Source of the DNA: Lachnospiraceae bacterium
Lineage (GTDB): Bacteria; Bacillota; Clostridia; Lachnospirales; Lachnospiraceae
Length of the DNA: 39,120 bases
NCBI GenBank assembly: GCA_024693925.1
Contig: JAILKH010000144.1
Location: 1 to 39,120 of the forward strand
Reading direction: 5' to 3'
Shown: positions 1 to 39,120 of the stretch, in pieces
How the letters are laid out: the number at the start of each line of letters is the position of its first letter
Position numbering within the stretch: position 1 is the stretch's first letter
Translations under genes and position numbers: made by a program
The notes under the pieces: model-generated
What the model saw: the letters and a program-made list of their open reading frames with translations, nothing else
Database searches by the model: none
Told to the model about the DNA's origin: nothing

Positions 1-123
1 CCATCATTTTCACATATTTCAATAATTTATATCACGTATATTTCAAATTCATATTAAAACTGTCATTTTGTATATATAGTTGCCTGATCAATTCATTTTT
101 TAAGGGTTGTTGTTCCTAATTTA

Positions 124-152
124 TTGATAAAAATCACTAAATTTGTTACAAT
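124..152 (+). promoter_or_regulatory. sigma-A type promoter for the amino-acid ABC transporter operon
   Basis: The -35 box TTGATA (124-129) is separated by 17 bases from the -10 box TACAAT (147-152). This is close to consensus and lies about 75 bases upstream of the permease start. The AT-rich stretch before it (1-123) shows no gene. No riboswitch or T-box was recognised in the short leader. Confidence 0.7.
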
Positions 153-229
153 CATACGCGTTGTAATATTGTCTTAAATTTATTGCATTTATCAATGATT
201 CAATAGCATTAAGCTTGGAAAGGGCAAAA

Positions 230-898
230 ATGGCAAATTCATTTTACAGATGCTTTATAGTTAATGACAGATATAAGTTGTTGGTAAGCGGACTTGGGAT
301 CACCATAAAAGTATCCCTTCTTGCGGTAGTATTGGGAATTCTTATAGGCTTCCTGATAGCTCTTTGCAATCTTTCACGCAAAAAACCACTTAATGTTATC
401 GGAAAGGTTTATACGGATATCATAAGAGGAACCCCTTCGGTAACTCAGCTTATGATAATTTATTTTGTTATTTTTGCCACTATCAACTGGCCTAAGTGGG
501 TTATTGCCGCAATTGCTTTCGGAATAAACTCCGGAGCCTATGTTTCGGAAATAATCCGGGCAGGGATATTATCCATTGACAAAGGCCAGACCGAAGCCGG
601 GCGGTCCCTGGGACTTAATGCCAAACAGACAATGATATACATAATCATTCCTCAGGCCCTTAAAAATATTTTCCCCGCATTGGGCAACGAGTTTATTACC
701 CTGATAAAAGAAACCGCAATAGTCGGTTATGTGGGACTTATGGATATACAAAAGGCCGGTGATTTTATTAAAAGCTCCACTTATGAAGCTTTTATGCCTC
801 TGATCGGTACCGCCGTAATTTATTTCATATTGATCAAGCTTCTTACAACTGCTCTTGGCAAATTTGAAAACCATCTGAGAAAATCGGAGGTCAGATAG
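230..898 (+). CDS. polar amino-acid ABC transporter permease
   Basis: This is the inner-membrane permease of an amino-acid uptake ABC transporter (His/Gln/cystine class). The protein has about five hydrophobic segments. The cytoplasmic EAA loop that contacts the ATPase is visible as [21 protein letters not shown], near residue 125. The frame is open from a TTG at 215, but GGAAAGG at 217-223 lies six bases before the ATG at 230, so I start there (222 residues, a usual length for the family). The ATPase follows two bases after the stop and the binding lipoprotein comes third, so the three form one operon. The exact amino acid cannot be told from the sequence. Confidence 0.93.
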
Positions 899-900
899 CT

Positions 901-1653
901 ATGAATGAAATTAACAGCAAAAATACAATAATAAAAATAAATGATCTTAAGAAGGCCTTCGGTGATATTACCGTTCTTAACGGCATATCGGAAGAAATAT
1001 ATGAAGGCGAGGTTGTTGTTGTGATCGGTCCCTCCGGTTCAGGCAAAAGCACTTTTTTAAGATGTCTCAATCTGCTTGAAAATCCGGATTCCGGAGAGAT
1101 AATAATAGACGGAGAGCAGATAAACACACCCGGAGTTGATGTTGACAGACTCCGTCAGAAAATGGGAATGGTATTTCAGCATTTTAACCTGTTTCCCCAC
1201 CTGACGGTTCTTGAGAATATAACCCTTGCTCCCGTAAAGCTCAATTTAATGTCTCCCAAAGACGCCGAAAATAAAGCATTTGAACTTCTTAAAACAGTAG
1301 ATCTCTATGAAAAAGCAAACGTATATCCATCATCCCTGTCCGGCGGACAGAAACAGCGTATTGCAATAGCCCGGGCACTTGCGATGGAGCCTGAGATAAT
1401 GTTGTTTGACGAACCCACATCAGCTCTTGACCCGGAAATGGTAGGTGAAGTTCTTGATGTTATGAAGCAGCTTGCCTCCAGCGGAATGACCATGGTGGTT
1501 GTTACCCATGAAATGGGCTTTGCAAAAGAAGTAGGTACACGACTTTTATTTATAGACGAAGGCAAAATACTGGAAAACGGTGACCCAAAGGACATTCTCT
1601 CTAACCCCAAACAGGAAAGAACCAAAATTTTCTTAAGCAAGGTTCTTAAATAA
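901..1653 (+). CDS. amino-acid ABC transporter ATP-binding protein (GlnQ/HisP type)
   Basis: This is the ATPase that powers the transporter encoded by its neighbours. Walker A (GPSGSGKST), the Q-loop ([10 protein letters not shown]), the signature LSGGQKQR, Walker B with catalytic Glu ([12 protein letters not shown]) and the switch His (THEMG) are all intact and in order. Its 250 residues are normal for the family. GGAGG about ten bases before the ATG serves as ribosome binding site and overlaps the end of the permease gene, which suggests coupled translation. Confidence 0.97.
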
Positions 1654-1673
1654 CATATACAAGGAGGATCATT

Positions 1674-2429
1674 ATGAAAAAATCATTATTATCACTATTT
1701 ATCATCTCAATGTCTTTATTTATACTCACAGGCTGCGGATCTAAGGGTTCAGATTCCAACACCGTTAAGATCGGAACCAATGCCGAATTTCCGCCCTTTG
1801 AATATGTCGCTTCCAGCGGAGTGATCGGTGAGTTTGATGGTATTGACATGCAGATAGCCAAAAGTATAGGTGAAAAAACCGGCAAGGAGATCAAAATTGA
1901 AAACATGGAATTCGATTCCCTTCTCATCGCTCTTCAGAACGGTCAGATCGATGCCTGCATTTCAGGTATGACGATCACCAAGGAACGGGCTGAATCCGTT
2001 GATTTTTCCATCCCTTATTATGAAGCCACACAGGTTATGATCGTAGATCAGGATTCCGATATAAAAAAGGCTTCGGATATGGACGGAAAAAGGATAGTGG
2101 TTATTCAGGGTTTTACCGGAGAGTTATGTGTTCAGGATCTGGGCTACGAATATGAGGCCTTCAAAAAGGGTACCGAAGCCATTATGGAACTTAACAATAA
2201 AAAATGCGACGTTATCGTTCTTGATTCCGCAACCGCACAAAAATATATTAAGGATAATCCAAATCTTAAAATAATTGAAGATACCGAAGCTTTTCCCGTT
2301 GAGGAATACGGCATAGCAGTTAAGAAAGGGAATAAACAGCTGCTCGATGAGATCAACAAAGCTGTAGAAGAACTGATCAGTGACGGTTCAATAAACGAAT
2401 GGAGTGCCGTCTATTCCGAGGGAGAATAA
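1674..2429 (+). CDS. amino-acid-binding lipoprotein of the ABC transporter
   Basis: This is the extracellular solute-binding protein (family 3, SBP_bac_3) that delivers the substrate to the permease. A lipoprotein signal peptide ends in the lipobox LTGC, with Cys21 as the lipid anchor. The mature part starts with a Ser/Gly-rich linker and shows family features: the early GTNAEFPPFEY motif, DGIDMQIAKSIGE and CISGMTITKERAESVDFS. An AAGGAGG ribosome binding site lies just upstream and the gene follows the ATPase by about 20 bases. A strong hairpin terminator follows. It likely binds a polar amino acid or cystine; which one is not clear. Confidence 0.95.
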   Translation: MKKSLLSLFIISMSLFILTGCGSKGSDSNTVKIGTNAEFPPFEYVASSGVIGEFDGIDMQIAKSIGEKTGKEIKIENMEFDSLLIALQNGQIDACISGMTITKERAESVDFSIPYYEATQVMIVDQDSDIKKASDMDGKRIVVIQGFTGELCVQDLGYEYEAFKKGTEAIMELNNKKCDVIVLDSATAQKYIKDNPNLKIIEDTEAFPVEEYGIAVKKGNKQLLDEINKAVEELISDGSINEWSAVYSEGE

Positions 2430-2453
2430 GAATAATCTTTTAAAGAAATGATA

Positions 2454-2499
2454 AACGGAGACAGCCTGCCTGTTAATTGCAGTCTGTCTCCGTTATTTA
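2454..2499 (+). terminator. Rho-independent terminator, probably two-way
   Basis: AACGGAGACAG (2454-2464) pairs perfectly with CTGTCTCCGTT (2484-2494), and an inner CTGC/GCAG pairing lengthens the stem. A T-rich tract (ATTTATTTTT) follows on the plus strand. It ends the ABC operon and lies 15 bases from the stop of the convergent hydrolase gene, so it may also stop minus-strand transcription. Confidence 0.85.
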
Positions 2500-2513
2500 T
2501 TTTTATAAATTAT

Positions 2514-3416
2514 TTATATGAATTCTTTAAAATATTCACACTCATCATCATTACACTTAATGCCCTCTTTTAGACGCATATTGCAGTGAAATACATGTCC
2601 CAAAGGATCCTTATCCGTTCCGTAGAATCTGTAAACAAAAGGAACCGAAGCATCCATTAAGGCTTCAACCATTAAGGTTGCCTGACACTTCAGAAAATCT
2701 CCGGCGCAGGTCATAAGAAAGACCGGCGGATAATCCCCCGTTATCAGGGCAGTTGCATTAACCAGCTTTAACTCATCCCTGCTTCCTCCGTCATTAAGAA
2801 AATCCATCAGTATTATGGGAGTATTCGGATCCAGTTCGGAAAAACGTTCCATATCGTATTTTCCGCAGTTTAAAGCAATAGCTTTAAGTTTAAGTCCGGA
2901 ACAAGACAATTCAGCGGCAGGATATGCTCTTTTCAGTTCCGCGGCATATTTATCATTCGTAATAAAGGATGTATATAAGGATAATAAATGGCCTCCCGCC
3001 GAATCTCCTACCGCAAATATATTTGTAATATCCAGACAATACTTATCTGCATTTTCGGCTATCCAGTCAAACACCGAACAAATATCCTCTATCTGTGCCG
3101 GAAACCTGTTCTCCGGGGCAAGTCTGTAAGATGGATTTACAACCGCAAATCCCCTTTCTGCCAGACTCATACCATAGAACTGATAAACCTCTTTATCTCC
3201 GTAAACCCAGGCTCCGCCATGTATTATAACGATCACCGGAAGCAATTTCACAGAGGTTTTAACCGGTTTATATACATCTAATAAATTAAATTTTTCATCG
3301 GTCCCGTAACTTATATTATCAAACCTTACAATATCCTTTGGTGTTTCAAGACCCTTATCTCTTTCCTTATCGCCGCATGCAAATTCCACCCTTACTCTGT
3401 CACTGTATTCAGACAT
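2514..3416 (-). CDS. alpha/beta hydrolase, carboxylesterase/hormone-sensitive-lipase type
   Basis: This is probably a cytoplasmic esterase; there is no signal peptide. The oxyanion-hole motif HGGAWVYG (near residue 65) and the nucleophile elbow GDSAGG (near residue 138) are intact. A C-terminal Asp (TCAGDFLK) and His (PLGHVFH) complete a plausible catalytic triad. This layout fits BD-FAE and hormone-sensitive-lipase-like enzymes, often deacetylating or de-esterifying plant sugar esters. It is the last gene of the carbohydrate cluster, 32 bases after the TetM-like gene, with its own AAAGGAGG site. Its true substrate is unknown; removing acyl groups from arabinoxylan fragments would fit the context. 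Confidence 0.85.
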   Translation of the reverse strand: MSEYSDRVRVEFACGDKERDKGLETPKDIVRFDNISYGTDEKFNLLDVYKPVKTSVKLLPVIVIIHGGAWVYGDKEVYQFYGMSLAERGFAVVNPSYRLAPENRFPAQIEDICSVFDWIAENADKYCLDITNIFAVGDSAGGHLLSLYTSFITNDKYAAELKRAYPAAELSCSGLKLKAIALNCGKYDMERFSELDPNTPIILMDFLNDGGSRDELKLVNATALITGDYPPVFLMTCAGDFLKCQATLMVEALMDASVPFVYRFYGTDKDPLGHVFHCNMRLKEGIKCNDDECEYFKEFI

Positions 3417-3448
3417 AAGCTTCCTCCTTTATATTATCCTGTAATATA

Positions 3449-6187
3449 TTATTTTTTATCCGGTATTTCTCCCTCTATGTCAACTTTTATACGAACCTTT
3501 TCTTCCCTGTTTCCGGCATAAAAGTCATCCATAATATTTTTTATGACGGAATCAATAAATCCTTCCAGCGCTCTTGCTGACATAAGATGGCAATTACTGC
3601 CGTATGCCACGCTTCCCTCCGCTTTATCGGAAGTGACCACAGTCACATCATACTTCCTTCCGTTCTCAGCGGCAAATCTCTCTATATAGCTGTCAGCAGT
3701 TTCATCCTCCGCGGTAAATACCACCTTTATATTCATTATACTGTTAAGATCGGTAGTTCTTCCCTTAACCTTATATGCATCAAATACCAATATGATCTTT
3801 GCATCAATGGCCCCCTGCAGATTACTCATAATATCGATAAAACGGTCTCTTGCCGCATCGAGATTTACGGCAGCCAGACTTTTAAGCTCACTGAATGCAA
3901 AAATCACATTATATCCGTCTACTATCATATATTTCTTTTTTCTCTCTATGGGATTATATTTATAATCACTGTAAGGATCATTTATCTTCCCTCCCGTCGA
4001 AACAACTTTTCCTTTTTTGGCGCCTACCCCTTTCCTCTTTTCCATTTCCGTTTTTATCGATGAATCACTGTTTGAATAAAAGGTCCTGTTTAATATGGCA
4101 TCAATTTCATCCGTTCCTATGGATTGTACAGTCTGTGACTTTAAATCCCCTTTTTCAATTGTATTATATTTTACGGATCCGGAAGCTTCCTCCGCCTCAT
4201 AATTTAAATCCGCATATTTTCCATCCAAACTTATATATTTGGGACTCTCTACGTGCATATACTCCCTTACTTTATCCCAGGGAACTATAAAACCGGCTCC
4301 ATGAGCACAAAAAACCGAATCCGGAGTATTTTTTACATCCGCTTCAGGCAAATAACCGATACTTTCCACCACTTCATCGGGATTATGGCATTCGTCATAT
4401 CCCGCCAGACTTAAGCTTATACTTCCAAGCCCCTTCGAATAAGCTGTAAGCTCCGCCGAATAATTCCGAATACACACAACGGGCGCTCTGCCTGTAAGAA
4501 CCGCCATATCTCCTTCCGGCTCCGGAGCCGAAGGTTTTCCGTTCATTCTCTCAAGATCCGTCATTGCACGCCCCACGAACTCGGCCGGTAACTCTATCCG
4601 ATAATAATAATAGGGTTCCAGCAAAATACTTGCCGTACTCATAAGTCCCTGCCTTAAGGCTCTGTAGGTAGCCTGCCTGAAATCTCCGCCTTCCGTATGC
4701 TTTACGGAAGCCTTACCGGTCAAAAGAGTGATCTTCATATCCGCTATCGGCGAACCTGTCAATACTCCTTTATGAATCCGTTCCTTAAGATGGGTTAATA
4801 TCAGTCTTTGCCAGTTTCTGTTTAATATATCCTCACTGCATACCGTATCATAACTGATACCACTACCTCTTTGCAGAGGCGTTAAAAGTAAATGAACCTC
4901 CGCATAATGACGTAAGGGTTCAAAATGACCCACTCCTTCTACCGCAGAACCGATGGTTTCTTTATACAAAACCCCGCCGGTATCAAAAAAAACATCACAC
5001 CCAAACCTGTCTTTAAGAGTTCTTGTAAGTACCTGCAGCTGCACTTCCCCCATTACACGCACTTCTGTTTCCTTCGTATTTTCATTATATTCAACCACAA
5101 GCTGGGGATCCTCATCCTCCAGCAGTCGCAAATATGACAGCAATACAGCTGCGTCAGTTCCGTCAGTTGCTTTTACCCTATAACATAAGACAGGTTCGAT
5201 CACAGGTGTGTTTTCTCTGTTTAGGGCACCCAGGCCCATTCCAATCCTTGTGTTATTTAATCCTGTAGCAACTACGATCTCTCCTGCCCGGGCCTCAGCT
5301 AAGGTTTCAAATTTTTCTCCCGAATACAGCCTAAGCTGATTAATCTTCTCCTCACCTATTAGAGCCTTGGGTTTTAAGCTGCCCCCGGTCACTTTCAGAT
5401 GAGTAAGCCGGTTACCATTGCTATCTCTTGTTATTTTAAATACTCTTGCTCCGAAGGCCTCCGGATATATATCTTCCAAAGTCAGATATTTAAGCCCGTT
5501 TATCAACTCATTTATACCCTCTCCCCGTAAGGCCGATCCAAAAAACACAGGGAAAAACCTGCGTTCTTTTATCAAGCATGTAATACGTGTGTTATTTAAT
5601 ATCTCCGGATCCTGCTTTTCTATATATTCCTCCATGAGTGTTTCATCACTCATAACGATGTCTTCAGCTTCCTCCCGGGTAAAACATAAGTTCCCGGAAT
5701 TTTCTTCTTTAAACTGCCCTGACATATCAAAGCAGTTCTCATTTAATTTCTTTTTTATTACCTCCATTATGTTATTTTTTAAAGCCCCGGGCTGATCCAT
5801 TTTATTTACAAAAATAAATACAGGGATCCCATAGCTGTTTAAAAGTGACCACAGTGTCAGGGTGTGCCCTTTAACGCCGTCCGAAGCACTAACTACAATA
5901 ATACAATAATCCAATACCTGAAGAACACATTCAGCCTCCGCCGAAAAATCAACATGACCGGGAGTATCTACAAGGGTTATATGAAGATCCCCAAGCATAA
6001 GCTGCGCCTGTTTAGAATAAATTGTAATTCCACGCTCTCTTTCCTGCTCATCCGTATCCAAAAACGTATTACGTTCATCCACACGGCCAAGTTTTCGTAA
6101 GATTCCGGATTTATATAACATTGCTTCCGTCAATGTGGTTTTTCCGGCATCCACGTGAGCTACTATTCCAAGATTAATATGTTTCAT
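3449..6187 (-). CDS. TetM/EF-G-like ribosomal GTPase fused to a C-terminal Rae1/YacP-like NYN nuclease domain
   Basis: The first ~640 residues are a translational GTPase of the tetracycline ribosomal-protection family (TetM/TetW). It starts MKHINLGIVAHVDAGKTTLT and has P-loop AHVDAGKTT, RGITI, DTPGH and NKMD, followed by EF-G domains II-V. After a poorly conserved linker (~residues 640-745) comes an NYN/PIN-like domain (~750-890): MIVDGYNVIFAF, NLDAARDRFIDIM, VFDAYKVKG, ETADSYIERF and VTSDKAE. That pattern matches Rae1 (YacP), an endonuclease that cuts mRNA in the ribosomal A site. A GTG at 6196 would add three residues, but I choose the ATG at 6187 by homology to TetM. It follows the LacI gene by 22 bases. 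Whether it confers tetracycline resistance cannot be told; rescue or cleavage at stalled ribosomes is an inference. Confidence 0.9.
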   Translation of the reverse strand: MKHINLGIVAHVDAGKTTLTEAMLYKSGILRKLGRVDERNTFLDTDEQERERGITIYSKQAQLMLGDLHITLVDTPGHVDFSAEAECVLQVLDYCIIVVSASDGVKGHTLTLWSLLNSYGIPVFIFVNKMDQPGALKNNIMEVIKKKLNENCFDMSGQFKEENSGNLCFTREEAEDIVMSDETLMEEYIEKQDPEILNNTRITCLIKERRFFPVFFGSALRGEGINELINGLKYLTLEDIYPEAFGARVFKITRDSNGNRLTHLKVTGGSLKPKALIGEEKINQLRLYSGEKFETLAEARAGEIVVATGLNNTRIGMGLGALNRENTPVIEPVLCYRVKATDGTDAAVLLSYLRLLEDEDPQLVVEYNENTKETEVRVMGEVQLQVLTRTLKDRFGCDVFFDTGGVLYKETIGSAVEGVGHFEPLRHYAEVHLLLTPLQRGSGISYDTVCSEDILNRNWQRLILTHLKERIHKGVLTGSPIADMKITLLTGKASVKHTEGGDFRQATYRALRQGLMSTASILLEPYYYYRIELPAEFVGRAMTDLERMNGKPSAPEPEGDMAVLTGRAPVVCIRNYSAELTAYSKGLGSISLSLAGYDECHNPDEVVESIGYLPEADVKNTPDSVFCAHGAGFIVPWDKVREYMHVESPKYISLDGKYADLNYEAEEASGSVKYNTIEKGDLKSQTVQSIGTDEIDAILNRTFYSNSDSSIKTEMEKRKGVGAKKGKVVSTGGKINDPYSDYKYNPIERKKKYMIVDGYNVIFAFSELKSLAAVNLDAARDRFIDIMSNLQGAIDAKIILVFDAYKVKGRTTDLNSIMNIKVVFTAEDETADSYIERFAAENGRKYDVTVVTSDKAEGSVAYGSNCHLMSARALEGFIDSVIKNIMDDFYAGNREEKVRIKVDIEGEIPDKK

Positions 6188-6209
6188 AACTTCCACAACC
6201 TTTACAAGA

Positions 6210-7259
6210 TCATTTTACTATTTTTTCCACGGAGCTTCTTTCGATCAGATCGCAGGGGATCTTAATGATCCCGTCGGTATATTTTTCTTTATTTGAAGCC
6301 GCTTCTATTTTACTTACCAGTTTCTGTGCCGCTTTATTTCCGATCTCATCAAGAGGCAGCCTCATTGTCGTAAGCCCCGGGACAAAAAATTCCGCAAGAT
6401 ACTTATTATCAAAGCTGATAACCGACAGATCCTTACCCGGTCGTTTTCCGATTTCTTCCATATATTCATATACTCCGCCTGTCATATGATCGGACATGCT
6501 GAATAAAGCCGTATAATCTCCGTCCATCAGGTACTTACAGGCTTCATAACCCGAAGCTTTACTCCAATTCCCATATATGATATCCGATTCTTTTATATTG
6601 ATACCGGCTTCTTTTGCCGCTCTCTTTGCTCCTCTTAGCCTTAATATCGTATGCATATTATCTCTCACACCCGCAAGTATGCCTATGTTCTTATGACCTT
6701 TTTCCACCAGATAACGGACTGCCCTGCAGGCAGCATCCTCATCATCAAGAATTATAGATGATACTTCCGGATTATTATCTTTAGCATAGGCCATTACCGT
6801 GGGAATTATGAACCCTTCCGTAAAACCGGACATTTCACGGTAGTGGGCAGCCACGTAAATGACCCCTTCGGTCAACATATTTTCAAACCTCTTTGCCGTT
6901 GACTTGAACAGTCTACGCATATCCTCATCATGATTTTTCCAATCATCCGGCCATCTACTATACATTCTCAGGTTCTGAAGCATTACAGTATAACCCTTTT
7001 CCTCCAGATATCTCATTAATCCCTCAACGATTTCCGCCGTCGTAAATTGCGCAATATCTTCAACTACAACACCTATGATCCCGGTCTTCTTACTCCTAAG
7101 ACCTTTAGCGGTAAAATTCTGATTATATCCGTATTTTTCAACTACCTTTAGGACTCTGTCAACAGTAGCCGTACCGGCTTTATTTTTTCCGTTCAAAACA
7201 TTTGATACAGTAGCTATAGAAACTCCGCATTCTTTTGCAATATCCTTGATCGTAACCAT
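6210..7259 (-). CDS. LacI/GalR-family transcriptional regulator
   Basis: The N-terminal helix-turn-helix (residues 3-24: VTIKDIAKECGVSIATVSNVL) and hinge (YNQNFTAKGLRSKKTG) are followed by a periplasmic-binding-protein-like sugar sensor domain. Its 349 residues are a usual length. The gene follows the GH51 gene by 16 bases with a GGAGAG ribosome binding site. It is very probably the local repressor: the strong LacI-type palindrome at 10763-10800 sits on the promoter of the GH43 gene in the same cluster. The inducer is likely arabinose, xylose or an arabino-oligosaccharide, inferred from the neighbours. Confidence 0.94.
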   Translation of the reverse strand: MVTIKDIAKECGVSIATVSNVLNGKNKAGTATVDRVLKVVEKYGYNQNFTAKGLRSKKTGIIGVVVEDIAQFTTAEIVEGLMRYLEEKGYTVMLQNLRMYSRWPDDWKNHDEDMRRLFKSTAKRFENMLTEGVIYVAAHYREMSGFTEGFIIPTVMAYAKDNNPEVSSIILDDEDAACRAVRYLVEKGHKNIGILAGVRDNMHTILRLRGAKRAAKEAGINIKESDIIYGNWSKASGYEACKYLMDGDYTALFSMSDHMTGGVYEYMEEIGKRPGKDLSVISFDNKYLAEFFVPGLTTMRLPLDEIGNKAAQKLVSKIEAASNKEKYTDGIIKIPCDLIERSSVEKIVK

Positions 7260-7275
7260 AATCTCTCCATTCGGA

Positions 7276-8784
7276 TCATTTAATCTTTAATTGAACCACT
7301 GAAGCGCCGGGAAGAGACAGTACAATATCATTCCCTTGGAATTTGTATCCGGAATATCCGGAGCTGATCACTTTTTCAGGCTCCGAAAAGGTATTGATAT
7401 CCTGAGGAGCGTCAGCTCTTAATATATTACATTCAACAACGTCATATTTTTTATTCTTAATAGTTTGTATTATTATTTCTTCCGTCTCATTCATGGAAAG
7501 ATTATTTAATGTTATCATTATAACACCATCCTTTATGGATACAGATTCGGAAATCTTCGGCAGACAGTGCTGATCATCAACAGATATCGATCCCTCATTT
7601 ATGAGTCTGCTGTCCAGCAGCTCGGCCCCTTGATGATCACGAAACATCTTAAACACATACCAGGTAGGGGTTTTTATCATCTTATTGCCTTCCGTTAATA
7701 TAACCGCCTGCAATACATTAACCATCTGGGCAATACAGGCAAGTTTAACCCTGTCACAATGCTTGTTAAATATGTTAAGCGATATTCCCGCGACCAAGGC
7801 ATCCCGCATAGTATTTTGCTGATACAGAAATCCCGGATTGGTACCCGGCTCTACCAAAAACCAGGTTCCCCACTCATCAATAGACATACCTATCTTCTTA
7901 TTGGGATCAAATTTATCCATGATCGCACCATGCTTTATTATCAATTCCTCAATATGATAAGCCGCCCACAAGGTCTTATTCCAAAGCTCTTCATCAAATT
8001 CTGTGGCACTGACTTTGGGAAGCCATCCATTCGGTAATGTATAATAATGGAGAGACAACAGATCCATAAAACCATGACTTTGAGGATCGGTATGCTTAAA
8101 ACACCCCTCCATAACTTCCTCCGTCCAGTAATAGTCTTCGGAATTTGCTCCGCAACAGATTTTTTTAATGGGATTTTCACCGTCATATTGACGGATAAAA
8201 GTCTGATATCTTCTGTATTCATTTGCATAATATTCCGGAGTCATATTTCCGCCGCAACCCCAGTTTTCATTACCCACTCCGAAGTAATCTACCTTATACG
8301 GTTTTTCCCGTCCGTTTTCTTTACGAAGCTCCGACATGGGAGAACCTCCGGGATTCGTCATATATTCGATCCATTCGGACATTTCTCTTACGGTTCCGCT
8401 GCCCAAATTACCGTTTATATATGTTTTACATCCCAACTGATCACACAATTCCATAAATTCATGAGTTCCGAAACTATTATCCTCCGTAACTCCGCCCCAA
8501 TTGGTATTAACCATCTTTTTTCTTTCCGATTTCTTACCGATACCGTCTTTCCAATGATATTCATCTGCAAAACATCCCCCCGGCCAGCGCAGCAAAGGAA
8601 CACCGATCTCCTTAAGAGCTTCAACCACATCCGTACGCATTCCTTTTCTGTTGGGAATATCCGATTCTTCTCCGACATATATTCCCTCATAAATACATCT
8701 GCCCAGATGTTCACTGAAATGTCCGTATATTTCAGGTTCAATAGTTCCCATTTCCTTTGTTTCATCAATAATAAGTACAGCCAT
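7276..8784 (-). CDS. alpha-L-arabinofuranosidase, GH51
   Basis: This retaining glycosidase removes arabinofuranosyl side chains from arabinoxylan or arabinan oligosaccharides. It has no signal peptide, so it acts in the cytoplasm. Family features are [18 protein letters not shown] near the start, [13 protein letters not shown], the acid/base Glu in [11 protein letters not shown] (about residue 172) and the nucleophile Glu in SIDEWGTW (about residue 304). The frame opens five codons earlier (8799), but those codons contain the GGAGG ribosome binding site of the inner ATG at 8784, which is therefore the start (502 residues). Confidence 0.95.
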
Positions 8785-8847
8785 ATTCAAATCCTCCATA
8801 ATTTAAATTATTATTATCACGATCCACGCTCTTAAAGTCCGTTATAG

Positions 8848-9126
8848 CTACCATTTCTCCAACGGACAATGAGAAGATTTCTTCATGCTCCTTATAACAC
8901 AATAACAGCCGCAGCAAAGGCAGGTTCCCTGATTGTTTTTTATGCAATCTTCGCATACCTTGAGGCGGCTGTCCATAAGTTCCTTATCCGCTCTTTCGTT
9001 TTTCTCCAGTAATGCATATAATCTATCCGCATATAATCCTATATCTTCCGGAATATCCGCATAGATCTCACACATCTTACAGAATCTTAGTGATCCGGAA
9101 ACCGATCCATCATCTTTTTTATTCAC
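8848..9126 (-). CDS. small Cys-rich protein, DUF6171-like
   Basis: This 92-residue protein has paired cysteines: CKMC near residue 16, then C..C in VCEDCIKNN, GTCLCCGCYC and a terminal CPLEKW. The spacing suggests one or two zinc sites. The C-terminal part, in which a C-x2-C is followed by a GTCxxCGCYV-like segment and a final CP...W, resembles the DUF6171 family. The start is a GTG with a weak AGAAG site. It lies between the GH43 and GH51 genes, 63 bases before the latter. No role is known; a link to arabinoside use is only positional. Confidence 0.75.
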   Translation of the reverse strand: MNKKDDGSVSGSLRFCKMCEIYADIPEDIGLYADRLYALLEKNERADKELMDSRLKVCEDCIKNNQGTCLCCGCYCVIRSMKKSSHCPLEKW

Positions 9127-9205
9127 GTTTGCTCTTCTTTCGTATTTTAATTATCGTTACAGTTCGAAACCGGTTATATAATTCCGGGAATTTTCATATT
9201 TAAAA

Positions 9206-10747
9206 TCATATGACCAATTCAAAATCAAGCAAATTAAGATTGCTATCTCCTCTATATATGAAATATAAAGCATATATACCGTCTTTAAGATTTACCTTGA
9301 TCTCATTTCTCCTGTAAACATTACAGGAAGCAACAGGTATACCGCCCAAATGCCTCCGGCATTCCGGTCTGTCTTTCTCGGATGCGTATATTTCAATACT
9401 TCCGTTACCATATCCCTTGGTCCTGATCGCAATACCTTTTATATTCCTGATGTCAAAGTATTTAAATCCCAATACCGCACTGTCTCTGATATTTGAAATA
9501 TATGAATTAATTTCTGTATCCTCTTCACCATTTTCATCTGCATTCTCGGATTTATGGATTCTTAAATATTCTTCCGGCGAAATATCACTGTGATCCTGTA
9601 TGATTTTGGGGAAATCATCTTCTATCCAGCCAATCCAGGGGATTAACATATATCTGTCAGACGAAACATCAAAAACATTTATTGAAGCTTTGTTTATGTC
9701 CTTTTCAAGGTACATATTACAAGCAATATATGCCGGATATATTCCGGATCCCTTAAGAGGACCTGCTCCGCCGGAAGTTAATTCCGCCTGCATTATTTTA
9801 CCGTCTTCCTGCAGTTTTAATTTTTCAAAACATCCCTGACGACTGTAATTATGCCCATTGGTGTGTCTATGATAGAATATATACCAATCCTCCCCGATCC
9901 TTACTATACTTCCATGATTATTTGCATAGGGCACAGTCGGAAAATCCTTCGGTTTATATGTTCCGATACCAATGTCACAATTACTGATGATAACCCCGGA
10001 ATATTCAAAAGGACCTTCCGGACTCTTCCCCATGGCATAACATAATTCATGATTCACAACCGAAGAATATATAAAATAATACCACTCACCGTTCTTTCGA
10101 ATTGACGGAGCTTCAAAAAAAGCATGTCCTTCATAACCGGTTTTGTAACTGTAATATTCACTGGGAACTATAAACTCAGGCTCCTTTATTATTGTAAGCA
10201 TATCTTCACCAAGAACAGTGACCATGGCACCATGCTTTTCCTTAACAAACGCGGGGCAGAATCCTGTATACAGATAAGTTTTCCCATCCTCCGTAAGTAC
10301 ACCCGGATCAAACTGCTGTTCATCTCCCGCTTTCTCTCCGAGTGCCGTTCCGTCTTTATAATGCACATATCCGTAAAACTCATATTTTCCGGCCGGTTCG
10401 TCGCAAACCGCAACGGAAATCCTGCTTACATTACTTAAGGCATAATACAGATAATACCTTCCGTCCGGACCAACCGTAACATCCGGCGCATAAAGATTAC
10501 CCTCAAGATCACCGTTTAAAGGATCCTGATCTTTCCTGTATATAACCCCCTCATAGGTCCAATTACCAAGATCCTGTACAGATGCCGACCAGCAAACATA
10601 ATCAAGTTCACAATACACATCTCCCCCATATTTATCATGAGAGCCGTATACATATACCCTATTGTTAAAAATATAGGGTTCACCATCCGGAATATATTCA
10701 TAAGACGGTAAATATGGATTTAATGCCTGCAAAAGATTCAAATTCAT
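9206..10747 (-). CDS. glycoside hydrolase family 43 (arabinofuranosidase/xylosidase type)
   Basis: This is a five-bladed beta-propeller glycosidase without a signal peptide, acting on imported oligosaccharides. Residues 1-330 carry GH43 marks: PDGEPYIFNNRVYVYGSHD with the catalytic base Asp, YAPDVTVGPDGRYYLYY with the second Asp, and the acid Glu in HAFFEAPSIRKNGEWYYF (about residue 212). The remaining ~170 residues form an accessory beta-sandwich, perhaps a CBM6-like sugar-binding module. The frame opens at 10768, but GGAGG lies five bases before the ATG at 10747, so 513 residues are chosen. It is the first gene of the cluster and carries the operator and promoter at 10763-10819. Confidence 0.92.
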   Translation of the reverse strand: MNLNLLQALNPYLPSYEYIPDGEPYIFNNRVYVYGSHDKYGGDVYCELDYVCWSASVQDLGNWTYEGVIYRKDQDPLNGDLEGNLYAPDVTVGPDGRYYLYYALSNVSRISVAVCDEPAGKYEFYGYVHYKDGTALGEKAGDEQQFDPGVLTEDGKTYLYTGFCPAFVKEKHGAMVTVLGEDMLTIIKEPEFIVPSEYYSYKTGYEGHAFFEAPSIRKNGEWYYFIYSSVVNHELCYAMGKSPEGPFEYSGVIISNCDIGIGTYKPKDFPTVPYANNHGSIVRIGEDWYIFYHRHTNGHNYSRQGCFEKLKLQEDGKIMQAELTSGGAGPLKGSGIYPAYIACNMYLEKDINKASINVFDVSSDRYMLIPWIGWIEDDFPKIIQDHSDISPEEYLRIHKSENADENGEEDTEINSYISNIRDSAVLGFKYFDIRNIKGIAIRTKGYGNGSIEIYASEKDRPECRRHLGGIPVASCNVYRRNEIKVNLKDGIYALYFIYRGDSNLNLLDFELVI

Positions 10748-10762
10748 TTTTCCTCCAAAAAA

Positions 10763-10800
10763 TGGCATTATTTAGTAAAACGTTTTACTAAATAATACCA
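10763..10800. promoter_or_regulatory. 38-bp LacI-family operator palindrome
   Basis: The two 19-base halves are inverted copies with one mismatch, centred between 10781 and 10782. The core AGTAAAACGTTTTACT contains the central CG typical of LacI/GalR operators. It covers the -10 box and the presumed transcription start of the GH43 gene and ends before its ribosome binding site, an ideal place for repression. The likely binder is the LacI protein encoded at 6210-7259. Confidence 0.88.
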
Positions 10801-10819
10801 TTTTCATAATTATTGTCAA
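10792..10819 (-). promoter_or_regulatory. promoter of the GH43-led cluster
   Basis: On the minus strand the -35 box TTGACA (10814-10819) and -10 box TATTAT (10792-10797) are 16 bases apart. The -10 lies inside one arm of the operator palindrome. The -35 overlaps the stop codon of the upstream cyclic-nucleotide-binding gene, so the cluster can be expressed independently of it. Confidence 0.8.
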
Positions 10820-11316
10820 TACTGCGCCCTTGAATCTACTCCTTGCAGATCCCGCACGGCTTCCTGAATAGAACGATACATACCATAACCGCGAATTGAT
10901 TTTCTGACTTGTATAAGAGTATTTTCATCCGGTTTTCTTCCCGAATCAATATCTTTTAGAAGCATATCTATCTGCGTTCTCATAGAGATCATCCGGTTAG
11001 CCATATTACGCATTATATCAATAATATTTTTATGATTATTTGCAATAAAATCCTCCAGTTCATCATCGGATATCCGCATTATGTAAACCTCGGAATAAGC
11101 TACTGCCGTATATATGGAAGGTTTATGCAATAATAACCCCAGCTCCCCAAAACACGCTTGTTCGCTCAATATCCCAAGAAGAATTTCCTTATCGGTTTTA
11201 TATCCCGCATATATTTCAACATGACCCTTTATTATCTTGAACATATCCGGATTTATTTCACCCTCGTTAAGGATCACAGAGTCTTCCTCATATTTTACAA
11301 TTCTAGCACCCGCCAT
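10816..11316 (-). CDS. stand-alone cyclic-nucleotide-binding (CAP-like) domain protein
   Basis: The 166 residues contain a cNMP-binding beta-barrel: VILNEGEINPDMFKIIKGHVEIYAG and the phosphate-binding-cassette-like ACFGELGLLLHKPSIYTAVAYS. A helical C-terminus follows (~residues 95-160). The helix-turn-helix of Crp/Fnr regulators is absent, so it is not an ordinary transcription factor. It may bind a nucleotide and act by protein contact. It lies 40 bases after the EAL gene, apparently in the same transcript, so a shared second-messenger role is likely but unproven. A GGGAAG site precedes the ATG. Confidence 0.85.
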   Translation of the reverse strand: MAGARIVKYEEDSVILNEGEINPDMFKIIKGHVEIYAGYKTDKEILLGILSEQACFGELGLLLHKPSIYTAVAYSEVYIMRISDDELEDFIANNHKNIIDIMRNMANRMISMRTQIDMLLKDIDSGRKPDENTLIQVRKSIRGYGMYRSIQEAVRDLQGVDSRAQY

Positions 11317-11356
11317 AAGCTTCCCTTGTAATTTACAAATTTAATAAACTATTATA

Positions 11357-13060
11357 TTATAAAACTTTCTTATAGGGATTTGTTTCTATTATCCTGGTTG
11401 CATCGGAAAAACTTACCGGTTTGCTGTAAAAATATCCCTGTACCAGATTACATCCCATTTCCAACAGACACTGCCCCTGTTCCGCCGTTTCTACCCCTTC
11501 GGCAATTATTGACATATCAAGCTTTGACGCAATACTTATTATACTTTCTATAAGGATCTTTGATTTTCCGTCGGCGGGAAGTGTATCCACAAAACTCTTG
11601 TCTATCTTTATAACATCAGCATCAATACTGTGGATCAATGACAGGGAGGAATAACCCGTACCAAAATCATCTATGGAAATATAAAGACCTGCTCCTTTTA
11701 AATTCTTAATAAACTCAATAAGTCTGTCATGTTCGGATTCTTTTACGCTCTCGGTAATCTCAATCTCAAGATCATCCGTACGGATATTGTTGTCTTTTAT
11801 AACCTTTAAAATACGATTTTCTATATCTGAAACAAACATATCCTTTTTCGAGAAATTACAGGATACCCTTGGAGGATTAAGCCCCATATCCTTCCATTTG
11901 CGTATGCATTGACAAGTTGCATTGAAAATAGTTATATCCAGCTCGGGGATCAATCCTTCTCTGTCAAGAGTAGGAATAAACTGATCGGGATATATCATTT
12001 CACCGTTATGTTTCCATCTGCACAAGGCTTCAAATCCAATAAGCTTCCCCGTATTCATATCAACCTTGGGCTGAAAATAAGGAATAAACTCATTATTTCT
12101 CATTGCCGGCATGAACATCTCTATGATATCCCGTCCTTCATTAATAATCCGGGCAAGTTCATCATTGTAAAAAACTATATTCTTCTTATACTTCCTTTTT
12201 GCCACATCACAGGCAACCGCCGCATCATTAAGTCTTGATATAAAAGTATTACGGCCTCCCTTATCTAATTTGGATACCCCGATCCATGCCTCCGTCTTAT
12301 AATTTCTTCCGATGGCACTTTCAAAATCGGAAAGCACGATATCGCTAAGCCGTTCTGAAATCCTGTCAAAATTCGAGGCTTTTATAAACATGGCGTAATT
12401 ATCGCTGCCTATACGGCAGACACCCTCATCCTCACCAATAAGTTTCATCAATTCATGCGCATATTTTATTATTACCTCATCTCCGCATTTATCTCCCGCT
12501 TCTTCGTTTATATTTTTTAAATTCTTTATATCGATATGCAATACATACAATTGATCCGGAGGGATTGTCTGAACCACCTTATCATATTCCCTATGACAGG
12601 CAACAGCATTGGGTATTCCCGTCATGGAATCATTAATCTCCGCATAATTAAGCATGATCCGCATATTACGGTGACTGACGATAATATACACAACATCCGC
12701 CAGAAACTGATATAAATCCGGATCAATATCTTCTTGTCTTATTCCTTTATAAAACTCAATATATGCATGCACATACTCGGCTCCGGCAAAATAATAGGGA
12801 TAAACAAATTTAAGATCGGTTTCCGCACCGCTGTCGTAAAGAAGTATCTTATTGTCTTTTTCATTTAATCCTATAACATATTTACCTGTCCTCGGATCCC
12901 GGTATTTATTTGAATCTCCAAGATCCATATCATAATACATCCTGGCAACATGCACTTCTTCACATATATCTTTAAAAGAAATATCTTCATCTAAACGTTC
13001 TTCGCTGACCATATTCAGCAACATTCTAAGATTCCGGTATACACCATCATTCATTCCCAT
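11357..13060 (-). CDS. c-di-GMP phosphodiesterase with degenerate GGDEF and intact EAL domain
   Basis: This cytoplasmic protein has three parts: an N-terminal helical region (~1-140) of unknown type, a GGDEF-like domain (~145-290) and an EAL domain (~315-560). The GGDEF motif itself has become GSDNY (in CRIGSDNYAMF), so cyclase activity is unlikely. The EAL domain keeps its catalytic set: FEALCRW, NFS, EITES, IDDFGTGYSSL, KIDKSF, AEGVE and QGYFYSKP. It should hydrolyse c-di-GMP. The start is supported by GGAG seven bases upstream and by a promoter at 13118-13147. No transmembrane segment is seen. Confidence 0.93.
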   Translation of the reverse strand: MGMNDGVYRNLRMLLNMVSEERLDEDISFKDICEEVHVARMYYDMDLGDSNKYRDPRTGKYVIGLNEKDNKILLYDSGAETDLKFVYPYYFAGAEYVHAYIEFYKGIRQEDIDPDLYQFLADVVYIIVSHRNMRIMLNYAEINDSMTGIPNAVACHREYDKVVQTIPPDQLYVLHIDIKNLKNINEEAGDKCGDEVIIKYAHELMKLIGEDEGVCRIGSDNYAMFIKASNFDRISERLSDIVLSDFESAIGRNYKTEAWIGVSKLDKGGRNTFISRLNDAAVACDVAKRKYKKNIVFYNDELARIINEGRDIIEMFMPAMRNNEFIPYFQPKVDMNTGKLIGFEALCRWKHNGEMIYPDQFIPTLDREGLIPELDITIFNATCQCIRKWKDMGLNPPRVSCNFSKKDMFVSDIENRILKVIKDNNIRTDDLEIEITESVKESEHDRLIEFIKNLKGAGLYISIDDFGTGYSSLSLIHSIDADVIKIDKSFVDTLPADGKSKILIESIISIASKLDMSIIAEGVETAEQGQCLLEMGCNLVQGYFYSKPVSFSDATRIIETNPYKKVL

Positions 13061-13117
13061 AATTCAGCTCCGTTTTTATATTAATGTACAGTAACAAAAA
13101 TCTCACTATACTACTTA

Positions 13118-13147
13118 ATTATACGACAATATTCACCAAAATCTCAA
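13118..13147 (-). promoter_or_regulatory. promoter of the EAL/cNMP-domain gene pair
   Basis: On the minus strand, -35 TTGAGA (13142-13147) and -10 TATAAT (13118-13123) are 18 bases apart, about 60 bases before the EAL start codon. Confidence 0.65.
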
Positions 13148-13201
13148 GAATATTCTATCTATTATATGCTATTTTTACTAATTTTTATATTTTATGACTA
13201 T

Positions 13202-14038
13202 TCAAAAACCCTTCTGAATCTGTCCCTTTGCCTCAGGATCATCCATTATTATTTCACCAACAGACAAGACTTTTATAATGCCGCTTTTGGGATTCTTTAT
13301 ACTGTCCACAGATGTGGTAATAACAGCATCTACCTCTGATTTTTCAAATGCAAGATCTGCTTTTTCCATACGGCAGTCAACAAGCTTAAGACCTTTACAG
13401 TAGCATAACGGCTGTGTCCCGATTATCGTACAGTTTATAAAGGTGACGTTCCGGCAGTACCAGGCAAGATATTCTCCCTTTATTACACTGTCCTTTACAG
13501 TCACATTTTCGGCATGCCAGAAAGCATCCTTAGTATTAAATTCACAGTTCGTAAAGAATGAATCTTTAATATACTGAAAAGAATATTTTCCGTCCAGTCT
13601 TACATTATCAAAGGTTAGTCCACAGGAATTCATCATAAAATATTCACTTGCCACCGAAGAATCCGTCATTTCTGTTTTTCTTACCTTCCACCCAAACTCG
13701 GGAGATACAATATCACATTTACTTATCTTAACATCCCCGCATTCCCGCAAAGCCTTGATCCCATGCAATATTGAATCGTTGATTTCAATATCCTCAGAAT
13801 ACCACAAAGCTGCGCGGCATAATTCCGTCATCTCGCACCCGTCTATCTTAAGATGATCATCATGCCAAAACGGATATCTTAAATTAAAAAAACAATCTTT
13901 TGCAACAATATTACGGCTTTCTTTAAGAGCGCTTTCTCCATCCGCAGGTCCATCGAATCTGCATTTCTCAACCTTAACATCCCGACTGCCGTACAATGCT
14001 CTTTCTCCGTCAAATTGCTCATTACTGTATATTTTCAA
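13202..14038 (-). CDS. DUF3737 family right-handed beta-helix protein
   Basis: The 278-residue protein is built of repeated short coils of the kind xxIxxCxFxx, for example KVEKCRFDG, NIVAKDCFFN, LKIDGCEMTEL, VKISKCDIVSP and VTFINCTIIGT. This predicts a parallel beta-helix. Such coils, with recurring FWHDD, LWYSED and AWYCRN segments, are the mark of the DUF3737 family, common in Firmicutes and of unknown function. There is no signal peptide, so it is probably cytoplasmic. It follows the MBL-fold hydrolase gene by 75 bases and may share its transcript. Confidence 0.85.
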   Translation of the reverse strand: MKIYSNEQFDGERALYGSRDVKVEKCRFDGPADGESALKESRNIVAKDCFFNLRYPFWHDDHLKIDGCEMTELCRAALWYSEDIEINDSILHGIKALRECGDVKISKCDIVSPEFGWKVRKTEMTDSSVASEYFMMNSCGLTFDNVRLDGKYSFQYIKDSFFTNCEFNTKDAFWHAENVTVKDSVIKGEYLAWYCRNVTFINCTIIGTQPLCYCKGLKLVDCRMEKADLAFEKSEVDAVITTSVDSIKNPKSGIIKVLSVGEIIMDDPEAKGQIQKGF

Positions 14039-14113
14039 CTAAATCACCTCATTTATCTCATTTCCTTATCCGATCCCGGTAATTATCACACAACCGCCGT
14101 TCCGACAGGTTTT

Positions 14114-14947
14114 TTATACTATTTCATCCCCACAATGTACATATTCCAGCCGGTCTCCCATAACCTCCTTCATTATCCGATATGCCGAAAGACCGGTACA
14201 GTGACAGGTATAAAACTTTGTATCGTAAGCCATAAGACATTTGGATATTTCAACGATCTCTTCCAATTCCTCATCACTGTATTCACTTTTCTTCATCAAA
14301 TGAAATCCACTTATAACCATATCGGGAGCTTCACCATATAACTGCTTAAATTCGTCGAGAATACTCAATATTCCATTATGTGCACATCCGGAAATAAGGA
14401 GTCTCTTTTCTTTCTCTTCAACCACCAGATAATGTTCATGCGCAAAATCATCCGGTATATATTCACCGTTGATCTTTTCCTTAAGAGGACGGTTTGTGGA
14501 GGGCAGTTTATGTGTTCTTGATTTTATCGTAAATAAAGATAATTCTTCATCTATCCTGTAATCTCCTTCCAATGGTTTCACATTTGCAAGATTCATGATC
14601 TTTCTGTCAATACCTATATATCTGTACCTTTTATCACCCTTATCTTCTCCGTCATCGGAATAGTATTCCAGGTCTGCCTTACTTTGCAAATATATCAGCG
14701 CCTTAGAATTATACTGTTCAAACGGAAGGATACCTCCGCTGTGATCATAATGGCCATGGCTTAGTATAACCGTATCCACTTTCTCAAGGCTGACGCCGAG
14801 TTTTACGGCATTTTGAACGGTTACCTCCGAAGGGCCGAGATCCATTAAAATTTTATGTTTATCTGTCTCGATATAAAAGGATAATCCGTGCTTAAATTCA
14901 CATCCGCCGGTACCGGCTGTATCCTCTATAAGATTTATGATCCTCAT
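14114..14947 (-). CDS. metallo-beta-lactamase-fold hydrolase
   Basis: The metal-binding motif HGHYDHSGG (His64, His66, Asp68, His69) is complete. Further ligands are likely in the later SGCAHNG and the C-terminal CHCTG segments. The N-terminal LIEDTAGTGGCEFKHGLSFYIET resembles the 'MBL-fold metallo-hydrolase' group sometimes annotated as a dihydropterin-type synthase, with 277 residues as usual. No signal peptide is seen. It follows the tannase-like gene by about 60 bases. The substrate is unknown. Confidence 0.88.
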   Translation of the reverse strand: MRIINLIEDTAGTGGCEFKHGLSFYIETDKHKILMDLGPSEVTVQNAVKLGVSLEKVDTVILSHGHYDHSGGILPFEQYNSKALIYLQSKADLEYYSDDGEDKGDKRYRYIGIDRKIMNLANVKPLEGDYRIDEELSLFTIKSRTHKLPSTNRPLKEKINGEYIPDDFAHEHYLVVEEKEKRLLISGCAHNGILSILDEFKQLYGEAPDMVISGFHLMKKSEYSDEELEEIVEISKCLMAYDTKFYTCHCTGLSAYRIMKEVMGDRLEYVHCGDEIV

Positions 14948-15008
14948 ATACTTCCTCTCTCCTATCCTCTATAAACCGGACTATTACCGATAACAGCTCC
15001 TTAAATAT

Positions 15009-16934
15009 TTATTCAGCCATACACTGATCTACCCATTCAATAAAGTTCTCTGCAGCATTACCGCTCCTTTCAGCCTGGGTATGACCCTTACCCCATACCG
15101 TTTCGAAGTCAACCGAAGCATCATCACTGTAATTAGAAAGCGCAAGAGCAAGATTCATTTCCGTAGAAAGGGAACAGTCACCCTGAGCGATACCGGTTCG
15201 TATCCTCCAATATTTTGCGACCTTACTTGTATCATAACCTTTCGATGTTTCCAACAGATAATATAAAGGTGTATACATATTAAGTCGGGTCTCCACTGTA
15301 TTTTCCCGAGCATCTTTCCGGATAAGATCCTCTGTATAATCCGATGCATATTCACTGTTCAGCTCCTCAAGGATCTTAGCCAGTGTTTTATCAAAATGCG
15401 CTCCGGAACCGTCACCATACCCAAATAAAGTATTTTCCCCCTGTCCGGCATCCAGCTGATCAAAAGCACCCAGATTCTTGGAAGCGCTCTTAAAAGCTTT
15501 TACAAAAGCTTCAATATCGCTTATGGTCGCAGTGTTTGAAGCCTCATCATATGTTACCCATTCCCCGTTTTCATTAAGCGCATCGATATAATCCTTTGCT
15601 TTTTCATAGGTGCCGGATAAATTTACTCCGGAGGTTGTTTCGTTTCTGGTAATATCATCTATTTCCTCATAGGATTGTTCTTCATCTGTTGAAGAAGCAG
15701 CGGTTGTCTCTGTGTCGGGCATCTCTCCCTCGGGCAGGTCTTCCATTGGGTCTCCCTGACTGTTTCCGGGCATCTCTCCTTCAGGCTTTTCTCTCGCAGG
15801 CATCTCTCCTTCAGGCTTTTCTCCTCCGGGGCCTCCCTGACCGCCGCCCGGGCCTCCTTGTCCTCCTCCGGGGCCTCCCTGACTGTTTTCCGAAGAAGCA
15901 TCATAAGGAAACTCCGTATCCTCCAGGAAATTATTCAAGGATCTTTCGATCTCCGATTTCATATAATCGTAATAGCTTCCGGCCTGATATATTCCTTCTT
16001 CCGATTCCTCCAGTGTAAGGATATTTCCTTCTCCGTCTTTAATACCGGCTTCATTAATATATTCTGCATAAGCCTTTGCAAGCTCATCGGATATAGCCTG
16101 TTCTTCCTCCGACAATCCGCTTCTTGTGGATCCTAACATCCATTCATAAGCTTCATCCGCTGTATCCAGATTTGTTATCGGGCACCAGCACATGGATCCC
16201 AAAACCGCATCACTGACCCCTTTAACAGCTCCTATAACATCAAGATAAGGCTCATACAGATCACTGTCTCCCGAGGATCCCATTACGGCGGATTGAGCAC
16301 CGCCTCCGCTCATTCCAAAGGTAAATATACTTTCCGCATCTCCCGGTACGGCATCATCGGAATATCTTATGTATTTTACTGCCGCTTTAAGGTCCGTTAC
16401 CCCTGCAGGAGCACCTTCATCACGACCTCTGCAGCCGGCATGAACATATACAAATCCCCGGTCTGTGTAATCACTCACACTTTTATATTCGGTAAGCGCC
16501 GACTGCGCGGAATATCCCGGCGTATTTATCGGCATAACTATGGGAGCCGTTTCGGCAGTATAACTTCCGATCTCTTTTTCCTTATCGATCTCACAGGTAT
16601 ACGTACCATCTCCGTTATCCGTTGCTCTCATATAATCTCCCGGAACAAAGATTGAAAGTGTTTCATAGCTTTCATCTGCAGGATATTCACAATAGGACAC
16701 TCCTATCTGATAATAAACATTATCCTCCGAATTATACTGCCATAAAGAATTATCTACCTCTGACAAACCGGTTAAAATCTCTTCCTCCTCTCCCTGATCA
16801 GATTCTTCTTCATCTACTTTATTCTCCGAAATCGGATCCTCCGCAGATACAACATTTATATTGATCTGTTCACAGGCTGACAATGAAAAAATCAACATCC
16901 CGCTAATAATTAATGATACTATTTTTCTTTTCAT
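15009..16934 (-). CDS. tannase-like (subtype B) alpha/beta hydrolase lipoprotein with low-complexity insert
   Basis: A lipoprotein signal peptide ends in LSAC (Cys21), so the enzyme should sit on the outer face of the membrane. The body resembles subtype B bacterial tannases: YVHAGCRGRDEG, the nucleophile motif GMSGGGA (Ser209), Asp586 in AQGDCSLSTEMN and His618 in VWGKGHTQAE. The Asp-His distance of 32 residues equals that recalled for the Lactobacillus plantarum enzyme. Between about residues 345 and 430 lies a Gly/Pro/Glu-rich stretch of GQGGPGG and PEGEMP repeats, probably an exposed loop in the lid region. It may release gallate or other phenolic esters from plant material, but the exact substrate is not certain. 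Confidence 0.82.
   Translation of the reverse strand: MKRKIVSLIISGMLIFSLSACEQININVVSAEDPISENKVDEEESDQGEEEEILTGLSEVDNSLWQYNSEDNVYYQIGVSYCEYPADESYETLSIFVPGDYMRATDNGDGTYTCEIDKEKEIGSYTAETAPIVMPINTPGYSAQSALTEYKSVSDYTDRGFVYVHAGCRGRDEGAPAGVTDLKAAVKYIRYSDDAVPGDAESIFTFGMSGGGAQSAVMGSSGDSDLYEPYLDVIGAVKGVSDAVLGSMCWCPITNLDTADEAYEWMLGSTRSGLSEEEQAISDELAKAYAEYINEAGIKDGEGNILTLEESEEGIYQAGSYYDYMKSEIERSLNNFLEDTEFPYDASSENSQGGPGGGQGGPGGGQGGPGGEKPEGEMPAREKPEGEMPGNSQGDPMEDLPEGEMPDTETTAASSTDEEQSYEEIDDITRNETTSGVNLSGTYEKAKDYIDALNENGEWVTYDEASNTATISDIEAFVKAFKSASKNLGAFDQLDAGQGENTLFGYGDGSGAHFDKTLAKILEELNSEYASDYTEDLIRKDARENTVETRLNMYTPLYYLLETSKGYDTSKVAKYWRIRTGIAQGDCSLSTEMNLALALSNYSDDASVDFETVWGKGHTQAERSGNAAENFIEWVDQCMAE
15715..15895. 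repeat. short tandem repeats coding for GGPGGGQ and PEGEMP motifs
   Basis: Within the tannase-like gene the DNA contains three near-copies of a unit coding for GQGGPGG, followed by three units coding for PEGEMP spread over ~110 bases. The base composition is C/G-rich compared with the rest of the gene. Such units can change copy number by slippage. Confidence 0.8.
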
Positions 16935-17114
16935 ATAACCCTTCCTTTCCGTAAATATAATCTTTTATATTTATTTTATCATTATTCTTAAACCTGATCC
17001 CATAATATATTTACGGTCTATATCCAATCTTTTTCTGATACCAAAATAACTCCGGAATGTTATCCATAATACTTGATTACACCGTATACAGAGACTTGTG
17101 GATTTGGATATATC

Positions 17115-18509
17115 TTACGAAAAATCAGCCGCCAGGGCCACGATCCGCAAAAGGAATATCACGAATACGCCCCACATGACCAAAGATACATCCTTTGCCT
17201 TCCCGGTCAGAACTTTTACGATCACCCAGGTCAGCATGGCAAACATGATACCGGTCGCAATAGAATAGGAAAGCGGCATCATTACCATTGCCATATAGCC
17301 GCCAAGCGTATCTGCCGGATCCTGATCAAACTTCATCTGCGTGACGGAAGATACCACCAGCATACCGACATAGATCAGGGCCGGAGCAATTGCAAAGGAA
17401 GGAATCGCCAGAAAGAGCGGGCTGAAGACCAGCGCAAGCAGAAACCATAAGCCCGTTGTAATGGCCGTAAGACCGGTCTTTCCGCCTTCCGCCACGCCTG
17501 CGGATGACTCCACAAAAGAAGTGACCGGTGAGGTTCCGAGACAGGCCCCGACCGTGGTACCGATCGCATCTGCCATCAGAACCCTCTCCACTCTCGGAAT
17601 CTCTCCCTTTTTATCCAGCAGGCCTGCTTTGGAAGCCACGCCGACAACCGTTCCTATCGTATCAAAAAGATCTACATAAAGAAAAGAAACAATAACTGCG
17701 ATAAACATGATCAGGTGATCGCCCACCCATCGAAAATCAAATTTAAAAGCCGTATTGGCCAGCCCGCTAAAATCCAGGCTCACGATCGAAGAAGGAAATA
17801 CACTGGACACGCCGGCCTCAACATCGACCTTATACCAGCCGATCCCCTCGGCGATCATGCCCAGGATCCAGGTGGAGAGAATGCCGATCAGTACCGCCCC
17901 CCTTACCTTATAATGTGCCATCACCACGATGATGATCACACCGACGATCGCCAGTACCATTGCCGGATCACGAAAGCTGCCCAATCCGACGATCGTTGAG
18001 GGATCACTGATGATTATTTTTGCATCCTGCATACCGATAAAGGCAATAAAGAAGCCGATACCGGAGGTGATACCCAGCTTCAGATTTCCGTTAATCTCAT
18101 TGATCAGTTTTTCACGAACTTTAAAGAGTGACAGGAACATAAAGATCAGACCTTCCACAAATACTGCCGTCAGACATATCATCCAGGCATTGGGTACCGA
18201 TTCATTGGGATTGGAAGGATCCGCAAACTGATTGAGTTCTCCTATGCAGACCGTATAGGCAAAATAGGCATTGATACCCAGTCCGGCCGACAGGGCAATC
18301 GGATAATTGGCCCAAACCCCCATGATAAAGGTCGCCACAGCGGAGGCCAGCGCCGTCGCCACAAAAACGCCGTTCGCATCCATCACGGTCCCCAGAATAT
18401 TGGGATTGACCGCCAGGATATAGGCCATAGCCAGAAATGTTGTCGTTCCGGCAATTATCTCTGTCTTAACATTGGTGCCCCGTTCTTTTAAGTGAAATAA
18501 TCGTTCCAT
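17115..18509 (-). CDS. NCS2-family purine (xanthine/guanine/hypoxanthine type) permease
   Basis: This 464-residue integral membrane protein has about 12-14 hydrophobic segments. Its N-terminus, LKERGTNVKTEIIAGTTTFLAMAYILAVNP, and the motifs SAGLGINAYFAYTV, LFDTIGTVVGVASKAG and SVTSFVESSAGVAEGGKTGLTA-like segment mark the AzgA/PbuG branch of NCS2 symporters that import adenine, guanine or hypoxanthine. Codon third positions are G/C-rich, unlike the A/T-ending codons of all its neighbours, which suggests acquisition from another genome. An AAGGGAG site precedes the ATG. No purine riboswitch was recognised in the leader. The substrate choice is inference. Confidence 0.93.
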   Translation of the reverse strand: MERLFHLKERGTNVKTEIIAGTTTFLAMAYILAVNPNILGTVMDANGVFVATALASAVATFIMGVWANYPIALSAGLGINAYFAYTVCIGELNQFADPSNPNESVPNAWMICLTAVFVEGLIFMFLSLFKVREKLINEINGNLKLGITSGIGFFIAFIGMQDAKIIISDPSTIVGLGSFRDPAMVLAIVGVIIIVVMAHYKVRGAVLIGILSTWILGMIAEGIGWYKVDVEAGVSSVFPSSIVSLDFSGLANTAFKFDFRWVGDHLIMFIAVIVSFLYVDLFDTIGTVVGVASKAGLLDKKGEIPRVERVLMADAIGTTVGACLGTSPVTSFVESSAGVAEGGKTGLTAITTGLWFLLALVFSPLFLAIPSFAIAPALIYVGMLVVSSVTQMKFDQDPADTLGGYMAMVMMPLSYSIATGIMFAMLTWVIVKVLTGKAKDVSLVMWGVFVIFLLRIVALAADFS

Positions 18510-18629
18510 AATATGCTCCCTTCCTGCGTTTTTTAAGTTCTGTCTCTTCTTTCATATACTCGCGGACGGCCGGATATCCTGCCGCACTACCGGGATCACG
18601 GATCTTTAGATCATATATTTCATATCATA

Positions 18630-18704
18630 TCATTTGCCCCTGTGCTTTGCAAACAGATCCCGGAACCCGAAAGGGAGATACTGATATGTTTTCATTCCTG
18701 CCAT
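18630..18704 (-). CDS. possible 24-residue small protein or leader peptide upstream of the purine permease
   Basis: On the minus strand an ideal ribosome binding site AAAGGAGG lies directly before an ATG (18704). The reading frame runs MAGMKTYQYLPFGFRD and then eight more residues (LFAKHRGK) to a TGA. The peptide is basic and aromatic. It has the same G/C-ending codon style as the permease 120 bases downstream, as if both arrived together. It could be a regulatory leader peptide, a small accessory protein of the permease, or the trimmed start of a lost gene. I do not recognise a family. Confidence 0.5.
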   Translation of the reverse strand: MAGMKTYQYLPFGFRDLFAKHRGK

Positions 18705-18770
18705 AATCCTCCTTTCAAAACTTCGGAGTCTTAACGTAATCCGTTAATATTTTCAAATTCTTACAAAGTC

Positions 18771-18799
18771 TTGCGATATCATCAAAAAAAAGGTACTAT
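18771..18799 (+). promoter_or_regulatory. promoter of the amylase/Nudix pair
   Basis: The -35 box TTGCGA (18771-18776) and -10 box TACTAT (18794-18799) are 17 bases apart. AAGGAG (18821-18826) then precedes the amylase ATG by nine bases. Confidence 0.6.
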
Positions 18800-18835
18800 A
18801 TATGGTAGAATATTCAGAGTAAGGAGACTTTATCT

Positions 18836-20488
18836 ATGGCTTGGTATGACGAAGCGATATTTTATCATATTTATCCTTTAGGACTTCTTGGTGCTCCCCC
18901 AAAAAACGAGTATAACGGTATTACACACAGACTTCCTTCGCTGGATCCCTGGATAAATCATATTAAAAACTTAGGATGTAATGCCCTCTACATCGGTCCT
19001 CTCTTTGAGTCCGAAGGGCATGGTTACGAAACCACGGATTACTTAAAGCTTGACAGTCGTTTAGGGGATAATAAGGATCTGAAAAGATTAGTAAAACAAT
19101 GTCATAAAAATAAAATTAAAGTCATCTTCGACGGTGTTTTCAATCACACGGGACGAACCTTCTTTGCCTTTAAGGATATTAAGGAACATCGGGAAATGTC
19201 TAAATACAGAGATTGGTATTGTAATGTTAATTTCTACGGTAACAATGAATATAACGACGGATTCTCTTATGATAACTGGGGCGGATATAACCTTCTGGTA
19301 AAATTAAACCAGCGTAATCCCGAGGTAAGGGACTATATCTGCAATGTGATCCGGTTCTGGGTAAAGGAATTTGACATTGACGGTATAAGACTGGATGCTG
19401 CGGATGTGCTTGATTTTGACTTCATGAAAGCACTGAGAGCCACTGCCAATGAAGTCAAACCCGAGTTCTGGCTTATGGGTGAAGTTATTCATGGAGATTA
19501 TACAAGATGGGTAAACGAAGGGACCCTGCATTCCGTTACAAATTACGCACTGCACAAAGCATTATATTCGGGACACAACGATCATAATTATTTCGAAATA
19601 GCACATACCGTAAAACGCCTTTATGATATGGGCGGAAGCCGTCCCGAAGGATTGAAACTATATAATTTTACGGATAATCATGATGTGGAAAGGATATATA
19701 CAAAGCTTAATAATAAAGCTCATATTATACCGGTTAATATACTTTTGTATACCCTTCCCGGTATACCTTCCGTATATTACGGCTCCGAATTCGGGATTGA
19801 AGGAAAAAAGGAACGATATTCCGATGAATCCTTAAGACCCAAACTTAATATTGAAGATTTTGATAATGCATTATCCGAAAATCCTATAACGGAACTCATA
19901 TCAAGCCTGGGAAAAATACGTCAGTCAACTCCGGCACTGTCCTATGGCGATTACTCGCAGCTCCTGCTCACAAACCGCCAATATGCCTTCACAAGAAAAT
20001 ATGAAGGAAAAGATTATATTATAACCGTAAATAATGATGACGTTCCCTGCTCAATGACTCTTCCGGCTAATGGTGATGACACTTACAGGGGACTTCTTTC
20101 GGGCACGGAAGTTTCTGTTAAAAACGGACAGATAGCTGTATCTGTTGAAGGTAATTCGGGAGATATATGGGTACCCGCGAAGGATAAGACACCGATAAAA
20201 TCCGGTCCCTCAAAAAAACAGAAACCTAAAAGAGATACTGTATTGACCAAGCCGGTCAATGACATGGATCGATCCGAAAATACTGCAGCAGCAGATAAAA
20301 CTCCTCCCTCACAACCCGGCCTGCCGGCTTCATCCTCAGCTTCATACGAAGACGGTATAATAAGAGGACTTCAGGAAGCTATTCTTGCCAGAATGGAAAA
20401 AAACGGACCTGTAACGGACCAGATGAGAAGAGATGTTGAAAATAATATATACCATGATTCATTGATCAATTGGATCAAAAGTTTCTGA
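18836..20488 (+). CDS. alpha-amylase family glycosidase (GH13) with C-terminal extension
   Basis: This cytoplasmic GH13 enzyme probably acts on maltodextrins. The four conserved regions are present: DGVFNH, GIRLDAAD with the nucleophile Asp187, GEVIHG with the acid Glu216, and NFTDNHD with Asp280. A beta-sandwich domain ends near residue 440. A Lys/Pro/Ser-rich linker (~445-500) and a short helical tail (GIIRGLQEAILARMEKNG...) follow; this ~100-residue extension is not part of the usual GH13 fold. No signal peptide is visible. The Nudix gene follows within 30 bases. Neopullulanase/cyclomaltodextrinase-like or maltogenic activity is likely, but the subfamily is not certain. Confidence 0.9.
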   Translation: MAWYDEAIFYHIYPLGLLGAPPKNEYNGITHRLPSLDPWINHIKNLGCNALYIGPLFESEGHGYETTDYLKLDSRLGDNKDLKRLVKQCHKNKIKVIFDGVFNHTGRTFFAFKDIKEHREMSKYRDWYCNVNFYGNNEYNDGFSYDNWGGYNLLVKLNQRNPEVRDYICNVIRFWVKEFDIDGIRLDAADVLDFDFMKALRATANEVKPEFWLMGEVIHGDYTRWVNEGTLHSVTNYALHKALYSGHNDHNYFEIAHTVKRLYDMGGSRPEGLKLYNFTDNHDVERIYTKLNNKAHIIPVNILLYTLPGIPSVYYGSEFGIEGKKERYSDESLRPKLNIEDFDNALSENPITELISSLGKIRQSTPALSYGDYSQLLLTNRQYAFTRKYEGKDYIITVNNDDVPCSMTLPANGDDTYRGLLSGTEVSVKNGQIAVSVEGNSGDIWVPAKDKTPIKSGPSKKQKPKRDTVLTKPVNDMDRSENTAAADKTPPSQPGLPASSSASYEDGIIRGLQEAILARMEKNGPVTDQMRRDVENNIYHDSLINWIKSF

Positions 20489-20515
20489 TAAACTGTTTTT
20501 TTAATGGGGGATATT

Positions 20516-21172
20516 ATGAAACCGGTTCTGAAAAAAGAAAAACTTGATACTTTACTGGAAGCCCGTTTTATAAATGTATACGATCATCCTTTTGGAGAAA
20601 ACGGACATTATCTGACTGCTTCGCGAAGAAAAAAAGATGACCTTGTAATGTTCAAAAGTGAAGAGGAATACAAAAATATGTATCCCGATGCGGTTACCAT
20701 GATAGTTATTATCACTGCAAAGAACCGGGAACCCGCCGTACTGATGAATTATGAATTCAGATATCCCACCGGAGAATTCATCCTTGCACCTCCCGCAGGT
20801 CTTATTGATCCGGAAGATCTTAACAGCGAAGATCCCATATTAACAACTGCCCGCAGAGAGATAGAAGAAGAAACCGGTATTTCCCTTAAAGACACCGACA
20901 GCTTACATATTGTCAATCCTCTTCTTTTTTCATCTCCGGGTATGACCGACGAAAGTAACGCCATAGTGTGTGCAATAATAGATCATACGGTGGAAGAGGA
21001 TATCAATTATGATAATATAAAGGGAAGTGAAGTCTTTAACGGATTTGAACTGCTGACCAAAGAACAGGCAATAAATATAATAAAAACAGGAAAAGACAAA
21101 AACCAATACCCTTATTCCGTGTACACCTGGATAGGACTTATGTACTTTATTTCGGACTTATGGAAAAATTAG
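20516..21172 (+). CDS. Nudix hydrolase
   Basis: This is a pyrophosphohydrolase for nucleoside-diphosphate-linked compounds, perhaps of the ADP-ribose/ADP-sugar type. The Nudix helix is visible as ARREIEEETGI, preceded by PAGLIDPED; about five extra residues lie between the Gly and the RE pair compared with the strict motif. The frame is open from an ATG at 20504, but GGGGGA just before the ATG at 20516 points to that start (218 residues). It follows the amylase by 27 bases and is probably co-transcribed. An ADP-glucose-like role would fit, but this is a guess. Confidence 0.87.
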   Translation: MKPVLKKEKLDTLLEARFINVYDHPFGENGHYLTASRRKKDDLVMFKSEEEYKNMYPDAVTMIVIITAKNREPAVLMNYEFRYPTGEFILAPPAGLIDPEDLNSEDPILTTARREIEEETGISLKDTDSLHIVNPLLFSSPGMTDESNAIVCAIIDHTVEEDINYDNIKGSEVFNGFELLTKEQAINIIKTGKDKNQYPYSVYTWIGLMYFISDLWKN

Positions 21173-21212
21173 CCCAATACACAGGTTAACTATAAGGCCT
21201 CCCATAATCAGA

Positions 21213-22580
21213 TCAGAGCTGTTTTCCGTTGTCAACAACCGACTTGCCGAGCCACTTCTTCTTATACCAGTAGTACATGACGATCAAACCGCGTATGATC
21301 TCATCCGTTGCTGTTCCCACAAATATTCCCGCAACACCCGCACCCAGTACGACTCCCACCATATATCCCGTAGTAAGACCCAATCCCCAGTTGCAGATTA
21401 TCCCCATTACAAGCGGAAACACATATGCTCCCGCCGCTTTAAGACTGCTGACAAAAGTCATATTAAGGCAGCGTCCCGTTTCCACAAATATATCTACTAC
21501 CATTATCATCTGTCCAAGCAGGATAATATTTTGGTTGTCGGTAAAAAAATGCAATGTATATCTGCAAAACAGCGCATTAAAGGAAGCCAGCGCTATGGTT
21601 ATGGGCATGGAAGTCCTAAGTGTCTTAAATACCCTTCTGTAGGCTTCATCCGGTTTATCCGCTCCCACTAGATGACCTGTAATTATCTGGGTTGCCATTG
21701 CACATGCATTTGAGAATATCATAGCAAAAGAAATAAGGGAATTACAATAAGCTCTTGCATTTACCGCATCATTACCCATTGCATTAACAAAAGACAGCAA
21801 TGTGGTCTGATAAAGATTATAAGTAAGATTCTCCCCCGCCGACGGAAGTCCGATCCTTATCATTTTAACAAGTAATTTACCGGGAAAGGGACTAAGATAA
21901 CGCAGGGATAATCTTCCGGTCTTTGTTATATAGAAAAAAGCTACAAGGGCCGTTACTGCCAGTAATCTTGCTGCAACCGTAGATATTGCCACTCCCGCAA
22001 CACCCATCTTTAAACCGGATAACGGCCCATAAAGGAAAAGATAATTACCACCTATATTGATCAGATTTATAGCAAGGGTAACCCACATCCCGATACGGGT
22101 ATATCCGTTACACCTTAATATCTGGAGCATAACATTAAAAACCGCAGATATAAATCCTCCTCCGCCGACTATATAAATATAGATCATCGAATAAGGACGC
22201 ATCTGCGATGAAACGTTAAGAAAATTCATAATAAACGGATTCAAAATACAAAATAAAGTACTTAAGGCAATACCGATAACAAGATTAACCGCAACCGCCA
22301 GTGTATATATCATGTTCATACTGTCATATAATCTTGCTCCCAGATACTGAGCTACGACCACACTGGTAGCCGTTGCTATAACATTAAAAAGAATGTTCAT
22401 CATGAACATAATGGTATTGGCATTTCCCACCGCGCCCACGGCATACTCATCATAGTGGCTCAACATCAGAGTATCCACATTATTTAGCATGGTGTTCAGC
22501 AACAGCTCCAAAAACATAGGACCTGCCAGAATTAACAGGGGTGTGTTTTCGTTTATAACAACATTTTTTTTCGTATTCAT
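21213..22580 (-). CDS. MATE family multidrug/toxin exporter
   Basis: The 455-residue membrane protein has about 12 hydrophobic segments in two related halves. It opens with TPLLILAGPMFLELLLNTMLNNVDTLMLSHYDEYAVGAVG, the classical MATE start (P-x-h near helix 1 and D in VDTLMLS), and a second-half counterpart GLPSAGENLTYNLYQTTLLSFVNAMG. It should expel cationic compounds in exchange for Na+ or H+. The start has only a weak GGGAT site. It is convergent with the Nudix gene and 140 bases downstream of the nitroreductase gene. Confidence 0.94.
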   Translation of the reverse strand: MNTKKNVVINENTPLLILAGPMFLELLLNTMLNNVDTLMLSHYDEYAVGAVGNANTIMFMMNILFNVIATATSVVVAQYLGARLYDSMNMIYTLAVAVNLVIGIALSTLFCILNPFIMNFLNVSSQMRPYSMIYIYIVGGGGFISAVFNVMLQILRCNGYTRIGMWVTLAINLINIGGNYLFLYGPLSGLKMGVAGVAISTVAARLLAVTALVAFFYITKTGRLSLRYLSPFPGKLLVKMIRIGLPSAGENLTYNLYQTTLLSFVNAMGNDAVNARAYCNSLISFAMIFSNACAMATQIITGHLVGADKPDEAYRRVFKTLRTSMPITIALASFNALFCRYTLHFFTDNQNIILLGQMIMVVDIFVETGRCLNMTFVSSLKAAGAYVFPLVMGIICNWGLGLTTGYMVGVVLGAGVAGIFVGTATDEIIRGLIVMYYWYKKKWLGKSVVDNGKQL

Positions 22581-22720
22581 ATAAATCCCACACTTTTAAT
22601 ATTATATGTAAACAGTCATTCACACATAACATTATACCCATGGTTTTCCGGAACATCTTATTATATTTTTACCAAAATCGTATCATTTTTTGTAACACTG
22701 TAAGATTCAGGGACTCTTCC

Positions 22721-23530
22721 TTACCGCATCCTTACACCGGCTATATATTCCACATCTTCCGGTACATCTATCTTAGGATCATCTATTATTATTTCGGGTA
22801 TTTTTCCCGACGCCTCCAAACCCATCATGAAATGGCATAAGGCTATACCCACATCTATTTTTTGAAGATCCCCGGTGGTATCATTTATATATCCTTTATC
22901 CTTTTTCTCATAGAAATGATATATACCTTCCTTTAAAATAATCCTCCAGGGTTGTTTATTTACAGCCGACGGAGCCCAGCGTACCATCTCCAAAATATCT
23001 GCCAGATCCTCTCCGGGCGTAAGAGGTCTACCCCATTCGTCCTCAAAAAACAGCTTGTCTGCAGATATACGGGAATCAGCACCGATACCCTTTCGCATCA
23101 TAGTCTCCTTTAAAGACCTTTTCTTTGCCGGATAACCCAGGGGACTTACACAGGGCATCATTTCCCCTTCTTTTACCCCGGCAGCTTTTTCAAACAATTC
23201 CCTTTTCATGGTACCACCGATCCATACCGTCCCGACACCCAGGCTCCACGCATATAGAACCAACTTCTCAAAGGAATAACCAAAAGCGACATCTGCATAG
23301 GGCTTTTTCTCCACTTTACCGGCAATATATAATCCTTCCCCGGACAAAACCGGACTGGAAAGACCATATTCCTTCGCATCCAACACAACAAACTCCACGG
23401 GAATATTAAACGGATTGGTTATCCCTTTTATATATTCACTTATTTTTTCCCTGTGTTCATCACTTATATTTCCGGAATCGAAGGTTCTTATACTTTTCCT
23501 TCCCCGGATGATCCCCGACAAATTCTCCAT
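22721..23530 (-). CDS. nitroreductase-family flavoprotein
   Basis: This is an FMN-dependent oxidoreductase of the nitroreductase superfamily. RGRKSIRTFDSG near the start binds the FMN phosphate, and VRWAPSAVNKQPWRIIL near residue 205 is the second FMN contact. The protein is ~270 residues and has both halves of the TM1586-like subgroup. A frame opens at 23575 inside the glutathione peroxidase gene, but GAGAGAAG lies before the ATG at 23530, leaving a 16-base gap to the upstream gene. It is the last gene of the OhrR-led operon, so a redox-stress role is likely. Confidence 0.9.
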   Translation of the reverse strand: MENLSGIIRGRKSIRTFDSGNISDEHREKISEYIKGITNPFNIPVEFVVLDAKEYGLSSPVLSGEGLYIAGKVEKKPYADVAFGYSFEKLVLYAWSLGVGTVWIGGTMKRELFEKAAGVKEGEMMPCVSPLGYPAKKRSLKETMMRKGIGADSRISADKLFFEDEWGRPLTPGEDLADILEMVRWAPSAVNKQPWRIILKEGIYHFYEKKDKGYINDTTGDLQKIDVGIALCHFMMGLEASGKIPEIIIDDPKIDVPEDVEYIAGVRMR

Positions 23531-23546
23531 ATGACTTCTCTCTTTC

Positions 23547-24086
23547 TTATAACAGTTCCTTAATACACTCTTCAACCTTCTTCATATCATCCGTAGGTTC
23601 AAATCTGGCTACAACATTTCCCTCACGGTCCACAATAAATTTTGTAAAATTCCACTTAATATCCGGCTTCTTATCCCAATCCGGATCCTTTTCGGAGAAC
23701 ATTTTCTCAAGAAGCGGCTTTAATTCATGCTCCTCAAAACCCACAAACCCTTTCCTGGATTTTAAATATGTATAAAGAGGAAGTTCATTCTCTCCATTCA
23801 CCTCTGCCTTCTTCATCTGGGGAAAGGTGGTATTATAATGAACCGTACAGAATTCATGTATCTCCTCATCACTGCCCGGAGCCTGTCCTCCAAACTGATT
23901 GCAGGGAATATCGATAATTTCAAGACCCTTATCATGATAATCCTTATATAACTGTTCAATAGGTTTATATTGAGGTGTAAATCCACATCCTGTAGCAGTA
24001 TTTACTATAAGCATAACTTTTCCCTTGTAATCGGCAAGACTTAATTTCTCACCTGTTCCCATGGTTACTTCATAATCGTAGATCAT
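23547..24086 (-). CDS. glutathione peroxidase family thiol peroxidase
   Basis: This 179-residue enzyme reduces hydrogen peroxide or organic hydroperoxides, in bacteria usually with thioredoxin. The peroxidatic residue is Cys34 in NTATGCGFTPQY, in the place of the selenocysteine of animal enzymes. The Gln of CNQFGGQ and the Trp/Asn of KWNFTKF complete the active site. An ideal AAAGGAGG lies before the ATG. It follows the radical SAM gene by 30 bases in the operon headed by an OhrR-like regulator, which fits a peroxide-inducible defence unit. Confidence 0.96.
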   Translation of the reverse strand: MIYDYEVTMGTGEKLSLADYKGKVMLIVNTATGCGFTPQYKPIEQLYKDYHDKGLEIIDIPCNQFGGQAPGSDEEIHEFCTVHYNTTFPQMKKAEVNGENELPLYTYLKSRKGFVGFEEHELKPLLEKMFSEKDPDWDKKPDIKWNFTKFIVDREGNVVARFEPTDDMKKVEECIKELL

Positions 24087-24116
24087 TTTTTGTTCCTCCT
24101 TTTGATAAATTGTTTT

Positions 24117-25217
24117 TTATGCAATTCTATTCTCCATAAGCTGTTTTACAAGCTCACGTTTCTCATACAGTACACACCCGCCTTCATGATCATCCATCAG
24201 GATATCACCGCTCTGCAGCGCCGTAAAAAGCGGAGAGTGCATAGCCTCACGAAGAGATGCATTTTTTATATTAACATCCGAATACGGAGAGAAAGGACAG
24301 GGTTCTGCTCCGCCATGAGAATTTATATGAAAAAATCCCCTGCCGGCGGCAACACATCCCCCGGAGCCTTTTTCATCCCCCGGGAAGGAAATATATACCA
24401 TTTCCGGTTTCTCTTCTCTTAAACGGTCAATCTCTCTTTTCAGATATTCTCTTTCAGCCTCTGCAGGCGCCAGTTCCCGGCTTTCATCCGTAACCGGTAC
24501 AAACTCAACAAATATTACTGCTTTACAGCCTCTGCCGGATAACTCATTCAAAAAATCATCGGAGGCAACCTCACGGACATTTTCTTTAGTCACCGTAACC
24601 GATGCTCCAAATATTAATCCCCGCCTGTTAAGCTCATCCATATTTTTTATTAATCGGTCATAAATCCCCATCCCTCTCCTTGTATCCGTAATCTCTTTTT
24701 TTCCTTCTATACTCATGATCGGTATAAGGTTACGGCACTCATCAAACAAATTAAAATACTTCTCATCCATAAATGTTCCGTTGGTGAATATGGGAAACAA
24801 TATATTTTTCTTTTTACCGGCCGCTTTTATCACATCCCTGCGAAGCATGGGTTCACCACCCGCAAGCAGAATAAAACTGATACCCAGATCATCCGCTTCT
24901 TCAAAAATTCCAAACCACTCCTCATCCGTAAGCTGACTCACCGGTTCAGCATCAACGGTAGCATGATTACACCTTGAATAGCAGCCCGCGCAGTGTAGAT
25001 TACATTTACTGGTTATACTGGCGATCAAAAACGGAGGAACGTGCTCACCCTTTTCTTCCGCTCTTTTTCTCTTCCAGGAGGCCTTAGAGCTTGCTGCGGC
25101 AAAACCAAGCATAAAAGCACTTTCCTTCGGATCCTTAAGCGTTGCCTTTAACGCATCCGCAACTACACGTTCCACTCCTTTTGTCATATATTCCTGAATA
25201 TTAAATTCCTTTTCCAT
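24117..25217 (-). CDS. radical SAM protein with SPASM-like C-terminus
   Basis: The CX3CX2C motif binding the catalytic 4Fe-4S cluster is C72, C76 and C79 in SKCNLHCAGCYSRC, and the SAM-binding GGEP follows in LLAGGEPMLRRD. Further cysteines near the C-terminus (SGGCVAAGR, AEPCPFSPYS, EGGCVLYE) suggest a second cluster as in SPASM or Twitch proteins. The 366-residue protein has no obvious peptide substrate gene nearby. It lies eight bases after the OhrR-like gene and before glutathione peroxidase, so it is probably co-regulated with peroxide defence. The reaction is unknown. Confidence 0.9.
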   Translation of the reverse strand: MEKEFNIQEYMTKGVERVVADALKATLKDPKESAFMLGFAAASSKASWKRKRAEEKGEHVPPFLIASITSKCNLHCAGCYSRCNHATVDAEPVSQLTDEEWFGIFEEADDLGISFILLAGGEPMLRRDVIKAAGKKKNILFPIFTNGTFMDEKYFNLFDECRNLIPIMSIEGKKEITDTRRGMGIYDRLIKNMDELNRRGLIFGASVTVTKENVREVASDDFLNELSGRGCKAVIFVEFVPVTDESRELAPAEAEREYLKREIDRLREEKPEMVYISFPGDEKGSGGCVAAGRGFFHINSHGGAEPCPFSPYSDVNIKNASLREAMHSPLFTALQSGDILMDDHEGGCVLYEKRELVKQLMENRIA

Positions 25218-25225
25218 AACCGTGC

Positions 25226-25657
25226 CTACCCTTCCAAAAATAAGTACAATAATCTGTACAATTCCTTCGCATCTTCTTCGCCGAGAGCAGATCCCTGTTC
25301 TGCTATCTTCATAGGAATATCCTTACATTTTTCTTTAATTAAATTTCCTTCCGGGGTAATACTTATAACGGTAACCCTCTCATCCTCTCTGGATCTTTCC
25401 CGGGTAACATATCCTGCCTTCTCAAGTCTCTTCAAAAGGGGAGTCAGGGTTCCGGCATCCAAATGGAGAATACTCCCCAGCTGTCCTACATTTACTGTCT
25501 CATATTCCCACAGCACCATTAACACCACATATTGCGTATAAGTAAGTCCCAGGGGACTAAGATACGGAGTATACCTCCCTACTATTTTCCTGCTACATGC
25601 ATACATCGGAAAACATAATTGATTCTTCAATAAAAGCTGTTCATATTCCTGTGCCAT
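25226..25657 (-). CDS. MarR-family peroxide-sensing regulator, OhrR type
   Basis: The 143-residue protein has the OhrR layout: sensor Cys15 in NQLCFPMYACSRK, the LTYTQYVVLMVLWE helix and a winged helix with LDAGTLTPLLKRLEKAGYVTRERSREDERV. In OhrR the Cys reacts with organic hydroperoxides and releases DNA. Here it heads an operon with radical SAM, glutathione peroxidase and nitroreductase genes. An exact consensus promoter with an imperfect TATT-N6-AATA dyad between its boxes lies upstream, which predicts autorepression relieved by peroxides. A second cysteine (Cys21) is near the sensor and could form a disulfide. No ohr gene is in the window. Confidence 0.94.
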   Translation of the reverse strand: MAQEYEQLLLKNQLCFPMYACSRKIVGRYTPYLSPLGLTYTQYVVLMVLWEYETVNVGQLGSILHLDAGTLTPLLKRLEKAGYVTRERSREDERVTVISITPEGNLIKEKCKDIPMKIAEQGSALGEEDAKELYRLLYLFLEG

Positions 25658-25688
25658 AATATACCCTCTCCTATTTATCTTTTGTCAT

Positions 25689-25717
25689 ATTATATTTCGC
25701 ACAATACATTTTGTCAA
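25689..25717 (-). promoter_or_regulatory. consensus promoter and probable OhrR operator
   Basis: On the minus strand, -35 TTGACA (25712-25717) and -10 TATAAT (25689-25694) match consensus exactly, with 17 bases between. The spacer holds TATTGTGCGAAATA, an imperfect dyad similar in style to MarR/OhrR sites. So strong a promoter needs a repressor, and the first gene encodes one. Confidence 0.82.
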
Positions 25718-25768
25718 GGTTTTTTTCATTCATCGAACAACCTTACCCTATTACTTTCCGGGAGAGCC

Positions 25769-25812
25769 AAAAAAAAGACACTATCCTTGAAATTTCTTTC
25801 CCGGATAGTGTC
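25769..25812 (-). terminator. Rho-independent terminator on the minus strand
   Basis: GGATAGTGTC and GACACTATCC (25803-25812 with 25777-25786) form a perfect 10-bp stem with a 16-base loop. Read on the minus strand it is followed by eight T residues (25769-25776). It would stop transcripts coming from the COG0523 gene at 26531, after they cross the inverted gene remnant, and so insulates the OhrR promoter. Confidence 0.85.
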
Positions 25813-25878
25813 CTAAGGCTGAAAAGCATATTTTTAGTTTAAATATTTCATAATATACAAGTGTTCACCCTCTAAACC

Positions 25879-26486
25879 GTGATAAATAGTAAATCCGCCT
25901 TCTTCGGTAGCCAGCCAGTCAAGATAAGTGATAGCAAGATCGGAGTCGAAGATGACGTTACCATATTCGGTGAATATGACAACGGGGCTACCGCGACTTT
26001 TATTACAAGCACCGGAGAAACCCCGGGAACAAACAGACTTGAAATAGCTGCCGATAAGGGTAAGCTTGTTCTTGAAGACGGAATATTAAAATGGACAAAG
26101 CTTAAAATATCCGAACGGGAATTCTGCTTCTCATGTAATTCTGGATTTGCTTTTCCCGAAACGGAATATGAAGAGTTCAAGGCCCCGGAATCCGATGGTC
26201 ATCCCATAATTCTCAACAATTTTGCAGATGCGATACTTGACAGCACTCCCCTTATTGCCCGGGAAGAAGAAGGTCTTAATTCCCTGCAGATATCCAATGC
26301 GGCATATATTTCCTCCTTTACCGATGACTGGAGCGATATTCCCGTAAGTGAAAAAATTTTTGAAGAATACCTTAATAAACATTGTGCACGGGAAAAAATA
26401 TCTACGATCATAAAATCGAGACTGTATCCTTAAACGAAACCGAATCCATCGAAAAGCTAAGGCAAAGATGGCAGGTTCGCTGGTAG
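25879..26486 (+). pseudogene. remnant of a Gfo/Idh/MocA-family oxidoreductase
   Basis: The translated stretch VEDDVTIFGEYDNGATATF and TSTGETPGTNRLEIAADKGKL is the C-terminal substrate domain of a Gfo/Idh/MocA sugar dehydrogenase. The N-terminal ~190 residues with the NAD(P)-binding Rossmann fold are missing, and only a GTG is available at 25879 without a ribosome binding site. The main frame ends at 26433. A shift at the A-run near 26392-26399 restores a coding-like frame (NIYDHKIETVSLNETESIEK, ending RQRWQVRW) to a TAG at 26484-26486. It is the only plus-strand gene here and has no promoter. Two lesions make it a decayed gene. Confidence 0.82.
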
Positions 26487-26501
26487 GCTTAGGATACGTA
26501 T

Positions 26502-26520
26502 GATAATAAATTTCATTATC
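26502..26520. promoter_or_regulatory. Fur/PerR-box-like inverted repeat in a convergent region
   Basis: The 19 bases GATAATAAATTTCATTATC match the classical Fur box at 16 of 19 positions on the minus strand. They lie between the end of the oxidoreductase remnant and the end of the COG0523 gene, where no start site is near. A similar GATAATGAAAT is present in the last codons of that gene, so it may be a chance duplication. Confidence 0.3.
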
Positions 26521-26530
26521 GGTCAATATG

Positions 26531-27463
26531 TCAAATAAGCGTAATGATTTCATTATCGGGCGGAGCAATCTTCTTTAGTTCGGTAATCCTGCATACAGGT
26601 ATATCCCGGTGCAGGATATCATCAAACCTCACTCTCATAATACCATATATCTCAACCCACTCCCTATTTTCAAGCTCATATGCTTTGGGATATCCGCAGA
26701 TAATCCCCAGAAAAGTTAGGTCCGCCTCACAACAGGTCATTATCTTCCTTCCCGCTACAAATTCAAGATCACTTCCGTCTTTCATTTTATAAACGCAAGC
26801 TTTGAAATGAACCTTTTTTCCTTCATACAATTCATATCTTTCCAGGGAATCCATACAGGCAACAGCAAAGCCTTCCTCATCAAGTTCGAGAGCATCACCA
26901 TTAATATCATAGGGAAGGTTTTCATCCGGATCAAGAATGATATCTCCCTCTTTGCCTCTGAAAACAAAAGCCGCTCTATTATTTATAGCCTTGATATTCC
27001 TCATATAAGAAGCAAGCCTGTCCCTTACTTCATCGGCCTTATAAAAGATAACAAGCTCAGCCTGTCGTACCTGTTCCGCCAATAACGGACGCATATTGTC
27101 CGAATACAGTTTAAATGTAGACGCATCAAAAACGGCAATCTCCATAATATCATCCCAGTACCAGGGAAGTTCCAGATTCTTCCTGTCCCACATTCCGTTA
27201 TATTCAACGATGACTCTTTCCGGCCTGTATTTTTTCTCTATTTCCATTATATTCTCTTCATTGAAATCCTCTTCCTCATTAATGACCTCCAATATCGAGT
27301 CAGAATCTTCCAATTCCTTCTCCTCATATTCAAGATCACCTTCCTCGCATAATAATATCAAAGTCTTTCCGGAAATCCGGAAAGACTCTCTGCCGATCAA
27401 CTCCTTAATAAATGTGGTTTTTCCTGCTTCCAGAAAACCATTTACAAAATAAACTGTTCCCAA
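26531..27463 (-). CDS. COG0523-like GTPase joined to a YcgQ/DUF1980-like C-terminal domain
   Basis: Residues 1-~190 are a divergent CobW-type G3E GTPase: Walker A FVNGFLEAGKTTF, VIVEYNG in the Walker B region, and FYKADEV in place of NKxD. The CxCC metal motif of the family is absent. Residues ~210-310 resemble the C-terminal domain of YcgQ/TIGR03943 (DUF1980): KKVHFKACVYKMKDGSDLEFVAGRKIMTCCEAD with the CC pair, then a beta-rich segment. It lies six bases after a canonical COG0523 gene. In Bacillus the YcgQ/R proteins and a COG0523 protein are also associated, so a metal-homeostasis role is plausible. Confidence 0.8.
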   Translation of the reverse strand: MGTVYFVNGFLEAGKTTFIKELIGRESFRISGKTLILLCEEGDLEYEEKELEDSDSILEVINEEEDFNEENIMEIEKKYRPERVIVEYNGMWDRKNLELPWYWDDIMEIAVFDASTFKLYSDNMRPLLAEQVRQAELVIFYKADEVRDRLASYMRNIKAINNRAAFVFRGKEGDIILDPDENLPYDINGDALELDEEGFAVACMDSLERYELYEGKKVHFKACVYKMKDGSDLEFVAGRKIMTCCEADLTFLGIICGYPKAYELENREWVEIYGIMRVRFDDILHRDIPVCRITELKKIAPPDNEIITLI

Positions 27464-27469
27464 TTAATG

Positions 27470-28582
27470 TCACCCCGCCTTATCTATACAATCATACAAA
27501 AGCTTTACAATCTCGGCTTTTTCATAACCCTTTCCTATAAAAACAACCTGGTTGCATCTGTCTCCGTAAACCTCATCCCAATCATCCTTAATATCGGGAA
27601 AATCATTAACCACTTTGTCAAGTTCTTCTTCCGGCCAGGCAGATACCCATTCGGAGACTTCCGTGGTTGATGCATTTCTTCCTGCCTGTTCAAACAGCTG
27701 TACATGCTCCCAGTCATCCGAAAACCAGATATAACCCTTGGTCCGGATAAGTGCTTCGGGATAATCCTCTACAAACTTATTAAAAGCTTCCCGGTTAAAG
27801 GGCTTTCGCTCCTCAAAAACAAAGGAAGAAATCCCATACTCATCTACACAGGCTTTTTCATCTTCATGTTCACAATTATTTAATGCCCTCTGGACCGCGC
27901 TGTAAGCCAAGGCCTCATCATAATCAAAATCTTCCTTTTCAAGAATGGCATCAAGATCCACTTTTCCATTCATACATTCGATCATTTCAGCTTCCTGCTG
28001 AAGATCACGAAGACCCTCCTTTACCTCCTTAAGCTGTTCCGCGGAAAGAAGGTCTATCTTATTAAGAACCATAAGATTACAAAATTCTATCTGATCTATG
28101 ATAAGATTGATAACATCCCCCTCCTCAGCATCTTCATCCGAAGTGAGATTATGAAGAAACTCCCTGTAAATCCTGTCTGCATCAACAACCGATACTACTG
28201 TCTTAAGATAAACCCGGGTATTTTCGGACATTTCCTCATAGTTTAAAAAAGCACCGGCTATCGAAGAAGGTTCGCTGATACCTGATGCTTCTACAAAGAT
28301 TGCCTCAACACTCTTATCTTCGGACAGTCTCTCAATCTCTGCCATGAATTCGTCACGTAAGGTACAGCAAATACATCCGTTCTGCATTTCCACCATCTCA
28401 ACCTGCGCTACCTGATTACCGGTCTTATCAAGGATTGAGGCATCAATATTAACACTTCCCATATCGTTAACGATCAAAGCGATCTTACGATCTTCCTGCT
28501 TTAGAATATTCTGCATTAATGTTGTCTTTCCGGATCCCAGATATCCGGTGATTATCACAACAGGTACTTCTCTTGTAGACAT
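27470..28582 (-). CDS. CobW/COG0523-family GTP-dependent metal chaperone
   Basis: This G3E GTPase has Walker A GYLGSGKTT (13-21), the metal-binding CxCC motif NGCICCTLRDEF (Cys70, Cys72, Cys73), EASGISEPSSIAG, and NKID for guanine recognition. A CobW_C domain (~residues 250-365: RTKGYIWFSDDWEHVQLFEQAG) follows. Relatives (YciC, ZigA, ZNG1) deliver zinc or other metals to client enzymes under scarcity. It is the first gene of a two-gene unit behind a near-consensus promoter and a TGCAA-N5-TTGCA dyad, which suggests control by a metal sensor. The metal is not determined by sequence. Confidence 0.93.
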   Translation of the reverse strand: MSTREVPVVIITGYLGSGKTTLMQNILKQEDRKIALIVNDMGSVNIDASILDKTGNQVAQVEMVEMQNGCICCTLRDEFMAEIERLSEDKSVEAIFVEASGISEPSSIAGAFLNYEEMSENTRVYLKTVVSVVDADRIYREFLHNLTSDEDAEEGDVINLIIDQIEFCNLMVLNKIDLLSAEQLKEVKEGLRDLQQEAEMIECMNGKVDLDAILEKEDFDYDEALAYSAVQRALNNCEHEDEKACVDEYGISSFVFEERKPFNREAFNKFVEDYPEALIRTKGYIWFSDDWEHVQLFEQAGRNASTTEVSEWVSAWPEEELDKVVNDFPDIKDDWDEVYGDRCNQVVFIGKGYEKAEIVKLLYDCIDKAG

Positions 28583-28605
28583 ATTTTTCTCCTTATAAAA
28601 TCAAT

Positions 28606-28622
28606 TTGCAATACAGTTGCAT
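28606..28622. promoter_or_regulatory. TGCAA-N5-TTGCA inverted repeat near the COG0523 start
   Basis: TGCAA (28607-28611) and TTGCA (28617-28621) flank TACAG, just downstream of the -10 box at 28623-28628 on the minus strand, where a repressor would block transcription. It does not match the Bacillus Zur box, so the binder is unknown. Confidence 0.5.
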
Positions 28623-28650
28623 ATTATAACATGGTCTGCATTAATGTCAA
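28623..28650 (-). promoter_or_regulatory. promoter of the COG0523 gene pair
   Basis: On the minus strand, -35 TTGACA (28645-28650) and -10 TATAAT (28623-28628) both match consensus, with 16 bases between. Confidence 0.82.
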
Positions 28651-28683
28651 TAGGCGAAAAATACATCTTTTTCTTTCACCACA

Positions 28684-29172
28684 TTATGAATTTCTAACGT
28701 AATCCCCATGAACTCCGCCGGATTTACTCAAAAGTCTTATATCGGTAATCTCTATATCTCTCTGGACCGCTTTACACATATCATATACAGTCATAGCCGC
28801 CACCGTACAGGCACAGACAGCTTCCATTTCCACCCCTGTTCTGCCGGTACTTGAAACACAAGATTCTATTTCTATACTATGCTCATCCTCATTTAACTTT
28901 AATCTGACCTCCGTTGCATCTGTAATAACCGGATGACACATAGGAATAAGTTCCGAAGTTTTTTTTGACCCCATTATTCCGGCAATCTGTGCAACCGTAA
29001 GTACATCCCCCTTTTTAATCCCACCTTCCTTTATCAAACCGAAGGTGTCCTTATTTACCAGGACTTTTGCCATTGCCGATGCCTTCCTACGCGTCACATC
29101 CTTATCCGAAACATCCACCATTCTTGCATTTCCCGCTTCATCAAAATGAGTAAATTCCAAGTTTCTTTCCAT
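28684..29172 (-). CDS. moaC: cyclic pyranopterin monophosphate synthase MoaC
   Basis: MoaC converts the MoaA product to cyclic pyranopterin monophosphate in molybdenum cofactor synthesis. The protein shows LTVAQIAGIMGSKKTSELIPMCHP, SSTGRTGVEMEA and the catalytic-loop KSGG. The frame is open far upstream (29271), but AAAGGAG lies six bases before the ATG at 29172, giving the standard 162 residues. It follows the cation exchanger by 47 bases. No other moa/mob gene is in the window, so the rest of the pathway must be elsewhere. Confidence 0.96.
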   Translation of the reverse strand: MERNLEFTHFDEAGNARMVDVSDKDVTRRKASAMAKVLVNKDTFGLIKEGGIKKGDVLTVAQIAGIMGSKKTSELIPMCHPVITDATEVRLKLNEDEHSIEIESCVSSTGRTGVEMEAVCACTVAAMTVYDMCKAVQRDIEITDIRLLSKSGGVHGDYVRNS

Positions 29173-29219
29173 TACATCTCCTTTTTCTTTCCGCTTTAAT
29201 AGGTTATTACCGTTTAGGA

Positions 29220-30197
29220 TCATCTCCTTATAACATAAATAAGATCTGCAACATAAATAAAAACCATACATATACCTTCAAAACGTCCTATCTTTTTCTT
29301 ACTGAAAGAAAATATATATGCAATAACGCTAATTACGATCAAAATCACAAGATCTACTGCCGATTCACCGTTCACAATTATCGGATGTACCGAGGAAGAT
29401 ATTCCCAAAATAAATAACATATTAAAAATATTGGATCCCAGAACATTACCGACTGCCAATCCTGTTTCTCCCTTTCCGGCTGCAACAATGGATGTCATCA
29501 ACTCCGGCAAAGATGTTCCGAAAGCTACAACAGTAAGTCCGATAAGCGTTTCGGAAAGTCCCATAGCCGCGGCTATATTCCTGGCTCCGTAAACCACTGC
29601 CTGTCCGCCTGTTATGATCATGATCAATCCGGCAACGATCATTATAATACATTTTTTTATTGTATAATCATCCTTCTGAGGAACATCTTCCTCCTCTCCT
29701 CTCGCGGTTACAAACAATATAATAAGATATATAACAAAAACCCCCAGAAGCAGCATTCCTAATTTCCGGCTTACTATACCCACCTCTTCGGAAACGAAAA
29801 TATCACCTATTGATCCGTAAGCCCCTTGAAAAACAACCGCTATAACAAAAACCATTACCGTTGATATAAGTAAAATGGGGTAATCTCTTTTCAAAGCAAC
29901 CGCAGCCACCGGCAAAGGCTTTATTATCGAACATATACCAAGCACTATTAACAGATTAAAAATATTTGAACCTATTACATTACTTAATGCGATTTCATTT
30001 GAGCCTTGGATTGCTGCCACCGTACTTATAGCCAGTTCCGGTGCCGAGGTTCCCATAGACACCAGCGTTAAGCCTATTACAAGTCCCGGAACATTAAAAA
30101 TCCTTGCCATTCCACAGCTTCCGTCTACAAATACATCTGCCCCTTTTAATAAAACAGCAAAACCTATTATTAACGTTAACAAAAAAATAAAGATCAT
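29220..30197 (-). CDS. Ca2+/Na+ (CaCA family) antiporter, YrbG type
   Basis: This inner-membrane protein has ~10 hydrophobic segments in two inverted halves. The alpha-1 repeat LVSMGTSAPELAISTVAA and the alpha-2 repeat VVAFGTSLPELMTSIVAA carry the cation-binding Glu residues. Each is followed by a GN(V/I)xGSNIFN segment. It exchanges Ca2+ for Na+ or H+. The frame opens at 30230, but AGAGGAG before the ATG at 30197 decides the start (325 residues). It follows the sortase gene by 35 bases. Confidence 0.95.
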   Translation of the reverse strand: MIFIFLLTLIIGFAVLLKGADVFVDGSCGMARIFNVPGLVIGLTLVSMGTSAPELAISTVAAIQGSNEIALSNVIGSNIFNLLIVLGICSIIKPLPVAAVALKRDYPILLISTVMVFVIAVVFQGAYGSIGDIFVSEEVGIVSRKLGMLLLGVFVIYLIILFVTARGEEEDVPQKDDYTIKKCIIMIVAGLIMIITGGQAVVYGARNIAAAMGLSETLIGLTVVAFGTSLPELMTSIVAAGKGETGLAVGNVLGSNIFNMLFILGISSSVHPIIVNGESAVDLVILIVISVIAYIFSFSKKKIGRFEGICMVFIYVADLIYVIRR

Positions 30198-30232
30198 CAG
30201 TTTCTCCTCTTCAATATCCCAAAGAGACAAAT

Positions 30233-31267
30233 TCAGCGTTTCATAATTCCCACCAATACCAGTCGTCCGTTAGGCACATGGTAACTGCAGGTTGAAAGCG
30301 TTACGAATTCATCTCCCCACTCGGCCTCCACACCGGTATCATACAGGGATCTCTCCTTTACGCATTTTGCATAATAATCAAAATCAGCTTTTTCGGAAAG
30401 GTCTGTATAATAATAGTACCTGAAGCGGCCATTATCCTCATCCTTCTCCTGCCTGTATATATCTACATCTCCAAAATCCAAAAAAAGATCGATATCATTT
30501 AAAGTCAGTTCCCAAGCCTCTGTACTTTCTCCGAGACTTTCTTTTTTCGCCAGACTTTCTTCCTCGATCACTTCTAAAGCCTCTGCTCTGTCCTCATCCG
30601 TTTCAAGATCTTCTTCAGCTATGACGGAATAAAAAACCCCGTATAATTGATATTCCCTTTCCTCATATAAAGTATCAAAGGATAATTTCCTGTGTTTCAA
30701 TCCATATTCCTTATCCGCAAACTTATCAAGGGAGCCAAAAGCCGTCCCGTCCTTCATATTATGTCCGTATATAAGGGTATTATTATAATTTTCCTGCCAA
30801 TTAATAGCAATAAACAAGGTACCCCTTGATGTATTACTGCCATCTATATCTCTATGAAGAAAATAATTCTGATAACCCGGCGTATATACTACCGGCAGAT
30901 CAATAACTGTATCCTCAATTCTAAGCCATCCCGCTATGTAAGGATTGACCTCCAGCAAATCCTTATACTTAGGTAATATCTCCCGGGATTTATTATTGTT
31001 TTCCTCATTAAAAGAAACCGACGATAACTCTTCCCGGAGGTTTTTATTCTGCTGCTCCTCAATGTAGCCATCTTCATTTTGAGCTTTTGTGTTTTGAACC
31101 TCTTCATCTTCGGTTTCTTTATAGGGAAGCTCATTATTATGAGCCTCTGTATTCAGATTTTCTTTATTTAAGGTTTCTTCTTTTTGCTCTGGATTTTTTC
31201 CCGGGCAACCCACACATAATATACATATTAATGTACTTAACAGTAATATAAACCCCTTCTTTTTCAT
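30233..31267 (-). CDS. class B sortase
   Basis: Sortases join surface proteins to the cell wall. The catalytic His169 (LIYGHNM), Cys327 (LSTCSYHVPNGR) and Arg335 are present, and WLRIEDTVIDLPVVY is typical of class B. The protein starts with a hydrophobic segment ending ...CVGC (Cys21), a non-standard lipobox (Cys at -3), so it may be a lipoprotein or simply have an N-terminal anchor. A Glu/Asn-rich linker of ~80 residues follows. The 344 residues are longer than usual because of this linker. No substrate with an NPxTx or LPxTG signal was found in the window. Confidence 0.93.
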   Translation of the reverse strand: MKKKGFILLLSTLICILCVGCPGKNPEQKEETLNKENLNTEAHNNELPYKETEDEEVQNTKAQNEDGYIEEQQNKNLREELSSVSFNEENNNKSREILPKYKDLLEVNPYIAGWLRIEDTVIDLPVVYTPGYQNYFLHRDIDGSNTSRGTLFIAINWQENYNNTLIYGHNMKDGTAFGSLDKFADKEYGLKHRKLSFDTLYEEREYQLYGVFYSVIAEEDLETDEDRAEALEVIEEESLAKKESLGESTEAWELTLNDIDLFLDFGDVDIYRQEKDEDNGRFRYYYYTDLSEKADFDYYAKCVKERSLYDTGVEAEWGDEFVTLSTCSYHVPNGRLVLVGIMKR

Positions 31268-31286
31268 GCCGGTCTCCGTTAAAATA

Positions 31287-32231
31287 TCATTCTCCCTTTA
31301 TTGAATAATCACTATCATACATACGGCGAAGGTTAACAAGACTGTTAAATTTCCGGCCTATACAGAATTCTTTTGACCAGGTCATATAATAGGCCCAGGG
31401 TATATGTGATTTTTCCAACATATCTACATCAGGAATATATCCCACCTCAGCCAGTGCAGCCACCTTATTTGAGGTTGTTGCTTTTATCATTTCTTCATAT
31501 TCGGCTGCATAATCAGTAGCTTTATATTCCTCAAGATATATATCCGTTGAAATTACATCCACATATTCATCCCCCGGATATCCCAAAGATAACGGACAAT
31601 TCCATACCCAAATAAGATTATCAAGCCGATGGATCTTTGTATAATGATCAAACATAAGCTTATATAACTCACCTGCCACCTCAGGCCCCTTTGAACCCCA
31701 CCAAAACCAGGTACCCTGCGATTCATGAAACGGCCTCCATAGAATCGGGATATCTTCATCACAAAAAGGTTTAAGATCCTTTGCTATCTTATCCATATCC
31801 GAATAAAAGGCAGCCCGCTCGGGAGTTCCTTCAATCAGCACTTTCTCCGGGTCAAAATCAGTATGCTCGGTGTAAAAGCTCTTATCCCTCCCTCCCAACG
31901 GAGAATACCAGTGAAAAGAAAAGGTTATTATTGAATCGGTTTCTTTGGCTGTCTGCATAGCCGTTTCCAGCGTATTTCTGTTCATGTATACTTCGGCGAG
32001 ACATTCCTCGGATGCGTCATTAATATTTATATTTGGAGAATATGATAAAAGCTCAAAGCCAAGCAGCTTAGGCACCCTGTCAGTGGCCGCCCTGATATAT
32101 TCACGCTCTTCCATAGGCACAGTCTGGGTATGCTGTCCTGTGATTATCTTCTTTCCTGCCACATCGGAAAGATAATTCAATAATTTTTTTGCTCTTTCCG
32201 AAGCATTTGGATTTACTGTTGTCTGTGCCAT
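31287..32231 (-). CDS. beta-mannanase-like glycoside hydrolase, GH26
   Basis: The GH26 catalytic pair is visible: acid/base Glu170 in ILWRPFHESQGTWFWWG and nucleophile Glu262 in AALAEVGYIP. ITGQHTQ near the start and ITFSFHWYSPLGG are typical too. The 314 residues form one (beta/alpha)8 barrel. No signal peptide or binding module is present, so the enzyme acts inside the cell on imported manno-oligosaccharides, or on another beta-1,4-linked glycan. An AAGGAG site precedes the ATG, and a 17-base inverted repeat lies further up. The sortase gene follows within 20 bases. Confidence 0.93.
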   Translation of the reverse strand: MAQTTVNPNASERAKKLLNYLSDVAGKKIITGQHTQTVPMEEREYIRAATDRVPKLLGFELLSYSPNININDASEECLAEVYMNRNTLETAMQTAKETDSIITFSFHWYSPLGGRDKSFYTEHTDFDPEKVLIEGTPERAAFYSDMDKIAKDLKPFCDEDIPILWRPFHESQGTWFWWGSKGPEVAGELYKLMFDHYTKIHRLDNLIWVWNCPLSLGYPGDEYVDVISTDIYLEEYKATDYAAEYEEMIKATTSNKVAALAEVGYIPDVDMLEKSHIPWAYYMTWSKEFCIGRKFNSLVNLRRMYDSDYSIKGE

Positions 32232-32256
32232 ATTTTTTCTCCTTATTGACTGTATT

Positions 32257-32273
32257 GGTCAAATCGATTGACC
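32257..32273. promoter_or_regulatory. GGTCAA-N5-TTGACC inverted repeat upstream of GH26
   Basis: GGTCAA (32257-32262) and TTGACC (32268-32273) are perfect inverted six-base arms around ATCGA, 26 bases before the GH26 start. A -10-like TACTAT lies just upstream on the minus strand but no clear -35. It is a candidate operator for the mannanase unit; the binder is not in the window. Confidence 0.45.
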
Positions 32274-32326
32274 TGTTTTTCTTAAATAGTATGATCATGG
32301 TAAAAGGCCCGTAATATTCCATGTCT

Positions 32327-34435
32327 TTAGTCCACTGTTTCCGCAAACTTATGACCGAAATAACTGAGAATAGCCAGTCCGAAACAGATTGCAAGAAGAC
32401 TTACTAAGAACATGGAATCTTCAGTCCGTCTTAACATATTTAACCCCAATATAGATGTAACAAGACCGGTCACCATTCCTATAATACTGAACAAACGCTT
32501 AAGAACCAGACTTCCTGTACCTTTTTCATAATAATATTCTTTAATAACTTCTTCTGTTTTTCCGGTTGTTTCATCATCCGATATGGTTTTTTCCGGTTTT
32601 TCAATTTCTTCCGTTTTTTTGATTTTTACCTGTTTTTCGGCTATTTCATTCGCCGGATCACCCTCATTTAATACAATACCGGCGGCCTCCTCTTCCTCCT
32701 CTGAAGGTATCGCTTTGTTTTCGGAATCCGCTTCAACAGCTATGGCCGCTTCCTTATCGACTTGTATATTTAACCCATTGTTTTCAACCGGGACTATAGT
32801 AGGCTTTTTATCTATACCAAGATCATTAACCGGTGCATTCTGCTTTCCTTTTAATTTTTCCAGCAGAACATCCTGCTCATTAATTTCGTATATACCATCT
32901 TTTCTCTTTTTTTCTTCGTCCCGATATAACCTGTTAATTTCGTCAGCCTCGGTTATTTCTTCTTCATAATCCTCTAAAAATGCCTCCTCATACTCTTCAT
33001 CATCCTCCTGTGAGGCTTCTTCATGTTCTTCTTGTCCATCCTCTGCAAAGACTTCTTCATACGCCTTTTCCGGACTATCTTCTATAACTTCCTCATACTC
33101 TTCTTGTCCATCCTCTGCAAAGACTTCTTCATACTCTTCTTCCGGAATCCCTTCTATAACTTCCTCATACTCTTCTTGTCCATCCTCCGCAAAGACTTCT
33201 TCATACTCTTCTTCAGAAATCTCTTCTAAAACCTCTTCATACTCTTCTTGTCCATCCTCCGCAAAGACTTCTTCATACTCTTCTTCCGGACTATCTTCTA
33301 AGACCTCTTCATACTCTTCTTCCAATTTCTCCTTCGAAACTTTTTCATAGTCTTCTTCTGCTATGATTTCATCGAAATCTTCCTCATAGGTCTCGTCATA
33401 TTCACCCGCTTGATCATCTCTCTTTTCGTCATTATCTGCCGTCCCAAAATAGAAAAGATCATTAGCTTCATTATGTTCCTCTAATTTCTCCCCATCTCCG
33501 GGCAAGATAGTTGTCTGTTCTCCACCGGAACTTATCTGATTTTTATTTTCGTCATCGAAAAAACCATCCTCTTCACCCGGATCAAATTCATTTTCTACTT
33601 CCGGATCAAATTCATTTTCTTCTTCTAAATCAAATACGTTTTCTTCTTCTAAATCAAAATCAAATTCACTGTCTTTATTTCCGTTCCCGCCATAACCCGA
33701 AAACCCTTTATTACCATTCTTTAGATCAAATCCAAATTCTATAAGATCGCTTTCATCCTCTTCTTCAAAACCCAGAGAATCCATCACCGGTTCCCGGGCC
33801 GACTCCGGTACCGATTCCAATATCTCTTCCTGTACCGGCTCTTCCGCATTCACCGAAACCGCATCTGCTGTTTCTTCCGCCTCTTCCGATATATTCTCCA
33901 AAGCTTCTTCTGCTGTCTCTTCCACAAAACCAAAAGAATCCAGCGCCGCCGCTTTCAATTTATTAAAATCCTCCCTCGGGTTTTCAACTTCCGGGTAATC
34001 CTCCTCTTTAATATTACTTTCATTTATAACCTTTGAGATCAGTGTCTTCTCCCGGATCCCAAAACCCATTTTTTTGGCAACCGATTTAATAACATCCTTT
34101 TTATCTGTATTATTTTCTGTGTGATTTTCTGTATTATTTTCTGTATTATTTTCTATACTGTTTTCTGTATTATAGAAATAATTATTTCTATCATTTTGTC
34201 TTTGTTCCTGTTGTTCGTTTTGAACCTGTTCTCTGTCAACATAAACATAATCCGGCTTAAATTGTCTTATCCATCCGGCTCTTGTTTTTTTACCAAAAGA
34301 TTTCCAGTCCTCAAGACTCACGTGCATATCCTTCAAGTACACGTCTCTGCAATTTGTACATCTTGATATCCTGTCATGACCGTGAATTATAAACACTTTT
34401 CCACATCGTTCGCAAACATACATCGAAACATCCAT
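32327..34435 (-). CDS. acidic repeat-rich membrane protein with N-terminal zinc ribbon
   Basis: I do not recognise this 702-residue protein. Residues 1-35 form a zinc ribbon (Cys8, Cys11, Cys26, Cys29). Then comes a basic-aromatic segment, an Asn-rich run with several ENNT copies (~93-110), and about 400 residues extremely rich in Glu and Asp. Within these, ~370-480 are four copies of a 24-residue repeat of the type EEYEEVFAEDGQ/EEYEEVLEEIS. Two hydrophobic helices close the protein (~640-662 and ~674-695), so the long tail most likely faces the cytoplasm. An AAAGGGG site precedes the ATG. It heads the GH26/sortase/exchanger/MoaC strand run. Binding of metal or basic partners would fit the charge; this is inference. 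Confidence 0.8.
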   Translation of the reverse strand: MDVSMYVCERCGKVFIIHGHDRISRCTNCRDVYLKDMHVSLEDWKSFGKKTRAGWIRQFKPDYVYVDREQVQNEQQEQRQNDRNNYFYNTENSIENNTENNTENHTENNTDKKDVIKSVAKKMGFGIREKTLISKVINESNIKEEDYPEVENPREDFNKLKAAALDSFGFVEETAEEALENISEEAEETADAVSVNAEEPVQEEILESVPESAREPVMDSLGFEEEDESDLIEFGFDLKNGNKGFSGYGGNGNKDSEFDFDLEEENVFDLEEENEFDPEVENEFDPGEEDGFFDDENKNQISSGGEQTTILPGDGEKLEEHNEANDLFYFGTADNDEKRDDQAGEYDETYEEDFDEIIAEEDYEKVSKEKLEEEYEEVLEDSPEEEYEEVFAEDGQEEYEEVLEEISEEEYEEVFAEDGQEEYEEVIEGIPEEEYEEVFAEDGQEEYEEVIEDSPEKAYEEVFAEDGQEEHEEASQEDDEEYEEAFLEDYEEEITEADEINRLYRDEEKKRKDGIYEINEQDVLLEKLKGKQNAPVNDLGIDKKPTIVPVENNGLNIQVDKEAAIAVEADSENKAIPSEEEEEAAGIVLNEGDPANEIAEKQVKIKKTEEIEKPEKTISDDETTGKTEEVIKEYYYEKGTGSLVLKRLFSIIGMVTGLVTSILGLNMLRRTEDSMFLVSLLAICFGLAILSYFGHKFAETVD
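33020..33330. repeat. 72-bp in-frame tandem repeat, four copies
   Basis: The segment CTTGTCCATCCTCTGCAAAG recurs at 33031, 33103, 33175 and 33247, exactly 72 bases apart. Third-position changes are few, so the copies are recent or kept alike by recombination. Each codes for 24 acidic residues of the 32327-34435 protein. Confidence 0.95.
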
Positions 34436-34500
34436 AATATACCCCTTTTACAAAAAACATTATCCCTTCCAACTATACTGCACGATCCGGTCTATACCGG

Positions 34501-35292
34501 CTAAAACCGAATTAATGTACTTAAAAGAACCATCATCAATATAATAATTTCACAGCATTGCACAAACCATCCCGCCAAATCCCCCGTAATGCCTCCGAAA
34601 TGTTTATAAGACATATTTCTGTAGTATACAAACATACTTGCAGACGGTATAATTAACGGAAAAGCTTCTTCTTTAAAAACCGACAAAATCACAATAACAA
34701 GAACAATCAGCATTACAACCAGCACCCTTATATTTCCTTTATCCTGAGCCGCCGAGATATCACTTACCATTCCGTCGTTTTTTGCCTTTTTAAATTTTAA
34801 TACCGCAATTGCAGACATTACTCTCGAAATTACATATCCGGAAAAGACAGAATAAACCGAATAATCATTTGCCATTCCATCCATATTTCTTTTTGTAAGC
34901 TCCGTCCACAATATATAGCTTAATAATATATAGCATATCGCACCTATAACCGCAAATGCCCCCACATGCGGGTCTTTAAGTATCTTCAGTCTTTTTTCTC
35001 TGTCACCGTATGAACTTATCGCATCCACCGTATCCATATATCCATCCATATGAATACCACCGGTAATAAACAGGGGTAACAGTGTCATACATCCTCCAAT
35101 AAGAGAAGCTCCGCAATCATATTTCCTCAATAAATTATAACAAAAAAAAGAAAAAACCGCGATGATCACTCCCACTATCGGAAAAGCACACATACTATAC
35201 TTTAAATCTTTGTCTTTCCACTCAAATTGAGGCATAGGAATTATTGAATACGTAGACAGCGCCACTATTACAGATCTTAATATACTAATCAT
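34501..35292 (-). CDS. cobS: adenosylcobinamide-GDP ribazoletransferase CobS
   Basis: CobS joins adenosylcobinamide-GDP with alpha-ribazole in the last step of the coenzyme B12 nucleotide loop. The family motifs are intact: GGIHMDGYMDTVDA, SYGDREKRLKILKDPHVGAFAV and FGGITGDLAGWF. About seven hydrophobic segments place it in the membrane. It overlaps the end of the CbiA gene by four bases (ATGA), so the two are translationally coupled. Confidence 0.96.
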   Translation of the reverse strand: MISILRSVIVALSTYSIIPMPQFEWKDKDLKYSMCAFPIVGVIIAVFSFFCYNLLRKYDCGASLIGGCMTLLPLFITGGIHMDGYMDTVDAISSYGDREKRLKILKDPHVGAFAVIGAICYILLSYILWTELTKRNMDGMANDYSVYSVFSGYVISRVMSAIAVLKFKKAKNDGMVSDISAAQDKGNIRVLVVMLIVLVIVILSVFKEEAFPLIIPSASMFVYYRNMSYKHFGGITGDLAGWFVQCCEIIILMMVLLSTLIRF

Positions 35293-36761
35293 TTTATTGT
35301 ATTTCCATATTCAAAACATTTACTCAAAAAGTTTTTATATGCGGTAATATTTCCGAATGCATATATATGAAGAAATCCGGCCGCCAGCATATCCTTGTGA
35401 AACATACATCTGTATGAGCCTCCGGCCATAGGTTTTTTTGCTTCAAAATCATTTCCGTTTAAGGAACAATCATAATAATGAAACTCATGGGCGAGTAATT
35501 CCGTTCCCTTTTCTCCATATATACCATCTTCCAATGCCGTAGCTTCAACGTATCCAAACCTGACAGACTTACCGGTATTATAAGCAATCCCATCAATCAC
35601 TCCGCACATCCGGTATTCATTATCTTCCAAATCCCTCAATGATCTTTGTAAATATAAAAAACCTCCGCATTCCGCGATTACCGGAAGGCCTTTCTTCAGA
35701 GCCTCATTAACTGACCTTAACATTGATGTGTTCTTTGATAATTTTTCTGCATAATACTCCGGATATCCGCCATATAATATCAAACCATTTATATCATCCG
35801 GTAATCTTTCATCCCTCACAGGAGAAAAATATACTATATTAACGCCCATTTGTTTAATAAAACGGATATTATCATCGTAATAAAAGGAAAACGCTTCATC
35901 TCTGGCAATTGCAACGGTAATTTTTTCCCCTTTTTGATTTTTATCCTCAAAATAGTTCACTGTCTCCAATATTGGCTCCGGAATCTTCGTATCCGGCGCC
36001 GGTGCGTCCCCGGCTATTTTTAATATTTCCTTAAGCTCCACCGATTCAGCCAGCTTTTCGGCAGTAATATCTATCTTTAGATTTATTCTATCTATTTCTT
36101 CTGCCTGCATCAATCCCAAATGTCTTGACGGAATCTCTATATCCTTAATTTTAGGCAGATATCCTATAACCTTTATATTACAATAATTTTCAACAACTGA
36201 TTTTATTCTTTCATAATAAGCCGGTGAAACCTTATTTAATATTATTGCTTTAATATTATTGTCTTTTTTATAATCCAGTATCCCTTTGATCATGGAAGAT
36301 AAAGTAACGCTTACCGCTGAAGCATCGGCAACAAGAACCACCGGCGATCTTGTGACCCTTGCGATTTCATATGTGCTGGCCCGCTCGCTTATTCCGGCTA
36401 AGCCGTCATAATAACCCATCACACCTTCTATCAGCGTAAGATCGGAGTCGTCACAAAAGGCAGAAAGAAGATAATTAAGGATTTCAGGTTCACAAAAATA
36501 TGAATCAAGATTTCCGGTTTCCACAGATAAAGCCTTTCTGTGAAAAGAAGGATCCACATAATCGGGACCGCATTTACGGGCAGATACCTTTAATCCTTTT
36601 TTTATAAAAGCCCTTATAAGTCCCATGGTAATCATTGTTTTACCACAGCCACTCTTCATCCCGGCAATCACCACTCTGTTGATCTTCTTTTTTTGATTAT
36701 ATGTGTCCGTCAAAGCCTTATTTTCTTTTATTTTTATTATATGATTATATGTATCCGCCAA
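35289..36761 (-). CDS. cbiA: cobyrinate a,c-diamide synthase CbiA/CobB
   Basis: This ATP-dependent amidotransferase makes cobyrinic acid a,c-diamide in cobalamin synthesis. The P-loop IAGMKSGCGKTMIT and KCGPDYVDPSFH mark the N-terminal domain. A class I glutamine amidotransferase domain with nucleophile Cys in AECGGFLYLQ and a C-terminal HEFHYYDC follows. The start is uncertain: there is no ATG before residue ~35. The frame can begin at TTG 36761, at a later TTG, or at a GTG just before VIAGMKSG. The first ~25 residues (ADTYNHIIKIKENKALTDTYN) are translated tandem repeat, so they may be untranslated in reality. Confidence 0.93.
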   Translation of the reverse strand: MADTYNHIIKIKENKALTDTYNQKKKINRVVIAGMKSGCGKTMITMGLIRAFIKKGLKVSARKCGPDYVDPSFHRKALSVETGNLDSYFCEPEILNYLLSAFCDDSDLTLIEGVMGYYDGLAGISERASTYEIARVTRSPVVLVADASAVSVTLSSMIKGILDYKKDNNIKAIILNKVSPAYYERIKSVVENYCNIKVIGYLPKIKDIEIPSRHLGLMQAEEIDRINLKIDITAEKLAESVELKEILKIAGDAPAPDTKIPEPILETVNYFEDKNQKGEKITVAIARDEAFSFYYDDNIRFIKQMGVNIVYFSPVRDERLPDDINGLILYGGYPEYYAEKLSKNTSMLRSVNEALKKGLPVIAECGGFLYLQRSLRDLEDNEYRMCGVIDGIAYNTGKSVRFGYVEATALEDGIYGEKGTELLAHEFHYYDCSLNGNDFEAKKPMAGGSYRCMFHKDMLAAGFLHIYAFGNITAYKNFLSKCFEYGNTIK

Positions 36762-36880
36762 AGCCTTATCTTCTTTATTTTTATTATTATATTATATATA
36801 TCCGTCAAAGCCTTATCTTCTGTAATTTAATTTTTGGGACATTTGTATCCGTCAAAACTTTATCTTCTTTAATTTTTTGA
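36704..36880. repeat. decayed ~47-bp tandem repeat at the start of cbiA
   Basis: Four imperfect copies begin with TCCGTCAAAGCCTTATCTTC-like sequence at 36706, 36754, 36801 and 36848 (spacing 48, 47 and 47). The rest of each unit is A/T-rich with runs such as TTTTTATTAT. The first two lie inside the possible cbiA coding frame, the last two upstream of it. The array fills most of the 168-base gap to the DUF445 gene. Confidence 0.9.
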
Positions 36881-36929
36881 TGCCTCCAATTGCTTTATAT
36901 CTCCCCTGCTTCCCTTTATTCTCATACCC

Positions 36930-37808
36930 TCAAAGCAACAGATTAAGCAATCCTATTACAACACCTATAAGAGCTCCCAGACTGATAATAGAATTTAGTT
37001 CTTTCTTCATAACGGACAGGATCATTTTTTCCAATTCGTCCACATCCATTGCATTTATTTTATCCGATACGATTCCTGCTATGTTTAAATGAGACAACAA
37101 TGTGTCCATATTATTGGATATAACCGACCTATAACTTCCAAGGATGGTATTGCGTATGGTATTTTCCTTTATTCCGGCATTTTCCAACAGTTCTACAACT
37201 GTTTTATCATCCAGGGAATCTATTTTTCCCTTTACGATCGAACTGATATAATCTGTTCCATTTTCCGACAACGCTTCCTGAAGATCCTTTGATATCGAAG
37301 TTGTCAGGGAATCAATCCTATCATCCGATATCAGCCATCCTAATTTCTTTTTGTTTATTTTTTCCCGAATATATTCATTACCATATTCTTTCATTAACTG
37401 CGAAACATCTATAGATCTAATTATTTCTTCAGCAATTATTTTACTGATGGCAACCTTCTTATTATCATAGATTTCCGGTGATTTTCCTGATAATTCACAG
37501 ATTTCTTCTCTTATCCTAACACCGCAGTGCTTCATTATCGTACCTGCTATTTCATTTTCCGTTTCCGGAGACATCAATATCTTCTCTACATCCTCGCGGG
37601 TCAACAGAGAATCCGCAACCGCATTACCGATTGCAGTCGCCAGCCTTTCCTTACCCTTCGGTATCGCTCCGGGTGTAAATGGCAAAACACGACCAAACAC
37701 TTTCACTTCATGTTTTGGATAAAACAGCATTTTAACAGCTATCATATTTGTAAAATAACCGATTATCCCCCCTATAAGGGGACCGGATATATATTTGATC
37801 CATTCCAT
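36930..37808 (-). CDS. DUF445 family membrane protein (YheB-like)
   Basis: The 292-residue protein starts with a membrane segment (ISGPLIGGIIGYFTNMIAVKML) and the family hallmark LPFTPGAIPKGKERLATAIGNAV. A helical middle part and a C-terminal hydrophobic helix (IISLGALIGVVIGLLNLLL) follow. DUF445 proteins are widespread in Firmicutes and of unknown function. A GGAG site and an extended -10 promoter (37853-37882) support the start. It is followed by the cobalamin genes, with the repeat array between them. Confidence 0.92.
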   Translation of the reverse strand: MEWIKYISGPLIGGIIGYFTNMIAVKMLFYPKHEVKVFGRVLPFTPGAIPKGKERLATAIGNAVADSLLTREDVEKILMSPETENEIAGTIMKHCGVRIREEICELSGKSPEIYDNKKVAISKIIAEEIIRSIDVSQLMKEYGNEYIREKINKKKLGWLISDDRIDSLTTSISKDLQEALSENGTDYISSIVKGKIDSLDDKTVVELLENAGIKENTIRNTILGSYRSVISNNMDTLLSHLNIAGIVSDKINAMDVDELEKMILSVMKKELNSIISLGALIGVVIGLLNLLL

Positions 37809-37852
37809 TATTATTTCTCCGAATCTATATCTGCCGAATTTACATTATGGTT

Positions 37853-37882
37853 ATTATATCATGTATCCATACTCAACAACAA
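37853..37882 (-). promoter_or_regulatory. extended -10 promoter for the DUF445 gene
   Basis: On the minus strand TGATATAAT (37853-37861) is a perfect extended -10 element; TTGTTG (37877-37882) lies 18 bases before the -10 hexamer. The start codon is ~45 bases downstream. Confidence 0.6.
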
Positions 37883-38021
37883 TAAATTGCTTTTTGACGA
37901 CAGTGGAATTTTACCCCGGAAAAACCGGGTATAACGGAATATATCGCTGACCATCCGCAGTCCCGGCAAATATACATCTTCATATTTAATTTATTTATAA
38001 TGATCCTTGACTTTTTTATTC

Positions 38022-38057
38022 GTAAAACAAAAGAACTACCACTTACGTGATAGTCCT
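38022..38057 (-). terminator. Rho-independent terminator of the small RNA
   Basis: On the minus strand AGGACUAUCAC (38047-38057) and GUGGUAGUUCU (38032-38042) form an 11-bp stem with two G-U pairs and a GUAA tetraloop. UUUGUUUU follows. Confidence 0.87.
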
Positions 38058-38160
38058 CTTATAGCAAGATTTCTTAGGGGGTAAGAAAGCCTTGCCATAT
38101 TGTGGGGAAATCTTGGGTCTTGACAAGGAGATGAAACCACAAGATTTTGTAACAAGACAC
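38022..38160 (-). ncRNA. candidate small RNA with C-rich hairpin loops
   Basis: This ~135-base minus-strand unit has its own promoter (38165-38193) and terminator (38022-38057) and no reading frame of note. Hairpin 1 pairs AAAUCUUG (38140-38147) with CAAGAUUU (38108-38115), extended by GGUUU/AGACC; its 13-base loop reads CAUCUCCUUGUCA. A single-stranded UUUCCCCACA follows. Hairpin 2 (38064-38095) pairs GCAAG/CUUGC and UUUCUUA/UAAGAAA around a loop of five C. C-rich loops like these, complementary to GGAG-type ribosome binding sites, are known in trans-acting small RNAs of Gram-positive bacteria, such as the Rsa RNAs. No known family or riboswitch was recognised, and the regulatory role is inference. 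Confidence 0.72.
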
Positions 38161-38164
38161 CATT

Positions 38165-38193
38165 ATATTACCATATTTAGTATTATTTATCAA
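38165..38193 (-). promoter_or_regulatory. promoter of the candidate small RNA
   Basis: On the minus strand, -35 TTGATA (38188-38193) and -10 TAATAT (38165-38170) are exactly 17 bases apart. The -35 overlaps the stop codon of the upstream helix-turn-helix gene. The predicted start is near 38157-38160. Confidence 0.7.
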
Positions 38194-38864
38194 GACTTTT
38201 TCCTTCTTTTTGCATCCATTATTAATTTATCCAAATAACTCTCGTAATCTTCGCTTGATATATATTCATCATAGTAATCCTGCGCACTTCTTCTGTGTCC
38301 CTCATATATATTACTAATTGTATTAGCAGTTCCCATCTCTTTATCTTTATCTTTATTATTTTCAATGTTCTTATTTATATTATCCGATCTGCTCTTATCC
38401 TTCTTAGGAACATCTACCTCTTTGTTTGCTTTTGCATTTTTAGCATATATATTTGGTTTTGTTTTTATATAATTCAGATCTGATTCCAATCTTGTGTATT
38501 TTCCCAGATCCAGTAAATGGTAATATTTTATCAACATCAAGTTTATATAAGTTGGGGTTTTATTTTTCCCACAGTACCAGTCTTCAACTGTTCTTATGGG
38601 AATACAGAAAGTATGTGATAATTCGCTTTTTTTAACCTCCGATCTGTCAGCTATCTCCTTAAAGGTCATCTTTCTGGCTTTATATATATTCCTCAACATA
38701 TAAATGTAATCATCAAGATCCAGACCTATACTCTCAAATTTAAAAATTTTAACCGAAGCTGCCATATCTTTTATGAATTCATCTTCATCTGTATATACAT
38801 CTGCCGTCATCCACAATTTATGAAACATTTTATCAGTCAGTATTTTCAATCTCGTTTTTTTCAA
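38190..38864 (-). CDS. helix-turn-helix domain protein of unknown function
   Basis: This 224-residue protein has a HTH core at ~residues 60-115 (MTFKEIADRSEVKKSELSHT, then IPIRTVEDWYCGKNKTPTYI). The second half, IPxRTxxxWxxGKxxPxxY, is common in small Clostridia regulators that begin with a HTH of the Cro/C1 or XRE kind. A Lys/Asn/Asp-rich linker (~140-180) and a helical end follow. The start is a TTG (38864) with a weak AGGTAAGAG site; an internal ATG at codon 13 has none. The gene ends on the small RNA promoter. Its targets are unknown. Confidence 0.7.
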   Translation of the reverse strand: MKKTRLKILTDKMFHKLWMTADVYTDEDEFIKDMAASVKIFKFESIGLDLDDYIYMLRNIYKARKMTFKEIADRSEVKKSELSHTFCIPIRTVEDWYCGKNKTPTYINLMLIKYYHLLDLGKYTRLESDLNYIKTKPNIYAKNAKANKEVDVPKKDKSRSDNINKNIENNKDKDKEMGTANTISNIYEGHRRSAQDYYDEYISSEDYESYLDKLIMDAKRRKKS

Positions 38865-39120
38865 TTTCTCTTACCTGCCTTATTTTATTTCTTTTTTATA
38901 TCATTATTCATAATCATTTGATATTATATATCTGTGTATGATCCTTTTATTAACCCGTGAAACATTATGTTATCCGGATTATCAATTTTAATACCACGTA
39001 TTACGTGGTATTGTTTTTTATAAATCAATGAATTTATGCGTTGTCTATCAATTTTAATATTTTTTTATTTTCAATATCGTTTCACATTATGTAAATCTTT
39101 ATCTCTTAAAGCCACGTAAT
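38865..39120. other. AT-rich upstream region with a palindrome and dispersed repeats
   Basis: No gene is visible here. It holds a perfect 21-base palindrome ATACCACGTA-T-TACGTGGTAT (38991-39011), a 14-base direct repeat TATCAATTTTAATA (38980-38993 and 39046-39059), two ACATTATGT copies (at ~38962 and ~39085), and an inverted GTGAAAC/GTTTCAC pair. The last bases, CCACGTAAT, repeat half of the palindrome, and the window ends there. A promoter TTAATA-N17-TATATA is possible but weak. It is probably the control region of the helix-turn-helix gene. Confidence 0.55.

Follow-up and report, generated by a model that had tools for sequence, protein, structure and literature searches.

A candidate C-rich small RNA with an anti-Shine-Dalgarno-like loop, found in three gene neighbourhoods within one Lachnospiraceae genus

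Introduction

The closest described systems are bacterial small RNAs (sRNAs) which expose C-rich segments. IsrR of Staphylococcus has a Rho-independent terminator and three conserved C-rich regions, of which two occupy hairpin loops and the third is a single strand flanking the second stem; its C-rich regions were modelled as pairing with the 5' regions and Shine-Dalgarno (SD) sequences of its targets (PMC9410917). RoxS/RsaE and FsrA, from Bacillus and Staphylococcus, are described as binding G-rich SD sequences through single-stranded C-rich regions (PMC8216469, PMC10433868). In Agrobacterium, an accessible C-rich loop is assigned to PmaR and an anti-SD region to AbcR1 (PMC6234868).

Here we analyse a locus in a 39,120-nucleotide stretch of DNA from a Lachnospiraceae bacterium (assembly GCA_024693925.1, contig JAILKH010000144.1), hereafter the window, for which a sequence-only reading had proposed a C-rich sRNA gene. 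The feature is real in the sequence and the outline first drawn of it was correct; its interpretation is partly supported. Like IsrR, the Lachnospiraceae RNA has two C-rich loops and a C-rich strand adjoining the second stem, but IsrR also has a third hairpin and is controlled by Fur/iron (PMC9410917). By eye, no Fur box was recognised at the promoter of the Lachnospiraceae sRNA, and its loop 1 is a near copy of the anti-SD and not a plain C run. With RoxS and FsrA it shares C-rich regions suited to G-rich SD sequences, and it differs from them in having no Rfam match at the gathering score and in being found in one genus only. It likewise resembles PmaR and AbcR1 in its C-rich loop and anti-SD-like segment, although these belong to another phylum and PmaR is described as mostly positive and acting away from ribosome-binding sites (PMC6234868). 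As far as anatomy tells, the best reading is that the RNA would work like IsrR, RoxS and FsrA, a likeness of anatomy that need not reflect common descent.

Results

A compact promoter-to-terminator unit

Read along the minus strand from 38193 to 38022, the sequence forms a compact unit in which a promoter is followed by hairpin 1, a linker, hairpin 2 and a terminator (Table 1). All the elements named in the sequence-only reading for a stand-alone unit are present where it had placed them, and the unit recurs in four other genomes. The unit carries promoter and intrinsic-terminator signals of its own, one of the marks of the C-rich, SD-pairing sRNA class.

Table 1 Features of the candidate sRNA locus in the window.
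Feature	Position	Strand	Description
Promoter	38165-38193	minus	-35 TTGATA 38193-38188; 17-base spacer ending in TGG; -10 TAATAT 38170-38165
Predicted sRNA	38022-38158	minus	Fold and homologous unit in 5 of 37 genus genomes; ends inferred
Hairpin 1	38108-38147	minus	8+5 pairs; anti-SD-like loop CAUCUCCUUGUCA at 38133-38121
Linker CCCCACAAUA	38098-38107	minus	Second C-rich segment; CCCC unpaired
Hairpin 2	38060-38099	minus	Loop CCCCC 38081-38077; stem predicted in all five copies
Terminator hairpin	38030-38059	minus	13 pairs; loop GUAA, followed by UGUUUU

The promoter match in the window by itself carries little weight, as a scan of 2.1 kb listed 12 promoter-like sites where 12.2 were expected from shuffles. 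It gains credibility because the same layout, TTG(A/C)NN-N17-TA(A/C)(A/T)AT with TGG ahead of the -10, can be read by eye in all five known copies of the unit. The stop codon TGA (38192-38190) of the upstream open reading frame (38864-38190) falls within the -35 hexamer. We place the 5' end of the RNA near 38158, 7 bases past the -10, and expect it to stop within the U-run, around 38029-38022, giving a predicted size of about 130-137 bases; the segment running from about 38158 to hairpin 1 is GUCUUGUUAC.

The predicted fold of 38193-38022 has an energy of -50.2 kcal/mol (z -5.7), a value reached by none of 200 dinucleotide shuffles. Folded alone, the five RNAs gave z scores from -7.3 to -4.9, with equally low energies in 0 of 200 shuffles for four of them and in 1 of 200 for the fifth. 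Hairpin 1 had been described as a 13-bp stem with a given loop, and 13 pairs (8+5, with one bulge) do enclose that 13-base loop; the minimum-energy fold adds one isolated pair inside the loop and pairs the 5' UUGU with ACAA of the linker, the latter in three of the five copies. The proposed C-rich linker and second hairpin with a loop of five C were both found in the sequence and in the predicted fold. The CCCCAC of the linker is invariant, with an unpaired probability of 0.70-0.90 over the five copies, and that of the five-C loop is 1.00; overall, the C-rich segments are predicted to be single-stranded and are conserved in the five copies, which is another mark of the class.

The terminator has the GUAA loop and the U-run ascribed to it, although its stem counts 13 pairs in the minimum-energy fold and not 11. 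A simple terminator scan did not list this hairpin, probably because part of the U-run sits inside the stem. A second fold, in which GUCUUG near the 5' end would pair with CAAGAC in loop 1, could form in the window copy alone; the other four copies lack CAAGAC, and we rejected this alternative.

The unit was found in a few genomes of one genus

No Rfam family matched anywhere in the window at the gathering score, so that the match to a known riboswitch which could have overturned the sRNA proposal was not seen. At E values up to 5, positions 37900-38300 gave idnO at 21.6 bits (cut-off 100, opposite strand) and STnc410 at 12.5 bits (cut-off 50). A DNA search of 61 genomes located the unit in five, all within the genus of the window. 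A covariance model built from these five copies (R1), the check suggested together with the original proposal, retrieved the unit in the same five of 37 genus genomes, as a single copy in each and with the promoter as part of it.

DNA and R1 searches of 397 sampled genomes of the family gave nothing convincing. The DNA search returned two matches, the window itself and a partial one in G154 (L007), which covers 37 bases of the query and was judged unrelated. At E values up to 0.1, R1 returned 13 matches, window included, and three of the other 12 fell below 0.001 (4.6e-5, 5.3e-4 and 7.6e-4). Nine of the twelve were examined as loci (L159-L167). In four alignments of these weak matches it is mainly the terminator hairpin that agrees, and at five of the nine loci both strands match, like a two-way terminator; we treat these family loci as chance or as a shared terminator shape. 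A pattern scan over one genome per species found 11 stretches, four in Lachnospiraceae contigs, which were taken as the four other copies (L002-L005) and one of which has goat rumen as its stated source, and seven in other phyla. The latter were put down to chance, a single one of them scoring with R1 (7.8 bits, E 5.2). No viral contig contained the 20-base core pattern. Among the titles listed in literature searches, none dealt with a C-rich sRNA in Lachnospiraceae, some concerning other bacteria or being general.

In a recA tree of 30 of the 37 genus genomes, the five carriers cluster with seven non-carriers in a group of 12 that the tree does not resolve. The carrier label requires three changes on this tree, and 11 of 500 shuffles are equally low. 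We chose recA because the glutamine synthetase gene has differing surroundings among carriers. In one carrier, G009, two copies of recA were seen, which may point to a mixed assembly. Loss, transfer or incomplete assemblies may each account for the pattern of carriers and non-carriers.

A conserved block in three gene neighbourhoods

The five copies are distributed over three different neighbourhoods. The window has the RNA between a 224-aa open reading frame lacking any Pfam match and a DUF445 gene; cobB and cobS follow farther down. In G032 and G009 (L002, L005) the RNA is flanked by an ECF-transporter-S-like gene and cobS, and in G021 and G036 (L003, L004) by a cation diffusion facilitator gene and a glutamine-synthetase-like gene. 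Homology across the three contexts is limited to a block of about 170 bases comprising promoter, RNA and terminator, and ends there. RNA identity between contexts is 84-89% (86-87% to the window by BLAST), compared with recA identities of 79-83% among carriers and of 94% between G021 and G036.

Within the same neighbourhood, promoter windows are 93-98% identical and flanking coding DNA mostly 78-98%. In 60-column windows of the G032/G009 comparison, the RNA is 95-98% and the promoter window 93% identical, whereas the intergenic DNA just after the RNA drops to 32-43%. For G021/G036 the RNA reaches 97-100% and the intergenic DNA before it 23-35%, mostly gaps; the intergenic DNA after it is also kept, and the RNA barely stands out there because that DNA stays 83-97% identical. 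These identities imply that the unit has been selected as a unit, recently exchanged, or both. Over its length the RNA of G032 and G009 is 96.9% identical and recA is 80%, a contrast which hints that the conservation may owe something to recent exchange, subject to the caution that G009 has a second recA copy.

Several other features of these regions were recorded. The 224-aa open reading frame (38190-38864) has no NCBIfam match either, matches phrog_25567 (unknown function) at 1.4e-10 and looks helix-turn-helix-like by eye in its middle part; at E values up to 0.001 it has matches in 10 of the 37 genus genomes, and apart from the window the strong ones are confined to G026 and G023. On the plus strand, positions 38989-39013 form a palindromic terminator-like hairpin (TAATACCACGTATTACGTGGTATTG) followed by a T-run, with no long plus-strand open reading frame just ahead. 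A tandem repeat at 36694-36877 (period 47, 3.9 copies, 80% matches) coincides with the 5' end of cobB on the minus strand; its last two copies read in the open CobB frame (KEDKALADTYN..., KENKALTDTYN...), and the CobB start call is doubtful since the listed TTG (36761) sits inside the earlier of these two in-frame repeats. The ECF-transporter-S-like proteins (L002 894-1481, L005 1667-2176) are encoded directly ahead of the RNA and cobS. The one in L002 scores under the cut-offs of TIGR04002 and the folT family; judging from position, these proteins could be cobalamin-precursor transporters.

Hairpin 2 changes in sequence and keeps its loop of C

The five copies represent four distinct sequences. 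There is little or no variation in the stem of hairpin 1 and its loop core CUCCUUGU, in CCCCAC, in the basal half of hairpin 2 or in the stem of the terminator. The terminator loop is freely variable, and the distal half of hairpin 2 differs by lineage, a stem around four or five C being predicted in each. This is the variation expected of an sRNA in which the pairing segments would be constrained in sequence and the scaffold in shape.

The sequence-only reading had asked for compensatory base changes in the two stems, and this evidence is sparse: one of 46 predicted pairs, in hairpin 2, is double-changed, but two copies break that same pair and the covariation term is unfavourable (+0.56). 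In the MAFFT alignment, G021/G036 lose several of the distal pairs of hairpin 2. Aligning these two copies by hand with a bulged A restores most of them and yields a second double change, which depends on gap placement; the lowest hairpin 2 pair stays disrupted in G032 as well as in G021/G036. Variation in hairpin 1 and in the stem of the terminator is too slight for a covariation test.

Loop 1 prefers start regions

Loop 1 reads CACCUCCUUGU in four of the five copies and CAUCUCCUUGU in the window copy, and is anti-SD-like. Its UCACCUCCUU, present in four of the five copies, resembles the 3' tail of 16S rRNA; no 16S gene was found in the window assembly. Open reading frames and starts were called by script and sampled in the window genome (G000, 339), G009 (227) and G021 (83). 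GGAG or GAGG precedes 70%, 67% and 58% of these starts, respectively, which bears out the claim that GGAG-type sites abound, with the proportions inflated by the use of SD strength in choosing starts.

It had been proposed that all three C-rich segments could pair with such sites, and computed pairing energies bear this out for loop 1. In the three genomes loop 1 prefers start regions over mid-coding windows by a mean of 2.3-3.0 kcal/mol (p 2.4e-21, 6.4e-18 and 1.7e-7) and outperforms all 20 shuffles of its own sequence in every genome. The linker and loop 2 also favour start regions over coding DNA, but not beyond composition-matched shuffles, which were equally low in 7-10 of 20 cases for the linker and 4-11 of 20 for loop 2 (10 of 20 for each in the window genome). 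The 5' tail had no start-region preference in the three genomes. When the complement of loop 1 was searched with at most one mismatch in the five genomes, 19 sites were found, five of them the sRNA gene itself, and the reversed control gave 20.

In G036, G021 and G009 the one-mismatch search met a CobD/HisC-like aminotransferase gene whose start carries a sequence nearly complementary to loop 1, and ACAAGGAG also stands ahead of this gene in G032, though not in the window genome nor in the three non-carriers inspected. What made the gene attractive as a target is the proximity of cobalamin genes to the RNA in three of the five copies. Nevertheless, we rejected it as an outstanding target and keep it as a lead. 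The energy of the site is equalled or bettered by 116 of 339, 60 of 227 and 23 of 83 sampled genes, and ACAAGGAG lies ahead of 2 of 339, 2 of 227 and 1 of 83 sampled starts, the last two counts possibly including the gene itself. Moreover, the protein scores 281.6 bits, under the CobD cut-off of 290.55, and its neighbours presumably encode indolepyruvate ferredoxin oxidoreductase subunits. Upstream of the CobD/HisC-like open reading frame in L103 we also observed TTCCCCACTATAT, in the same sense and identical to part of the G021/G036 sRNA linker; it differs from the window genome's own linker copy and may be there by chance.

Discussion

The locus is probably a stand-alone gene for a trans-acting C-rich sRNA of about 130-137 bases which would occlude SD sequences, best taken as a narrowly distributed member of the known functional class of C-rich, SD-pairing sRNAs. 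The computation establishes the anatomy of the unit, its conservation together with the promoter, the persistence of hairpin 2 despite change and the preference of loop 1 for start regions. Transcription, the targets, and the sign and signal of regulation are what we infer. RNA polymerase would start just behind whichever gene is upstream and stop at the RNA's own terminator, and the two hairpins would hold three C-rich segments open. Loop 1, through CUCCUUG, would first contact a group of mRNAs at their GGAG-type SD sequences; on some targets the pairing would be extended by the CCCC linker and the CCCCC loop, and ribosome binding would be blocked in trans by occlusion of the SD.

A cis-acting leader or attenuator, whose terminator decides whether the downstream gene is reached, is an unlikely explanation, even though the downstream gene lies on the same strand in all five copies (DUF445 in the window, cobS in L002 and L005, glutamine synthetase in L003 and L004) and the DNA linking RNA and gene is kept at 83-97% in L003/L004. 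The downstream gene is not the same in the three contexts, G032 and G009 no longer resemble each other in the spacer leading to it, Rfam shows no riboswitch, and in L003/L004 a promoter-like TTGACA site and a second hairpin, seen by eye, intervene before glutamine synthetase. We give still less credence to a terminator with structured upstream sequence serving the preceding gene, whose stable 3' UTR would be a by-product devoid of regulatory pairing. The unit does come after a same-strand gene in all five copies, with the -35 on the stop codon or one base past it in the window, L002 and L005; however, the upstream gene also changes among the three contexts, and the promoter and loops, which a terminator does not need, belong to the conserved parts. 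A small protein gene is very improbable: a 20-codon frame from an ATG at the end of the linker is open, by eye, in the window, G032 and G009 copies, but no SD precedes this ATG (CCCCACAAUAUGG), the frame is shifted in G021/G036 and the changes in hairpin 2 alter codons (both by eye), so we rejected the short-peptide reading.

Nearly identical stretches of 170 bases in three neighbourhoods, and an RNA shared at 96.9% by G032 and G009 despite 80% recA identity, are what part of a mobile element or a transposon end could leave behind. This origin seems improbable to us, given a single copy in each of the five genomes, no terminal repeats visible by eye and no viral contig with the 20-base core pattern. 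Somewhat less remote, though still doubtful, is that a cassette of promoter, RNA and terminator that relocates or passes between species settles behind host genes, its 16S-tail-like loop acting as a broad competitor of the ribosome for strong SDs and not as a regulator of a few mRNAs.

The trans-acting sRNA gene remains our preferred reading. Its most unusual features are the three differing neighbourhoods and the near copy of the anti-SD in loop 1. The design with three C-rich regions has no Rfam match, and in other respects this would be an ordinary kind of regulator. The locus provides a well-bounded candidate sRNA, with natural variants, in a gut/rumen-type group from which, to our knowledge, few sRNAs have been studied.
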